Of a stretch of 64,000 nucleotides of DNA, positions 1-64,000 are shown piece after piece. The DNA comes from Sphingomonas sp. SUN019 (GTDB taxonomy: Bacteria > Pseudomonadota > Alphaproteobacteria > Sphingomonadales > Sphingomonadaceae): assembly GCF_024758705.1 (NCBI RefSeq), contig NZ_CP096971.1:930001-994000 (forward strand), in the 5' to 3' direction. A program made the translations under genes and the position numbers. Positions within the stretch are counted from its first letter, which is position 1; each line of letters opens with the position of its first letter. The notes below the pieces were generated by a model that was given only the letters and a program-made list of their open reading frames with translations, was not told the DNA's origin and searched no databases.

Positions 1-18
1 CGAAAGGCACGATGAGTC

Positions 19-1065
19 ATGGATACTCGCAAGGTTATATTGCTGGTCGGGGCGCTGATTGTGGCGGCGATCACGGCGTTCTTCGCCCGTACGCTGATCA
101 TGGGCAGTTCGACCCCGCAGGCGAACGCCTCGATTGCGGGGGCTCCGGCCCCGGTGATCGACGGCCCGAAGGTATTGGTCGCCACCCGCGCGTTGCCGGT
201 CGGCACGATCGTCGACGCGACCGCGCTGAAGTTTCAGCCCTGGCCGAAGGAGCTCGTCGAGGGCGCCTATTTCCAGGAAGGCCCCGAACTCGACATGAAG
301 AATATCGTCGGCACGGTGGTGCGCCAGGCGGTCACCGCGGGTCAGCCGATCACGCAGGGCGCTTTGGTGAAGCCCGGCGATCGCGGCTTCCTGGCGGCGG
401 CTCTCGGGCCGGGAATGCGCGCCGTCACGGTGCCCGTCTCCGCGCAAAGCTCGGTCGCTGGCTTCGTGTTCCCGGGCGACCGGATCGATTTCCTGCTGAC
501 CCAGACGGTCGCCGGTGGCGGCGACGGACCGCCACTGAAGGCGTCGGAGACGATCATGCGCAATATGCGCGTACTCGCCACCGATCAGCGCACCAGCCAG
601 GACAAGGATGAAACCGGCAACACCGTCGTCCGCACCTTTTCGACGGTGACGGTGGAGGCGACGCCGAAGATCGCCGAACAGATTGCGGTGGCGCAGACGC
701 TGGGCTCGATCTCGCTGTCGCTGCGCTCGATCGCGGACAATCAGGCCGAACTGGAACAGGCGATCGCCAGCGGCGACGTGAAGGTGCCGGAGGGTTCCGA
801 TCCGAAGGCTGAAAAGGCGATGCTGCTGCAGCTCGCCAGCGCACCGCAGACCGGCAATTCGACCTTTGCGGTCGGGGCCGACGTGTCACGTTTTCAGCGC
901 CGTTCGGTGCCAGGGAAGAACGTCGACATGTCCGCGATGCCTGCCGCCGCCGGCGCTGCGCCAGCGGCCTCTTATCCCGGCGCCGTCGTGCGCGCTGCCG
1001 GACCCGTCGTGCGCATCGCGCGCGGCAACAACGTGACCGAAGTGCCGGTCGGGGGGAAGAACTGA
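19..1065 (+). CDS. cpaB: Flp pilus assembly protein CpaB (RcpC)
   Basis: Inner-membrane/periplasmic component of the Tad (tight adherence) pilus secretion machine, thought to work with the outer-membrane secretin. The 348-residue protein has one N-terminal membrane segment (about residues 6-27, beginning VILLVGALIV). A SAF-type domain follows at about 48-110 (KVLVATRALPVGTIVDA), then the RcpC/CpaB domain at about 115-225 (AVTVPVSAQSSVAGFVFPGD). The C-terminal third is Ala/Pro/Gly-rich and variable. It is the first gene of the pilus operon visible here; cpaC starts 2 nt after its stop. The flp pilin and prepilin peptidase genes expected upstream lie outside the window. Confidence 0.93.
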   Translation: MDTRKVILLVGALIVAAITAFFARTLIMGSSTPQANASIAGAPAPVIDGPKVLVATRALPVGTIVDATALKFQPWPKELVEGAYFQEGPELDMKNIVGTVVRQAVTAGQPITQGALVKPGDRGFLAAALGPGMRAVTVPVSAQSSVAGFVFPGDRIDFLLTQTVAGGGDGPPLKASETIMRNMRVLATDQRTSQDKDETGNTVVRTFSTVTVEATPKIAEQIAVAQTLGSISLSLRSIADNQAELEQAIASGDVKVPEGSDPKAEKAMLLQLASAPQTGNSTFAVGADVSRFQRRSVPGKNVDMSAMPAAAGAAPAASYPGAVVRAAGPVVRIARGNNVTEVPVGGKN

Positions 1066-1066
1066 G

Positions 1067-2680
1067 ATGCGCATTCGTATGAAGCCGATCGGCTGGCCGC
1101 TCGCGGTCGCGCTCGTCAGCGCCGGGATGCTCGGCGCGCCGACCGCAGCCCCCGCCGAGGCAGGGGCCACCGGCGGGGCGACTGTTCAGGTCGCGACCAA
1201 CCGCGGCAAGCTGATCACGCTGGCCAAGCCGATGAGCGACATCTTCATCGCCAATCCCGACATCGCCGACGTGCAGGTGCGTTCACCGACGCAGCTCTAC
1301 GTCTTCGGCAAGAAGGGTGGTGAAACGACGATCTCCGCCACGTCGAAATCGGGCGCGGTCGTCTACGCCGCTACCGTTCGGGTCGGGAACAATTACGACT
1401 CGCTGGGCCAGATGCTGGCGCTCGCGATGCCCGACGCTCAGGTGACGGCGACGACGATGAACGGCGTCGTCCTGCTGACCGGCACCGTCGCCAATCCCGA
1501 TGACGCGTCGGAAGCCGAACGGCTGGTGGCGGCGTTCGTGGGCGGTGAAACGAAAGTGATCAGCCGCCTGAAGACCGCGACCCCGCTGCAGGTCAATCTG
1601 CAGGTGCGTTTCGCCGAGGTGAGCCGCAGCTTCGTCAAGAACATCGGCAGCAACCTGACCACGATCGACGGCACCGGCGGATTCAAGTTTGGGGTCGGCA
1701 GCGGCCGCCCGCCCGCCAGCTTCTATACTACCGATCGCAACCTGCCGCTGGGCATCGGGCAAAGCGTGCAGGGCTACACGATCGATCCGACCACTGGTCA
1801 GGTCGTTTTGAGGCCCGGCACCTCGATCACGCCGGGCAGTCAGCGAACCACGATCGGCGGCCTCACCAAGTTTCTCGGACTCGATATCCTGGGCGCGCTC
1901 GATCTGGGCGAGCGGGTTGGCCAAGTGACAAGCCTCGCCAATCCAAACCTTACGGCGTTGTCGGGCGAAACCGGCACGTTCCTGGCCGGCGGCGAGATTC
2001 CCATCCCGATCAGTCAGGGGCTGGGCGCGGTGTCGGTCGAGTACAAGCAATATGGCGTTAGCCTGGCCTATACGCCGACGGTGTTGTCGGATGGCCGCAT
2101 TTCGCTGCGTGTCCGTCCGGAGGTATCGCAGCTCGATTATTCCAATGCGGTTTCGATTGGCGGATCTCAAGTGCCTGGCCTGACGACGCGTCGCACCGAA
2201 ACGACGGTCGAACTGGGTTCGGGTCAGAGCTTCATGATCGCCGGCTTGCTGTCGAACAATCACAACAACTCGATCGACAAAACGCCGGGCGTCAGCGACG
2301 TGCCGATTTTGGGCGCGCTGTTCCGCTCAAACGCCTTTCAGCGCAACGAAACCGAACTGGTGATCGTCATCACCCCATATCTGGTGAAGCCGGTCAACGC
2401 GAACGACATCGTTCTGCCGACCGACGGCTATAAAGCGCCGACCGATCTGGATCGCGTGCTGTTCGGCCAGCTTGGTGGCGGTACGACCGGCGGCAGCCGG
2501 CCGAAGCCGACGATGGAAGCGGGTCCGCCCGCCGCGCCGGCGATCGGCGCGGTCGCCCCTGCCGGTGCGCCGCTTGAGCCGGGATCGCCGTCAAAGCGCC
2601 GCGAGGACGCCGATCACAAGGCGACCAAGCCCTACGACAAGAAGGGCGCGACACCTGCGCCCGGCTTCTCGATCAACTGA
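1067..2680 (+). CDS. cpaC: Tad pilus outer-membrane secretin CpaC (RcpA)
   Basis: Secretin that forms the outer-membrane pore through which the Flp pilus leaves the cell. The 537-residue protein has an N-terminal signal peptide (about 1-30). Next comes the secretin N-terminal domain (about 42-115, KLITLAKPMSDIFIANPD) and a BON-like segment (about 115-165). The type II/III secretin core spans about 270-445, including GQVTSLANPNLTALSGE, VPILGALFRS and ELVIVITPYLVKP. The tail after about residue 450 is Pro/Ala/Lys-rich. Its TGA stop overlaps the first possible ATG of the next gene, which points to translational coupling in the pilus operon. Confidence 0.94.
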   Translation: MRIRMKPIGWPLAVALVSAGMLGAPTAAPAEAGATGGATVQVATNRGKLITLAKPMSDIFIANPDIADVQVRSPTQLYVFGKKGGETTISATSKSGAVVYAATVRVGNNYDSLGQMLALAMPDAQVTATTMNGVVLLTGTVANPDDASEAERLVAAFVGGETKVISRLKTATPLQVNLQVRFAEVSRSFVKNIGSNLTTIDGTGGFKFGVGSGRPPASFYTTDRNLPLGIGQSVQGYTIDPTTGQVVLRPGTSITPGSQRTTIGGLTKFLGLDILGALDLGERVGQVTSLANPNLTALSGETGTFLAGGEIPIPISQGLGAVSVEYKQYGVSLAYTPTVLSDGRISLRVRPEVSQLDYSNAVSIGGSQVPGLTTRRTETTVELGSGQSFMIAGLLSNNHNNSIDKTPGVSDVPILGALFRSNAFQRNETELVIVITPYLVKPVNANDIVLPTDGYKAPTDLDRVLFGQLGGGTTGGSRPKPTMEAGPPAAPAIGAVAPAGAPLEPGSPSKRREDADHKATKPYDKKGATPAPGFSIN

Positions 2681-2703
2681 TGCCGCATCTCGGGGACATC
2701 GTC

Positions 2704-3336
2704 ATGCTCAAGCGCACGCTCCTATTCGCCACCCTGCCCGCCCTGCTGATCGGCGGGTGCGGCGGCACCACGAACCGCGGGCTCGAATCGGTTCATCAGC
2801 CGGTCGTCAGCCGTATCGACTACGCGTTCGACGTGAACGCCGGACCCGGTGGTCTCGCTTCCGGCGAGGCGCAACGGCTGTCCGGCTGGATGCAATCACT
2901 GAAACTCGGTTACGGCGACCGGATCGCGATCGACGATCCCGCATCCGACAGCGATACCCGCGCCGACGTGGCGGCGCAGGCGGCGCGCTTCGGTTTGCTC
3001 GTATCGGATGACGCGCCCGTCACCGGCGCGCCGATCACGCCCGGTACGGTCCGGATCGTCGTCAGCCGCGCCAAGGCCAGCGTGCCGGGGTGCCCGGATT
3101 TCAGCCGGACGCGCGAGCCCGAATTCGAGAGCAACACATCGTCCAACCAGGGTTGTTCGGTCAATTCAAACCTGGCCGCGATGATCGCCAATCCGACCGA
3201 TCTGGTGCGCGGTGCGCCCGGCAGCGACGTCTACGACGCCGCGATCGGCAACCGCGCGATCGACATTTTCCGCAAGGCTGCCCCGACCGGCGGCGGCGGC
3301 ACGGCCGTCAAGGCCGAAAGCGCGGGAGGCAAGTGA
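2704..3336 (+). CDS. cpaD: CpaD-family pilus assembly lipoprotein
   Basis: Predicted lipoprotein partner of the CpaC secretin. From the ATG at 2704 the 210-residue product begins MLKRTLLFATLPALLIGGCG, a signal peptide with a lipobox (IGGC) that would be lipidated at the Cys. This start has an upstream GGGGA at 2692-2696 with good spacing. An in-frame ATG at 2680 overlaps the cpaC stop and would add eight residues in front of the signal, so I prefer 2704. The body matches CpaD size and layout, with a C-terminal NLAAMIANPTDLVRG motif characteristic of CpaD. It lies between cpaC and cpaE. Confidence 0.88.
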   Translation: MLKRTLLFATLPALLIGGCGGTTNRGLESVHQPVVSRIDYAFDVNAGPGGLASGEAQRLSGWMQSLKLGYGDRIAIDDPASDSDTRADVAAQAARFGLLVSDDAPVTGAPITPGTVRIVVSRAKASVPGCPDFSRTREPEFESNTSSNQGCSVNSNLAAMIANPTDLVRGAPGSDVYDAAIGNRAIDIFRKAAPTGGGGTAVKAESAGGK

Positions 3337-3337
3337 T

Positions 3338-4618
3338 ATGAACGCACCCTGGAAACCCGCCGGCGTCGCCACTCGCGATCCCTTCGTCGCCTATGTCTGT
3401 GACGAGGCGACCGCCGAACAACTGCGTCCGGTGGTCACCGAACTCGGCTGGTCCGCAGACAAGGTCCACAAGGGTGGGCTGCGCAACGCGGTCCAGTCGC
3501 TGTCGGTATCGGCGAGCCCGCAGATCCTGTTCGTCGACCTCGCCGAATCCGGTGATCCGCTAAACGACATCAACGCACTGGCCGAGGTGTGCGAACCCGG
3601 TACGATCGTGATCGCCGGCGGGCAGGTCAACGACGTGCGCCTGTACCGCGATCTGGTCGCCAGCGGGATCCACGATTACCTGCTGAAGCCGCTGAGCGCC
3701 GACGCGTTGCGCGATACGTTCACGCACGCTCAGGCGCTGCTGAACGCGCCGAAGCTGGTCGATGCGAGCGCCGACCGCCCGCATTATTCGGTCGCGATCA
3801 TCGGAACGCGCGGCGGTGCCGGCGCGTCGACGATCGCCACCTCGCTCGCCTGGCTGATGAGTGAGAAGGAGCAGCGCACTACCGCCCTGCTAGACCTGGA
3901 CGTTCATTTCGGGACCGGCGCGCTGGCGCTCGATCTGGAACCCGGCCGCGGCCTGACCGATGCGATCGAAAACCCCAGCCGGATCGACGGCCTGTTCATC
4001 GAACGCGCGATGGTGCGGGCGTCGGACAAACTGGCGGTGCTGAGCGCAGAAGCGCCGATCAACTCGCCGATCGTCACCGACGGTGCGGCATTCTACCAAT
4101 TGCAGGAAGAGATGCGGTCGGCGTTCGAATGCACCGTCACCGATCTACCGCGCGCAATGCTGGTCCAGCATCCGCACCTGATCAGCGACGTGCAATGCGC
4201 GGTCGTCGTGACCGAACTGACGCTGGCTGCGGCGCGCGATGCCATCCGCATCCTGTCGTGGCTGAAATCGAACGCGCCCCAGACGCAGGTGATCGTCGCC
4301 GCCAATCGGGTTCATCCCGGCACGCAGCTGGAAATCACCCGCAAGGACTTCGAAAGCTCGATCGAGCGCAAGATCGACTACGTCATCGGCTTCGATCAGA
4401 AGCTGGCGGCGCAGGCGGCCAAGCTCGGCAAGCCGTTCGCGGAAGCCGGAAAGACGTCCAAGACCGTCGCACCGATCGCCGATCTGGCGAAACGGCTGTG
4501 CGCGGTCGGCGATGACGGCGGCGCTCCGACAGGCGGCGCAAAGGGCGGATCGTTGCTTGGCAAGTTCACCGATCTGAAGGGTCTTCTCCCCAAGAAGGGC
4601 GAGAAGAAAGCGAAGTGA
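3338..4618 (+). CDS. cpaE: Pilus assembly ATPase-like protein CpaE (TadZ)
   Basis: MinD/ParA-like protein that places the Tad pilus machine at the cell pole. The ATG at 3338 follows the cpaD stop by one base and gives 426 residues; the reading frame extends farther upstream only because no stop intervenes. The N-terminal part is a receiver-like domain ending in LLKPLSADAL. A deviant Walker A follows (GTRGGAGASTIATSLAW), with a Ser/Ala-type P-loop as is usual for CpaE. Then LLDLDVHFGTGALALDLEPG corresponds to the switch region. Only 53 bp, containing a small hairpin, separates it from tadB. That is where cpaF/tadA would normally lie. Confidence 0.93.
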   Translation: MNAPWKPAGVATRDPFVAYVCDEATAEQLRPVVTELGWSADKVHKGGLRNAVQSLSVSASPQILFVDLAESGDPLNDINALAEVCEPGTIVIAGGQVNDVRLYRDLVASGIHDYLLKPLSADALRDTFTHAQALLNAPKLVDASADRPHYSVAIIGTRGGAGASTIATSLAWLMSEKEQRTTALLDLDVHFGTGALALDLEPGRGLTDAIENPSRIDGLFIERAMVRASDKLAVLSAEAPINSPIVTDGAAFYQLQEEMRSAFECTVTDLPRAMLVQHPHLISDVQCAVVVTELTLAAARDAIRILSWLKSNAPQTQVIVAANRVHPGTQLEITRKDFESSIERKIDYVIGFDQKLAAQAAKLGKPFAEAGKTSKTVAPIADLAKRLCAVGDDGGAPTGGAKGGSLLGKFTDLKGLLPKKGEKKAK

Positions 4619-4671
4619 CCGCGCGTCCCCGTCACGGGGCACGCCGGTGAAACGAAAGGCGTGAGGCCGCA

Positions 4672-5649
4672 ATGCCGATGTTGCCGTTGTTCCTGATATC
4701 GATCGGCGCCGTCGCGGTGCTGACGATGATCGCATTCGCCTTTGCCGGCCCCTCGCCGCAACGCGCCGGCACACGTCGGCTGAACGCGCTGCGCGAACGT
4801 CATTCGACCTTCGCGACGGGTGCGGTCGAGGCGCAGATGCGCCGCATCACCGGCAAGAGCGCGACGAAGGCGGACATCGCAGCGATGCGTTATCTGCCCA
4901 AGCCCGCCGAATTGAAGAAGCGGCTGGCGATGACGGGCAAGACGTGGACCGTCGGGCAGTACGGCACCGCAACGCTCGGCATTACCGCGTTTGTGGGCTT
5001 TGGGTTCGGCCTGATCCTCGGACTGCCGATCCTGCTGGCATTGTTTATCGGATTGATCCTCGGCCTGGGCATTCCGCATCTGGCCGTCAATTTCCTCATC
5101 AAGCGCCGCGTCGGGAAATTCACCGCGAAGTTCCCAGACGCGCTCGAACTGCTGGTCCGCGGGCTTCGTTCGGGCCTGCCGATCACCGAAACCATGTCGG
5201 TCGTCGGAGCGGAAGTGGCGGGTCCGGTCGGAGAGGAATTCCGTTCGGTCAGCGACAAGATGAAAATCGGCCGCTCGATGGACGCGGCGCTCCAGGAAAC
5301 CGCCGACCGGCTCGGCACGCCCGAATTCCAGTTCTTCGTCATCACGCTGGCGATCCAGCGCGAAACCGGCGGCAACCTTGCCGAGACGCTGCAGAACCTA
5401 GCCACCGTGCTGCGGCAGCGCGGGCAGATGAAGCTGAAGATCAAGGCGATGTCGTCCGAATCGAAGGCGTCGGCCTACATCATCGGCGCGCTTCCCTTCA
5501 TCGTTTTCGTGATGATCTGGTTCATCAACGGCGCATACATGCAGACATTCTTCACCGATCAGCGGCTGATGGTGGCGGGCGGCGGGGGCATCATCTGGAT
5601 GGCCATCGGCGCGTTCATCATGGCCAAGATGATCAACTTCGAGATCTGA
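4672..5649 (+). CDS. tadB: Tad pilus inner-membrane platform protein TadB
   Basis: Polytopic inner-membrane platform protein that pairs with TadC and couples the secretion ATPase to pilus assembly. The 325-residue protein has an N-terminal membrane segment (about 3-22), two closely spaced central segments (about 102-140) and a C-terminal hydrophobic pair (about 268-320). The type II secretion F domain lies at about 155-285 (DALELLVRGLRSGLPITETM, IQRETGGNLAETL). ATG 4672 has only a weak upstream purine tract; an ATG at 4678 is also possible. tadC starts 4 nt downstream. Confidence 0.92.
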   Translation: MPMLPLFLISIGAVAVLTMIAFAFAGPSPQRAGTRRLNALRERHSTFATGAVEAQMRRITGKSATKADIAAMRYLPKPAELKKRLAMTGKTWTVGQYGTATLGITAFVGFGFGLILGLPILLALFIGLILGLGIPHLAVNFLIKRRVGKFTAKFPDALELLVRGLRSGLPITETMSVVGAEVAGPVGEEFRSVSDKMKIGRSMDAALQETADRLGTPEFQFFVITLAIQRETGGNLAETLQNLATVLRQRGQMKLKIKAMSSESKASAYIIGALPFIVFVMIWFINGAYMQTFFTDQRLMVAGGGGIIWMAIGAFIMAKMINFEI

Positions 5650-5653
5650 CGCG

Positions 5654-6655
5654 ATGGGCGAGACATCAGGACCGACGCTGCTGGGCGTGGACGTTTTGTG
5701 GGTGGCGACGTTGCTGTCCGCGGTCGCCGCCTTTGCGGTGATGATCGCGGTCTATGCCGCGGTCAGCGTCCGCGATCCGATGGCGAAGCGCGTGAAGGCG
5801 CTGAACGATCGCCGCGAACAGCTGAAGGCAGGCATCACCGCCTCCACCAGCAAGCGCCGCGCGAAACTGGTCCAGAAAAGCGAGAATGCGGATCGCATCC
5901 GCGACCTGCTGTCGGCGCTGCGCGTGTTGCAGGACAGCCAGTTGAAGGATGCGCAGCGCAAGCTGCTGCAGGCCGGCATCCGGTCGAAAGACTGGGCGGT
6001 CGGCGTAATCTTCGGCCGGATGGTGTTGCCGATCGTGATCGGCGGGCTGATGCTGTACATCGTATACGGCACCGATAGCTTCGCCGACTGGTCGCCGTTG
6101 AAGCGGTACGGCCTGGTCGCGATGAGCTTCATCCTGAGCTACAAAGCGCCCGACATCTTCCTGAAAAACAAGATCAAGAAGCGCAGCGATGCGATCCGCA
6201 AGGGGTTGCCCGACGCGCTCGACCTGCTTGTGATCTGCGCCGAGGCAGGCCTGACCGTCGACGCCGCCTTCCACCGCGTGGCGAAGGAACTGGGCAAGGC
6301 CTATCCCGAACTGGGCGACGAATTCGCCTATACCGCGATCGAGCTGGGGTTCCTGACCGATCGCCGCACCGCGTTCGAGAATTTCGCCGCCCGCGTCGAT
6401 CTCGATGCGGTGAAGGGCGTCGTCACGACGATGATCCAGACCGAGAAATACGGCACGCCGCTCGCGTCCGCGCTGCGCGTTCTGTCGGCCGAATTCCGCA
6501 ACGAGCGCATGATGCGCGCCGAGGAAAAGGCCGCGCGCCTGCCGGCGATCATGACCGTGCCGCTGATCCTGTTCATCCTGCCCGTGCTGTTCGTCGTCAT
6601 CCTCGGACCAGCCGCGTGTTCGATCAAGGACGCTTTCATCGACGGCGGCGTGTGA
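5654..6655 (+). CDS. tadC: Tad pilus inner-membrane platform protein TadC
   Basis: Second platform protein of the Tad pilus. The 333 residues include an N-terminal membrane segment (about 12-33), a central pair (about 115-165) and a C-terminal segment (about 300-325). A type II secretion F domain sits at about 180-300 (LPDALDLLVICAEAGLTVDA, TMIQTEKYGTPLASALRVL). It is the last gene of the pilus operon seen here. Downstream is a short GC-rich gap without an obvious T-tract terminator, then an unrelated small membrane protein. TadD/TadG-type genes do not follow. Confidence 0.92.
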   Translation: MGETSGPTLLGVDVLWVATLLSAVAAFAVMIAVYAAVSVRDPMAKRVKALNDRREQLKAGITASTSKRRAKLVQKSENADRIRDLLSALRVLQDSQLKDAQRKLLQAGIRSKDWAVGVIFGRMVLPIVIGGLMLYIVYGTDSFADWSPLKRYGLVAMSFILSYKAPDIFLKNKIKKRSDAIRKGLPDALDLLVICAEAGLTVDAAFHRVAKELGKAYPELGDEFAYTAIELGFLTDRRTAFENFAARVDLDAVKGVVTTMIQTEKYGTPLASALRVLSAEFRNERMMRAEEKAARLPAIMTVPLILFILPVLFVVILGPAACSIKDAFIDGGV

Positions 6656-6755
6656 GGTCGGCGGTCCGGTAGATTCCGGGGCCGCCCTCACTGCGTCTTT
6701 CGGCAGGAACGCCTTGGTCGCATCATCGTTATGCTCCCGTAACAGGAGTGCCACG

Positions 6756-7163
6756 ATGCTTTTCACCACCACCACACAATGGGTCGCGCTCGCGGTCGCG
6801 CTGGTCGCCGGCTGGCTCTTCGGGCTGGCCAGCCATCCCGGTGGGCGCAAGTGGAAGGACCGCTACGCCACCGAACGCGAGGCCCATGCCGCCACGCGCA
6901 AGGATTACGATGGTCAGATCGCGCAGGCCCGCAAGGACCATGACGCGCGCATCGCCGACGCCAACGCACGCCATACCGAGATCGAACGCGAGAACGCCCG
7001 GCTGGTGAAGGCGGCCCCTGTCCCCGCTGCACCGGTCGCTTCCCGCGATCGCACCGTCGAGCGCGACCGGCCGGTCGACGTGGTGCACACCGAGCGTCCC
7101 GTCCGCACCGGCACAGGCCGCGGCTGGTTCGACTGGAAAAGCCGCTCGGGCGTGAACGGCTAG
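6756..7163 (+). CDS. Small membrane-anchored protein of unknown function
   Basis: 135-residue protein that I do not recognise. The ATG at 6756 has a good Shine-Dalgarno, AACAGGAG, at 6741-6748. An upstream in-frame start at 6714 would prepend an unlikely peptide. Residues about 8-27 form one membrane segment (WVALAVALVAGWLFGLA). Residues about 35-85 are charged and probably helical or coiled coil, rich in Arg, Glu, Asp and Ala. The tail is Pro/Val/Arg-rich and ends in a Trp-containing basic patch. It is convergent with ppdK, whose stop lies 7 bp downstream. Confidence 0.7.
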   Translation: MLFTTTTQWVALAVALVAGWLFGLASHPGGRKWKDRYATEREAHAATRKDYDGQIAQARKDHDARIADANARHTEIERENARLVKAAPVPAAPVASRDRTVERDRPVDVVHTERPVRTGTGRGWFDWKSRSGVNG

Positions 7164-7170
7164 GCGCCTC

Positions 7171-9837
7171 CTATCCCCGCGCGCGGAGCGCCGCCTGGGC
7201 GGCCGCAAGGCGCGCGATCGGGACGCGATAAGGCGAGGCGCTGACGTAGTCGAGCCCGACCTCCTCGCAGAACGCGATCGACGCCGGGTCGCCGCCATGT
7301 TCGCCGCAGATTCCGAGCTTTATGTCGGGCCGCGTCGCGCGGCCCCGCTCGGCGGCCATCTTCACGAGTTCACCGACGCCCTCGATATCGAGCGTGACGA
7401 ACGGATCGCGCGCGTAGATGCCCTGTTCGACATACGCGCCCAGGAAGCGGCTAGCGTCGTCGCGGCTGACGCCGAGCGTGGTCTGCGTCAGGTCGTTGGT
7501 GCCGAACGAGAAAAACTCGCCCGCCTCGGCGATCTCGCCAGCGCGCAACGCAGCACGCGGTAATTCTATCATCGTTCCAACGAGATACTCAATGCGCTTG
7601 CCACGTTCAGTGAAGACGGTTTCGGCGGCCTTGTCGACCACTGCCTTCATCAGATCGAGTTCGCGCTTGGTCGCGACGAGCGGGATCATCACTTCGGGAA
7701 TCGGCGCGTCGCCGGATTTTTCGGCCACATCCAGTGCCGCTTCGAAGATCGCGCGCGCCTGCATTTCGTAGATTTCGGGGTAGGTCACGCCGAGGCGGCA
7801 ACCGCGGTGGCCGAGCATCGGATTGAATTCGTGCAGTTCGGCCGCGCGGCGTTTCAGCACCTCGATATCGACCCCGGCGGCGGTCGCGACCTCTTCAAAT
7901 TCCGCCTCCTCATGCGGCAGGAATTCGTGCAGCGGCGGATCGAGCAGGCGGATCGTCACGGGTAAACCGGCCATGACTTCAAGGATTTCGGCGAAGTCCC
8001 TGCGTTGTTCCGGCAGGAGCTTGTCGAGCGCCGCGCGACGACCCGCCTCGTCCGACGCCAGGATCATCTGGCGCACCGCGGTGATGCGCGCGGCGTCGAA
8101 GAACATATGCTCGGTGCGGCATAGCCCGACCCCCTCCGCGCCGAATTCGCGCGCGGTGCTGCAGTCGCCGGGGGTCTCGGCATTGGCGCGGACCTTCAGG
8201 CGGCGGATGACGTCGGCCCATTCCATCAACGTGCCGAAATCTCCCGAGAGTTCGGGCTGGATCGTGGCGACCGCGCCGTACATCACCTCGCCGGTGGCGC
8301 CGTCGATCGTGATCGTCTCGCCTTCCTTCACCTCGCGCGTGCCGACGCGAAAGACCTTGGCCTTCGCATCGATCGAGAGCGTGCCCGCGCCCGAGACGCA
8401 CGGCCGCCCCATGCCGCGCGCGACGACGGCGGCGTGGCTGGTCATACCGCCGCGCGCGGTCAGGATGCCCTTTGCCGCATGCATCCCGTGGATGTCCTCC
8501 GGCGAGGTTTCGGTGCGGACCAGGATCACCGATTGCCCGTCGGCGGCGGCGCGTTCGGCGGTGTCGGCGTCGAACACCACGGTGCCGCTGGCCGCACCGG
8601 GCGACGCGGGGAGCCCCTTGGTCAGCACGTCGCGCGTCGCGTCCGGGTCAAGCGTCGGGTGGAGCAACTGGTCGAGCGCGGAGGGGTCGACGCGCAGGAT
8701 CGCCTCGTCGCGGGTGATCAGCCCTTCGTTGGCCATGTCGACCGCGATCTTCAGCGCGGCCTTCGCGGTGCGCTTGCCCGAACGCGTCTGGAGCATCCAC
8801 AATTTGCCGCGTTCGACGGTGAATTCGATGTCCTGCATGTCGCGGTAGTGCGTTTCGAGCCGGTCGAACACGGCGGCGAGTTCGCCGTACACTTCCGGCA
8901 TCGCCTCCTCCATCGCGGCGGGCTTTGCGCCCGCTTCCTCGCGCGCCGCGGTGGTGAGGTATTGCGGGGTGCGGATGCCGGCGACGACGTCCTCGCCCTG
9001 CGCGTTGATCAGAAATTCGCCATAGTAGGCGCGGTCGCCCTTGGCAGGATCGCGGGTGAAGGCGACGCCGGTGGCGCTGGTGTCGCCCATGTTGCCGAAC
9101 ACCATCGCCTGCACGTTGACCGCGGTGCCCCAGCTTGCGGGTATGTCGTTGAGACGGCGATAGACTTTCGCGCGTTCGGACTGCCACGACCCGAACACCG
9201 CACCGACCGCGCCCCAGAGCTGATCGTGCACATCCTGCGGGAAGGGCTTGCCCCATTCCTCTTCGACGAGCGATTTATACTCGTCGACCAGCGCCTTCAG
9301 ATCGTCGGCGGAGAGTTCGGTGTCGAGGTAGAAGCCGCGGTCTTCCTTGGTAATTTCAAGCGCTTCCTCGAAATTTCCGTGATCGAGTTCGAGCACGACA
9401 TCGGCGTACATCTGGATGAAGCGGCGGTAGCTGTCCCAGGCGAAGCGCGCGTCGCCGGAGGCGGCGGCGAGGCCCTCGACGGTCTGGTCGTTCAGGCCGA
9501 GGTTGAGGACGGTGTCCATCATCCCCGGCATCGACACGCGCGCGCCGCTGCGGACCGAGACGAGCAACGGGTCTGCGGCGTCGCCGAAGGTCTTGCCCGT
9601 AACCTGTTCGATATGCGCGATACCGTTTGCAACCTCATCGCGCAGGCCTTGTGGGAATTGCTCGCCTTCGTCGTAGTACGTCGCGCACATTTCGGTGCTG
9701 ATCGTGAAGCCGGGCGGGACGGGAAGCCCGATCGAAGCCATTTCGGCCAAGTTCGCGCCCTTGCCCCCGAGCAGGTTCTTGTCGCCCTTCCCCCCATCCG
9801 ACACGCCGCCACCGAAGCGATACACGTATTGCGTCAT
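7171..9837 (-). CDS. ppdK: Pyruvate, phosphate dikinase
   Basis: Interconverts pyruvate, ATP and phosphate with phosphoenolpyruvate, AMP and pyrophosphate. The 888-residue product is full length. The N-terminal ATP-binding domain opens GGKGANLAEMASIGLPVPPG. The central swivelling domain holds the phosphohistidine in GGMTSHAAVVARGMG. The C-terminal TIM-barrel PEP/pyruvate domain ends with the CGEHGGDP motif carrying the catalytic Cys. I place the start at the ATG ending at 9837, which has AGGGA six bases upstream, rather than the TTG two codons earlier. It follows glyQ-glyS on the same strand, an arrangement common in sphingomonads. Confidence 0.96.
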   Translation of the reverse strand: MTQYVYRFGGGVSDGGKGDKNLLGGKGANLAEMASIGLPVPPGFTISTEMCATYYDEGEQFPQGLRDEVANGIAHIEQVTGKTFGDAADPLLVSVRSGARVSMPGMMDTVLNLGLNDQTVEGLAAASGDARFAWDSYRRFIQMYADVVLELDHGNFEEALEITKEDRGFYLDTELSADDLKALVDEYKSLVEEEWGKPFPQDVHDQLWGAVGAVFGSWQSERAKVYRRLNDIPASWGTAVNVQAMVFGNMGDTSATGVAFTRDPAKGDRAYYGEFLINAQGEDVVAGIRTPQYLTTAAREEAGAKPAAMEEAMPEVYGELAAVFDRLETHYRDMQDIEFTVERGKLWMLQTRSGKRTAKAALKIAVDMANEGLITRDEAILRVDPSALDQLLHPTLDPDATRDVLTKGLPASPGAASGTVVFDADTAERAAADGQSVILVRTETSPEDIHGMHAAKGILTARGGMTSHAAVVARGMGRPCVSGAGTLSIDAKAKVFRVGTREVKEGETITIDGATGEVMYGAVATIQPELSGDFGTLMEWADVIRRLKVRANAETPGDCSTAREFGAEGVGLCRTEHMFFDAARITAVRQMILASDEAGRRAALDKLLPEQRRDFAEILEVMAGLPVTIRLLDPPLHEFLPHEEAEFEEVATAAGVDIEVLKRRAAELHEFNPMLGHRGCRLGVTYPEIYEMQARAIFEAALDVAEKSGDAPIPEVMIPLVATKRELDLMKAVVDKAAETVFTERGKRIEYLVGTMIELPRAALRAGEIAEAGEFFSFGTNDLTQTTLGVSRDDASRFLGAYVEQGIYARDPFVTLDIEGVGELVKMAAERGRATRPDIKLGICGEHGGDPASIAFCEEVGLDYVSASPYRVPIARLAAAQAALRARG

Positions 9838-9907
9838 CTGCAATCCCTAAGTCGTTGATTTGCCGGGGAGGCGAAATGGAAAGTTAGTCTAAGGTTAGGC
9901 CAACGCG

Positions 9908-12361
9908 CTATCCGTCGATCTTCGAAAAGTCGGCGACATTGTGCACTGCAGCACGAACCCGTGCAAGCAGCGCGAGCCGAGCGGCCCGCATTTCGGGGTC
10001 GGGATCGTTGACGGTCACGGTCTCAAAGAACGCATCGATCGGCGCACGCAGCGTGGCGAGCGCAGTCATCGCAGCGGCGAAGTCCTCGTCCGCGACCGCG
10101 TGGGCGGCGGCGGGTTCGGCGGCGTCGAGCGCGGTGATTAGGTCCGCTTCCGCTTTTTCGGGCGTGTAGGAAAGTTGTTTCGGCGCGTCGATCGCCTCAC
10201 CACCGTCGTCATTCCCGCGAATGCGGGAATCCATAGTCGCTGATCCATCGGCTACATCCGGGCCGTCGTGATTATGGACCCCCACCTTCGCGGGGGTGAC
10301 GGTGGATGTTATGAGGGTGGGATACCCCTCCTTCTTCAAAATATTCGCCGCCCGCTTGTATCCCGCGAGCAAATTCGCTCCGTCCGCGGTCCCGACGAAC
10401 GCCTGCAGCGCGCGGACGCGGGCGAGCAGGCGGACGAGATCGTCTTCGCCACCGAGTGCAAACACCGCGTCGATCAGGTCGTGGCGGACGCCTGCCTCGC
10501 GTTGCTGGACTTTCAGGCGATCGGCGAAGAAGCTGATCATGCTCCGCAAAGCACGTTCTGTCGGCTCAACGAAAAATTTGCGCTGTCCCTCTTCGCCGGC
10601 AGCCTGATCAAGCAAGTTGGCCGAAAGAGACTGAATGTCCTCTGCGTCCACTTTCACGCCAGCAGCGCGGAGCACGGCGACAACATTCTCAAGTTTGTCC
10701 GCCTGTATATTCCCCAGCGAGCGACCGGCAAAGATCGCAAGGCTGAACTGTGCGGCGTTTCCGATTTCGAGCCTGATATTGAGATCAACAATAATCCGAA
10801 TGATGGCTAGAGCAGCTCGCCTGAGCGCGTATGGGTCGCGCGAACCAGACGGCATTTCATTGATGAAAAAGAAAGTCGCCAACGTATCCAGCTTGTCCGC
10901 CAGCGACACCGCGACCGTTACGGGCGCGGTGGGGACGTCGTCGCCCTGCCCGACCGGTTTGTAATGGTCGCGGATCGCGGCGGCGACGCGGGGGTCTTCG
11001 TTTTGCGCGGTGGCGTAATAGCCGCCCATCAGGCCCTGGAGTTCGGGGAATTCGCCGACCATGCCGGTGACGAGGTCGGCCTTGCACAGGCGCGCGGCGC
11101 GTTCGGCGAGGGTGGCGAGTTCTACTCGATCCTCCCCTGCAAGGGGAGGTGGCGCGGAGCGCCGGAGGGGTGTCGCGCTATCTAGAGGGTGATACCCCTC
11201 CGTCTCGCTACGCGAGCCACCTCCCCTTGCAGGGGAGGATGAGATTATCCCCTCTTCCACCAGCCATCGTGCCAGTTTCGCGACGCGGTCGACTTTGTCC
11301 GCGACCGTTCCAAGTTTTTCGTGGAAGACGATCTTCTTCAGCTTCTCCGCCTGGTCTTCCAGCGGCACCTTCAGGTCGGTGTCGTAGAAGAAGCGCGCGT
11401 CGCTCAATCGCGCGGCGAGCACCTTGCGGTTGCCCTCGACGATCGTCGCGCCGCCGTCGGTGGCGTCGATGTTGGCGGTGCAGATGAAGGCGTTGGCCAG
11501 TCGCCCTTCGGCATCGTTACACACGAAATACTTCTGGTTCACGCGCGCCGTCAGCTGGATCACCTCGGGCGGGACGGTCAGATATTCCTGGTCGAAGCGG
11601 CCGAGCAGCGGCACGGGCCATTCGGTCAGCCCGGCGTTCTCGATCAGCAGCCCTTCGTCGCGGACGAGCGTGAGGCCCGCCTTCGCCGCGGCCATCTGCG
11701 CGCCGATCGCGATGATCGACTGGCGTTCGTCCTGGTCGACGATGACGTGGCAGGCGCGGAGTTTCTCGGCGTAATCGGCGGCGTTGCCGATCGTGATGAC
11801 GCCGGGGTGGTGGAAGCGGTGGCCGACCGTCGCCGCGCCGCTGATTATCCCGGCGATTGCGCACGGCACCACGTCGTCGCCGAACAGCGCGACGATGCCC
11901 TGCAACGGGCGGACCCATTTCAGGCTCTCGGTGGTGGTCGAGGCCGCGCCCCAGCGCATCGATTTGGGCCAGGGAAAGGCGCGGACGATGGCGGGGATCG
12001 CCTCGGCCAGCACGTCGGCGGTCGCGCTACCGGGCTTTTCGGTGATCGCGTAGAGGACGCCGTCACGTTCGGTCAGTTGGTCGCGGGTCAGGCCGGTTTT
12101 CCGGAGGAACCCTTCCAGCGCTTGTGCGGGAGCGGCGGTCTTTGGGCCTTTCATTTCCTCGCTTACGGCCTGCGTCGCGGCGGGGAGGCCGCGGGCAATG
12201 AGTGCGAGGCGGCGGGGGGTGGCGTAGGTCACGGTCCCGGTTGCGCTCAAGCCGGATTTGGCGAGTTCTGCGGCGAAGAGTTTCGCAAGGTCTTCACGCG
12301 CGCGCGCCTGCATCCGCGCGGGGATCTCTTCAGAGCGGAGTTCTAGGAGGAAATCGGTCAT
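9908..12361 (-). CDS. glyS: Glycyl-tRNA synthetase beta subunit, with two repeat-derived insertions
   Basis: Beta subunit of the heterotetrameric bacterial glycyl-tRNA synthetase, needed for tRNA binding. It opens MTDFLLELRSEEIPARM, the typical beta-subunit start. The 817 residues make it longer than usual because two stretches look translated from intergenic repeats. Residues about 374-411 ([16 protein letters not shown] region) come from the palindrome at 11129-11240. Residues about 687-718 (TMDSRIRGNDDGG region) come from the repeat at 10208-10302. Both keep the frame. The ATG at 12361 is preferred over TTG 12367, because GGAGG from the adjacent repeat lies 8 nt upstream of it. Conserved segments around the insertions (VGEFPELQGLMGGYYA, YKRAANILKKEG) are intact, so the gene is probably functional. 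Confidence 0.95.
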   Translation of the reverse strand: MTDFLLELRSEEIPARMQARAREDLAKLFAAELAKSGLSATGTVTYATPRRLALIARGLPAATQAVSEEMKGPKTAAPAQALEGFLRKTGLTRDQLTERDGVLYAITEKPGSATADVLAEAIPAIVRAFPWPKSMRWGAASTTTESLKWVRPLQGIVALFGDDVVPCAIAGIISGAATVGHRFHHPGVITIGNAADYAEKLRACHVIVDQDERQSIIAIGAQMAAAKAGLTLVRDEGLLIENAGLTEWPVPLLGRFDQEYLTVPPEVIQLTARVNQKYFVCNDAEGRLANAFICTANIDATDGGATIVEGNRKVLAARLSDARFFYDTDLKVPLEDQAEKLKKIVFHEKLGTVADKVDRVAKLARWLVEEGIISSSPARGGGSRSETEGYHPLDSATPLRRSAPPPLAGEDRVELATLAERAARLCKADLVTGMVGEFPELQGLMGGYYATAQNEDPRVAAAIRDHYKPVGQGDDVPTAPVTVAVSLADKLDTLATFFFINEMPSGSRDPYALRRAALAIIRIIVDLNIRLEIGNAAQFSLAIFAGRSLGNIQADKLENVVAVLRAAGVKVDAEDIQSLSANLLDQAAGEEGQRKFFVEPTERALRSMISFFADRLKVQQREAGVRHDLIDAVFALGGEDDLVRLLARVRALQAFVGTADGANLLAGYKRAANILKKEGYPTLITSTVTPAKVGVHNHDGPDVADGSATMDSRIRGNDDGGEAIDAPKQLSYTPEKAEADLITALDAAEPAAAHAVADEDFAAAMTALATLRAPIDAFFETVTVNDPDPEMRAARLALLARVRAAVHNVADFSKIDG
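10208..10302. repeat. Family B palindromic repeat inside glyS
   Basis: Two inverted-repeat units of the common ATTCCCGCGAANGCGGGAAT type. The left one (from 10211) is followed by CCATAGTCGC; the diverged right one (10274-10300) has CCCCCACCTTCGCGGGGG. The same family occurs intergenically at 16655-16725. Here it lies wholly within the glyS reading frame and is translated. Confidence 0.85.
11129..11240. repeat. Family A palindromic repeat (copy A1) inside glyS
   Basis: An inverted repeat about 112 bp long. The left arm starts ATCCTCCCCTGCAAGGGGAG and the right arm is its complement ending CTTGCAGGGGAGGAT. Inner GGAGGGGT/ACCCCTCC arms and small inner hairpins lie between. It has the same architecture as copies A2-A6, but the outer hairpin carries TGCA instead of GG/CG. 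It is read in frame by glyS. Confidence 0.88.
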
Positions 12362-12368
12362 TTTCAAA

Positions 12369-12488
12369 TCCTCCCCGGGACGGGGAGGTGGCAGCCCGCA
12401 GGGCTGACGGAGGGGCAGCCAAGCAGGTGTGGCGCTTGTGGCTGCCCCTCCACCGCTTCGCGGTCCCCCTCCCCGTTCCGGGGAGGAT
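12369..12488. repeat. Family A palindromic repeat (copy A2), glyQ-glyS gap
   Basis: It fills nearly the whole gap between glyQ and glyS. The outer arms are TCCTCCCCGGGACGGGGAGG and the near-complement CCCTCCCCGTTCCGGGGAGG. Next in are GAGGGGCAGCC/GGCTGCCCCTC, and the inner hairpins are GCAGCCCGCAGGGCTG on the left and ACCGCTTCGCGGT on the right. Read on the minus strand, its left end gives GGAGGATTTGAAA directly before the glyS ATG. Confidence 0.9.
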
Positions 12489-12500
12489 TTAGAAGGACCA

Positions 12501-13394
12501 TCACGCTGCCCACCCGTTGCGATCCATCCAGGCCTGGCAGCTTGCCTTCGCGAGGTCGCGGACGCGGCCCATGTAGGCTTGGCGTTCGGCGACGGAGATG
12601 ACGCCGCGGGCTTGCAATAGATTGAACGTGTGGCTGGCCTTGATCGCTTGTTCGTACGCCGGGATCGGGAGTTTGGCGGCTAGTGAGTTCTCGCTTTCGG
12701 CGACCGCCTTGCGGAACAGGTCGAACAGAGTGTCGGTGTCGGCGACCTCGAAGTTCCACGTCGACATCTGCTTCTCGTTCTCGAGAAACACGTCGCCATA
12801 CGATACGCCGGCATCGTTGAACGCCAGATCGTACACATTATCGACGTTCTGGATGTACATCGCCAGACGCTCCAGCCCGTAGGTCAGTTCGCCCGCGACG
12901 GGCTTCATGTCGAAGCCGCCCATCTGCTGGAAATAGGTGAATTGCGTCACCTCCATCCCGTCGCACCACACCTCCCAGCCGAGGCCCCAGGCACCGAGTG
13001 TGGGCGATTCCCAATCGTCCTCGACGAAGCGGATGTCGTGCAGGCTCATGTCGACGCCGATCGCGGACAGGCTGCCGAGGTAGAGTTCCTGCAAATCGGG
13101 CGGGCTGGGCTTCAGGATCACCTGATATTGGTAATAATGCTGCAGCCGGTTCGGGTTCTCGCCATAGCGGCCGTCGGTCGGGCGGCGGCAGGGCTGGACG
13201 AAGGCGGCGTTCCAGGTGTCCGGGCCGAGCGCGCGCAGCGTCGTGGCGGGATGGAACGTGCCCGCGCCCATTTCCATGTCGTACGGCTGCAGGATCACGC
13301 AGCCGCGATCTGACCAATATTGGTGGAGCCGCAGAATCATCGCCTGAAACGAAAGCGGCTTCACGTTTTCCGTAGTTGTTGAGGGGACGTTCAT
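12501..13394 (-). CDS. glyQ: Glycyl-tRNA synthetase alpha subunit
   Basis: Catalytic alpha subunit, which makes glycyl-adenylate and charges tRNA-Gly with GlyS. From the ATG ending at 13394 the product is 297 residues, normal for the family. It contains [20 protein letters not shown] near the N-terminus, then [20 protein letters not shown] and [20 protein letters not shown], all hallmarks of GlyQ. The open frame extends 72 codons upstream without recognisable sequence, so the internal start is preferred. It precedes glyS in the same orientation and diverges from the TraB-like gene. Confidence 0.95.
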
Positions 13395-13479
13395 CGCGGG
13401 CGGGCAATGGCGGATGGCTCGCCAACAGGCAAGGCCCGCACTAGATGGGGGCTGGCGCTTACAGGAAGGTCTCCCGCAC

Positions 13480-14376
13480 TTGTTCCGTTCGATCACTTCG
13501 GTGCTGACGCTGGTCGGCCTGTCCTTCTCGCTGCCGGCGTGCGCCGAGCCGGCGCCCGTCGTCACCAAGGACGCCGATCCCGCGCTGTGGGTTTTGCGCG
13601 ACAAGGACACGACGATCTATCTGTTTGGCACGATCCACGTCCTGAAACCCGGCATGACGTGGTTCGACGAAGCGGTGAAGAAGGCGTTCGACCGGTCGGG
13701 GACGCTGGTGCTCGAAATGGTCGAACCCGATCAGGAGACGCAGACCCGCGTGGTGATGGAAAAGGCCTTTACCCCGCCCGGACCCGGCCTTGGCGAGCGC
13801 CTGCCCGCGGACAAGCGCGCGGTGTTCGACAAGGCGATCACCGACAATGGATACCAGGCCGCGCAGTTCGAACGGATGCGGCCGTGGTTCGCCGCGATCA
13901 GCCTGTCGATCGGGCCGGTGCGCAAGCTCGGCTACGATCCCGCCAACGGGCCGGAGGGCATCCTGACCGCGGCGGCGAAGCGGCAGAAGAAGCAGGTCAT
14001 GGGGCTGGAGACGTTCGAGGGGCAGATGTCGGTGTTCGACGGCCTGTCGAATGCGGGCGAGATGAAGCTGCTGGAAAGCACGATCGACGAACTGCCCAAG
14101 GCGGCGGAGACAATGGAGAAGATGGTCGCGAACTGGGCAGCGGGCGATCCCGATGCGCTGGCCGCGGAAATGAACACATCGCTGAAAGATTCGCCCGAGG
14201 TCGCGCGCGCGTTGCTGACCAATCGCAACAGCCAGTGGGCGGCGTGGATCGCGGAGCGGATGCGCACGCCGGGCCGCGTGTTCATCGCGGTCGGGGCCGG
14301 GCATCTGGCCGGGCCGGGCAGCGTGCAGGAGCAGTTGAAGCGGTACAAGCTGCAGGCGGTGCGGGTGCGGTACTAA
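13480..14376 (+). CDS. TraB/GumN-family protein, predicted exported
   Basis: Member of the TraB/PrgY/GumN family, whose distant relatives include metalloprotease-like Tiki proteins. Function is uncertain here. Motifs seen are [11 protein letters not shown] near the N-terminus (first GxH) and [16 protein letters not shown] near the C-terminus (second GxH). A TTG at 13480 with AGGAAGG at 13463-13469 gives a product whose N-terminus is a signal peptide ending in LPACAEP. The longer frame from ATG 13414 would place charged residues before the signal. The product is about 298 residues. Confidence 0.82.
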
Positions 14377-14382
14377 CTTAAA

Positions 14383-14501
14383 TCCTCCCCGGCACGGGGA
14401 GGGGGACCGCGAAGCGGTGGAGGGGCAGCCTCAGGCGACGGACCTGCTTGGCTGCCCCTCCGTCACGCCTTCGGCGCGCCACCTCCCCGTGCCGGGGAGG
14501 A
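14383..14501. repeat. Family A palindromic repeat (copy A3)
   Basis: Outer arms are TCCTCCCCGGCACGGGGAGG on the left and the matching CCTCCCCGTGCCGGGGAGGA on the right. Inner arms are GGAGGGGCAGCC and GGCTGCCCCTCC. The left inner hairpin is ACCGCGAAGCGGT and the right one is built on GCGCGCC/GGCG-type pairing. It follows the stop codon of the TraB-like gene closely and may also act as a transcription barrier. It lies 111 bp upstream of rplY. Confidence 0.9.
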
Positions 14502-14611
14502 GTGGGGAGGATTGCTTTCCCGGCCCTCCCCCGCTATGCGCGCCCGCTTCCGGTCATGGTCATCCCTGGAGGCGTGGCGCGGAAGGTACACTTACGTTTC
14601 GGAGAATATTG

Positions 14612-15316
14612 ATGAGCGACCAATTGACGCTCGCAGCCGAGACGCGTGACCGGGTTGGCAAGGGAGCCTCCCGTTCGCTGCGTCGCGAAGGCCGCGTGCC
14701 CGCCGTGATCTACGGCCAGAACAAAGAGCCGACCGCGATCCATATCGAGGAAAAGGCGCTGATGAAGGCGCTGAACACCGGCCACTTCATGACCACCGTG
14801 TGCATGATCAACGGCCAGCGCACGCTGCCGAAGGACGTGGCGTTCCACGTCGTCACCGATCGCCCGGTGCACGTCGATTTCCTGCGCATCTCGGCGCACA
14901 CGACCGTGACGGTCGCGGTGCCCGTGGTGTTCGTGGACGAAGAAGAAGCGCCCGGCATCAAGACCGGCAACGGCGTGCTGAACGTCGTCCGCCACGAAGT
15001 CGAACTGGTGTGCGACGCGTCGAACATCCCGAGCGAGATCACGATCAGCCTGGCCGGTCGCGAGATCGGCGATTCGATCCACATCTCTGACGTGACCTTG
15101 CCGAAGGGCGTCGAGCCCGCGGTCGACGACCGCGACTTCACGATCGCGACGATCGTGCCGCCGACCGTGCCGACCGCCGAGGACGAGGCGCTCGACGCCG
15201 AAGTCGCCGAAGCGCAGGCCGCAGAGCATGAAGAAGCCGTGGCCGAGGCCGAAGGCGAGACCGCCGAAGGTGGCGACGACGCTGCCGAGGGCGACGAGGA
15301 AGCCAAGCCGGAGTGA
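14612..15316 (+). CDS. rplY: 50S ribosomal protein bL25 (CTC-type general stress form)
   Basis: 5S rRNA-binding ribosomal protein of the two-domain CTC type. The 234-residue product starts [20 protein letters not shown], followed by [19 protein letters not shown], the classic bL25 signature. The C-terminal TL5/CTC beta domain spans about 95-190. The tail after about 195 is very acidic (Glu/Asp/Ala-rich), as in other alphaproteobacteria. The upstream in-frame extension runs through a repeat and is discounted. GGAGAATATTG precedes the ATG. The neighbouring pth is the usual partner. Confidence 0.95.
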
Positions 15317-15323
15317 TCGGACT

Positions 15324-15446
15324 TCCCTCTCCCCTTCCGGGGAGAGGGTGGCCGAGCGTAGCGAGGGCGGGAGAGGGGCAGTTCGGCAGCGGCCGTGCGC
15401 GGTACACTGCCCCTCTCCCCAACCCTCTCCCCGGAGGGGAGAGGGA
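15324..15446. repeat. Family A-like palindromic repeat, relaxed variant, rplY-pth gap
   Basis: The outer hairpin CCCTCTCCCCTTCCGGGGAG is matched at the far end by CCCTCTCCCCGGAGGGGAGA. The inner arms are GAGAGGGGCAGT and ACTGCCCCTCTC. The order of nested arms is the same as in the A copies, but the core is CTCTCCCC rather than CCTCCCC. It fills the rplY-pth gap. Its purine-rich end GGGGAGAGGGAG lies just before the pth ATG. Confidence 0.82.
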
Positions 15447-15456
15447 GAAGAACACG

Positions 15457-16029
15457 ATGCAACTCTGGGTCGGCCTCGGGAATCCCGGCGCGCAATATGC
15501 GATGCACCGGCACAATGTCGGGTTCATGGCGGTCGACGCGATCGCGGCGGTGCACGGCTTCGGCGCGGTGCAGAAGAAATTTCAGGGCTGGCTGCAGGAG
15601 GGGCGGATCGGCGGCGGCAAGGTGCTGCTGCTGAAGCCCGCAACCTTCATGAACGACAGCGGGCGCAGCGTCGGTGAGGCGCTGCGCTTCTACAAGCTCG
15701 ACATGGACGCCCTGACCGTGTTCCACGACGAACTCGACCTCGCGCCGATGAAGGTGAAGGTGAAGCAGGGCGGCGGGACCGCGGGGCATAACGGCCTGCG
15801 TTCGATCGACCAGCATCTCGGCCCCGATTTCCGCCGCGTGCGGATCGGCATCGGTCATCCGGGGCACAAGGACCGCGTGACCGGCCATGTGCTAGGCAAT
15901 TACGCCAAGAGTGAGATCGACGCGCTGTCCGATCTGCTCGGCGCGGTGGCGGCGGAGGCGGAATGGCTGGCGAAGGGCGACGACGTGCGCTTCATGAACG
16001 ACGTCGCGCTGCGATTGCAGGACGCCTGA
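15457..16029 (+). CDS. pth: Peptidyl-tRNA hydrolase
   Basis: Frees tRNA from peptidyl-tRNAs released by stalled ribosomes. The product is 190 residues, the normal size. It contains LWVGLGNPGAQYAMHRHNVG with the catalytic His, PATFMNDSGRSVGEALRFYK, FHDELDLAPMKVKVKQGGG and AGHNGLRSIDQHLG. The ATG at 15457 sits 7-10 nt after a GGGAGAAG tract that belongs to the preceding repeat. The adjacent GTG of the next gene lies one base after the pth stop. Confidence 0.96.
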   Translation: MQLWVGLGNPGAQYAMHRHNVGFMAVDAIAAVHGFGAVQKKFQGWLQEGRIGGGKVLLLKPATFMNDSGRSVGEALRFYKLDMDALTVFHDELDLAPMKVKVKQGGGTAGHNGLRSIDQHLGPDFRRVRIGIGHPGHKDRVTGHVLGNYAKSEIDALSDLLGAVAAEAEWLAKGDDVRFMNDVALRLQDA

Positions 16030-16030
16030 C

Positions 16031-16612
16031 GTGGCGGTCCGCGCGCTGTTCCCCACCCTGTTCTACGAAGCCGCGCTGGACGACGACGCGCTGCTCGACG
16101 AACTCGACGCGTCGGTCCGCGCGCTGGCGGCCGACGATCGCGCGGGGCGGGCGTGGTCGAAGGCGCACGGGTATGTCGGCTACACCAGCTACGCGTCGCT
16201 GAACGACCTGCCGACCCGCGATCCGGCGTTTGCCGATCTGAAGCGGCTGCTCGACCGCCACGTCGCGGCGTTCGCGAAGGAATGCGCGTTCGACCTGGGC
16301 GGCAAGCGGCTGAAGCTCGACAGCCTGTGGGTCAATCTGATGCGCAAGGGCGCGACGCATTCGGGGCATATCCACCCGCACAGTGTGGTGTCGGGCACGC
16401 TCTATGTCGCGGTCCCGCCGGGGTCGGGCGCGCTGAAACTGGAAGACCCGCGGCTGCCGATGATGATGGCCGCACCGCTGCGACCCGACACGTTCGTCTA
16501 TGCCGAGCCGCAGCGGGGCAGCGTGTTCCTGTGGGAAAGCTGGCTGCGGCACGAGGTGACGCCGAGCGCGGCGAAGGACGACCGGATCAGCATCAGCTTC
16601 AACTATCGGTGA
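16031..16612 (+). CDS. Putative 2OG-Fe(II) oxygenase-like protein (TIGR02466 family)
   Basis: 193-residue protein starting at GTG 16031, one base after the pth stop, so probably co-translated. It contains HSGHIHPHSVVSGTLYVAVP, the iron-binding HxH-type motif and SGxxYxxxP signature of this family. A later His lies in WLRHEVTPS, followed by ISISFNYR, where an Arg or equivalent would bind 2-oxoglutarate. Family membership is well supported, but the substrate is unknown. Related genes are often found beside housekeeping genes in alphaproteobacteria. Confidence 0.8.
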   Translation: MAVRALFPTLFYEAALDDDALLDELDASVRALAADDRAGRAWSKAHGYVGYTSYASLNDLPTRDPAFADLKRLLDRHVAAFAKECAFDLGGKRLKLDSLWVNLMRKGATHSGHIHPHSVVSGTLYVAVPPGSGALKLEDPRLPMMMAAPLRPDTFVYAEPQRGSVFLWESWLRHEVTPSAAKDDRISISFNYR

Positions 16613-16654
16613 TTGATAGGGCGATCTGGATCTTTGCTCTGACAAGAAGCCTCC

Positions 16655-16725
16655 GTCATTCCCGCGAAGGCGGGAATCCATAACCCTGTGCAGCGATTAT
16701 GGATTCCCGCCCTCGCGGGAATGAC
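16655..16725. repeat. Family B palindromic repeat (intergenic copy)
   Basis: Two units face each other: TCATTCCCGCGAAGGCGGGA at the left and a near-complement TTCCCGCCCTCGCGGGAATG at the right. ATCCATAA/TTATGGAT inner arms lie between. It sits in the 237-bp gap between the oxygenase-like gene and the Q/R-rich lipoprotein, and no other feature is seen in that gap. The translated copy in glyS belongs to the same family. Confidence 0.88.
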
Positions 16726-16849
16726 GATCGAGCCTTAACTTCGTCAAATAGACTGAAACCTGCCCTGCGATGAACCGACGCGGCACGGCCGGTTCAGGAA
16801 TGCTGCCCTATCACGCGGATCGAGCAAGCATCGAAGGAGTTACGGTGCC

Positions 16850-18733
16850 ATGAGTATTCGACGCAATTTTCGCCTGCGCGCAGGGCTAGCCACCGCCGCG
16901 CTGGCCGCCGCTCTGTCGGTATCGGCGTGCGACCGCGCGACCCAGGCGACGGTCGATCAGAGCGCGACCGGTAGCGCACGACTACCCGACCTTCCCGCCA
17001 CGCTGCCGCTGACTACGGGTGACGCTACCCCCGTCAGCTATGCGCCGCGCGCGTCGGCGTTGCCCGACGTCGCGCCAATCCGCACCGTGCGCGTCGCCAA
17101 CGACAAGGCGCAGTACGCCTATGCCGATCAGGCCTATGGCTTCAGCGACGCGCTGGGCGATGCGCCGCCCGATTACGGTTTCGACTATGGCGATTCGGAT
17201 CCCTGGGCGTGGCAGGGCTATGACGACAGCCAGGTCTTCGCGGAGCCGATCGACGGCGGTTATCGCCAGTATTTCTACCGCCCCGGCGCGGATCAGCCCT
17301 ATTTCGTGCGCGATCCCGATTACGGCTATGGCTATGATAACGGCCAGCTGGCGGTGGTGTACGACGACGATGGCGGCGTGGTGCCGTGGGCCGATTACGG
17401 GCCGCGCGTGACCTATGCGTCGCGCTATCTTGTGCGCGGGCGCGATCTGTACCGCGCGTCGCGCCAGCGCCGCCGCCCGGTGATCGCCGCGAATTGGGCG
17501 AACCGCGCGCCGGTGATCCTGCAATCGCGCCGCAACTGGGGTCGAGCGGTCGAGCGTCAGCCCGAATGGGCGTCGTATCGCCAGAATTACGAGCCGCGCG
17601 AGCGCACCTACTGGCAGCAGGAATCGGTCCGGCGCGAGGCCGATGCGCGGCGCTATGCGAACTGGCAGCGGAACGAGTTCCGCAGCGCCGCGCCGCCGCG
17701 CGCGATCCCGGCGAACTGGCAGCGCGCCGATTGGGCGCGCGACGAGCGCCGCTATGCGCCGGTCCGACTGGAGAGCCGCGAGCAGGCGGAACAGCAACGC
17801 GACCGCCAGCAGCAGATCGCGCGGCGGCAGGCGCAGGCCGAACGGCAAGCGCAGCGCCGCGAGCAGATCGCGGAACGCCAACAGAATTTGGCGCGCCGCG
17901 ACGCGATCGGCGACCGGCGCGACGATTGGCGTGACGACCGGCGCAACGATCTGCAAAACCAGCGCGCACGGCAGGATCGCCGTCAGCAACAAATGGCGCA
18001 ACGCGACCAGCGCCAGCAGGCGCAAACGCAGCGCGCTGACCGCCAGCAGGCGCAGGCCGCGCGCCGCGAGCAGATCGCCGAGCGTCGGCAGGCCAGCCAA
18101 CGCCAGCAGGCTGAGCGGACCCAGCGTCAGCGCGACCAGGCGGGACAGCGTCAGCAGGACGCGCGCGCGCAGGCTCAGCGTCAACAACGCGAACAGGCGC
18201 AAGCGCAACGTCAGCAGCGGACGCAGGCGCAAGCCGCCGAACGCCAGCGCGCGCAGCGGGCCGAGCGTTCGCAGGAGCGTCAGCGCGCCCAGCAAACGCA
18301 ACGCGCCGAGCGCCAACAGGCGCAAACCGCACAACGCCAGCAAGCGCGGCAAGCCCAACGCGCCGAGCGTTCGCAGGCCCAGGCCACGCAGCGTCAGCAG
18401 GCGCAACAATCCCAGCGCGCGGAGCGTCAGCAAGCCCAGGCTGCACAACGCCAGCAGGCGCAGCAGTCCCAGCGCGCCGAGCGTCAGCAGGCGCAGGCTG
18501 CACAACGCCAGCAGGCGCAGCAGGCCCAGCGCGCAGAACGGCAGCAGGCGCAGGCCGCCCAGCGCCAGCAGCAGGCTGCCCGTCAGCAACAGCAGTCGGC
18601 GCAGCGCGATCAGGCGCGCGCGCAACAACAGGCCGCTCGCCAGCAGGAACGCGCCGCGCGTCAGCAGCAGCCGCGCGCCGAGCACGGCGGCGGCGGCGAG
18701 CGCGGCGGCGGGCGGGATCGTCCCGAACGGTAG
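16850..18733 (+). CDS. Q/R-rich repeat lipoprotein of unknown function
   Basis: 627-residue predicted lipoprotein. Residues 1-26 form a signal peptide with a lipobox (SVSAC). Residues about 75-200 are rich in Tyr, Asp and Gly (YGYGYDNGQLAVVYDDD), with several aromatic repeats. Residues about 200-310 are Arg/Trp/Asn-rich. From about 315 to 610 the protein is almost entirely Gln, Arg and Ala, predicted long amphipathic helix. This includes five 19-residue units (type QRAERQQAQAAQRQQAQQS). ATG 16850 has GAAGGAG at 16832-16838. A nucleic-acid, LPS or peptidoglycan contact role for the basic region is only a guess. Confidence 0.75.
   Translation: MSIRRNFRLRAGLATAALAAALSVSACDRATQATVDQSATGSARLPDLPATLPLTTGDATPVSYAPRASALPDVAPIRTVRVANDKAQYAYADQAYGFSDALGDAPPDYGFDYGDSDPWAWQGYDDSQVFAEPIDGGYRQYFYRPGADQPYFVRDPDYGYGYDNGQLAVVYDDDGGVVPWADYGPRVTYASRYLVRGRDLYRASRQRRRPVIAANWANRAPVILQSRRNWGRAVERQPEWASYRQNYEPRERTYWQQESVRREADARRYANWQRNEFRSAAPPRAIPANWQRADWARDERRYAPVRLESREQAEQQRDRQQQIARRQAQAERQAQRREQIAERQQNLARRDAIGDRRDDWRDDRRNDLQNQRARQDRRQQQMAQRDQRQQAQTQRADRQQAQAARREQIAERRQASQRQQAERTQRQRDQAGQRQQDARAQAQRQQREQAQAQRQQRTQAQAAERQRAQRAERSQERQRAQQTQRAERQQAQTAQRQQARQAQRAERSQAQATQRQQAQQSQRAERQQAQAAQRQQAQQSQRAERQQAQAAQRQQAQQAQRAERQQAQAAQRQQQAARQQQQSAQRDQARAQQQAARQQERAARQQQPRAEHGGGGERGGGRDRPER
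18299..18583 (+). repeat. 57-bp tandem repeat (five units) coding a 19-residue motif
   Basis: Five consecutive 57-bp units start at 18299, 18356, 18413, 18470 and 18527. Each codes a variant of QRAERQQAQAAQRQQAQQS. Units 3 and 4 are nearly identical and the outer ones have diverged. The flanking sequence is similar but less regular, so the array probably arose by slippage and may vary in copy number between strains. Confidence 0.85.
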
Positions 18734-18759
18734 CGCACGCGTTTCGCCGGGGTAGCGTA

Positions 18760-18788
18760 GCGGGGGCCGAGCCTGTATCGGCCCCCGC
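18760..18788. terminator. Perfect hairpin upstream of ychF, possible terminator
   Basis: GCGGGGGCCGA at 18760-18770 pairs perfectly with TCGGCCCCCGC at 18778-18788 across a 7-nt loop. It lies between the Q/R-rich gene and ychF. No T-tract follows, so intrinsic termination is uncertain. It could also be a leader structure of ychF. Confidence 0.5.
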
Positions 18789-18815
18789 AACAACTCCCCG
18801 ATCACAGGAACGACC

Positions 18816-19916
18816 ATGGGTTTCCGCTGCGGCATCGTGGGCCTGCCCAATGTGGGCAAGTCCACCCTCTTCAACGCGCTCACCGAGACCGCGGCGGCGC
18901 AGGCCGCGAACTATCCGTTCTGCACGATCGAGCCCAATGTCGGGAACGTCGCGGTGCCCGACCCGCGGCTGGATAAACTCGCCGCGATCGCGCATTCGGC
19001 GAAGATCATCGAGACGCAATTGGGCTTCGTCGACATCGCCGGGCTGGTGCGCGGCGCGTCGAAGGGCGAAGGGCTGGGCAACCAGTTCCTCGGCAACATC
19101 CGCGAGGTCGACGCGATCGTGCACGTGTTGCGGTGTTTCGATGGCGGCGACGTGACCCACGTCGAGGGCAAGGTCGATCCGATCGCCGATGCCGAGACGG
19201 TCGAGACAGAGCTGATGCTGTCCGACCTCGAAAGCCTGGAGAAGCGCGTCCCGAACCTGATCAAGAAGGGCCAGCAGGGCGACAAGGAAGCCAAGATCGG
19301 CGCGTCGGTGCTGGGACAGGCGCTGGAATTGCTGCGCGAGGGGAAGCCCGCGCGACTGACGCAGCCGAAGGACATCGAGGAAGCTCGCGTCTTCGCGCAG
19401 GCGCAGCTGATCACCGCCAAGCCGGTGCTGTACGTCTGCAACGTCGACGAGGGCGACGCCGCGAACGGCAACGCGCACTCGGCGCGGGTGTTCGAGAAGG
19501 CCAAGGCCGAGGGCGCGGAAGCGGTAGTCGTCTCCGCCGCAATCGAGGCGGAGATCGCGACGATGCCGGTCGAGGACCGCGGCGAATTCCTGGCCGAACT
19601 GGGGCTGGAGGAAACCGGCCTCGCCCGCGTCATCACCGCGGGGTACAAATTGCTCCACCTGCTGACCTTCTTCACGGTCGGGCCGAAGGAAGCGCGCGCG
19701 TGGACCGTGGAGGTCGGCGCAAAGGCCCCGCAGGCGGCGGGCGCGATCCACAGCGATTTCGAACGCGGCTTCATCCGGGCGGAAACGATCGCGTTCGACG
19801 ATTATGTGGCGCTGGGCGGCGAAAGCGGCGCGCGCGACGCAGGGAAATTGCGGCAGGAGGGCAAGGAATATGTCGTCCACGACGGCGACGTATTGCTGTT
19901 CCGGTTCAACGTCTGA
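18816..19916 (+). CDS. ychF: Ribosome-binding ATPase/GTPase YchF
   Basis: Obg-family P-loop ATPase that binds ribosomes (OLA1/YchF group). The 366 residues are normal length. The G1 motif is GLPNVGKSTLFNAL, followed by NYPFCTIEPNVG and the G3 region FVDIAGLVRGASKGEGLGNQ. The C-terminal TGS domain includes FFTVGPKEARAWTV and GFIRAETIAFDD. AGGA lies upstream of ATG 18816. YchF is usually near pth; here the oxygenase-like and Q/R-rich genes have come between them. Confidence 0.96.
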   Translation: MGFRCGIVGLPNVGKSTLFNALTETAAAQAANYPFCTIEPNVGNVAVPDPRLDKLAAIAHSAKIIETQLGFVDIAGLVRGASKGEGLGNQFLGNIREVDAIVHVLRCFDGGDVTHVEGKVDPIADAETVETELMLSDLESLEKRVPNLIKKGQQGDKEAKIGASVLGQALELLREGKPARLTQPKDIEEARVFAQAQLITAKPVLYVCNVDEGDAANGNAHSARVFEKAKAEGAEAVVVSAAIEAEIATMPVEDRGEFLAELGLEETGLARVITAGYKLLHLLTFFTVGPKEARAWTVEVGAKAPQAAGAIHSDFERGFIRAETIAFDDYVALGGESGARDAGKLRQEGKEYVVHDGDVLLFRFNV

Positions 19917-19955
19917 GCGCGTAGTCTCGCCCCCGAAACGATCGGGAGCGGACGC

Positions 19956-20618
19956 ATGATTCTCTATGGCAACAGCCTGTCGCCCTTCGTGCGCAAGGTG
20001 CTGGCCTATGGCGCGGAGAAGGGTCTTTCGTTCGATCTGGTCGCGGCGGGCATGGGACAGGGCGGGCCGGACTTCGTCGAATGTTCGCCGTTCGGGAAGA
20101 TGCCGGGCTTTCGCGATCCCGGCGCAGATGGGGGGCGCGATTTCACGATTTCGGATTCGACCGCGATCATCGCCTATCTGGAGGCGAAACACCCCGAACC
20201 GGTGATGATCCCGGCCGATCCGGTCGCCCGCGCGCGCGTGATCTGGTTCGAGGAATTCGCCGACACGATCGTGACGAAAATGGGCGGCGCGGTGTTCTTC
20301 AACCGGATCGTCGCGCCGAAATTCCTGAAACAGCCGGGCGACGAGGCGGCGGCCGTCAACGCGATCGACAACGAACTGCCGCCGATCATGGATTATCTGG
20401 AGCGCATCGTCCCCGACGACGGCTTCCTGGTCGGCGATGCGATCACGCTGGCGGATATCGCGGTCGCCTCCCCGTTCGTGAATATCGCGCACGTCGGCGT
20501 GACGCCCGACGCGGCGCGCTGGCCGCGCGCGATGGCGTATATCGATGCGATCCACGCCCGCTCGAGTTTCGCGCCGGTGATCGCGGGCGAACGCGAATTT
20601 CTCGCGAGGCTCGGCTGA
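19956..20618 (+). CDS. Glutathione S-transferase family protein
   Basis: 220-residue cytosolic GST-like protein. The N-terminal thioredoxin-like domain (about 1-80) has LYGNSLSPFVRKVLAYGAEK, with a Ser in the position typical of glutathione activation, the cis-Pro in GKMPGF and the ESDST-like glutathione contact ISDSTAIIAYLE. The C-terminal all-helical domain (about 90-215) includes FLVGDAITLADIAVASPF, the GST N-capping/hydrophobic staple motif. The substrate cannot be inferred. It is encoded on the same strand as ychF, with a 39-bp gap. Confidence 0.88.
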   Translation: MILYGNSLSPFVRKVLAYGAEKGLSFDLVAAGMGQGGPDFVECSPFGKMPGFRDPGADGGRDFTISDSTAIIAYLEAKHPEPVMIPADPVARARVIWFEEFADTIVTKMGGAVFFNRIVAPKFLKQPGDEAAAVNAIDNELPPIMDYLERIVPDDGFLVGDAITLADIAVASPFVNIAHVGVTPDAARWPRAMAYIDAIHARSSFAPVIAGEREFLARLG

Positions 20619-20678
20619 GCGGGGGGGCCACAGCACAAGGACTTTCGCACGTCATGCAGCGGGGCTAGGGACGCGCGC

Positions 20679-21980
20679 ATGATCCGTTGTCTTACCCTCG
20701 CCGCGGCGCTGGCGCTCGGCGCGTGCGCCTACCCGTACACCCCGCCCGCGCTGACCCCGGTCACGCAGCCCGCGCCCGCCGCGAACGCGGCGGTCGCAGC
20801 GGCAGCGGAAACGGGCGCGCCCGTTACGATCCTGATCTCGATCGATGGCTTCCGGCCCGATTATCTCGATCGCGGCGTGACGCCCAATCTTTCGCGACTG
20901 GCGAACGAGGGCGTGACCGGGCCGATGCGGCCGTCCTTCCCGTCGAAGACCTTCCCCAATCACTGGTCGATCGTCACCGGCCTCACCCCCGACCACCACG
21001 GCATCGTCGCCAACAATTTCGAGGATGCGGGGCACCCCGAAGAGCCGTTCACGATGGCCTCGGACGACCCGTTCTGGTGGAACGCGGCCGAGCCGATCTG
21101 GGTGACCGCGGAGAAGGCCGGCATCCCGACCGCGACGATGTTCTGGCCCGGCGCGAACGTCGCGTGGGGCGGGACGCGCGCGAAGGCGTGGCCCAACGAC
21201 GTGACCGGCGGCACGCGCCCGCACGACTGGCAGCAGTTCAATCAGGTCATTCCCGGCGCGCAGCGCGTGCGGTCGGTGATCGACTGGCTGCGGCGTCCGG
21301 CGGCGACGCGCCCGCGCTTCGTCACGCTGTATTTCGACACCGTCGATACAGCAGGACACACGTTCGGCCCCGGCGATCCGCGTACGACGCAGGCGGTCGC
21401 CGATGTCGACGCGCAGATCGGCGAACTGGTGACGGGGCTGGCCGGGTTACGCCAGCAGGCCAATCTGGTGATCGTCGCCGACCACGGCATGGCGGCGACC
21501 TCCAGCGACCGCACGATCGCGCTCGACAAGGTCGTCGCCCCCGCCGACGCACGGATCGTCGAAGCCGGGCCTTACGCCAGTTTCGTCGCCACGCCGGGCC
21601 GCGAGGCCGCGGTCGACGCCGCCTTGCTGAAACCGCACGCGCACATGGAATGCTGGCGGAAAGACAATATCCCCGCGCACTTCGCCTACGGCCGCAACCC
21701 GCGCATCCCGCCGTATTTCTGCCTGGCGGCGGACGGCTGGACGACGGTGAAGACCGCGCCGGCGAAGCCGTGGACCGGAGGCAATCACGGCTATGACAAC
21801 CGCCTGCCCGACATGCGCGCGCTGTTCATCGCGTCCGGTCCGGCGTTCGCGAAGGGCAAGCGCGTCGCGGCGTTCGACAATGTCGACGTCGCGCCGCTGC
21901 TGCGCGATCTGCTGGGGCTACCCGTGGGGGCCGGTCTGGACGGCGACGATCGCCCGTTCCGCGGCGTGATGGCCCGTTAG
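20679..21980 (+). CDS. Ectonucleotide pyrophosphatase/phosphodiesterase-like lipoprotein
   Basis: Alkaline phosphatase-superfamily enzyme that probably hydrolyses phosphodiester or pyrophosphate bonds outside the cytoplasm. The 433 residues begin MIRCLTLAAALALGACA, a lipoprotein signal. The first metal Asp is in ILISIDGFRPDYL and the nucleophile Thr in SFPSKTFPNHWSIVTGL. Further metal ligands lie in DTVDTAGHTFGPGDP, VIVADHGMA and GNHGYDN. The NPP family match is strong, but the substrate is unknown. The last four bases overlap the stop of the convergent histidine kinase gene (TTAG shared). Confidence 0.9.
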   Translation: MIRCLTLAAALALGACAYPYTPPALTPVTQPAPAANAAVAAAAETGAPVTILISIDGFRPDYLDRGVTPNLSRLANEGVTGPMRPSFPSKTFPNHWSIVTGLTPDHHGIVANNFEDAGHPEEPFTMASDDPFWWNAAEPIWVTAEKAGIPTATMFWPGANVAWGGTRAKAWPNDVTGGTRPHDWQQFNQVIPGAQRVRSVIDWLRRPAATRPRFVTLYFDTVDTAGHTFGPGDPRTTQAVADVDAQIGELVTGLAGLRQQANLVIVADHGMAATSSDRTIALDKVVAPADARIVEAGPYASFVATPGREAAVDAALLKPHAHMECWRKDNIPAHFAYGRNPRIPPYFCLAADGWTTVKTAPAKPWTGGNHGYDNRLPDMRALFIASGPAFAKGKRVAAFDNVDVAPLLRDLLGLPVGAGLDGDDRPFRGVMAR

Positions 21981-24853
21981 GATCGCTCCAGCACGCGCCG
22001 CACCACCTCCACCACCGCGCCGCTGGCGAACGGCTTTTGCAGGATGCGGTCTTCCGCCACGCCCTCGATCGCGGTGAGATCGGCGTAACCGGTCACGAAG
22101 ATCACCGGCAGCGCGGGCCAGCGTTCGTGGGCATGATCGGCAAAGCGTGCGCCGGTCATGCCCGGCATCGCGAAGTCGGCGACGACCAAGTCGACGGTCT
22201 GCTCCGCCGCCAGCGCGTCCAGCGCCGACGCGCCGTCCGCCGCCTCGATCACGCGGCAGCCCGCGTCGCGCAGCGCATCGGCGGTCACCGCGCGGACCGC
22301 ATCCTCGTCATCCAGCACCAGGATCGTCCGTCCCGCGATCGATCCCTGCGGCTCGACGGTCGGCGTTTCCTCCGGCGAATCCACCGCCGCCATCGCGCGG
22401 GGCAGATACACGCACACCGTCGTGCCCTCGCCCGGCGTCGAATTGATCCGCACGCCGCCACCCGATTGCTTGGCGAAACCATAGACCTGCGCCAGCCCCA
22501 GTCCCGATCCCTTGCCCACGTCCTTGGTCGTGAAGAACGGCTCGAACGCCTTGGCCAGCACATCGTCGCTCATGCCCGTACCGGTATCGGCGACCGACAC
22601 GCAGGCATATTCACCCGCGGGCGGTTCTTCGGGCCGTTTCGGCGCGTCCAGCGTGATGTTGGCGGTCGACACGGTCAGCGTGCCGCCGTCGGGCATCGCA
22701 TCGCGCGCGTTGATCGCCAGGTTCAGGATGATGAGTTCGATCTGCGTCGGATCGACCAGCGCGGGCCACAAATCGGCGGTCGGCTCGGTCATCACCTCGA
22801 TCGCGCCGCCCAGCGAACTGCGCATCAGCTCACGCATCTTTTCGACCGTGTCGTTCAGGTCGACGACCTTCGCCTCCAGCCGCTGCCGCCGCGAAAAGGC
22901 CAGCAATTGCGCGGTCAGCGCCGCCCCGCGCTCCGCCGCGGTGCGCACGTTGTCCAGCCGCTGCAACGTGCGCTGATCAAGGTTCGCGCCGCGCACCGCG
23001 CGCTCGATCAGCGGCACGTTGCCCAGCACGACGGTCAGCAAATTGTTGAAATCATGCGCCACGCCCGACGTCAGCTGCCCCACGGCCTCCAACCGCTGCA
23101 TCTGATGCAATTCGGCTTCGACGCGTTCACGTTCGGCGATCTGTTCGACCAGTTCGGCGGTGCGTTCGGCGACGCGGTGTTCCAGCACTTCGCCCGCCGC
23201 GTGCGCCTCGGTCACGTCGACCGCGCAACCGACATAGCCGGCGAACGCGCCCGCCAGCATCCGCGGACGCATCTCGGTGTGAATCCAGCGCGATTCACCT
23301 GCTGCCGTCACGACGCGGATATCGCCACCGTAAGGACCGGGATTGGCCATGCGATACGCGCGCGACCGTTCGAACAGCTCATGGTGTTCGGGCGGAACCA
23401 CCGCCAGCCAACCGACCTTCATCGCGGTTTCCGCCGGAATGCCCAGCATCGTTTCGAACCCGCGATTGGCGAACAGCACCTGCCCCGATCGATCGACGAT
23501 CCACACCAGGGCGGGCAGGCTGTCGGCCAGCGTGCGGAACCGTTCCTCGCTTTCGCGCAGCACCTCCTGCTGCGCCTTCACCGCGGTGATGTCGACGACG
23601 GTGCCGACTGCGCGCACGCAGGTATCGCCCTCGAAGAAGCCGCGCCCGCGCGCCGCGATCCAGCGCAAGGCGCCGTTTTCCGCCCCGATGACGCGATATT
23701 CGACGCTGTACGCCGCGCGCACCGCCGAATCCAGCGATCGGGCCAACGCGACTTCGGTCGCTGCGATGTCGTCGGCATGCACCCCGGCCCAGAAATCCTC
23801 TATCGTGATCGGCACGCCCGGCGACACGCCCCACATCTCCCGCGTGCGATCCGACCAGTCGAGTTGCCCGGTCCGCGGATCGAGATCCCATGTCCCGATT
23901 TCCGCCGCCTCGGTCGCCAGATCCATCGATTCGCGGCTCACGTTCAGCGCGGTCTCCGCGACGTGACGGTCGGTCGCGTCGGTCCCCTCGATGAACACCC
24001 CCGTCACCGCGCCCGTCGCATCGGTCAGGAGCTGAAAGATGAAATCGACGATCCGTTCTTCCATGCCGGCGTCGGGCGTGCGCCGTAACGTCACGCTCGC
24101 GCCGTCACTGCGATACGGTCGTCCCGACGCAACGACATTGTCGAGCAATTCGACATAACCCTGTCCGGCCAGTTCGGGCAGCGCCTCACGGATCGGCTTT
24201 CCGATCACATCCTCGCGCTGCTTGCCGATCAGTTGCAGGTAGGAAGAGTTCGTGAGCTCATAGACGTGGTTGGGTCCGCGCAGCACCGCCATGAAGCTGG
24301 GCGCGGAATCGAACATCTCGTGCAGCCGTTCGCGATCCGCGGTGATCGCTCGCGCCGCGCGGACGCGCTCGGTGGTCTCCGACACGATGCACAGGATACC
24401 GCAAACTTCACCGCCGCGTTCGCGGATCGCGGAATAGGAGACGTCGAAAAACACCTCCTCCAGATACCCCGCGCGTTCGATCTGGAACGGGCGATCCTTC
24501 GCCGCGAACGTTTCGCCCGTGTCATGCACGCGCTGCAGCAACGGGCCAAGGTCATCCCACAGTTCCGACCACCCCTCACGCGCCGGACGGCCGAGCACGC
24601 CCGGATGCTTCGTGCCGATCGTCGGGGCGTAAGCGTCGTTGTAGAAGGCGAAGAACTCTGGTCCCCAGAACATGACGATTTCGGCGCTGGCGGGTAGGAC
24701 CATGCTGACCGCGTTGACCAATGTCTCGGGCCAGCCCGCGATCGGCCCCAATGGCGTCGACGCCCAGTCATGCGCCAAGATCAGCGCGCCCATGGCGCCG
24801 CCGCCCGCGAACATCGTCGCGCCTGCACCCGCTGATGAGTCTGTCATTTCCAT
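21977..24853 (-). CDS. Hybrid sensor histidine kinase, multi-PAS with C-terminal receiver
   Basis: 958-residue soluble sensor kinase with no membrane segment seen. PAS-like domains lie at roughly 30-160 (WASTPLGPIAGWPETLV opening), 170-295, 305-435 and 440-560. A dimerisation helix follows with the phospho-accepting His in GVAHDFNNLLTVVLGN. The ATPase domain has NLAINARDAMPDGG, DTGTGM and GKGSGLGLAQVYGFAKQSGG. The C-terminal receiver (about 845-955) contains LDDEDAV, the acceptor Asp in VVADFAMPGM, and LQKPF. The His-box type is HWE/NtrB-like, as in many alphaproteobacterial hybrid kinases. The signal and partner regulator are not evident from the neighbours. Confidence 0.93.
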   Translation of the reverse strand: MEMTDSSAGAGATMFAGGGAMGALILAHDWASTPLGPIAGWPETLVNAVSMVLPASAEIVMFWGPEFFAFYNDAYAPTIGTKHPGVLGRPAREGWSELWDDLGPLLQRVHDTGETFAAKDRPFQIERAGYLEEVFFDVSYSAIRERGGEVCGILCIVSETTERVRAARAITADRERLHEMFDSAPSFMAVLRGPNHVYELTNSSYLQLIGKQREDVIGKPIREALPELAGQGYVELLDNVVASGRPYRSDGASVTLRRTPDAGMEERIVDFIFQLLTDATGAVTGVFIEGTDATDRHVAETALNVSRESMDLATEAAEIGTWDLDPRTGQLDWSDRTREMWGVSPGVPITIEDFWAGVHADDIAATEVALARSLDSAVRAAYSVEYRVIGAENGALRWIAARGRGFFEGDTCVRAVGTVVDITAVKAQQEVLRESEERFRTLADSLPALVWIVDRSGQVLFANRGFETMLGIPAETAMKVGWLAVVPPEHHELFERSRAYRMANPGPYGGDIRVVTAAGESRWIHTEMRPRMLAGAFAGYVGCAVDVTEAHAAGEVLEHRVAERTAELVEQIAERERVEAELHQMQRLEAVGQLTSGVAHDFNNLLTVVLGNVPLIERAVRGANLDQRTLQRLDNVRTAAERGAALTAQLLAFSRRQRLEAKVVDLNDTVEKMRELMRSSLGGAIEVMTEPTADLWPALVDPTQIELIILNLAINARDAMPDGGTLTVSTANITLDAPKRPEEPPAGEYACVSVADTGTGMSDDVLAKAFEPFFTTKDVGKGSGLGLAQVYGFAKQSGGGVRINSTPGEGTTVCVYLPRAMAAVDSPEETPTVEPQGSIAGRTILVLDDEDAVRAVTADALRDAGCRVIEAADGASALDALAAEQTVDLVVADFAMPGMTGARFADHAHERWPALPVIFVTGYADLTAIEGVAEDRILQKPFASGAVVEVVRRVLERS

Positions 24854-24933
24854 CGCAAGGCGCTGACTAGACTAGCAAGCGTGCCGCTCAAAGCCCGATC
24901 GGTGGCGCGCCGCCAACTTCCGCGCTAATCGAC

Positions 24934-26988
24934 ATGGCCATGAAAGCCGCCTTCCGATCGATCCACCATCACCGCATGGTCCGCGTGGCCGCTGCGACGC
25001 CGATCGCCAGCGTCGGCGATCCCGCCGCCAACGCCGCCGAGACGATCGCGCTGGCGAAACGCGCGCACGACGAAGCGGTCGATCTGGTCGTCTTTCCCGA
25101 ACTGAACGTCAGCAGCTATGCGATCGACGACCTTCACCTGCAATCGGCGTTGCAAGGTGCGACGCGCGACGCGCTGGCGGCGATCGTCGCGGCGACCGCG
25201 AAGCTGAAACCGGTGCTGATCGTCGGTGCGGCGCTGGTCAGGAACGCGCGGCTCTACAACACCGCAGTCGTCATCGCGCGCGGCCGCGTGCTGGGCGTCG
25301 TGCCAAAGACCTTCCTGCCCAACTACCGCGAATATTACGAGAAGCGCCTGTTCGCGAGCGGCGCGGGGCTGTCCGGGCTGACGATCGACCTGAACGGCGA
25401 AGACGTGCCGTTCGGGGCCGACCAGATCTTCGCCGCGCACGACCTGCCGCATTTCAGCTTCCACGTCGAAATCTGCGAGGATTACTGGTCCCCCACCCCG
25501 CCCTCCACGCTGGGCGCGCTGGCGGGGGCGCTGATCTGCTGCAATCTGTCCGCGTCGAACGTCACGATCGGCAAGGCGCGCGACCGCGATACGCTGTCCG
25601 CGGCGCAATCGATGCGCGCCATCTGCGCCTATGTCTATTCCGCCGCCGGGCCGGGCGAGAGCACGATCGATCTGGCGTGGGACGGTCAGGGCACGATCCA
25701 TGAACTGGGCGAACTGATTGGCGCGTCGACCCGCTTCCCGCGCGAACCCGACCTGCTGATCCGCGACGTCGATTGCGAACGGCTGTTGCAGGAACGGCTG
25801 CGCACTGGCACCTTCAACGACGCCGCCGCGCTAGCGCACCACCCCGAGACGCGCTTCCGCCGCATCGCGTTCGACCATAAGCCCGATTTCGCCGACATCG
25901 GCCTGCGCCGCGACATCCGCCGTTTCCCGTTCGTCCCCGACACCCCCGAACGGCTGGACGCCGATTGCTACGAGGCGTTCAACATCCAGGTCGAGGGGCT
26001 GACGAAGCGGCTGGTGGCGACTGGCTCGCAGCGGCTGGTGATCGGCGTATCGGGCGGGCTCGATTCGACCCACGCGCTGATCGTCGCGGCGAAGGCGCTC
26101 GACCGGCTCGACCGCCCGCGGACCGACATTCTCGGCGTGACGATGCCCGGATTTGCGACCAGCGACGGCACCAAATCGAATGCCTGGACGCTGATGCGCG
26201 CTCTGGGCGTTTCCGCGGAGGAGATCGACATCCGCCCCGCCGCGCGCCGGATGCTGGAGGATATCGGCCACCCGTTCGGTGACGGCGAACCGCAGTATGA
26301 CGTGACGTTCGAGAACGTTCAGGCGGGCCTGCGCACCGATTACCTCTTCCGCCTGGCCAACCAGCGCCACGGCATCGTCGTCGGCACGGGCGACCTCAGC
26401 GAACTCGCGCTCGGCTGGTGCACCTACGGTGTCGGCGATCACATGAGCCATTACGGCGTCAACGCCGGCGTGCCGAAGACGCTGATCCAGTTCCTGATCC
26501 GCTGGGCGATCGCCACCGACCAGTACGACCGGGAAACCGATACGGTGCTGGAAGCGATCCTGAACACCGAAATCTCGCCCGAACTGGTCCCCGCCGGGGC
26601 CGACGGCGCGATCCAGAGCACCGAAAGCAAGATCGGGCCGTACGCGCTCAACGACTTCTTCACGCATTACGTCATCCGTCGCGGCCTCGCGCCGTCGAAG
26701 ATCGCCTTCCTCGCCTGGCACGCGTGGCGCGATGCGGCCGCGGGAAACTGGCCCGCCGGATATCCCGAAAACGGCCGCGCGGCGTATGAGATTGAAACGA
26801 TCACACACTGGCTCGAACGCTTCCTGACGCGCTTCTTCCAGACCAGCCAGTTCAAGCGATCGGCGCTGCCCAACGGCCCGAAAGTGTCGGCCGGCGGCGC
26901 GCTGTCGCCGCGCGGGGACTGGCGCGCGCCGTCGGATGGGACCGCGGCCGCGTGGCTTGCAGAACTTACGCAAAACGGACCGCATTAA
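24934..26988 (+). CDS. nadE: Glutamine-dependent NAD+ synthetase
   Basis: Amidates nicotinic-acid adenine dinucleotide to NAD+, using glutamine as nitrogen source. The 684-residue protein joins an N-terminal nitrilase-type glutaminase (about 15-280) to a C-terminal synthetase (about 330-645). The glutaminase triad is visible: Glu in VVFPELNVSSY, Lys in VPKTFLPNYREYYEKR and Cys in HVEICEDYWSP. The synthetase has the P-loop VIGVSGGLDSTHALIVAAK and GTGDLSELALGWCTYG. The length fits the long bacterial form. ATG 24934 is followed by a second ATG two codons later. Confidence 0.95.
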   Translation: MAMKAAFRSIHHHRMVRVAAATPIASVGDPAANAAETIALAKRAHDEAVDLVVFPELNVSSYAIDDLHLQSALQGATRDALAAIVAATAKLKPVLIVGAALVRNARLYNTAVVIARGRVLGVVPKTFLPNYREYYEKRLFASGAGLSGLTIDLNGEDVPFGADQIFAAHDLPHFSFHVEICEDYWSPTPPSTLGALAGALICCNLSASNVTIGKARDRDTLSAAQSMRAICAYVYSAAGPGESTIDLAWDGQGTIHELGELIGASTRFPREPDLLIRDVDCERLLQERLRTGTFNDAAALAHHPETRFRRIAFDHKPDFADIGLRRDIRRFPFVPDTPERLDADCYEAFNIQVEGLTKRLVATGSQRLVIGVSGGLDSTHALIVAAKALDRLDRPRTDILGVTMPGFATSDGTKSNAWTLMRALGVSAEEIDIRPAARRMLEDIGHPFGDGEPQYDVTFENVQAGLRTDYLFRLANQRHGIVVGTGDLSELALGWCTYGVGDHMSHYGVNAGVPKTLIQFLIRWAIATDQYDRETDTVLEAILNTEISPELVPAGADGAIQSTESKIGPYALNDFFTHYVIRRGLAPSKIAFLAWHAWRDAAAGNWPAGYPENGRAAYEIETITHWLERFLTRFFQTSQFKRSALPNGPKVSAGGALSPRGDWRAPSDGTAAAWLAELTQNGPH

Positions 26989-27036
26989 CCTAGCGGCGAA
27001 ACCCGCCGTTTACCCTGTCGCCCTATCACCGGTTGG

Positions 27037-28797
27037 ATGGCGAGGCGCAGGTACAACAGGGTTGCGGAAGCGATCGCGCTGGGAACAGTGTATTTCGCCG
27101 CCGCCGCCGTGACGATCGCCGGCACGCGCTTCGACGGCGGGGTCGCCTTTCTGTGGATCGCGACCGCGGTGCTGACCGCCCGGCTGGTAACGCAGAAGAC
27201 GTCGCGATGGCCCGCATCGATCGCGGCCTGTTTCATCGCGGGCGCAGCCGCAACCACCCTGTTCGGCTTCGGCGCAACGGCGGCGCTTCCGCTGGCGGTC
27301 GTCAACGTCGCGGAGGCGGTCCTCGGCGCGGCGCTGCTGCGACGGCTCAGCGGCGGTCGAACCGTCAACGACACGCACCACTGGCTGATCGCCTTCGTTG
27401 TCTCGGCCGGAATGGCGGGGCCTCTGGCCGGCGCGATCGGTGCGGGGGCCACGATCCACCTGCTCTACGGCCGCGCCTTCCTGCCCGAAGCGTTGCACTG
27501 GTACAGCGGCCATGCGCTCGGCACGCTCGCCTTCATGCCGATCGCGGTGATGATCCTGCGCGGCGAAGCGGCGCGGCTGCTGCGCAATACGCGGCGCGCG
27601 AAGCTGGTCGAGCTGGCGATGCTGCTGACGTTGGTGGCGCTGGTCAGCCTGATCACCTTCGCGCAGGATCGCATGCCCCTGCTATTCCTGCCGATGCTGC
27701 CGATCGTGCTCGCCACGTTCCGCGGCGGCGCGTTGTCGACCGCCGCGTCGATCGTGGTCGTTTCCCTGATCGGCGGCGCATTCACGCTGAACGGCCACGG
27801 GCCGATCGCGCTGATGGACGGCGATGTCGGCTCCCGCATCCAGTTCCTGCAATTCTTCATCGCAGCGACGATGCTGACGGTGCTGCCCGCCAACGCCGAG
27901 TTGCAACGCCGCGCGGAACTGTTCCGCCGCCTGCGCGAAAGCGAGGCGCGCTACCGCATGGTCACCGACAACACGACCGACATCATCATCAACATCGACA
28001 TCCACGGACGGCTGCGCTTCGTATCATCGTCGATCCGCGAGATCGGCGGGCATGATCCGGACGCGCTGGTCGGCCGCCACGTATCGGTGCTGGTCGACGC
28101 GACCGAAGTCGACAAGATGCGCGAGATGATCGCGGCGACCGTCGATGATCCGATGCGCGTCACGGTCAGCGAATATCGCGCCCCGACGCGCAGCGGCGAA
28201 CGCTGGTTCGAAAGCCGCACGCGGGCGGTGCTGGACGACGACGGCGTGGTGACCGGCCTGGTCAGCGCGGTGCGCGACGTGACCCACCGCAAGGAACATG
28301 AAGACAGCCTGGCGCGCGCCGCGCTGACCGATCCGTTGACGGGTCTGGCGAACCGGATCGCGTTTCGCACCGAACTGACGCGGCAGGTCGCGACCGGCAC
28401 GGGCGGCTGCGTCGCGGTGTTCGACCTCGATCATTTCAAGCTGGTGAACGATCGCCACGGCCATGCCGCGGGCGACGAGGTGCTGCGCCGCTTCGCCGCC
28501 ATCGCACGCGCCGCGGTGCGCGATCAGGACATGGTCGCACGCCTGGGCGGGGAAGAATTCGCCGTCGTCCTGCCCGACGCATCGATCGAACAGGCGCGGC
28601 TGGTATGCGACCGGTTGCGCGCGGCGGTCGGCGCGACACGTTGTTCGGTCGACAGCGGCACGATCGCCGTGACGGTCAGCGGCGGGGTCGCATCCTATCG
28701 CGCCGGCGACGCCGACGACGCCGTGCTGCACGCCGCCGACACCGCGCTGTATCGCGCCAAGGACGCCGGGCGCGACCGGCTGGCGCTCGCCGCCTGA
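27037..28797 (+). CDS. MASE1-PAS-GGDEF diguanylate cyclase
   Basis: Membrane-bound enzyme predicted to make cyclic di-GMP. The N-terminal part (about 1-290) is a MASE1-type integral membrane sensor with about eight segments (GHALGTLAFMPIAVMIL). A PAS domain lies at about 300-415 (YRMVTDNTTDIIINIDIHG). The GGDEF domain occupies about 420-585 and has an intact active site, ARLGGEEFAVVLPD, plus DLDHFKLVNDRHGH. RDQD lies five residues before GGEEF and fits an RxxD inhibitory site, so product inhibition is expected. No EAL domain is fused. Confidence 0.92.
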   Translation: MARRRYNRVAEAIALGTVYFAAAAVTIAGTRFDGGVAFLWIATAVLTARLVTQKTSRWPASIAACFIAGAAATTLFGFGATAALPLAVVNVAEAVLGAALLRRLSGGRTVNDTHHWLIAFVVSAGMAGPLAGAIGAGATIHLLYGRAFLPEALHWYSGHALGTLAFMPIAVMILRGEAARLLRNTRRAKLVELAMLLTLVALVSLITFAQDRMPLLFLPMLPIVLATFRGGALSTAASIVVVSLIGGAFTLNGHGPIALMDGDVGSRIQFLQFFIAATMLTVLPANAELQRRAELFRRLRESEARYRMVTDNTTDIIINIDIHGRLRFVSSSIREIGGHDPDALVGRHVSVLVDATEVDKMREMIAATVDDPMRVTVSEYRAPTRSGERWFESRTRAVLDDDGVVTGLVSAVRDVTHRKEHEDSLARAALTDPLTGLANRIAFRTELTRQVATGTGGCVAVFDLDHFKLVNDRHGHAAGDEVLRRFAAIARAAVRDQDMVARLGGEEFAVVLPDASIEQARLVCDRLRAAVGATRCSVDSGTIAVTVSGGVASYRAGDADDAVLHAADTALYRAKDAGRDRLALAA

Positions 28798-28858
28798 GAC
28801 GCTTGCCTTTGCCCGCGGCCCGCGTCACGACGTGATGCGCAAGCCGGAGAGGACAGCC

Positions 28859-29470
28859 ATGAAACTCTATACGTCGATCGGCCCCAATCCGCGTGTCGTC
28901 ACGATCTTCCTTGCCGAAAAGGGCGTCGACTTGCCGACCGAGAAGGTCGACATCATGGCCGGCGACAACCGTCGCGCGCCCTACACCGGCACCAATCCGG
29001 CAAGCACCACACCGGCGCTGATGCTGGACGACGGCGATGTCGTGAGCGAGATCACCGCGATCTGCGAATATCTCGATGAACTGCATCCCGAACCGCCGCT
29101 GATCGGCGCGACGCCTGCGCAGCGCGCCGCGACCCGGATGTGGGTGCGCCGTATCGACCTGACGGTCACGTCGCCGATGACCTTCGGCTTTCGCGGCGCG
29201 GAGGGCCTGAAGATGTTCGAACAACGGCTGCGCTGCGTGCCGGAGGCGTCGCCGGGGATGAAGGCCTGCGCGCAGGACGGCCTGGCCTTCATCGACGCGC
29301 AGATGGCGGGGCGGGATTATATCGCGGGCGACCGCCTGACGCTCGCCGACATATTGCTGTTCGCGTTCGTCGAATTCGGCAGCCGTATCGGCCAGCCGCT
29401 CGATGCGGCGCACGGCAATCTGGCGGCATGGTATGAGCGGTTGAAGGCGCGCCCGGCGTTCGCGGGGTGA
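28859..29470 (+). CDS. Glutathione S-transferase family protein
   Basis: 203-residue GST-like protein, distinct from the one at 19956. It begins MKLYTSIGPNPRVVTIFLAE, with the thioredoxin-like fold at 1-80. The cis-Pro lies in NPASTTPALMLDDG, and VSEITAICEYLDE gives the glutathione gamma-glutamyl contact (Glu in place of the common Ser). The helical domain contains YIAGDRLTLADILLFAFVEF. ATG 28859 is supported by GGAGAGGA at 28846-28853. An upstream in-frame ATG at 28832 has no such site. The substrate is unknown. Confidence 0.87.
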   Translation: MKLYTSIGPNPRVVTIFLAEKGVDLPTEKVDIMAGDNRRAPYTGTNPASTTPALMLDDGDVVSEITAICEYLDELHPEPPLIGATPAQRAATRMWVRRIDLTVTSPMTFGFRGAEGLKMFEQRLRCVPEASPGMKACAQDGLAFIDAQMAGRDYIAGDRLTLADILLFAFVEFGSRIGQPLDAAHGNLAAWYERLKARPAFAG

Positions 29471-29485
29471 GGATCAGCCTGACCG

Positions 29486-30265
29486 TCAGGCGTTCCGCGC
29501 CATCAACCCGCCGTCGACCGGGATCACCGCGCCGGTCACGTAACTCGCCGCGGGCAGGCACAGGCTGAGCGTCACGAACGCCACCTCCTCCGGCCGACCA
29601 TAGCGCCTGAGCGCGGTTCGCCGGTGCGCATAGGTCGCTTTCGCGTCATCGGGAACGCTCGCGGTCATTCCCGTGTCGATCGGCCCCGGACAGATGCAAT
29701 TGACCGTGATGCCCCCCTTGCCCAGTTCGACCGCAAGGCTGCGCGTCAGACCGATCGCCCCAGCCTTCGCCGCCGAATAGGCGCTGAACCCGGCGGTCGC
29801 GCCCAGCCCTTCGGTCGATGCGATATTGACGATCCGTGGGTGCGCGGCGCGGCGCAGATGCGGCAGCGCGGCGCGGATCGCGCGCTGGTGCGCCGACAGC
29901 AGGATCGCGATGTGCCGGTTCCATTGGGCTTCATATTCATCAGCGTCGACCGCAAGATTGGCCGAAATCCCGGCATTGTTGACCAGCACCGCCAGCCCAC
30001 CGAACGTCGTCGCGACCTGATTTACCACGCACGAAATCGCCGCGGCGTCGCTGACGTCCAGCGCCCACGCCTGCGCCGCAAACCCCTCCGCAACGATTTC
30101 GTCCGCCACCGCCTGTGCAGCCTCCAGCGTCACGTCGGTCACCGCCACCGACGCGCCCGCCCGCGCCAGCAGCACCGCGGTCGCGCGTCCCATCCCACTC
30201 GCCGCGCCGGTCACCAGCGCCGCGCTGCCGCCGAGCGAGGTGTCGATCGGTGGCACGGGCGTCAT
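29486..30265 (-). CDS. SDR-family NAD(P)-dependent oxidoreductase
   Basis: Classical short-chain dehydrogenase/reductase of 259 residues. The nucleotide-binding motif is [20 protein letters not shown] and the structural motif NNAGIS is present. The catalytic Ser lies in [10 protein letters not shown] and Tyr/Lys in YSAAKAG. The C-terminus, [12 protein letters not shown], is typical of this group. Its ATG overlaps the stop of the upstream FAD reductase gene (ATGA), so the two are probably translated together. The substrate is unknown. Confidence 0.9.
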
Positions 30266-31488
30266 GCCAGCATCTCCTTCAGCGGTGTGCCCGTATCCGC
30301 CAGCCGCGCCGGATCGATCACCGCGCGCTCCATCACCAGTTTGCGTCCCTGCGCATAGTCGCGCGTCGCGTTGACGCAATCGAGCGCGATCACGCGCCCC
30401 TGCTTCAGGTAGACCAGCGAGAAACTCCGCGCCGCCACGTCGCCGCGCGTCACCAGCGCGTCGTAGCCGGTCGACAGCCCCACGGTCTGCAGCTTCAGAT
30501 CATATTGGTTCGACCAGAACCACGGCACCGCATCGTAATGCGCGTCCTGCCCGACGATCGTCTTGGCGACCAACGTCCCCTGATCGTTGGCGTTCTGCAC
30601 CGATTCCAGCCGGATCCGCGCACCGTCGACGTATCCGTTCTCATGCGCCGCACAATCCCCGATCGCGAATACATCCGGCAGGCTGGTGCGGCACGCGCCG
30701 TCCACGTCCACGCCGTTCGCGCCGCTCGCGCCCGCCGCGATCAACGGCTGCACCGCGGGCACGATCCCGATCCCGACGACGACCAGATCGGCCGGAACCT
30801 CGCTCCCGTCCGCCAGCCGCACTGCACGGACGCGGCCTTCGCCCAGCAGGCAATCGACCCCCACGCCCAGTTGCACGTCAACGCCGTGCGCGCGGTGTTC
30901 GCCCTCGTAGAAGCGCGACAGCGGCTCCCCCGCCACCCGCGCCAGTACGCGGTCGAGCGCCTCCAATACCGTGACGTGCTTGCCAAGCTTGGTCAGCACG
31001 GCCGCCGCCTCCAGCCCGATATAGCCGCCGCCGATCACCACGACGCGCTCCACGCCCGGCAGTTCGCTCTCGAGCGTATCGACGTCCGCGCGCGTGCGGA
31101 TCGCATGGACCCCCGCCAGATCGGCCCCGCCGCACGACAGCCGTCGCGGCGCGCCGCCCGTCGCCCACACCAATGTTCCGTAGCCGATCGCCGCGCCGGT
31201 CGCGTCGGTCACCGACTTCGCCGCCGCATCGACCGACACGATCCGCCTTCCGCGCAACACGCCGACGTTCCGCTCGTCCCAGAAGGCGGGCGGCCGGATC
31301 AGCAGCCGCTCGAACGGCTTGTCCTTTGCCAGATATTCCTTCGACAGCGGCGGGCGTTCGTAAGGGTAATCGTCCTCCTCGGTCACCATCGCGACCGATC
31401 CGGCGAACCCCAATTGCCGCAGAGCGATCGCGCATTGCGCCCCGCCGTGCCCGGCCCCCACGATCAGGACGTCGTATCGCTCCGTCAT
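30262..31488 (-). CDS. FAD-dependent ferredoxin/rubredoxin reductase-type oxidoreductase
   Basis: 408-residue flavoprotein of the pyridine nucleotide-disulfide family, resembling the NAD(P)H-dependent reductases that feed electrons to ferredoxins of oxygenase systems. FAD binding is indicated by [20 protein letters not shown], and [13 protein letters not shown] matches the BphA4-like family. The NAD-binding motif is [16 protein letters not shown], and the second FAD contact is [14 protein letters not shown]-terminal reductase domain occupies about 320-405. It is in a two-gene operon with the SDR enzyme. No ferredoxin or oxygenase gene lies nearby. Confidence 0.9.
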
Positions 31489-31509
31489 GTTCCCCCTATC
31501 GCAAGCCTA

Positions 31510-31776
31510 GGGCCTGAACTCAATTGGAACGCGGATCGTGATCGCCCGTGGAAAGCCGCCGACAAGGAGCGCAGCGCCGTCGCGTAGCTGAAGCTACGCG
31601 CAAGCAAGCGACGCCGTTCGGCGGCTTTCCACGGGCGACCGCGCAGCGGCGGGCCGAATTTGGCGCCGGGCGTCGTCGCGCCTCGGTCACGATGCTTCAG
31701 CATCGCTCCCTCGTTGCTCCTAGCCCAACACCAAATTCGGCTCCGTCACGACCGCGTTCCAATTGAGTTCAGACCC
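31510..31776. repeat. 267-bp MITE-like palindromic element
   Basis: Terminal inverted repeats of 24 bp (31510-31533 and 31753-31776, one mismatch) read GGGCCTGAACTCAATTGGAA at the left outer edge. Inside are an 18-bp perfect inverted repeat (CGCCCGTGGAAAGCCGCC at 31543-31560 with 31620-31637), a hairpin CGCGTAGCT/AGCTACGCG (31581-31600) and an 11-bp pair GCCGAATTTGG/CCAAATTCGGC (31653-31663 with 31731-31741). A CGATGC/GCATCG hairpin lies at 31690-31705. There is no coding sequence. The right end reaches the stop codon of the beta-lactamase-like gene. Confidence 0.8.
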
Positions 31777-32939
31777 TAACGCCCACGCGCCAGCCGCTCC
31801 TCGGTCGGCGTGAAGGCGGATCGCTTTCCCGGTTCGACCGGCACGTCGGTCGCGAAATACGCCACGCCCGTTCCGCGCGCGGGATCGATCCACAGCCCCG
31901 ATTGCAGGCCGTAAGCGTCGCCCGCATGGCCCCACCGCTGCCGCCCATCGCCGAACGGATCGTCGCCGCACCCGTCACGCGGTGTCGCCAGGATCATCGT
32001 CGCCAGGCCATAGCGGCAATGCAGCGCCGCCTTCACCGCGCCGGTATCGGTATCGCTCCCCGGATCGCCGTTCGTCCCGTCATAGGTCCACGCCGGGGCC
32101 GACAGCAACGCGACCGACGCGGGCGTCAGCACCCGCACCCCATCCAGCGTCCCGCCATTCAGCAACATTCGCCCGACCCGCGCCAACCCCCGCGCGGAAA
32201 TGCGCAAGCCACCTTGCGGGGAGAAGATTGCGCCGTTCGCCCCAGCCCGCCACTTCGACAGATCGCACGACCCGTCGCGCGCCGGGGTTACCGAACACGC
32301 CGGTTTCTTTGCCTGATTGTCGTCCTTCACTGGCTTCCCGTCGGCGTACAGCACCACCGCGCGCGCCGCCGCGTCAGCCTTGCACGCGTCCCAGTTGAAG
32401 CACGCCTCCAGCTTGAACGCCTCCAGCACCAGCCGCGCCATCAGCTGGTCGAACCGCTCCCCCGTCGCCCGCTCCATCACCGCCGCGATCACGGGGAAGT
32501 TGAAGTTGGTGTAACGGAAGTACGTCCCCGGCGCGTGATCCGCATCCCATGCCTTCGCATCGCCCAGCACTACCCGCGGCTCGGCATCCAGCGGCAGGAC
32601 ATAATCGACCGCGTCAGTCAGGCTCGACGTGTGCGACAGCAACTGCCGCAAGCTGATCGGCGCATCCGGAAACGCCGGATTGCGCAACCGCCACCCGAGC
32701 CGATCGGAAACATCCGCATCCAGATCGAGCGTCCCCGCCTCCACCAGCCGCAGCACCGCGATCGCCACCACCAGCTTCGACACCGACGCCACCCGCGCCG
32801 GATCGTCCGCCGTCACCGCTCGCCCCGCCGCCACATCCGCCAGACCTCGCGTCGCGACCGCGGTTTCGCCCTGGCGATCGAACGCCACCCGCACTTCGGC
32901 CACCGGCGCCGCCGCCAGCGCAGCCGCCAGCAGGATCAT
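31776..32939 (-). CDS. Serine beta-lactamase-like hydrolase (class C/DD-peptidase fold)
   Basis: 387-residue protein with a short signal peptide ([15 protein letters not shown]) and a penicillin-binding-protein fold. The first motif SxxK is SVSK (Ser about 52, Lys about 55), the YxN motif is in [10 protein letters not shown], and HAG in WGHAGDAYG replaces KTG, as in many esterase or DD-peptidase relatives. It could be a peptidase, esterase or beta-lactamase; sequence alone does not decide. Its ATG overlaps the stop of the OmpA-like gene by four bases, and its TAG stop coincides with the end of the MITE-like element. Confidence 0.87.
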
Positions 32940-33985
32940 CCCGCCGTGGCCGCTGGTGACGGCGAAGCGGCGGGCGACGGCGCGCCCGCCTGCTTCGGCA
33001 GGATCACCTCGACCCGGCGGTTCTTCTGCCGCCCGGCTTCGTCGTCGGTGCCATCGGATTTGGCGTTCGGCGCGACCGGCCGCATTTCGCCCAGGCCGAT
33101 CGTGCGCAACCGCGTCGCCGCCACACCCTTTTCGACCAGATACGCCTGCACCGCCTTCGCGCGGTCCTCCGACAATTTCTTGTTGTAGGCGTCGTCGCCG
33201 CGCGCGTCGGTATGCCCCTCGACCGCGATCTCGCCCTCGCCGCCCGCCGCGATCAGCGCGGCGAGCCGGTCCAGCGTGCCCTTTGCATCCGGACGGATCG
33301 TCGCCTTGTCGAAATCGAACGTCACGTCGCCGGCCAGCGACACCACAGTCCCGCGGTCGGTTTCCACCGCGCCCAGTTCGGACTTCAGTTTCTCCACCGC
33401 CTGCAGGCTGCTGGTGGCGCGTCCGGCCTGCCCGAAGCTCGATCCGCCCGCCGCCGCCAGCCCGAACTTCGACGCGGGCACGTTCTGCATATTCGACAGC
33501 GCGGACACTTCCGGAATATCCCCGCCATTTGCGCCGTCCAGCGGCAGCGCCGCCTCGAACCGCGGATAGGTGCTGTACTGATTGTCGCCGCTGTCGTGCG
33601 AATTCAGGATCAGCGTCGCGCGGCCCGACGACGGCAGCTTGCCCGCGAACACCAGCGCGCCGTCCATCATCTTACCCGGCTGCACCGCCAGATCGGCGTT
33701 GGTCGGCGATTTGACCAGCATCAATTTCTCGCCGCTGTCGGTGACGATATAGCTGTGGTCGGTCCCCGCATTCAGGTCGATCTCCCGGTCGCGCCCGTTC
33801 ATCACGCGCACCGACACCAACACGCGCTCGCCTGACGTGCGCACCGACTTGACCTGCAACACCGCCCCGTTGCGGTGCGCGATCTGCGCATTCACTGGCG
33901 CGCCGTCGCCGCCGCCGAACGACACCAGCCCGTTGTCGCACGCGGCCAGCGCCAGGACGCCCGCCAGTAATACGCCCCGCCTCAC
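32936..33985 (-). CDS. OmpA-family lipoprotein with duplicated N-terminal domain
   Basis: The GTG start overlaps the upstream gene's TGA (GTGA), giving 349 residues. The signal is [18 protein letters not shown] with a lipobox. Residues about 30-165 form a domain with [31 protein letters not shown] and [10 protein letters not shown]. The same pattern occurs in the neighbouring upstream lipoprotein, which points to tandem duplication. The C-terminal OmpA domain (about 215-330) contains [39 protein letters not shown] and [14 protein letters not shown], predicted to bind peptidoglycan. An Ala/Pro tail follows. It is a likely envelope anchor. Confidence 0.9.
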
Positions 33986-34551
33986 TGTGCCGCCCCCGCC
34001 GCGGCCTGACCCAGCGGTAGGTCGATGCGAAATCCGGGGTTCGTGCTGTATTGGCTGTCGGTCGAACTGTCCTCGTTCAGCACCAGCACGCCGCTCTTCA
34101 CCGCGGGCAGCCGCCCGAGAAACACCAGTTCGCCCTCGAACGTCTGGCCCGCCGGCACCGTCAGCCGCGGGTTGGTGGTCGGCGGCGAAAGATACAGCCG
34201 CTCCCCCGATTCCAGCAGCAGGAACCCTTCGCGGTTGTTGGTCCAGCGATTGAGGTCGATCTCGTCCTTGCGTCCGTTGATCACCCGCACGCCGACTGCG
34301 GTATCGGTGGCGCGCGATTGCAGCGACGTCACCTGCAGCACAACGCCGTTCGGATGCGCGACCTGAATTTCCAGCGGCTTGGCCTGCCCGTTGTTCCACA
34401 GCGAGACCGTCGCCGCAGGCTGCACCGCGCCCGCGCCCGCCGTCGCGCCTTCGGCCACTGCTGCTGCATTGCCGTCATTCGCCGCGGGCGGATTGCACGC
34501 GCTCAGCGCCAGCCCCGTGAGCGCGAACGCCAGTTGCCTGGAAACCGTCAT
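33982..34551 (-). CDS. Lipoprotein paralogous to the OmpA protein's N-terminal domain
   Basis: 189-residue predicted lipoprotein. The ATG at 34551 has GGGAGGGAG just upstream, and the signal peptide TVSRQLAFALTGLALSACN has the lipobox LSAC. The mature part contains VLQVTSLQSRATDTAVGVRV, INGRKDEIDLN, GELVFLGRLPAVKSGVLVLN and DSQYSTNPGFRIDLPLG. These align domain-wide with the next gene, which adds an OmpA domain. The domain itself is not one I can name. The stop overlaps the OmpA-like gene's GTG, indicating co-translation. Confidence 0.82.
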   Translation of the reverse strand: MTVSRQLAFALTGLALSACNPPAANDGNAAAVAEGATAGAGAVQPAATVSLWNNGQAKPLEIQVAHPNGVVLQVTSLQSRATDTAVGVRVINGRKDEIDLNRWTNNREGFLLLESGERLYLSPPTTNPRLTVPAGQTFEGELVFLGRLPAVKSGVLVLNEDSSTDSQYSTNPGFRIDLPLGQAAAGAAQ

Positions 34552-34660
34552 GCGATACTCCCTCCCGATACGCCGCGGAGGTTCGCCCCGCCAGTCAAGG
34601 CTGCGATTGATCGCGTCGCGCCGCCCGAAAATCAAGCACGGATCGTGCGCGTTCAACCGC

Positions 34661-35377
34661 TTAGTCGTCGGCCTTCGGCGCGCTCAGCCCCTCGATGTTG
34701 ATCGTCAGCTGCACGCTCAGCGCATGATCCATCTGCGCCCGCGCGCCACGCCGTCCGACGCGGTACTGGTTCAGATACCCCGCGTCGGCGCTGAGATGTC
34801 GGCCGATCGGCACCGTCACGCCCAGGATGTTGCGCATCCGCTCATACCCGCGCACCTGCCCCCAGCGGGTGCTGTTGGGCAGATAGAAGCTCTCATGGCT
34901 GACGAACAACGCCAGCCCCTTCGGCCGCAGCGCGTGATTGTACCGCACCAGCGGCCGGATACGGAAACCGATCTCGTCGCCCGCCGGGCTGAAGCGCTCG
35001 TCGATGCGAAAACGCGTCGTGACCGGGCCGAAGGTCGCGATCACATGCTGGCGCAACCGGTTCTCGTCGTCGGCATTATTGCCGTTATGCGCCCCGACCG
35101 CGCGATAGCCGAAGCCCAGCTCCACATTGTCCGCCACCTTGTAGCCCAGGATGCCGCCGAATTCGGTCTGGAACAGCCCGTCCGCGCGATCCCCGAAGCG
35201 CGCGATCTGCTCCAGCGTGATGCGCAGCTTCGGCGCCAGCGGCACGTTGGTGTTGACCTGCAGCCACAATTGCTCGTCCTGCTGCTGCGCCCGCGCAGGC
35301 TCCGCCGCGAGCAGCGGTGCGAGCAACGCCGCCAGCCACGCGCCGCGACGCCGCGGCAGCGTCCGATCCTGCGCCAT
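34661..35377 (-). CDS. DUF2490 outer-membrane beta-barrel-like protein
   Basis: 238-residue exported protein. The start at 35377 is preceded by GAGGGGG, and the N-terminus has a signal peptide ending EPARAQQQ. The mature protein matches DUF2490: EQLWLQVNTNVPLAPKLRIT, TRFRIDERFSP, RIRPLVRYNHALRPKGLAL and alternating beta-strand pattern throughout, compatible with a small outer-membrane barrel. Function is unknown. It is the first gene in the minus-strand run of envelope genes, with a gap of about 110 bp to the paralogous lipoproteins. Confidence 0.83.
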   Translation of the reverse strand: MAQDRTLPRRRGAWLAALLAPLLAAEPARAQQQDEQLWLQVNTNVPLAPKLRITLEQIARFGDRADGLFQTEFGGILGYKVADNVELGFGYRAVGAHNGNNADDENRLRQHVIATFGPVTTRFRIDERFSPAGDEIGFRIRPLVRYNHALRPKGLALFVSHESFYLPNSTRWGQVRGYERMRNILGVTVPIGRHLSADAGYLNQYRVGRRGARAQMDHALSVQLTINIEGLSAPKADD

Positions 35378-35448
35378 AATCTGCCCCCTCGGCATGAAAG
35401 AGGCGCGCCCATACCGCAGGACCGCCCGCGCGGGAATATCGATCGACG

Positions 35449-35568
35449 CTACGGTGCCCGGACGTGCGAACGCACGTTGGGCGCACCCCCCGTTTCGCGC
35501 AGCGCCGCCAGAAACTCCACCTGCCGCGCGGGCGTCCACCCGTCATGGCGATGCCGAAACTGCGTGCT
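35449..35568 (-). pseudogene. Remnant of an HTH-like alphaproteobacterial protein
   Basis: Between the DUF2490 gene and the flippase, a minus-strand frame reads FRHRHDGWTPARQVEFLAAL and continues RETGGAP before losing similarity and stopping. This matches, as I recall, the opening of a widespread sphingomonad protein family (HDGWTPERQ...FLEALAETG) that goes on to a helix-turn-helix segment. Here a TGA lies 4 codons before the match and the rest of the domain is missing, so it looks like a gene fragment. I see nothing else in the surrounding 275 bp. Confidence 0.4.
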
Positions 35569-35653
35569 TCATGCGAGCGCCCCCCGGCGTTGAAAGAGGC
35601 GGACCATATATCGCAGTCAGGGGTCTGCAGGAAAATGGAAAATCCGGCCGCAA

Positions 35654-37006
35654 TCAGACCGTCGTCGCCGCCTCTGGTTCGCTCACCGTCGACAATGCGC
35701 GGCGGAACGCGATGCCCAGTCCCATCAGCCAGATCACACCCAGAACGACGTGTGCGACGTTCGCACCCATCGGCCCCATCACCGGCAACAGGCCGATCGC
35801 TGTCACCTGGAACGCCAGCGTAGCGACCGCGACAATCAGCAGCACCGCTCCGGCCCGCCCCATCGCCAACAGCGCGGACCGCATCACCGTACCGCTCATC
35901 GTCAGCATCAACGCGAAGCTCTGCACGATCAACAGCGGCGCCGCGCCGCCGAATTCAGGGCCGGCGGTCCACGCGATGATCCGTGCGCCAAGCACCACCG
36001 ATGCGGCGAACAGCAACAGGCCGAACCCGGCGACGATCAGTTCGGTCTGCATCACCAGGCGGCGAAACGCATCATATCGCGCGGCCGCCCACAACCGGGT
36101 TATGTCGGGATAGACGACCGCCTGCACCTGCGCCGCCGCCTGCTGACCCAACCGGGCGATACGCTTCGCGAAATAATAAAGGCCTGCCGACGCCGGATCG
36201 GTCAGCCAACCCACCAGGAGCGTGTCCATCATCTGCGCGCTCGACCACAACGTGCCTGAAAAGTTTGCCGACCACGTGAACCGCCACAGGCCCGGAAAGC
36301 GCGTGAAAAGGCCTTTCAGATCGGCGCGATAGAAGCGGTGCAGCCGCTGGCGCCGCAACGCCATGCCTGCGGCTGCGGTAACCAGCAGCGGGGCCAGGCT
36401 GTCGGTGAGCGCCCAGATACAGACGAAGGTCAGGACGCCCGCCCCCGCCAGATACGCCGCGCCGCACAGCAACAGCTTCAGCACCCCGGCGATCAACTGG
36501 ACATAGGCTATCGTCCGGTACTTGTTGGCCATCCGCAATATGGCGGTCGGCGATCCGTTGATGTTGAACAAGAGAACGGTCGCGTAGATGGCGATCATGG
36601 CGACGGTTTCGCGCGGCAGGTCGAACAGTTCGATCGCGGCCAGGATGCCGAGCATCGCGAAAAGCCATGATCCGACCGAACTGCACAGGTCGAAGAGCAC
36701 GCCGTATTTTAGCAGCGCCATCAGCTTTTCACGGTCATCCATCACGTCCAGGCTCGCGCCGAACCGGATCAGCGGCTGCCAGACCTGAAAGTCGGCGATC
36801 CGCTTGATGACCTGCGCATAGGTCAGGATGAGGGCAAGGACGCCGTAGCTTGCGGGGCCGAGCGCGCGCGCCGTCAGTATGATGGCGGGCAACCCGATCA
36901 CGATATTGGCGGCGTTGCCGGTCAGCAGATGACCGATGTTCACCAGCCGCGACCGCGTCCCGCCGCGCCAGAACGCCTTGTGGAAAGGACCGGCCAATGT
37001 CCGCAC
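35654..37006 (-). CDS. Polysaccharide/O-antigen flippase-like membrane protein
   Basis: 450-residue polytopic membrane protein of the Wzx/MATE-like oligosaccharide transporter superfamily. It has around a dozen membrane segments: LLTGNAANIVIGLPAIILTA at the N-terminus, IYATVLLFNINGSP in the middle and ALSTVSEP at the end. The GTG start at 37006 abuts the sulfotransferase stop codon. It probably moves a lipid-linked sugar across the inner membrane. No O-antigen polymerase or glycosyltransferase lies directly beside it; the EPS-type genes at 53.6-57.7 kb are far away. Confidence 0.85.
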   Translation of the reverse strand: MRTLAGPFHKAFWRGGTRSRLVNIGHLLTGNAANIVIGLPAIILTARALGPASYGVLALILTYAQVIKRIADFQVWQPLIRFGASLDVMDDREKLMALLKYGVLFDLCSSVGSWLFAMLGILAAIELFDLPRETVAMIAIYATVLLFNINGSPTAILRMANKYRTIAYVQLIAGVLKLLLCGAAYLAGAGVLTFVCIWALTDSLAPLLVTAAAGMALRRQRLHRFYRADLKGLFTRFPGLWRFTWSANFSGTLWSSAQMMDTLLVGWLTDPASAGLYYFAKRIARLGQQAAAQVQAVVYPDITRLWAAARYDAFRRLVMQTELIVAGFGLLLFAASVVLGARIIAWTAGPEFGGAAPLLIVQSFALMLTMSGTVMRSALLAMGRAGAVLLIVAVATLAFQVTAIGLLPVMGPMGANVAHVVLGVIWLMGLGIAFRRALSTVSEPEAATTV

Positions 37007-38011
37007 CTAGATCGCAGTCACCACGTCGTCGTGCCGATCGATCGCAGAACCGATCGACCGGCTCTTTTCGACCAGCCTGGCCGCGGCCGGGCTGAGCGTG
37101 TCGGCACAGGTGGTCGCGATCCAGGCAAGGGTCTCCTGGCTCAGATAATCGCCGAAGCCGCCGACGACGCCGCGCCGCGCGCGCAACGCTTCGGGATCGC
37201 TACGATCATATTGATGACCGGGTATGCCGCTGCGCACCTCGATCTTTCGCATCTTGTCGATCTCCGCCGCCGCGACCGCACGCCCGATCGACTCCGGGTT
37301 CGGCACCTGCCCCAGGAAACGCAGCAGGTCGGCGACGACCGGGATCGGCCGGGCCGTCAGCTCTTCGTAGGAAACGACATGGTATGACGACGATTGCAGG
37401 AACGCCGCCGATCGATTCAGGTATCGGATCAGGTGCGGCAGCCCCTGCTCCGCATCGCGAACGAATTCGTCGATATCGCCTTCGAAGCGATGGCGGTGGC
37501 GCGTCGCGTGGAAATAGGACGATACCAGGACATCGCGCGGGTCGCGGACCATGAAGATGACGGGTATTCTTTTGCTGAGGACGTCGCTGTCGGGCTGATG
37601 GGTGACCGCGATCAGCGGCAATCCGGCCTTCTTCAATTTCTGGACGTGGGCGGCGGGCAGGCCGCGAACATGGTCCCACGCCAGATTCGGCAGGAACTTG
37701 AACATCGTGAAAAGATCGACCTCTCCGGACTGCTCCAGCAGGACGGCGAAGTACGTCGCCAGGATGAACCGTAACCATGTTCGGCCGGACTTCGGATAGG
37801 ACATTAGCAACGCATCGCAACGGCTCACCGCCGATCGCAGGCGACGGTGGCGATAGGCCGCCAGGATGCCGAGCGCAGGCCGCTTGAAAAGGTCCACAAA
37901 CCTGTTTGACCGGAACCCGCTCACTGGGCGTACATACCCCGGCGGGAGCGCTGGCGACGTACTAATATGGAGGCGGCCCGACCCTCCTTTTGGGCTATCC
38001 TTTCGATGCAT
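37007..38011 (-). CDS. Sulfotransferase-domain protein
   Basis: 334-residue protein with a P-loop-like sulfate-donor (PAPS) binding site, [18 protein letters not shown] (5-phosphosulfate loop), and the 3-phosphate motif [30 protein letters not shown] and [12 protein letters not shown] are further family features. It may sulfate a carbohydrate or lipid. The immediately adjacent flippase (no gap) suggests it modifies an exported glycan. The N-terminal 65 residues are poorly conserved in appearance, so the start is uncertain. Confidence 0.87.
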
Positions 38012-38213
38012 CGTCGGCAGCGGCCCCGCGAGTCATGACGGTGCGGTCGATGAACGGCGCGTCGTGGCGGGCCTGAACGCCCACCCCAACCCCACCCTTC
38101 CCCCCACGCGCCCTCGCTGCTATCGCCCGCCGCAACCAACCCCGCCTGCGCCCGCGCGGCTTCCCCAGCCGCCTCCCCTGGCGCGGCGGTCCGCAGAGGG
38201 AAGACGTACGCAC

Positions 38214-40901
<2,688 letters not shown>

Positions 40902-40908
40902 TCGCCGG

Positions 40909-40932
40909 GCGGAGGGGCGACCGCCCCTCCGC
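40909..40932. terminator. Hairpin between convergent acnA and permease genes
   Basis: GCGGAGGGGCG at 40909-40919 pairs perfectly with CGCCCCTCCGC at 40922-40932 over a 2-nt loop. It is placed between the two convergent stop codons and could terminate transcription from both sides. There is no clear T-tract. Confidence 0.6.
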
Positions 40933-40937
40933 ACCCG

Positions 40938-42344
40938 TCATCCGACCGCCAACGCCCGCCGCCGCCCCCACGCGAAATACACCACCAGCCCGAACGCATT
41001 CCACAGCAGGAAATACAGCTGCGTCGTCTGCGGCAGGCTGAAGAACAGGTACACGCACCCGACGATCCCGATCGTCCCCACCACCGGCGCGGCAGGCGTC
41101 CGGAACGTCCGCTTCGCGTCCGGTTCGCGCCGACGCATCACCAGCATGCAAACGCACACCGCGACGAACGCCGCCAGTGTGCCCGCGTTCGCCAGCGCCG
41201 CGATCGCATCGATCGGCATGACGCCCGCGATGATCGCCACCAGCGCCGCTGTCATCAACGTGATGCGCACCGGCGTCCCCCGCCGCGACACCTTCGCCAG
41301 CGATTGCGGCAGCAACCCGTCACGCGCCATCACGAAGAAGATGCGGCTCTGCCCGTACAGGAACCCCAGCAACACCGTCGGCAGGGCGATGACCGCGCTC
41401 GCCGCCAGGAACGTCGCGAACGCCGGCCGCCCCAGTTCGCGCAGGATCAGCGCCAGCGGCTCGGGGCTGTCGGCGAAGCGGCTAAAGTTGAGCGCCCCCA
41501 CCGCCGCGACCGCGACGAGCATGTAGATGATGACGCACGCGACCATCGACCCGACGATCCCGATCGCCAGGTCGCGCCCCGGATTCTTCGTCTCCTCCGC
41601 CGCGGTGGAGATCGCATCGAAGCCGTAGAAGGCGAAGAAGATGATCGCCGCCGCCGCCATCACCCCGCGCTCGACGATCTTGCCGTCCGCCGTCGTGACC
41701 GCGTGTGCCGCGAACCCGAACGGCGAGAACGGCTCAAGGTTGGCGGCGGAGAAATACGGCAACGCGACGAACACGAACACCGCCAGCGCGATCATCTTCA
41801 CGACGACCAGCACCGCGTTCAGCGTCGCGCTCTCCTTCGTCCCGAACATCAATAGCCCCGCGACCACCGCGATGATGAAGATCGCGGGCACATTCACCAG
41901 CCCGCCCAGTTCCGGCCCGTTGGTCAGCGCGACCGGAAAGCCGATCGGCGTCAGCAACGCGCTGGCATAGCCCGACCACCCCACCGCCACGGTCGACACG
42001 ACCAAAGAATATTCCAGGATCAGCGACCACCCGATCACCCACGCGATCACCTCCCCCAGCACGACATAGCTGTAGGTGTAGGCGGATCCGCTCGCCGGGA
42101 TCATCGTCGCCATTTCGGCATAGGCCAGCGCCGCGCATGCGCAGATCGCGCCCGCGATCGCGAACGACAGGATCACCGCCGGCCCCGCCCGGTCCGCCCC
42201 GACCCCGATCAGCGTCAGGATGCCCGTCCCGACGATCGCGCCGACCCCCAGCGCCACCAGATGCGGCCACGACAAAGTTCGCGCCAGCGCGCTCTCCGGC
42301 GGTTGCGGCACGATGATCTTGCGACGGAACAGACTCATTGGCAC
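40938..42344 (-). CDS. Amino-acid permease of the APC superfamily (CAT-like)
   Basis: 468-residue inner-membrane transporter with about 12 segments. Its N-terminus, [20 protein letters not shown], and following [20 protein letters not shown] are the APC signature with the unwound first helix. [20 protein letters not shown] also fits. [20 protein letters not shown] is typical of cationic amino-acid/low-affinity transporters. The substrate cannot be set from sequence alone. It is divergent from ivd, whose leucine-degradation role might hint at branched-chain or other amino-acid uptake, but this is inference. Confidence 0.9.
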
Positions 42345-42406
42345 CCCCGATGCGTTTCGCTATTCGCCCGCTGGTAACAGACGCAACGATGCGTTGGGAG
42401 AGACAG

Positions 42407-43570
42407 TTGGACACCGCCCTCGACTTCGCGCTCGGCGACAATGCCGACATGATCCGCGAAACAACGCACCGCTTCGCCACCGATCGCATCGCGCCGAAGG
42501 CCGCGGCTATCGACGAGGACAACAAGTTCGATCGCTCCTTGTGGCCCGAAATGGGTGAGCTCGGCCTGCACGGCATCACGGTCGAGGAGGAATGGGGTGG
42601 CCTCGGCCTCGGCTATCTCGAACATTGCGTCGCGATGGAGGAAGTGTCGCGCGCCTCGGCCTCGATCGGGCTCAGCTACGGCGCGCATTCCAATCTGTGC
42701 GTTAACCAGATCCGCCGCTGGGGCAACGACGAGCAGAAGGCGAAATACCTGCCCAAACTGATCTCTGGCGAACACGTCGGCAGCCTCGCCATGTCGGAGG
42801 CCGCCAGCGGTTCCGACGTCGTGTCGATGAAGCTGAAGGCCGAACTGCGCGGCAACGATCGCTACGTCCTGAACGGCACCAAATTCTGGATCACCAATTC
42901 GACCGAGGCCGACACTTTGGTCGTCTATGCCAAGACCGACGGCGCGGCCGGGCCACGCGGCATCACGGCCTTCCTGATCGAGCGCGGCATGGCGGGGTTC
43001 AGCGTGTCGAAGAAGCTCGACAAGATGGGCATGCGCGGGTCCGACACCGCCGAGCTAGTGTTCGAGGATTGCGAAGTCCCGGCCGACAACGTCATGGGGC
43101 CGCTGAACGGCGGGGTCGGCGTGCTGATGAGCGGGCTGGACTATGAACGCACCGTGCTGGCGGCCGGGCCGCTCGGCATCATGCAGGCGTGCCTCGACGT
43201 GGTGTTGCCGTACGTGCGCGAGCGGAAGCAGTTCGGGCAAGCGATCGGCGGCTTCCAGCTGATGCAGGCCAAGATCGCCGACATGTACGTCGCGCTGAAC
43301 AGCGCCCGCGCCTACGTCTATGCCGTCGCGCGCGCCTGCGATGCGGGCAAGACGACGCGCTTCGACGCCGCGGGCGCGATCCTGCTGGCGAGCGAGAATG
43401 CAGTGAAGACATCGCTGGAGGCGATCCAGGCGCTGGGCGGCGCGGGCTATACCAAGGAATGGCCGGTCGAACGCTTCCTGCGCGACGCGAAGCTGTACGA
43501 CATCGGCGCGGGAACGAACGAAATCCGCCGCTTCCTGATCGGCCGCGAACTGATCGGGGCTGGGGTATGA
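42407..43570 (+). CDS. ivd: Isovaleryl-CoA dehydrogenase
   Basis: FAD enzyme that oxidises isovaleryl-CoA to 3-methylcrotonyl-CoA in leucine breakdown. It has [19 protein letters not shown], the FAD-contacting [17 protein letters not shown], and [20 protein letters not shown] sequence ([17 protein letters not shown]) with the Glu base. [20 protein letters not shown] is near the C-terminus. I prefer TTG 42407, with GGGAG six bases upstream, giving 387 residues. ATG 42389 is the alternative. It is the first gene of the leucine cluster and is separated from mccB by a family A repeat. Confidence 0.92.
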
Positions 43571-43581
43571 GCCTTCCGCAA

Positions 43582-43710
43582 TTCCCCCCCGGAACGAGGA
43601 GGGGGACCACGAAGTGGTGGAGGGGCAGCCCCAAGCGCTGGTCCTGCTTGGCTGCCCCTCCACCATTCGCCGAAGAGGCGAACGGTCCCCCTCCCCGTTC
43701 CGGGGAGGAT
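43582..43710. repeat. Family A palindromic repeat (copy A4), ivd-mccB gap
   Basis: The left end TTCCCCCCCGGAACGAGGAG is slightly degraded; the right end CCCTCCCCGTTCCGGGGAGG is intact. Inner arms are GGAGGGGCAGCC and GGCTGCCCCTCC. The left inner hairpin is ACCACGAAGTGGT and the right one ACCATTCGCCGAAGAGGCGA plus ACGGT. Its right end GGGGAGGATTTTTAG leads straight into the mccB ATG. Confidence 0.9.
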
Positions 43711-43716
43711 TTTTAG

Positions 43717-45318
43717 ATGACCGCCCCCACCCTAACCACCGCCCTGTCCCCCGACAGCGATACCTTCCGCGCCCACGCCGCGCACAACCGCGCATTGGCG
43801 GAGCAACTCCGCGCCGACGTCGCCACCGCCGCGCTCGGCGGGAACGAGAAATCGCGCGAGCGCCACACGTCGCGCGGTAAACTCCTCCCGCGCGAACGCG
43901 TCGAACGCCTGCTCGACCCCGGCTCTCCATTTCTCGAAATCGGCCAGCTCGCCGCGGGCGGCGTGTATGGCGAGGACATTCCCGGCGCGGGCATGATCGC
44001 GGGCATCGGCCGCGTTTCGGGCCGCCAGTGCATGATCGTGTGCAACGACGCCACCGTGAAGGGCGGCACCTATTACCCGCTGACCGTCAAGAAGCACCTC
44101 CGCGCGCAGGAGATCGCGCTGGAGAACCGCCTGCCCTGCATCTACCTGGTCGACAGCGGCGGCGCGAACCTGCCGCATCAGGCCGAGGTATTCCCCGACC
44201 GCGAGCATTTCGGCCGTATCTTCTTCAACCAGGCGCAGATGAGTTCGCAGCAAATCCCTCAGATCGCCTGCGTCATGGGATCATGCACCGCAGGCGGCGC
44301 GTACGTTCCCGCGATGAGCGACGAAACCGTTATCGTCCGCAATCAGGGCACGATCTTCCTCGCCGGGCCGCCGCTGGTGAAGGCCGCGACGGGCGAGATC
44401 ATCACCGCCGAGGAACTGGGCGGCGCGGACACCCACGCGCGCAAATCGGGCGTCGTCGATCACGTCGCCGAAAACGACGAACACGCGCTGACGATCGTCC
44501 GCGACATCGTCTCGACGCTCGCGCCGCAGCTCCAGACCCCGGTCAATCTGCGCGACCCGCGTCCGCCCAAATTCGACGCCGAAGACCTGTACGGCATCGT
44601 ACCCCAAGACGTGCGCGCGCCTTATGACGTACACGAAATTATCGCACGGCTGGTCGACGGCAGCGAGTTCGCCGAGTTCAAATCGCTTTACGGCAGCAGC
44701 CTCGTCTGCGGCTTCGCGCACATCTGGGGCATCCCCGTTGCGATACTCGCCAATAACGGGGTACTGTTCAGCGAATCCGCGCAGAAGGGCGCGCATTTCA
44801 TCGAACTCGCCTGCCAGCGCCGCATCCCGCTGTTGTTCCTCCAGAACATCTCCGGCTTCATGGTCGGCGGGAAATATGAGGCGGAGGGCATCGCCAAGCA
44901 CGGCGCAAAACTCGTCACGGCCGTCGCCACCGCGACCGTTCCCAAGATCACCGTCCTGATCGGCGGCAGCTTCGGCGCAGGCAATTACGGCATGTGCGGC
45001 CGCGCCTATTCCCCGCGCTTCCTGTTCACCTGGCCGAATGCCCGCATCAGCGTGATGGGCGGCGAACAGGCCGCGTCCGTGCTGGCGACGGTCCACCGCG
45101 ACGCCGAGAACTGGACCTCCGAGCAGGCCGAAGCCTTCAAAACCCCGATCCGCCAGAAATACGAGGATGAGGGCAACCCGTATTACGCGACGGCCCGCCT
45201 GTGGGACGACGGCGTCATCGACCCGGTGCAGACCCGCGATGTGTTAGGGTTGGCCTTTGCCGCGACGCTAAACGCCCCCATCCCGGAGACGCCAAGGTTC
45301 GGCGTGTTCCGGATGTGA
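43717..45318 (+). CDS. mccB: Methylcrotonoyl-CoA carboxylase beta subunit
   Basis: Carboxyltransferase subunit that moves CO2 from biotin to 3-methylcrotonyl-CoA. The 533 residues are full length. [40 protein letters not shown] and [20 protein letters not shown] are typical. [20 protein letters not shown] and the C-terminal [10 protein letters not shown] complete the carboxyltransferase fold. Its Shine-Dalgarno GGAGG is the end of repeat A4. The stop overlaps a possible GTG start of the following DUF559 gene (GTGA). The partner subunit gene mccA lies 1.1 kb downstream. Confidence 0.95.
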
Positions 45319-45806
45319 GGGATAACGAAGCAAATTCCTCCCCGGAACGGGGAGGGGGACCGCCCGCCTCTTCGGCGGGTGGTGGAGGGGGCCCACCCCG
45401 CCCCTTCACAGCGCCCATAAAGACGGTCAAACGCGCCCGCAGACTTCGTCGCGAGATGTCACTGCCGGAAGTCTTGCTGTGGCAACAACTCCGCCAGCGC
45501 CCAGGCGATTTCAAATTCCGGCGCCAGCATCCCAATGGCAAGCTCGCGCTGGATTTTGCCTGTATGGCCGCGCGGCTGGTCATCGAGGTCGATGGCGAGG
45601 CGCACAACCGCGGTGATCAACCGCAATTCGACGTTGCGCGTGATGCGAGCCTGGCGGCCGCTGGCTATCTGACGCTTCGTGTTCCCGCCACGGCGATACT
45701 CCGCAATCTCGACGCGGTCATCACCGGCATCGTCACCGCTTGCCGAGAGCGGGGCCCCTCCACCGTCCTGCGGACGGTCCCCCTCCCCGTTCCGGGGAGG
45801 AATTGA
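45315..45806 (+). CDS. DUF559 endonuclease-like protein flanked by family A repeat arms
   Basis: Protein with a DUF559 domain, related to Vsr/PD-(D/E)XK-type nucleases. The core is [20 protein letters not shown], then [20 protein letters not shown] and [20 protein letters not shown]. The Asp/Glu of DF-ACMA and VIEVDGEAH are the likely metal-site residues. The GTG at 45315 overlaps the mccB stop and includes the whole domain, but the first about 28 residues are then translated from the left repeat arm. The last about 18 ([15 protein letters not shown]) come from the right arm. ATG 45456 would cut the domain start. DNA target and function are unknown. Confidence 0.72.
45336..45392. repeat. Left arm of split family A repeat (copy A5-L)
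   Basis: TCCTCCCCGGAACGGGGAGG followed by GGGACCG, then an inner hairpin CCCGCC/GGCGGG around TCTTC and GGTGGAGGGGG. It is the same as the left arm of an ordinary A copy, but the matching right arm is 360 bp away, beyond the DUF559 gene. Confidence 0.87.
45751..45801. repeat. Right arm of split family A repeat (copy A5-R)
   Basis: GGGGCCCCTCCACCGTCCTG then CGGACGGTCC and CCCTCCCCGTTCCGGGGAGG. The inner hairpin ACCGTCCTGCGGACGGT is well paired. It is inverted relative to A5-L, and its 27-bp outer end is an exact complement of the left one. It codes the C-terminus of the DUF559 protein. Confidence 0.87.
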
Positions 45807-45816
45807 AGGACACACC

Positions 45817-46293
45817 ATGATCCTCTCCCTGCTCCTTGCCGCCGCGCTTCAGTCCTCAGACAAGCTCCCGCCCGCCAACCCGCTCCCGCCCCCCGGCGCG
45901 CAGGAGGCGGCAGTGCTCGCTCCCGTCACCGCGGTCCTCGCCGCCATCCCCACGCACGATCGCGCGGCGGTCGAGGCGCAACTCCTCCCCGGCGGCAGCG
46001 CCACGGTCGCGGTCGAAAAGCCCGACGGCACGCGGCAAGTCCGCCGCATGACGTGGGCCGACTGGCTCGCCAATTTCAAGCCCGGCGCCGAACGGGTGCG
46101 CGAGACGCAGGGGATGCCCGCGATCGAGATCGACGGCGACGTCGCAATGGTGTGGGCGTCGTTCACCTTCACGATCGACGGCAAACCGCATCATTGCGGC
46201 ACCAACCACTGGGATCTGGTCCGTGACGCAGGAAGCTGGAAGATCGCGAACATCACCTGGTCTCAACGCACGACGGGATGCGCGACGCAGTGA
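45817..46293 (+). CDS. SnoaL/NTF2-like exported protein
   Basis: 158-residue protein opening MILSLLLAAALQSSDKLPPA, a short signal peptide. The mature part has AVLAAIPTHDRAAVEAQLLP early, MPAIEIDGDVAMVWASFTF in the middle and NHWDLVRDAGSWKIANITWS near the end. This is the usual pattern of SnoaL/DUF4440-like NTF2 folds, which range from enzymes to binding proteins. It lies between the DUF559 gene and mccA; a link to leucine degradation is not evident. GAAGGA lies upstream of ATG 45817. Confidence 0.75.
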   Translation: MILSLLLAAALQSSDKLPPANPLPPPGAQEAAVLAPVTAVLAAIPTHDRAAVEAQLLPGGSATVAVEKPDGTRQVRRMTWADWLANFKPGAERVRETQGMPAIEIDGDVAMVWASFTFTIDGKPHHCGTNHWDLVRDAGSWKIANITWSQRTTGCATQ

Positions 46294-46359
46294 ACGCTGT
46301 CCTACAACGCTCAGTTTCGGTTATGCTTTCCCGATGATCGTGCCGCATCCCTCCATCCC

Positions 46360-46411
46360 AATGTTGAGACACGGCGGAAAAATGCGCCAGCGTCTCAACA
46401 TTCTCAACATT
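46360..46411. promoter_or_regulatory. Inverted repeat upstream of mccA, candidate operator
   Basis: AATGTTGAGAC at 46360-46370 is matched exactly in inverse by GTCTCAACATT at 46392-46402, with a third CTCAACATT directly after (46403-46411). The cluster ends 26 bp before the mccA ATG, in a 144-bp gap holding nothing else. It looks like a regulator or leader site. The factor is unknown. Confidence 0.5.
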
Positions 46412-46437
46412 CGCCCAAAATCGGACGGCGCCGCAGC

Positions 46438-48393
46438 ATGATCAAATCGCTCCTGATCGCCAACCGCGGCGAGATCGCCTGCCGCATCATCCGAACGGCG
46501 CGCACGATGGGTATCCGCACCGTCGCGGTCTATTCCGACGCCGACGCGAAGGCGCTGCACGTCCGCCAGGCCGACGAAGCGGTCCACATCGGCGCGTCCC
46601 CTGCGCGCGAAAGCTATCTGGTCGGCGACAAGATCATCGCCGCGGCGAAGCATACCGGCGCGGAGGCGATCCATCCCGGTTACGGCTTCCTCAGCGAGAA
46701 CGCCGATTTCGCGCAGAGCGTGATCGACGCCGGGCTGATCTGGGTCGGCCCACGCCCCGACAGCATCCGCGCAATGGGGCTGAAGGACGCCGCAAAGGAG
46801 CGCATGATCGCCGCGGGCGTCCCCGTGACGCCGGGGTATCTCGGCGCGGACCAATCCCCCGACCGGCTCGCCGCGGAGGCGGAGAAGGTCGGCTATCCCG
46901 TCCTCATCAAGGCGGTCGCGGGCGGCGGCGGCAAGGGGATGCGCCGCGTCGATGTGCCCGCCGATTTCGCCGATGCGTTGCTATCATGCCAGCGCGAGGC
47001 CGAATCCTCGTTCGGCAACACGCAGGTGCTGATCGAGAAATACATCCTCTCGCCCCGTCATATCGAGGTGCAGGTCTTCGGCGACACCCACGGCAACGTC
47101 GTCCATCTGTTCGAACGCGACTGCTCGCTTCAGCGCCGCCACCAGAAAGTGATCGAGGAAGCCCCCGCCCCCGGCATGGACCCCGCCACCCGCGAGGCGG
47201 TCTGCGCCGCCGCGGTAAAGGCCGCGCAGGCGGTCGACTACGTCGGCGCGGGCACGATCGAATTCATCGCCGACACGTCTGATAGAGAAGACGGGGGCTC
47301 AGGCCTGCGCGCCGACCGCATCTGGTTCATGGAAATGAACACCCGGCTGCAGGTCGAACATCCGGTGACCGAGGAGATTACCGGCGTCGATCTGGTCGAA
47401 TGGCAATTGCGCGTCGCGAGTGGTGAGCCGTTGCCGAAACGGCAGGACGAACTCAGCATCAACGGCTGGGCCATCGAGGCAAGGCTCTATGCGGAAAACC
47501 CGGCAACGGGGTTTCTCCCAAGTGTCGGGCCGCTGCGCCACTTCAAGCTCCCATCGTCAAGCCGACGTTGGCCGGTCCGAACTGAGACAGGGTATAGCCG
47601 TGGAGATGAGGTCACACCATTCTATGACCCGATGCTGGCCAAGATCATCGCCACAGGGCCGGATCGCGACGAGGCGGTGACGGCTCTTGAGCACCATTGC
47701 GAAACAGTGACCTGTTGGCCAGTTCGGACCAATGCGCGATTCCTCGCATCGGCGCTTCGTCATCCTGCGTTCGTGGCGGGAGGCATAGACACAGGGTTCC
47801 TCGCTCGCGAAAGTGACATCCTCGTCGGCACCGAAGCGCCGAGCGAAGGTGCGTTGCAAGCGGTTGCCAGTCTGATCTTCGACGACGACCGCGGCGGTAG
47901 TCCCTCCGATATTTACGATGTTGGCTCCAGGCGCGACAGTGGACCGTGGTCAGCACAAGCCGGGACACGGCTTAGCGCGCCAAGCGCGCCTACTCGACTT
48001 CACTTGAGCACCGGTTCGTCGGTGAACGAAATTGTGTTCGACCCGGACTTTTCTGGTCCCAATCCGTGGGCCGAACGCGTCGACGAAGGCTGGCTTGTAG
48101 ACGACTTCGGCACGACATTCGTGCTTAACCCGGCGCGCGCCGGAGGTGACGCTATCGTCGGCGCGGCCGACGGAGCGATCCTGTCGCCTATGCCCGGTCG
48201 CCTGATCGCGGTGGAGGTCGCTGCGGGGGATGTGGTCGCCAAGGGGCAGAAACTCGTCACGCTGGAGGCGATGAAGATGGAGCACAGCCTGACCGCGCCG
48301 TTCGACGGCACGGTCGCCGAACTCAACGCCCACCCCGGCGGTCAGGTCAGCGAAGGCGCGTTGCTGGTGCGGATCGAGCGGGCGGAGGGGTGA
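46438..48393 (+). CDS. mccA: Methylcrotonoyl-CoA carboxylase alpha subunit (biotin carboxylase/BCCP)
   Basis: Biotin-containing subunit that carboxylates biotin with ATP and bicarbonate. The 651 residues hold an N-terminal biotin carboxylase (SLLIANRGEIACRIIRTART; ATP-grasp KAVAGGGGKGMRRV; FMEMNTRLQVEHPVTE), a middle BT domain (about 480-575) and a C-terminal biotinyl domain with the modified Lys in LEAMKMEHSL. From about 47540 to 48150 codon use becomes clearly less GC-biased than on either side, while the reading frame and expected domains are kept. It is separated from mccB by the DUF559 and SnoaL-like genes. Confidence 0.94.
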   Translation: MIKSLLIANRGEIACRIIRTARTMGIRTVAVYSDADAKALHVRQADEAVHIGASPARESYLVGDKIIAAAKHTGAEAIHPGYGFLSENADFAQSVIDAGLIWVGPRPDSIRAMGLKDAAKERMIAAGVPVTPGYLGADQSPDRLAAEAEKVGYPVLIKAVAGGGGKGMRRVDVPADFADALLSCQREAESSFGNTQVLIEKYILSPRHIEVQVFGDTHGNVVHLFERDCSLQRRHQKVIEEAPAPGMDPATREAVCAAAVKAAQAVDYVGAGTIEFIADTSDREDGGSGLRADRIWFMEMNTRLQVEHPVTEEITGVDLVEWQLRVASGEPLPKRQDELSINGWAIEARLYAENPATGFLPSVGPLRHFKLPSSSRRWPVRTETGYSRGDEVTPFYDPMLAKIIATGPDRDEAVTALEHHCETVTCWPVRTNARFLASALRHPAFVAGGIDTGFLARESDILVGTEAPSEGALQAVASLIFDDDRGGSPSDIYDVGSRRDSGPWSAQAGTRLSAPSAPTRLHLSTGSSVNEIVFDPDFSGPNPWAERVDEGWLVDDFGTTFVLNPARAGGDAIVGAADGAILSPMPGRLIAVEVAAGDVVAKGQKLVTLEAMKMEHSLTAPFDGTVAELNAHPGGQVSEGALLVRIERAEG

Positions 48394-48419
48394 TGCATAC
48401 ACTCGTCGACCTCGCCCAG

Positions 48420-48498
48420 CCGTCGTTGCGAGCGCAGCGAAGCAATCCAGTTTCTCGCGCGCTGCACTGGATTGCTTCACTGCGCTCGCAACGACGGG
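48420..48498. repeat. Family C palindromic repeat
   Basis: CCGTCGTTGCGAGCGCAGCG followed by AAGCAATCCAGT is matched inversely by ACTGGATTGCTTCACTGCGC followed by TCGCAACGACG, over a short central spacer. This is a typical dispersed repeat of alphaproteobacteria, unrelated to families A and B. A half unit of yet another type (TTCCCCGGCGAGAGCCGGGG, about 48524-48543) lies just to its right. Together they fill the mccA to 48555 gap. Confidence 0.88.
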
Positions 48499-48554
48499 GG
48501 CTGGCGTAATATATGTCTTGCGTTCCCCGGCGAGAGCCGGGGTGGTGTACGGGA

Positions 48555-48896
48555 TCAAGGTGCCAGCTTCCGCGTCTCGTACCCACTCACACCGCCGCGC
48601 GTGCTGACCGTCACCCCGGCCATCCCGCCGCCGACCAGGAACAGGTTCAATTCCTCCACCGGACTACGTCGATTGAGCATCCGCCGTCGCTCGCTCGGCA
48701 CATCCTGGATCGCCGGGTCGCCCTCTTCCGACCCGACGAACGGCACCCGGAACCGATCGGCGTTGCGCAGCCCGCACACCGTCACATCGGTCGAAGTGGG
48801 ATCATACACGCAACGCGGTTCGGCCGCGGTCATCCGCTGGTAACGCTCCATCGCGCCATCGTCGGCCCCGGCCAGCAGCAGCAGAATCGGGAGCAT
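48555..48896 (-). CDS. Small exported protein of unknown function
   Basis: 113 residues from ATG 48896, beginning MLPILLLLAGADDGAMERYQ, a weak signal peptide. An in-frame TTG at 48932 would add 12 residues. The body has two Cys (RCVYDPTSTDVTVCGLRNAD), a basic region and a Gly-rich VGGGMAGVTVSTRGG. I recognise no domain; similar short periplasmic proteins are common in sphingomonads. It lies just downstream of the threonine synthase-like gene start-to-stop direction and is on the same strand. Confidence 0.65.
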   Translation of the reverse strand: MLPILLLLAGADDGAMERYQRMTAAEPRCVYDPTSTDVTVCGLRNADRFRVPFVGSEEGDPAIQDVPSERRRMLNRRSPVEELNLFLVGGGMAGVTVSTRGGVSGYETRKLAP

Positions 48897-48940
48897 AGTG
48901 AAGATGATGCGCCCAGCCTTCGCTCCCGGCAAGCACGTTT

Positions 48941-50164
48941 CTACAACGCCCCGAAATCGATCTCTTTATGCCGATCCAGCGTCCGATCCGCCGCTGGCAT
49001 CGGATATTTCAGCCCCGTCGCGCAGTTGAACAGCACGACTCGCTCATCCTCATCGACCACCCCATCGGCCAGGGCCTGTTTGTACGCCGCCAAGGTCGCC
49101 CCGCCCTCCGGACACAGCAACATCCCGTCCTTCTTCGCGCAGTCATCCACCGCGCGCAAAATCGCCGGATCACCCACCGCCAGCGCGCGCCCGCCGCTCT
49201 CCCGCACCGCGCGGAGAATCAGGAAATCGCCGACCGCTTTCGGCACGCGAATGCCCGCTGCGACGGTGGACGCGTCCTCCCAGCGTTCGGCGTGCTCCTC
49301 GCCCGCCTCGAACGCACGGACGATCGGCGCGCAGCCGCTCGCCTGCACCGCATACATCCGCGGGCGCTCCGGGCCGATCCAGCCGAGCCGCTCCAGCTCG
49401 TCGAACGCCTTCCACATCCCGATCAGCCCGGTGCCGCCGCCGGTCGGGTAAAAGATCGCATCCGGCAGCTTCCAGCCGAATTGCGCGGCCAGTTCGAGGC
49501 CCATCGTCTTCTTGCCCTCGATCCGATATGGTTCCTTCAACGTCGAGAAATCGAACCAGCGCCCCTCGGCCGCGCCCTTAGCGACGATCGCCCCGCAATC
49601 GTCGATCAACCCGTTGACGCGCCACACCCGCGCGCCCTGCAACGCGATCTCGCGCACGTTCACTTCCGGCGTATCGTCGGGGCAGAACACGATCGTCTCG
49701 ATCCCGCAGCGCGTGGCATAGGCGGCCAGCGCCGCGCCCGCATTGCCGTTGGTCGGCATCGCGATCCGCGTGACGCCCAGTTCCTTCGCCATCGCCACCG
49801 CCATCACCAGCCCGCGCGCCTTGAAGCTGCCCGTCGGCAGCCGCCCCTCGTCCTTCACCAGCACGGTCGCCCCGCCCGACGCCGGGATGGGAACGAGCGG
49901 CGTCTCGATCTCGCCGAGACTGACGATGTTCGCGGTGTCGCGCACCGGTAGCAATTCGCGCCACCGCCATAGATCGGTTTCGCGCGTTACGAGCGTATCG
50001 CGCGGCCACGCCGCCTTCACCGCGTCCAGATCGTAGCGGACCAGCAACGGCCGCCCGACGCGCGAGAGATTGTGAAGCTGGTCGGCCTCGTACCGCTCGC
50101 CGGTCATCGAGCATTCGAGATGCGTGACGAAGGTCGGGCGTTCGGTGGTAAGGTTGGTGTTCAT
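48941..50164 (-). CDS. Threonine synthase-like PLP enzyme
   Basis: 407-residue fold-type II pyridoxal-phosphate enzyme. The PLP Lys lies in RLPTGSFKARGLVMAVAMAK and the phosphate loop is YPTGGGTGLIGMWKAFDEL. TNGNAGAALAAYATRCGI is the substrate loop. The arrangement, with a zinc-ribbon-less N-terminus THLECSMTGERYEADQ, fits the plant/archaeal-type threonine synthase group often annotated thrC in proteobacteria. Because another threonine synthase could exist elsewhere, the exact reaction is not certain. It is upstream of grpE's small partner on the same strand. Confidence 0.87.
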   Translation of the reverse strand: MNTNLTTERPTFVTHLECSMTGERYEADQLHNLSRVGRPLLVRYDLDAVKAAWPRDTLVTRETDLWRWRELLPVRDTANIVSLGEIETPLVPIPASGGATVLVKDEGRLPTGSFKARGLVMAVAMAKELGVTRIAMPTNGNAGAALAAYATRCGIETIVFCPDDTPEVNVREIALQGARVWRVNGLIDDCGAIVAKGAAEGRWFDFSTLKEPYRIEGKKTMGLELAAQFGWKLPDAIFYPTGGGTGLIGMWKAFDELERLGWIGPERPRMYAVQASGCAPIVRAFEAGEEHAERWEDASTVAAGIRVPKAVGDFLILRAVRESGGRALAVGDPAILRAVDDCAKKDGMLLCPEGGATLAAYKQALADGVVDEDERVVLFNCATGLKYPMPAADRTLDRHKEIDFGAL

Positions 50165-50182
50165 GGCGACGCCATGCCGAAG

Positions 50183-50401
50183 CTAATCGTCAAACTCCAG
50201 CGCCGCGGTCGCGCCGCCGGTCAGATTGTTCGGCCGGTTCGGTTCGACCGGCACGCCTTCGCCGCCATCGTCCGCGGGACGTTTCGGTTTGCGGTCGCGC
50301 TTTTTGAAACGCGCGACAAGCCTGCGCAAACCGGCGCGTTCCTGGGCGCGTAGCAAACGCTCGACGCTCAAACGTCGCGGCGAATGATCATGCGTTGGCA
50401 T
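50183..50401 (-). CDS. Small basic protein co-transcribed with grpE
   Basis: 72-residue protein. Its ATG follows the grpE TGA immediately, so coupling is likely. It has a basic first half (RLSVERLLRAQERAGLRRLV, ARFKKRDRKPKRP) and an acidic, Asn/Pro-rich end. No known domain. The high charge and conserved-looking position in the hrcA-grpE operon suggest a real gene. Confidence 0.62.
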   Translation of the reverse strand: MPTHDHSPRRLSVERLLRAQERAGLRRLVARFKKRDRKPKRPADDGGEGVPVEPNRPNNLTGGATAALEFDD

Positions 50402-50935
50402 TCAGTCTCCCTTCTTCGCAACCCCCACCAGCGCCGGCCGCAACAGCCGGTCCTTGATCATCCAGCCCGACTGCATCTCCTGCACGATCGTGCCCGCAGC
50501 CTGATCGCTCGGCATTTCCAGCATCGCCTGGTGACGGTTCGGGTCGAGCGGCTGGCCCATCGCCTCGATCCGAGTCAGCCCGTGGCGCTGGAACACGCTG
50601 TTCAGCTCGCGACCGGTCGCCTCCAGCCCGGTGACCAACCCCTTGAACTTGTCGTCGCCGCGCAGTTCCTCCGGGATCGACGCCAGCGCGCGTTCCAGAT
50701 TGTCATTCACGCTCAGCACGTCGCGCGCGAATGCGGTCGCGGCATAGGCGCGCGCGTCGATCGCATCCTTTTCTGCGCGGCGGCGCACGTTTTGCACCTC
50801 GGCCTGCGCGTACAAGGTCGCCTGCTTCGCTTCGACCAGCTGCGCTTCGAGCTCGGCCACGCGGTCATGCTCGGCGACTTCAGGCGCACCCTCGGCGGTT
50901 TCCTCACGCAGGTCGGCGTTATTCTCTTCGGTCAT
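50402..50935 (-). CDS. grpE: Nucleotide exchange factor GrpE
   Basis: Heat-shock co-chaperone that drives ADP release from DnaK. The 177 residues start at the ATG ending at 50935, with AGGA shortly upstream; twelve codons of upstream frame are dropped. An acidic N-terminus leads into a long coiled-coil helix (VAELEAQLVEAKQATLYAQA, EVQNVRRRAEKD). The C-terminal beta domain has HQAMLEMPSDQAAGTIVQEM and GWMIKDRLLRPALVGVAKK. It is 32 bp downstream of hrcA in the same operon. Confidence 0.95.
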   Translation of the reverse strand: MTEENNADLREETAEGAPEVAEHDRVAELEAQLVEAKQATLYAQAEVQNVRRRAEKDAIDARAYAATAFARDVLSVNDNLERALASIPEELRGDDKFKGLVTGLEATGRELNSVFQRHGLTRIEAMGQPLDPNRHQAMLEMPSDQAAGTIVQEMQSGWMIKDRLLRPALVGVAKKGD

Positions 50936-50967
50936 TCTGATCCTGTGATCCCTGTTTGTCGCCATGC

Positions 50968-52011
50968 TCAACCCATCAGACGGGCGAGCGTTGCAGCGGT
51001 GAAATCCACCATGGGCACGACGCGCGCGTAGTTCAACCGCGTCGGGCCGATCACGCCCACTACGCCGACCACGCGCCCGTCGCTGCCGCGGAACGGTTTC
51101 GCGATGACGGACGACCCGCTGAGCGCGAACAATTTGTTCTCCGCACCGATGAAGATGCGCGTCGCATCGCCCGCGCGCGCCGAATCGAGCAGCGCCGCAA
51201 TCTCCTGCTTGCCCTCCAAATCGTCAAGCAGGTCGCGCACCCGTTCCAGATCGGCCGCCGCGGCATCGTCGAGCAACCGCCCCTGCCCGCGCACGATCAG
51301 CACCGGGCGGCGGTTCGCGTCCTCGCTCCACACCGCCAGCCCCTGTTCGACCAAAGCCCGCGCCGCACCGTCCAGCGCCGCGCGGTTCTGCGTCAACTCC
51401 GCGTCGATTCGCGCGCGCGCCTGCACCAACGTCAGTCCGGAAAGCGTCGCGGACATGTAGTTCCCCGCCTCGACCAGCGCCGACGCGCCGACGCCGGGCG
51501 GCAGGTCGATGACGCGATTTTCTACCCCGCCGTCCTCACTGACCAGCACCGCCAGCGCCTGTGCGTGCGACAGCGGCACGAACCCGATCGAACGCAGCAC
51601 CTGTTCGCGCTTCGGCACCATCACCAGCCCGGCGCACGCCGACAGGCCTGACAGCGCGGCGGTGGTCGCCGCCAGCGCCTCCTCTACCGGCCCGCGCGAT
51701 CCGGCCCGCGATTCGATCTGCGCGCGTTCGTCGGCCGATGGCTCCAACGCCTGCATCATCCCGTCGACGAACAGCCGCAGCCCCAGATCGGTCGGCATCC
51801 GCCCCGCCGACGTGTGCGGGGAGGCGAGCAGGCCCGACTCCTCGAGCTGCTGAAGCACGGTGCGGATCGAGGCGGGAGAGAGATTGAGGCCCGCGAGCGC
51901 CAGCGTCTTCGACCCGACCGGCAGCCCGCTTTCCAGATAGCCGTCGACCACACGCCGGAAGATGTCGCGCGCACGGTCGTTCAGCTCGGCGATCGGGGGC
52001 GTCACGGCCAT
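50968..52011 (-). CDS. hrcA: Heat-inducible transcription repressor HrcA
   Basis: Repressor of class I heat-shock genes. The 347 residues have an N-terminal winged helix (about 1-75: IFRRVVDGYLESGLPVGSKT, then LNLSPASIRTVLQQLEESGL and LLASPHTSAGRMPTDLGLRL). A GAF-like dimer core and C-terminal region FIGAENKLFALSGSSVIAKP and VGVIGPTRLNYARVVPMVDF follow. It is divergent from rph, with only 96 bp between. No CIRCE inverted repeat (TTAGCACTC type) is seen in that gap. Confidence 0.95.
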   Translation of the reverse strand: MAVTPPIAELNDRARDIFRRVVDGYLESGLPVGSKTLALAGLNLSPASIRTVLQQLEESGLLASPHTSAGRMPTDLGLRLFVDGMMQALEPSADERAQIESRAGSRGPVEEALAATTAALSGLSACAGLVMVPKREQVLRSIGFVPLSHAQALAVLVSEDGGVENRVIDLPPGVGASALVEAGNYMSATLSGLTLVQARARIDAELTQNRAALDGAARALVEQGLAVWSEDANRRPVLIVRGQGRLLDDAAAADLERVRDLLDDLEGKQEIAALLDSARAGDATRIFIGAENKLFALSGSSVIAKPFRGSDGRVVGVVGVIGPTRLNYARVVPMVDFTAATLARLMG

Positions 52012-52107
52012 ACGACCGATCTAGGGCGCGGCGAACGTGCGGGCAACGGGCTGGCGCGGGACGACGCGCGCGGTTAGGGCGGCCCCTCGAGTTTCATGGA
52101 GAATATC

Positions 52108-52821
52108 ATGCGCCCCAGCGGCCGTGCGCCAGACCAGATGCGCACTATCACGATCGAACCGCGTTTCACCCGTCACGCCGAGGGATCGGTGCTGATCGGC
52201 TTCGGCGACACGAAGGTGCTGGTCACCGCCAGCGTCGAGGAACGCGTGCCGCCGTTCCTGCGCGGCAAGGGTCAGGGTTGGGTGACCGCCGAATACGGGA
52301 TGCTCCCGCGCGCCACGCATACCCGCGGGTCGCGCGAGGCGGCGAAAGGCAAGCAGTCCGGCCGGACGCAGGAAATCCAGCGGCTTATCGGGCGTTCGCT
52401 GCGCGCCGTCACCGACATGAGCCTGCTCGGCGAGCGTCAGATCACGCTCGATTGCGACGTGATCCAGGCCGACGGCGGCACGCGCACGGCCTCGATTTCG
52501 GGCGCGTGGGTCGCGTTGCGGCTGGCGATCAACGGTTTGCTGGCGAGCGGCAAGCTGACCTCCGACCCGCTCAGCCAAAAGGTCGCCGCGGTCAGCTGCG
52601 GCATCTTCAAAGGCACGCCGGTCCTCGACCTCGACTACGACGAGGATTCGAATGCCGACGCGGACGCGAACTTCGTCCTCCTCGAAAACGGTCACATCGC
52701 GGAGGCGCAGGCGACCGCCGAACACGCGACCTATGACGAGGAGGCGCTGCTCCGCCTGCTGCGCCTGTCGCGCATCGGCTGCACCGAAATCTTCGCCGCG
52801 CAGGCGAAGGCCGTCTCATGA
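52108..52821 (+). CDS. rph: Ribonuclease PH
   Basis: Phosphorolytic 3-prime exoribonuclease that trims tRNA precursors. From ATG 52108 the product is 237 residues, opening [20 protein letters not shown]. An upstream ATG at 52096 is less likely, because GGAG at 52098-52101 makes a good Shine-Dalgarno for 52108. Motifs are [20 protein letters not shown] (phosphate site), [20 protein letters not shown] and [17 protein letters not shown]. It overlaps rdgB by four bases and diverges from hrcA. Confidence 0.95.
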
Positions 52822-53444
52822 GCGGCGAAGGTGACGCCCCCCAGGCGATCCGCAAGCTGAAGCCCGGACGGTTGGTGATCGCCAGCCACAATCCGGGCAA
52901 GGTGCGCGAGATCGAGGCGTTGCTTGCTCCCTACGGCGTCGAGCCCGTGTCGGCCGCCGCGCTCGACCTGCCCGAGCCGGAGGAGACCGGCACCACGTTC
53001 GTGATGAACGCCGAACTGAAGGCGCGCGCCGCGGCCGACCTGTCGGGCCTCCCCGCGCTGGCGGACGACAGCGGGCTGTGCGTCGCAGCTTTGGGCGGCG
53101 ATCCGGGCATCTTCTCGGCGCGCTGGGCGGGTGAGGCGAAGGATTTCGGCCTCGCGATGCGACTGATCGAGGACAATCTCGCCCGCACCCCCGATGCGCC
53201 GCGCGACGCGCATTTCGTCTGCGCGCTGGCGCTCGCGTGGCCCGACGGCCACATCGAATGGTTCGAAGGCCGCGTCGACGGGACGTTGGTGTGGCCACCG
53301 CGCGGTGATCAGGGTTTCGGCTACGATCCGATGTTTCTGCCGGTCGACGGCAGCGAGACGTTCGGCGAAATGGACCCCGACGCGAAGCACGCCATCAGCC
53401 ACCGCGCGGAAGCGTTCCGGCAGATGGTCGCGGCGGTCTTCTGA
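52818..53444 (+). CDS. rdgB: Non-canonical purine NTP pyrophosphatase (RdgB/HAM1)
   Basis: Removes inosine and xanthosine triphosphates from nucleotide pools. The 208 residues include [60 protein letters not shown] and [20 protein letters not shown]. The C-terminal [13 protein letters not shown] is the family end motif. The ATG overlaps the rph stop (ATGA), giving the common rph-rdgB pair. Confidence 0.95.
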
Positions 53445-53594
53445 GAGCAAGGGCGCAGCGTCGCCAGGCCGGACGGACGCCGCTTGCACCGTACCGACGA
53501 CCGCGCTAGGCACCGGTGACGCGAGCTGTCGGCTGTAGAATGTGGGACTTTCGACGGGCCGAAGTCGCAATTAATCGTGCGATGCGAACGTGAT

Positions 53595-53668
53595 GCGGGT
53601 GTAGCTTAATGGTAGAGCAGAAGCTTCCCAAGCTTACGACGAGGGTTCGATTCCCTTCACCCGCTCCA
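53595..53668 (+). tRNA. tRNA-Gly (CCC anticodon)
   Basis: Cloverleaf: acceptor GCGGGTG (53595-53601) pairs with CACCCGC (53658-53664), then T discriminator and encoded CCA (53666-53668). The D arm is GCTT-AATGGTA-GAGC, the anticodon stem AAGC/GCTT carries loop TTCCCAA, so the anticodon is CCC, and the T arm contains GGTTCGATTCC. One anticodon-stem end pair is mismatched, as in other Gly-CCC tRNAs. The opposite-strand deacetylase gene ends inside it. Confidence 0.95.
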
Positions 53669-54710
53669 CACCGATCTCCGTACCAGTAACGGCCCTCTCT
53701 ACCGAAAATGCGCTGCCCGGGTAGATGGCTGGCCGAAGCACCGCCGCGCCGGCCGATCGCGCGACCCGATCCATCGTGGCGCTGACCATTCCGTGATCGT
53801 CGGCGAGCCGGCGATAATGATCGAAGATCGCGCCGAGCACGCGAAGATTGGCGTCGGCGCCGTGCCCGAAATTCTGCGGGTGCCACCACAGATGAAACAG
53901 CCCCCCGTGCGTGGCGGCGTGCGTCATCTCGCGGCGGATCCGTCCCAATTGCAGCCGGTTTAGCGGCGGCGTGGATGCCGGACGCAGGAATCGGCTGGCG
54001 GCGACGTCGACCATGCCGTCAGCCTGTCGCGGCCGGTTCACATCCGGCCGCGGCGACAGCGGCAGATAATTGTCCGCCGCGCGCAGCACCCTGGACCAGC
54101 GCGTTTCCTGACGACGCTGACGGCTGCGGTGCAGCGCCGATCGCTGATTGCCGCGATAGCTGCGATAGCCGCTATCCCGGCATAGCGGCAGATAGGTCTG
54201 ACGGAGTTGATTGCGCGGGAACACGATGCTGCGCAATTCGATATCCAGCAACGCCGCGGCGCGGTGCGCAGCCGCAAGGTCGGCCTCGAACGCGGCGGGA
54301 TCGCCGCCGTCCTCGAGGCAGTAATAATGCGAAAACGTATGCCCGGCGATCTCCTGCCCCGGGCAGTCGCGGATCGAGCGGATGAGCGATCGGCCGAAAT
54401 GCAGCGGATCCTCCCGCTCGTTGCGGCCGATTCCGCCGATCCGCGGATATGGCGACAGTGCGAGATCGTCATAGGCCGGCCGTATCGCAGGCAACGAATC
54501 GAGCAGTTCGTCGCGGTCGTCGAAGAACAAAAGGCCGACCGTCGCCCAGGTGCAACAGATGCCATGCCGTTCCGCCAGCGCCAGGATCCGCGGAATCGCG
54601 TCACGCGCGCCCAGGATGCTGGCGCGCTGTTTGCCGAGCGCCTTTTCGGCCTCCATCCCCCATGCCTGTTCGAGATCGAGCGAGATGACGAAGTGCGAAG
54701 GCGAGGTCAT
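53634..54710 (-). CDS. Polysaccharide deacetylase-family protein, 3' end in tRNA-Gly
   Basis: 358-residue NodB-fold carbohydrate esterase-like protein. The first motif, VISLDLEQAWG, has an Asp; the metal-binding HxxxH is in EIAGHTFSHYYCLEDGG; further motifs are SIVFPRNQLRQTYLP and HGGLFHLWWHPQNFGHG. It probably removes N-acetyl groups from an exopolysaccharide or peptidoglycan. The natural end seems to have been lost: the last about 35 residues run on and finish ERVKGIEPSS, which is the antisense translation of the tRNA. It overlaps the tRNA by 35 bp. It diverges from the FAD oxidoreductase. Confidence 0.85.
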   Translation of the reverse strand: MTSPSHFVISLDLEQAWGMEAEKALGKQRASILGARDAIPRILALAERHGICCTWATVGLLFFDDRDELLDSLPAIRPAYDDLALSPYPRIGGIGRNEREDPLHFGRSLIRSIRDCPGQEIAGHTFSHYYCLEDGGDPAAFEADLAAAHRAAALLDIELRSIVFPRNQLRQTYLPLCRDSGYRSYRGNQRSALHRSRQRRQETRWSRVLRAADNYLPLSPRPDVNRPRQADGMVDVAASRFLRPASTPPLNRLQLGRIRREMTHAATHGGLFHLWWHPQNFGHGADANLRVLGAIFDHYRRLADDHGMVSATMDRVARSAGAAVLRPAIYPGSAFSVERAVTGTEIGVERVKGIEPSS

Positions 54711-54930
54711 GGAGACATTCGTCGCGAACAGCGCCTCTGGAGCAGGGTCGATGTCCGGAAATACGGGTTGGACACACTGGCGGCAATTGCGCCATCGGGC
54801 GGTGGACCATCCCCAAAGGCGGTAGCGTCTTTCCCTTATGCGCCAATGCCGCCCTATGATTGCTGATAAATCTCAACGGGTTTCGTAGCAGGGTCGGGCT
54901 ATCAGAATGCGAGCGTGAGAGGCGAACCCT

Positions 54931-56367
54931 GTGGCCAGCGCACGTGCCTCGTCCGAAGCAGGATCGGTCTTTACGCAGCGCGCGCATACGCTGATCATCG
55001 GCGCCGGTCCGTCGGGGCTGGCGGCCGCCTGGCGGCTGGCCGAGGCGGGTCTGGAACCGATCGTGTTCGAGCGATCGCCCTGCTCCGGCGGGATGATGCG
55101 ATCGATCAGGCGCGGCGAATTCGTCGTCGATCTCGGTCGCAAGGAACTCTATTCACGCATCCCCGAAGTCGACGCGTTGTGGCGCACGCTGCTGGGCGAC
55201 GACTATCGCGAATATCCGCACCGGGTGGGCAGTCTCTACGCCGGGCGCATCATCGAAATGTCGAGTTCGTTTCGCGGCGTGCGGCGCGGGATGCCGATCG
55301 CCTCCTTCCTGTCGGGCGGACTGGATCTTGGTCGCGCCTGGCTGCTCGCCGGTTTTCGAAAGCCGCGGAATTACGAGGAATATTGGCGCCAGCGCGCGGG
55401 TGCGAATTTCGCCCGCGCGCTGGCGCAAGGGTATTGGGAGAAGTTTCGCGGCCAGCAATGGTCCGACCTTCCCGTTCCGACGCTGCACGCGGATGGGCAA
55501 GCGGCCCGATCATATTCGTTTGCGGCCATCGCGGACGGCGTGAAGCTCGCCGCGCAGGGCGGCGCTTCACGCCAGCGCGGCTGGCGACACCCCGCGCGCG
55601 GTTCGGGCCAGATCTGCGAAGTGCTGATGGACCGCCTGACCGGCGCGGGCGGGGAAGTGCACTTCGATTCCGAAGTCGTCGGGATCGAAAGCGACGGCCG
55701 GCGTATAACCGGGATCGTGGTGCGGACCGGGGCCGAGCGCGTCTGGATCCCGGCAGCCAATCTGATCTCCAGCCTGCAGATCGAACAGCTCGTCGCGCTG
55801 CTGGGCGGCGCGACCGGGAACGCCCCGCCGCCGCGCCAGCGCACCGTCGTTCTGGCGTATCTGTTCCTGGATGAAGCGCCACGGTTCCCGCATGCCTGGC
55901 TCGAGGTCAACGACACGTCGCTGAACTGCGGCCGGATCACGAATTATGCGGCGTTCGGTGGCGACATGGTTCCGCCCGGCCGGACCGCGCTGTGCGTCGA
56001 GTTCTTCCTCGATTCCGACGATCTGCGTCTCGATCGGTCGGATGCGGAATGGATACGTCTGGCGATCGCGGAATGCGCCGGCAGTGCGTTGATCGACGCG
56101 ACGCATGTATCGGATACGATGTTGTTGCGGCTCGATCGCTGCAACGCCGCCGCCAGCTGGCGCGAGGCGCAGGAAGATGCGCGGTCGCAGATGCTGGAGC
56201 ACATCCGGCCGTACGCCAACCTGTATCACGTCAATCGTCCGGGCACCGACTGGGCGATGTTCGCGGGCCTGATGGCCGCGGAATCGGTCCTGTCGGACGA
56301 TCGGCGAAGTTTCGATCGGCGCGCCGATCCGACGCAAAGCTATTCCGCATCGAATCCGACGCCGTGA
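54931..56367 (+). CDS. FAD-dependent NAD(P)-binding oxidoreductase (UGM/protoporphyrinogen oxidase-like)
   Basis: 478-residue flavoprotein. The GTG start leads to HTLIIGAGPSGLAAAWRLAE, the dinucleotide-binding fold. CSGGMMRSIRRGEFVVDLG matches the amine-oxidase/galactopyranose mutase-type second motif. It also has RQRTVVLAYLFLDEAPRF and NLYHVNRPGTDWAMFAGLMA. Neighbours are a polysaccharide deacetylase and a glycosyltransferase, so a role in sugar nucleotide or glycan modification is more likely than haem synthesis. Substrate unknown. An upstream in-frame frame opens at about 54915 in another phase and is ignored. Confidence 0.83.
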   Translation: MASARASSEAGSVFTQRAHTLIIGAGPSGLAAAWRLAEAGLEPIVFERSPCSGGMMRSIRRGEFVVDLGRKELYSRIPEVDALWRTLLGDDYREYPHRVGSLYAGRIIEMSSSFRGVRRGMPIASFLSGGLDLGRAWLLAGFRKPRNYEEYWRQRAGANFARALAQGYWEKFRGQQWSDLPVPTLHADGQAARSYSFAAIADGVKLAAQGGASRQRGWRHPARGSGQICEVLMDRLTGAGGEVHFDSEVVGIESDGRRITGIVVRTGAERVWIPAANLISSLQIEQLVALLGGATGNAPPPRQRTVVLAYLFLDEAPRFPHAWLEVNDTSLNCGRITNYAAFGGDMVPPGRTALCVEFFLDSDDLRLDRSDAEWIRLAIAECAGSALIDATHVSDTMLLRLDRCNAAASWREAQEDARSQMLEHIRPYANLYHVNRPGTDWAMFAGLMAAESVLSDDRRSFDRRADPTQSYSASNPTP

Positions 56368-56531
56368 TGTAAGGATCCACGAGCGGACACCGGCGCATGG
56401 ATCGCATATCTCCGGTCGGACACGTTCAGACTCCCCGCCATTGCGCCGGACCGAACGGGACTTTAGTGATTAGCCGGTGGGCTATTCCGGGATCGGTAGA
56501 GCACCGCGACGCCTGGCGGGTGTGGTGTGAT

Positions 56532-57653
56532 ATGAAGATCGTGGTGATCGCCAGTCTTGCCTACTCGCTCACCAATTTCCGTGGTGCGCTGATCGCGCGG
56601 ATGGTGGCGGCGGGGCACCAGGTTCTGGCCTGCGCGCCCGATGAAGATGCGTCTGTCACCGCCGAACTTTCGGCGATGGGCGTGCGCTTTCGATCCTTCC
56701 CGTTGAGCAGGGCCAATCTCAATCCGTTCGAGGATGCTAGGACGCTGCTGGCGCTCGTTGGGATGCTGCGACGCGAACGTCCCGACGTCACGCTGGCCTA
56801 TACGCAAAAGCCGATCATCTATGCCGGGATCGCCCACCGCATCCTGCGCCGGGGACGGTTCTTCCCGATGGTCACCGGTCTCGGCTACGTCTTTTCCGAT
56901 CCCGGACGGCGTCCATGGTTGCGGCGCATGGTGGCGCAATTGTACCGGACGGCGGTGGCGAACGCGCCGACCGTCATCGCCTTCAACACCGACGACCGCG
57001 ACGATCTGCTGCGCAACGTGATCATCGACGATCGGCACAAGGTGGTGCTGGTGCCCGGGTCCGGCGTCGACATCGTCCGTTTTTCGCAACAGCCGGTGCC
57101 CGGCGGCGAAATGGTCTTTCTGCTGATCGCGCGCCTGCTGCACGACAAGGGATTGCGGGAGTTCGTCGCCGCGGCGGCGATCGTCCGCCGCCAATATCCC
57201 ACGGCGCGTTTTCAGTTGCTCGGACCGTTCGATCCCAACCCGGCGGCGATTTCGCCGACCGAGCTGGCGCAGTGGCGCGCCGATGGAATCATCGAATATC
57301 TCGGCGAGACCCGCGATGTCCGCCCGCATCTGGCGGCGTGTTCGGTCTTCGTCCTGCCCAGTTATCGTGAGGGTATTCCGCGCACGGTGCTGGAGGCGAT
57401 GGCGACCGGGCGCGCGATCGTCACCACCGACGCGCCGGGTTGCCGCGAAACCGTGGAGGACGGGGTGAACGGCGTCATCGTGCCGGTCCGCAACGTTCCG
57501 ATGCTCGCCGAGGCGATGGCGCAATTCTGCCGCGACCCCTCGCTTGCGGCAACGATGGGCGCCAGTTCGCGGGACATGGCGACGCGACGCTTCGCGGTCG
57601 AGAACGTGAACCGGATCTTGCTGAGGGCGATGGGGCTGGATTCGGACGCATAG
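56532..57653 (+). CDS. Glycosyltransferase family 4 protein
   Basis: 373-residue GT-B glycosyltransferase. The N-terminal acceptor domain starts MKIVVIASLAYSLTNFRGAL and has RRERPDVTLAYTQKPIIYAG, typical of the PglA/CapM-like subgroup. The C-terminal donor domain contains LLIARLLHDKGLREFVAAAA, FVLPSYREGIPRTVLEAMAT and TGRAIVTTDAPGCRETVEDG, the EX7E region. ATG 56532 is chosen because the upstream frame has no matching sequence. It most likely extends an exopolysaccharide or O-antigen repeat unit with an unknown sugar. It is convergent with cbbR. Confidence 0.88.
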   Translation: MKIVVIASLAYSLTNFRGALIARMVAAGHQVLACAPDEDASVTAELSAMGVRFRSFPLSRANLNPFEDARTLLALVGMLRRERPDVTLAYTQKPIIYAGIAHRILRRGRFFPMVTGLGYVFSDPGRRPWLRRMVAQLYRTAVANAPTVIAFNTDDRDDLLRNVIIDDRHKVVLVPGSGVDIVRFSQQPVPGGEMVFLLIARLLHDKGLREFVAAAAIVRRQYPTARFQLLGPFDPNPAAISPTELAQWRADGIIEYLGETRDVRPHLAACSVFVLPSYREGIPRTVLEAMATGRAIVTTDAPGCRETVEDGVNGVIVPVRNVPMLAEAMAQFCRDPSLAATMGASSRDMATRRFAVENVNRILLRAMGLDSDA

Positions 57654-57671
57654 CCGGCCGGCGGCAGCCGC

Positions 57672-58598
57672 TCAGTGTGCCGGCTGCACGACGGCGGGAA
57701 GGAATTCGCCGCCGCGGCGCGCGACGAAGCTGCGGAACGCCGCCATCGCCGGGGAAAGCGATCGATCGCTCCGGCTGACCGCGAACCACTGACGCCGCAC
57801 GGGCGTGTCGATCACGTCGAGGATGACGAGCCGGCCCAACTCCACTTCGGTCGCGATCGTGTGCGCCGAAATGAAACCGACGCCCAGCCCCGCCATCACC
57901 GCCTGCTTGATCGATTCGTTGGAGCCGAACTCAAGCCCCAGACTGTCGAGCCGGCCGGGCATGTCGCCGAAGAACAGTTCGAGCGAGGTGCGCGTGCCGG
58001 AGCCGGGCTCCCGCACCAGGAAAGTCTCCTCCGCGATCCGGCTCTTCGCGATACCGCTAGCCTGCGCCAGCGAATGGCCAGGCGGCGCGATAATGACGAG
58101 CGGATGTTCGCCGATCAGATAGGATTGCACCGCGACCTGCCGCGGCGGACGGCCCATCAGCGCGACGTCGACATTCTGTTCGGTGATCGCTGCGATCGTC
58201 GCGGCGCGATTGCCGATGATCAGGCGCACGTCGATGCCGGGAAACTCGGCCATGAACGCCGCGACCATGCTGGGCGCGAAATATTTGGCGGTCGAGACCG
58301 CACCCAGCCGCAGCGTCCCCTGCCCCGCGCCGCGCACCGCCGACAGTTCGTCGGCGAGCTGGCCGAGCCGCGATTCGATCGCCTGCGCCGCCGCGATCAT
58401 CACGCGGCCGGCGTCGGTGGCGCGGAGACCCTCCTTGGTTCGGGCGAACAACGATTGTCCGGCCTCTGTTTCGGCTGCCTGGACCTGCAAGGTAACGGCG
58501 GACGCGGTCAGGCCGAGTTCGCGCGCGGCAAGGTTGATCTTGCCGAGCCGGTTGACCGCGAGGATTGCGCGCAATTGCCGCAGGGTGACGCCACGCAT
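57672..58598 (-). CDS. cbbR: LysR-type regulator of the cbb operon (CbbR)
   Basis: 308-residue LysR-family protein. The helix-turn-helix lies at about 5-65 (LRQLRAILAVNRLGKINLAA, LGLTASAVTLQVQAAE). The effector domain (about 90-300) has LRLGAVSTAKYFAPSMVAAF and LVREPGSGTRTSLELFF, close to known CbbR. It is divergent from cbbF across 117 bp holding a good LysR-type site. It is expected to activate the cbb operon in response to metabolites such as RuBP or NADPH. Confidence 0.93.
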   Translation of the reverse strand: MRGVTLRQLRAILAVNRLGKINLAARELGLTASAVTLQVQAAETEAGQSLFARTKEGLRATDAGRVMIAAAQAIESRLGQLADELSAVRGAGQGTLRLGAVSTAKYFAPSMVAAFMAEFPGIDVRLIIGNRAATIAAITEQNVDVALMGRPPRQVAVQSYLIGEHPLVIIAPPGHSLAQASGIAKSRIAEETFLVREPGSGTRTSLELFFGDMPGRLDSLGLEFGSNESIKQAVMAGLGVGFISAHTIATEVELGRLVILDVIDTPVRRQWFAVSRSDRSLSPAMAAFRSFVARRGGEFLPAVVQPAH

Positions 58599-58625
58599 GG
58601 CATAGGATAAAATTATTTTAGGAAG

Positions 58626-58651
58626 TAAGTAAATAGATTGAACTTTACTTA
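58626..58651. promoter_or_regulatory. Candidate CbbR operator
   Basis: TAAGTAAA at 58626-58633 and TTTACTTA at 58644-58651 form a perfect 8-bp inverted repeat with a 10-bp centre. It lies in the AT-rich cbbR-cbbF gap, 64 bp before the cbbF ATG. The spacing suits a LysR-type dimer site (T-N11-A style). An overlapping AGTAAGTAA direct repeat extends it to the left. Confidence 0.65.
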
Positions 58652-58715
58652 GGTCGGTGCGACTGGCCTTCTGCTCTTATCGAGACGCCAAAATGGCGCG
58701 GATGGGAGAGCGGGC

Positions 58716-59765
58716 ATGACGGCGTACAGCCTCGACGCACACCTTGCGCGCCATGCCGCCTCGGGCGAGCCGAGCGCGGCGGAAGTCGCCGCCACCATCA
58801 CGCTTCTTGCCGAAACCGGACTGACGATCGCGGCGACAATCGCAGAAGGTCCGATCGGTGCGTCGCTGGCCGATCCGGTTGGTGCGGCGAACAGCGATGG
58901 TGACGAACAGCGCGGGCTCGATATCCTCGCCGACGAACGATTTCTCGGCGCGATGCGGCAGTCGCCCGTGGCGCTGTATGCGTCCGAGGAACTGGCCGAG
59001 CCGGTGCTGATCGACCGTGATCGAACGCTGGCGCTGGCGATCGATCCGCTCGATGGATCGTCGAACATCGACACCAATGTGTCGATCGGGACGATCTTCT
59101 CGATCCGCACGGTTACGGGCGATCCGGAAGCCGACCCCCTCGCCAGTTTCCTGCGTCCCGGTCGCGAACAGCTCGCCGCGGGGTTCCTGATCTACGGACC
59201 GCAGACCGCGCTGGTCCTGACGCTGGGAGCAGGCACGCACATCTTCATCCATTCGCGCGCCGAAGGCGGCTTCCGGCTCGCCAGTGCTGCAAAGGAAATC
59301 CCGTCCAAGACGCGCGAATTCGCGATCAATGCGTCGAACTACCGGCATTGGGATCAGGCCGTGCAGCTGTATTTCGACGATTGCATCAAGGGCGGGCACG
59401 GCCCGCGCGAAGGCGAGTTCAACATGCGCTGGCTCGCCTCGCTGGTGGCGGAAGCATATCGCATCCTGATCCGCGGCGGCGCGTTCCTGTATCCGGGCGA
59501 TCGGCGGCGCGGTTATGGCAAGGGGCGGCTGCGGCTGGTGTACGAAGCGCATCCGATCGCGATGCTGATCGAACAGGCCGGCGGGCTGGCCTTCAATCCG
59601 ATCGATCCGATCCTGGACGTCGCCGCGACCGAACTCCACCAGCGAACGCCGTTCGTGTTCGGATCGACCGCAGAGGTGTCGCGCATCGCGCGCTATCACA
59701 CGCTCCCCAGCCAGATGGCCGACCGCGCGCCGTTGTTCGGCAAGCGCGGGCTGCTGAGGGCCTGA
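58716..59765 (+). CDS. cbbF: Fructose-1,6-bisphosphatase class I (Calvin-cycle CbbF)
   Basis: Removes the C1 phosphate from fructose bisphosphate, and in Calvin-type enzymes may also act on sedoheptulose bisphosphate. The 349 residues contain LALAIDPLDGSSNIDTNVSI, the class I metal site, with GTIFSIRTVTGDPE after it. GGAFLYPGDRRRGYGKGRLR and YEAHPIAMLIEQAGGLA (C-terminal substrate loop) follow. First gene of the cbb operon, it is preceded by GGAGAG and shares one base with cbbP (TGATG). Confidence 0.94.
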   Translation: MTAYSLDAHLARHAASGEPSAAEVAATITLLAETGLTIAATIAEGPIGASLADPVGAANSDGDEQRGLDILADERFLGAMRQSPVALYASEELAEPVLIDRDRTLALAIDPLDGSSNIDTNVSIGTIFSIRTVTGDPEADPLASFLRPGREQLAAGFLIYGPQTALVLTLGAGTHIFIHSRAEGGFRLASAAKEIPSKTREFAINASNYRHWDQAVQLYFDDCIKGGHGPREGEFNMRWLASLVAEAYRILIRGGAFLYPGDRRRGYGKGRLRLVYEAHPIAMLIEQAGGLAFNPIDPILDVAATELHQRTPFVFGSTAEVSRIARYHTLPSQMADRAPLFGKRGLLRA

Positions 59766-60637
59766 TGTCCGCGCGCCACCCCATCATTTCGATCACCGGA
59801 TCGTCGGGCGCGGGCACGACGTCGGTCAAGCGCATTTTCGAACAGATCTTCCGCCGCGAGCATATCGAGGCCGCCTTCATCGAGGGCGACGCCTTCCACC
59901 GCTACAACCGCGCCGATATGGCCGCGAAGGTCGCCGAGGAGGAACGGCTCGGCAATCCCAATTTCACGCATTTCCATGCCGATGCGAACGAGCTCGAACG
60001 GCTGGAGACGATTTTCGCGGACTATGGCGCAACGGGCAAAGGGCAGACGCGGCAATACATCCACGATGCGGACGAGGCCGCGGCGCACGGACAGGACGCG
60101 GGCACCTTCACCGACTGGCGCGATTTCGGACCGAGCGACCTGCTGTTCTACGAAGGGCTGCACGGCTGCGCGGTGACCGAGGACGTCAACATCGCGCAGC
60201 ACGCCGACCTGAAGATCGGGGTCGTCCCCGTCATCAATTTGGAGTGGATTCAAAAGATCCACCGAGACCGCGCCACCCGCGGCTATTCCGCCGAAGCGGT
60301 GATGGATGTGATCCTGCGACGGATGCCCGATTACGTCCGCTACATCACGCCGCAATTCAGCCAGACGAACATCAATTTTCAGCGCGTGCCGATCGTCGAC
60401 ACGTCCAACCCGTTCATCGCGCGATGGATCCCGACCCCCGACGAATCGATGCTGGTCATCCGCTTCGCCAACCCGCGCGGGATCGATTTTCCCTATCTGC
60501 TGTCGATGGTGCCGCAGTCGTTCATGTCGCGCCCCAATTCGATCGTGATGCCCGGCAACAAGCTCGACATCGCGATGCAGCTGATCCTGACCCCGCTGAT
60601 CCTGCAGCTGGTCGACCGCCAGCGGCGGATGTCGTGA
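59765..60637 (+). CDS. cbbP: Phosphoribulokinase
   Basis: Phosphorylates ribulose-5-phosphate to RuBP, the second step unique to the Calvin cycle. The 290 residues are of the bacterial class I type. Walker A is SITGSSGAGTTSVKRIFEQI, the substrate region IEGDAFHRYNRADM, and FYEGLHGCAVTEDVNIAQHA holds Walker B-type residues. HRDRATRGYSAEAVMDVILR and PQFSQTNINFQRVP follow. The upstream in-frame extension overlaps cbbF in another frame and is not coding. Confidence 0.95.
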   Translation: MSARHPIISITGSSGAGTTSVKRIFEQIFRREHIEAAFIEGDAFHRYNRADMAAKVAEEERLGNPNFTHFHADANELERLETIFADYGATGKGQTRQYIHDADEAAAHGQDAGTFTDWRDFGPSDLLFYEGLHGCAVTEDVNIAQHADLKIGVVPVINLEWIQKIHRDRATRGYSAEAVMDVILRRMPDYVRYITPQFSQTNINFQRVPIVDTSNPFIARWIPTPDESMLVIRFANPRGIDFPYLLSMVPQSFMSRPNSIVMPGNKLDIAMQLILTPLILQLVDRQRRMS

Positions 60638-60648
60638 AGGAGAATTGA

Positions 60649-63195
<2,547 letters not shown>

Positions 63196-63206
63196 GGAGA
63201 GAGACG

Positions 63207-63629
63207 ATGCGCATCACGCAAGGCACCTTCTCGTTCCTGCCCGACCTGACCGACGATCAGATCACCGCGCAGGTGCAATATTGCCTCGATCACGGCTGGG
63301 CCGTGAACATCGAATATACCGACGACCCGCACCCGCGGAACACCTATTGGGAGATGTGGGGCATCCCGATGTTCGACGTGCCCGATGCGGCGGGGGTGAT
63401 GATGGCGCTGAAGGACTGCCGCACCGCCCACGCCGGATCGAACTACATCCGCATGTCGGCGTTCGACAGCACCTATGGCTGGGAATCGTTGCGGCTGTCG
63501 TTCATCACCGATCGTCCGGCGGAAGAACCCGGTTTCGCGCTGGAGCGGCAGGAGACCAGGGGAAGGCAGATCGCCTACACCACGCGTTCGTATGCGGCGT
63601 TGAAGCCCGAGGGCGAGCGGTATGCGTAA
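63207..63629 (+). CDS. cbbS: RuBisCO small subunit, red-type
   Basis: 140-residue small subunit that completes the L8S8 holoenzyme. It begins [20 protein letters not shown], has [20 protein letters not shown] in the body, and carries the long C-terminal beta-hairpin extension typical of red-type small subunits ([20 protein letters not shown]). ATG 63207 lies 11 bp after the cbbL stop with AAGGAGAG before it. A family A repeat separates it from cbbX. Confidence 0.97.
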
Positions 63630-63632
63630 AAT

Positions 63633-63754
63633 CCTCCCCGGCACGGAGAGGTGGCGCGCGCAGCGTGACGGAGGGGGCTCTCAGCGACGCGCATCGTTAG
63701 TGGATAGCCCCCTCCACCATGCTTCGCATGGTCCCCGTCCCCGTCCCGGGGAGG
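63633..63754. repeat. Family A palindromic repeat (copy A6), cbbS-cbbX gap
   Basis: Outer arms are TCCTCCCCGGCACGGAGAGG on the left (one base changed) and CCCCGTCCCGGGGAGGA on the right. Inner arms are GGAGGGGGCT and AGCCCCCTCC. The right inner hairpin is ACCATGCTTCGCATGGT. Its end GGGGAGGATTT lies 4-8 bases before the cbbX ATG. It fills the gap and may weaken or punctuate transcription into cbbX. Confidence 0.88.
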
Positions 63755-63758
63755 ATTT

Positions 63759-64000
63759 ATGAACGACGCTATCGACCTCCGCCGCGATTACGCCGAGAGC
63801 GGGCTGGACGAGGAACTGGCACAGCTCGACCGCGAGCTCGTCGGACTCGCGCCGGTCAAACGGCGGATCCGGGAGATCGCCGCGTTGCTGCTGGTCGATC
63901 GCGCGCGCCAGAAACTCGGCATATCGACCGAAGCCCCGACCTTACACATGAGCTTCACCGGCAACCCCGGCACCGGCAAGACCACCGTCGCGCTGCGGAT
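63759..64000 (+). CDS. cbbX: Red-type RuBisCO activase CbbX (truncated by window end)
   Basis: AAA+ ATPase that pulls inhibitory sugar phosphates out of red-type RuBisCO by threading the large-subunit tail. Only about 80 residues are visible, starting [20 protein letters not shown], then [20 protein letters not shown] and Walker A in [16 protein letters not shown]. These match the CbbX N-terminus well. The ATG is preceded by GGGGAGGA from the repeat. The rest lies beyond the window. Confidence 0.92.

Follow-up and report, generated by a model that had tools for sequence, protein, structure and literature searches.

In Sphingomonas sp. SUN019, a gene for a DUF559 nuclease-like protein lies between the two arms of a palindrome that also occurs as dispersed, gene-less copies, and the locus raises the question of whether this gene is only a passenger in the repeat or encodes the enzyme that spreads it. 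The DNA analyzed here (the window) is a stretch of 64,000 nucleotides, positions 930001-994000 of a 3.8-Mb single-contig genome, and its features are listed in Table 1.

Table 1. Features of the DUF559 locus and compact palindrome copies, in window coordinates
Feature	Position	Strand	Description
Left arm	45333-45390	+	Outer hairpin H1, second hairpin H2, closing GGAGGGG
Left-arm H1	45336-45355	+	TCCTCCCC-GGAA-CGGGGAGG
Left-arm H2	45359-45383	+	Second hairpin
Right arm, inverted copy of left	45755-45804	-	Encodes C-terminal LPLPVPGRN
Right-arm H2'	45762-45778	-	Second hairpin
Right-arm H1'	45782-45801	-	Outer hairpin
DUF559 (PF04480) nuclease domain	45423-45743	+	Profile match
DUF559 CDS end	TGA 45804-45806	+	Candidate starts GTG 45201, GTG 45315, ATG 45456
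Carboxyl-transferase gene (mccB; PF01039)	43717-45318	+	Upstream neighbor; 3' gap is the insertion site
SnoaL-like ORF	45817-46293, ATG 45817	+	PF13577, E 1.4e-8; downstream neighbor
Compact gene-less copy	12369-12491	.	Same palindrome family
Compact copy	14379-14501	.	Same palindrome family
Compact copy	43580-43713	.	In acyl-CoA dehydrogenase-mccB gap
Compact copy, one half of each kind	63629-63767	.	TGGC..GACGGAGGGG + GGTCCCC/GGTGGAGGGG-type half

The outer arm ends (45333-45367 and 45770-45804) are complementary at 97% over 35 nt, which bears out the sequence-only reading that a DUF559 gene is held between two inverted arms of a dispersed palindrome; the arm spacing of ∼360 bp given in that reading is also correct. 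The arm layout is H1 (TCCTCCCC..GGGGAGG), then H2, then GGAGGGG, the mirror of GGGGAGG, and arm, gene, and arm together span ∼470 bp. The enclosed gene was rightly named, as the Pfam PF04480 match of its product has an E value of 4e-26 and 91.5 bits against a cut-off of 20.6. An RNA family as the identity of the locus is ruled out, as there is no Rfam match within 44800-46800. Both protein ends had been said to be translated from the arms. This holds for the C terminus, which is read from the right arm; the left arm supplies a Gly/Pro N terminus if the start is GTG 45315 or GTG 45201, but not in the 116-aa form of the sequence collection, which starts at ATG 45456 and lacks the left-arm-encoded part. 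The gene does lie between mccB and mccA as claimed, but is not the sole occupant of that interval, since the SnoaL-like ORF is also there and the biotin carboxylase gene (mccA by Pfam) is found at 46438, beyond it.

The A tip pattern has 73 matches genome-wide, compared with 0 for a reversed-pattern control, and because 6 tips match on both strands these correspond to 67 places. Among opposed tip pairs in the genome, 21 are compact, with 99-111 bp between the tips, and a single wide pair, 446 bp apart, is the DUF559 locus, so tip-pair spacing confirms that other A copies are compact and that this locus alone is wide. The compact copies inspected are intergenic. The same genome has inverted arms at 5/5 DUF559 genes, and these arms are of three types.

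The association of DUF559 genes with inverted arms was scored as the best inverted match between the 350-bp flanks of a gene, with a threshold of at least 40 and with shifted windows inside the same loci as the control. Scores were obtained for 118 of 121 DUF559 loci, a non-random sample made up of the best-scoring search matches and hand-picked ones; rows L023, L032, L109, L164, and L181 were left out of arm scoring because of contig edges. Arms were present at 59/72 DUF559 loci from the family (shifted windows, 0/144) and at 26/46 loci in a phylum-wide sample (shifted windows, 1/92). True Vsr genes had arms at 0/28 loci (shifted windows, 0/56); they were used in place of small GIY-YIG genes, which had been meant as the negative control and proved to have arms of their own. 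The shifted windows and the Vsr control rule out a chance pairing of arms and gene. Flanks swapped between loci, which serve as a composition control and not as a null for position, scored at least 40 in 37/216 family, 10/138 phylum, and 4/84 Vsr combinations because arm families are common to many loci. In a separate set of loci on genome contigs, arms were found at 23/27 in Proteobacteria, 4/17 in Bacteroidota, and 2/2 in other groups (control, 0/167); these loci may overlap the family and phylum genomes, and the counts are therefore kept unsummed. Loci below the arm threshold amounted to 13/72 in the family, 20/46 in the phylum sample, and 13/17 in Bacteroidota. From the family, phylum, and Proteobacteria counts, we conclude that most DUF559 genes of relatives lie between inverted arms, as would be expected from the earlier reading.

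DUF559 genes were found in 88/99 sampled genomes of the family, at 0 to 10 genes per genome. The core motif was located in 101/119 homologues listed (the window's own protein excluded), and an arm-like C-terminal tail was counted in 89 of these 101 with a loose custom motif list (e.g. GPPPRSGED) and without a control. Many of the homologues inspected begin with PPRNGEGD, a translation of the left arm, and a pyrimidine hairpin is present in the arms of 82/85 armed DUF559 loci. The element also occurs inside the pnt operon on a Sphingomonas parapaucimobilis plasmid, to which the best other records are distantly similar (68-75% identity), and between paaD and paaZ on a Deinococcus plasmid; a phage search for it gave one weak match.

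The arms were sorted into types A, B, C, and D and compared with a protein tree containing 93 of 128 elements, from which 26 elements without arms and 9 with an unclassed arm type were left out; arm labels were reset by eye for 8 rows (L186g and L114 to A; L074, L077, L089, L016, L030, and L080 to B). Arm type changes 17 times on this tree, compared with a mean of 45.5 for shuffled labels (0/200 shuffles as low), and 24/25 A-arm rows fall in one clade with an SH-aLRT value of 99. When labels were shuffled within genomes only (11 genomes with several arm types, 38 elements, long-branch row L065 dropped), the mean was 31.9, the minimum was 23, and 0/300 shuffles were as low as 17, ruling out that the arms are set by the host genome.

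The number of repeats was also related to the presence of the gene. Among the 99 family genomes, A tips are found in 31/35 genomes with an A-clade gene (membership cut-off, E ≤1e-17) and in 13/64 without one (Fisher, 2.6e-11). When the genes' own arms are subtracted, at least 3 A tips are present in 23/35 and 10/64 genomes, respectively (p 1.0e-6). The suggested correlation of repeat number with DUF559 presence therefore holds for the A clade. One of the 13 genomes that have A tips without an A-clade gene holds 98 of them; these tips might be explained by loss of the gene, by gaps in the assembly, or by help from a different clade.

Evidence for copying of the whole unit comes from another genome, G045, in which 447-bp arm-gene-arm units are present at three places. 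In pairwise comparisons, 441, 420, and 418 of 447 positions are identical (94-99%), arms included. A fourth, internally deleted copy of 266 bp retains the two arms together with the part of the gene that encodes the C terminus; it is a non-autonomous copy in the making. For one pair of units, similarity extends 39 and 30 bp past the arms, so the element may in truth be longer than the arm-to-arm unit in this genome. Two right flanks have ∼200 bp in common at 70%, and the other flanks match in short pieces only.

The mccB 3' gap was compared in orthologous loci with and without the gene. Of 18 family loci (those of 30 in which a next gene was visible), 6 have an empty gap, and the rest have 1 single hairpin, 5 DUF559, 4 GIY-YIG, and 2 other occupants; of 30 genus loci, 10 have an empty gap, with 1 single hairpin, 7 DUF559, 3 GIY-YIG, and 9 other occupants in the remainder. 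The SUN019 locus is in both sets. The empty gap is 7-8 bp in the family loci (stop codon included) and 5-8 bp in the genus loci. Gap lengths to the SnoaL-like ORF are rough, as the probe was one base out of frame, and the placements of DUF559, GIY-YIG, mccB, and mccA are unaffected. The GIY-YIG elements in this gap in the family loci have arms unlike the DUF559 ones. DUF559 is co-directional with mccB at the SUN019 locus and in L195, L200, L213, L214, and L217, and is opposed to it in L185, L186, L225, L230, and L235. The gap upstream of mccB measures 5-19 bp in seven relatives (by alignment ends), contains the compact copy in SUN019, and is occupied by a DUF559 element in L197 and L201. These comparisons and the arm counts give good support to the proposal of a nuclease gene riding in the palindrome; we found neither that DUF559 genes in relatives are mostly unlinked to the repeat nor that close relatives carry the same gene at this locus without arms.

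The arms appear to be maintained as folded structures. For one arm half, 85 distinct H2 inserts were compared, and the four outer pairs are all formed in 79% of them but in 14% after swapping of halves; the other half, with 36 distinct inserts, gives 92 and 17%. There are 22 and 18 different H2 stems in the two arm halves. Because these stems pair despite their varied letters, the hairpin is kept while its sequence changes, and we conclude that the structure is selected. At the outermost H2 pair of the first half-type, G-T occurs in 37/85 inserts and A-T in 28/85, so the inward-running strand tolerates G-T; relating this tolerance to a Vsr-like preference for T:G would be a guess.

By its profile match and its conserved motif region, the DUF559 protein is placed among the PD-(D/E)XK / DUF559 nucleases, with conserved columns F-R-x-Q, D-F-x-C, and E-x-D-G. 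An AlphaFold2 model of the window protein has a mean pLDDT of 80. The nearest solved fold to this model is 3hrl, a gonococcal endonuclease-like protein (E 1.2e-6), followed by the homing endonuclease I-Bth0305I (3r3p; E 2.2e-4, TM 0.79 by target), which we take to be of the EDxHD type; further matches are the restriction enzyme PvuRts1I (9.5e-4) and Vsr (1vsr, 0.03). The elements differ from I-Bth0305I in being palindrome-flanked, in having no visible intron or intein, and in occupying many unrelated sites. Although the match to 1vsr is a remote likeness to Vsr, the window protein has no Vsr Pfam match at E 0.001, and true Vsr genes lack arms. In Pfam searches of the element, no transposase domain and no second domain above its own cut-off were found, and one REase family was sub-threshold. 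According to PMC1189080, YcjD was already among the PD-(D/E)XK proteins by 2005, and a YcjD profile detects Vsr.

Small GIY-YIG genes form a second partnership of this kind. They lie between inverted arms at 23/30 loci in the family (shifted windows, 0/60) and at 13/24 in a class sample (shifted windows, 0/48), with rows L396, L399, L403, L405, and L411 left out because of contig edges. The pyrimidine hairpin was found in 1/23 GIY-YIG arms, compared with its near-constant presence in DUF559 arms, and a looser GIY-side motif set matched 21/23 GIY-YIG and 22/85 DUF559 arms. A CGTC-type tag plus hairpin is present at 13/36 armed GIY-YIG loci, compared with 18/1180 random 60-mers and 6/59 DUF559 family loci. 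Part of the GIY-YIG arms (CGTCATxxx..xxxATCCA) resembles the CGTC-tagged REPs, which apparently have no dedicated transposase (PMC3733652); this likeness is on the GIY-YIG side, not the DUF559 side.

We consider it probable that the arms and the DUF559 gene are one selfish element, that the nuclease is the enzyme by which the element spreads itself, and that the compact palindromes are non-autonomous derivatives produced by internal deletion. The chief rival, which we judge unlikely, is that the palindromes came first and are spread by something else, and that the nuclease is a homing passenger that invades them by cutting a compact copy, which is then repaired from a gene-bearing one. This would agree with the large excess of gene-less over gene-bearing arms, the homing endonuclease among the nearest folds, the presence of a second nuclease family, GIY-YIG, inside other palindromes, and the genomes that have many A tips without an A-clade gene. 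It is weakened by the finding that arm type tracks protein clade even within one genome, by the three G045 copies, which share both arms while their wider flanks are mostly unmatched, and by the five DUF559 paralogues of the SUN019 genome, which are diverged and not recently converted.

The reading of gene and arms as one element can be followed into E. coli, where the DUF559 gene is ycjD, which adjoins sapF. In 3364/5426 E. coli genomes, a match spans 80% or more of the ycjD locus. Type-B repeats lie to the right of ycjD only, and ycjD has no left arm; a finer search of one E. coli record found 26 places of type-B repeats. By sequence comparison with PMC4666352, these repeats are the BoxC / PIT / TMECO triplex motifs, and one repeat beside ycjD agrees in every letter with entry 22 of Table 1 of that paper. 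The three blocks of these repeats (CCCTCTCCC / GGGAGAGGG / GGGTGAGGG) recur in B-type arms, and the triplex motif itself (a pyrimidine block, the complementary purine, and a mirrored third purine) is present in both the E. coli copies and the B-type arms. They are also alike in being intergenic, sometimes in inverted pairs, and polymorphic between strains. The A-type arms of the window differ as an extended form, in which a further hairpin separates block 2 from block 3. PMC4666352 reports that BoxC/PIT in MG1655 are always intergenic and at loci less stable than controls, that they are not tied to mobile elements and have an origin called unclear in 2015, and that intrastrand triplex formation by E. 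coli repeats was seen in vitro. The main text of that paper never mentions ycjD, nuclease, endonuclease, or DUF.

BoxC sites were polymorphic at 3/3 sites tested in the 5426-genome E. coli collection. The number of other BoxC places per genome has a median of 3 with ycjD (n = 38) and 1 without it (n = 22; p 3e-6), in a spread sample of 60 rows of 5339 records in which megablast places are an undercount and kinship is ignored. At fepB-entC and hrpB-mrcB, the junction of alleles that lack the repeat shows a difference of roughly 6-10 bp; the short allele of alx-sstT has collapsed to one hairpin, and another BoxC allele contains an unrelated longer stretch. No target duplication or precise junction was found at the E. 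coli BoxC sites examined, and because of these junction differences the polymorphism can be read as gain or as loss. The four E. coli strains without ycjD that were compared have another operon at its position, so ycjD did not serve as a strain-level empty site. Our analysis suggests that one class of unexplained repeats in bacteria, E. coli BoxC included, is debris of a nuclease-carrying selfish element.

It is improbable, in our judgment, that DUF559 is instead a host enzyme for Vsr-like repair or hairpin processing, with the arms as regulatory or maintenance sites and no mobility. The wide distribution of ycjD in E. coli would fit such a role, as would the Caulobacter crescentus DUF559 protein VsrA, for which PMC12907096 reports a requirement in the SOS response when the cytosine methylase is absent, so that a DUF559 protein is linked to DNA damage in vivo. 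The main text of that paper on VsrA contains no mention of "inverted repeat," "palindrom," or "repetitive." A host function is at odds with the variable number of DUF559 genes per genome and their scattered sites, and with the nearly identical copies and the deletion derivative in G045.

That the selfish element is its own agent of spread invites comparison with the RAYT/REP system, for which PMC2817692 gives flanking inverted repeats, co-evolution, and a correlation of abundance with the gene as criteria and credits REPs to RAYTs. The sequence-only reading had speculated that DUF559 serves its repeat as RAYTs serve REPs. The circumstantial part of this stands: the gene is flanked by inverted palindromes that also occur gene-less and dispersed, arm type co-evolves with the protein, and cognate compact repeats are more abundant when the DUF559 clade is present, with the 13/64 genomes as exceptions. 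For catalysis of movement, we infer that the DUF559 nuclease drives the spread of the element. The differences are that DUF559 is a PD-(D/E)XK nuclease and not an IS200/IS605-like HUH tyrosine transposase, that its arms are two-hairpin, triplex-like blocks, and that they have no GTAG tag (by eye, window arms begin TCCTCC and others CCCTC etc.). Because it has no tyrosine transposase and no GTAG tag, the DUF559 element lies outside the RAYT family. Compared with a classical IS or MITE, it has inverted ends and a deletion derivative but no transposase domain, and no duplication was seen at the E. coli BoxC sites. In the open-access papers searched, DUF559 is not joined with palindromes in titles or the beginnings of abstracts.

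If the nuclease does move the element, it would recognize the folded arms as single strands, on the lagging strand or at a stalled fork, and would nick both these arms and loosely specified intergenic sites. Copying or joining of the hairpin-ended strand at the new site would then fall to host repair, which would leave small replacements there and not a target duplication. The nuclease could act in trans to keep compact copies spreading, and gene-less dimers and single hairpins would be derivatives, as with RAYT/REPIN. We know of no lone PD-(D/E)XK nuclease that joins strands. This, together with the precedent that REPs are credited to RAYTs (PMC2817692), would favor movement in trans by an unrelated transposase, such as a tyrosine transposase, with DUF559 as cargo; we regard this as very improbable, as the arms co-vary with DUF559, no other domain in the element is above cut-off, and the window arms lack the RAYT-REP GTAG tag. 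Equally little weight is given to the idea that the arms are terminators or insulators picked up by any small intergenic gene, with the DUF559 link as a by-product: the compact copies inspected do lie in intergenic gaps, but shifted windows and true Vsr genes have no arms, the pyrimidine hairpin separates DUF559 from GIY-YIG arms, and PIT/BoxC had no promoter or terminator activity in PMC4666352.

A wider generalization of the one-element reading is offered tentatively, and with less confidence than that reading itself. Several of the most common orphan intergenic palindromes in bacteria may belong to nuclease-only, transposase-less selfish elements; BoxC/PIT/triplex motifs and the Sphingomonas palindromes would be assigned to DUF559/YcjD, small GIY-YIG proteins would account for CGTC-tagged REPs and TTCG..GAGC..CGAA palindromes, and all would spread by nicking of folded arms and host repair. 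If true, this would supply a cause for the BoxC/triplex motifs (PMC4666352) and the CGTC REPs (PMC3733652), whose origins are open in print, and a role for DUF559, which Pfam lists as a family of unknown function and which is present in most of the family genomes sampled. The question would be testable in laboratory E. coli K-12, which has both ycjD and BoxC copies and whose BoxC sites vary between strains; DH5alpha has ycjD.

Beyond the arms, the DUF559 elements of G045, a genome of the family sample, have a common outer repeat, approximately AGCGGAC..GTCCGCT (loci L093, L094, L272, and L273), that may mark the true element ends. Within the arms, the outermost pair of the second hairpin (H2), read on the inward-running strand, was G-T or A-T in 65 of 85 distinct H2 inserts of one arm half, and a link between this pair and a T:G-seeking Vsr-like enzyme is possible.

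Among the gene-less compact copies fetched from G016, another genome of the sample (L278–L284), the majority combined a GGGACC..GGTGGAGGGG half with a half of the TGGC or TGGG type, and a genome-specific loop in the outer hairpin (H1), ATCG[AT]CTTGCGAT, was common to most of them. At alx-sstT in E. coli, comparison of L381 with L382 showed that a BoxC repeat (triplex-type, resembling the B-type arms) had lost 75 bp and gone from two hairpins to one, similar to the way that single REPs arise from REPINs, the paired REPs of the RAYT system.

Inverted palindromic arms also flank small GIY-YIG nuclease genes (23 of 30 loci in one set and 13 of 24 in another; L122–L151 and L384–L412). These arms differ in kind from those of DUF559 genes, being of CGTC-tagged REP-like and TTCG..GAGC..CGAA types, and the partner so far missing for CGTC REPs may be the small GIY-YIG nucleases. 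The window itself holds CGTC-REP-like palindromes and an inverted pair of another type.

Other palindromes in the window
Type	Sequence	Window position	Arrangement
CGTC-REP-like	CGTCATTCCCGCGAAnGCGGGAATCCATA	10206-10242 and 16654-16726	one single, one inverted pair
Further type	CCGTCGTTGCGAGCGCAGCGAAGCAATCCAGT	48420-48497	inverted pair

Outside arm-bearing elements, DUF559 proteins may have other roles. A DUF559 gene on a Picosynechococcus plasmid (L295), with a PIN-domain gene on one side and a DUF1156 gene on the other, possesses only weak inverted flanks (score 29).
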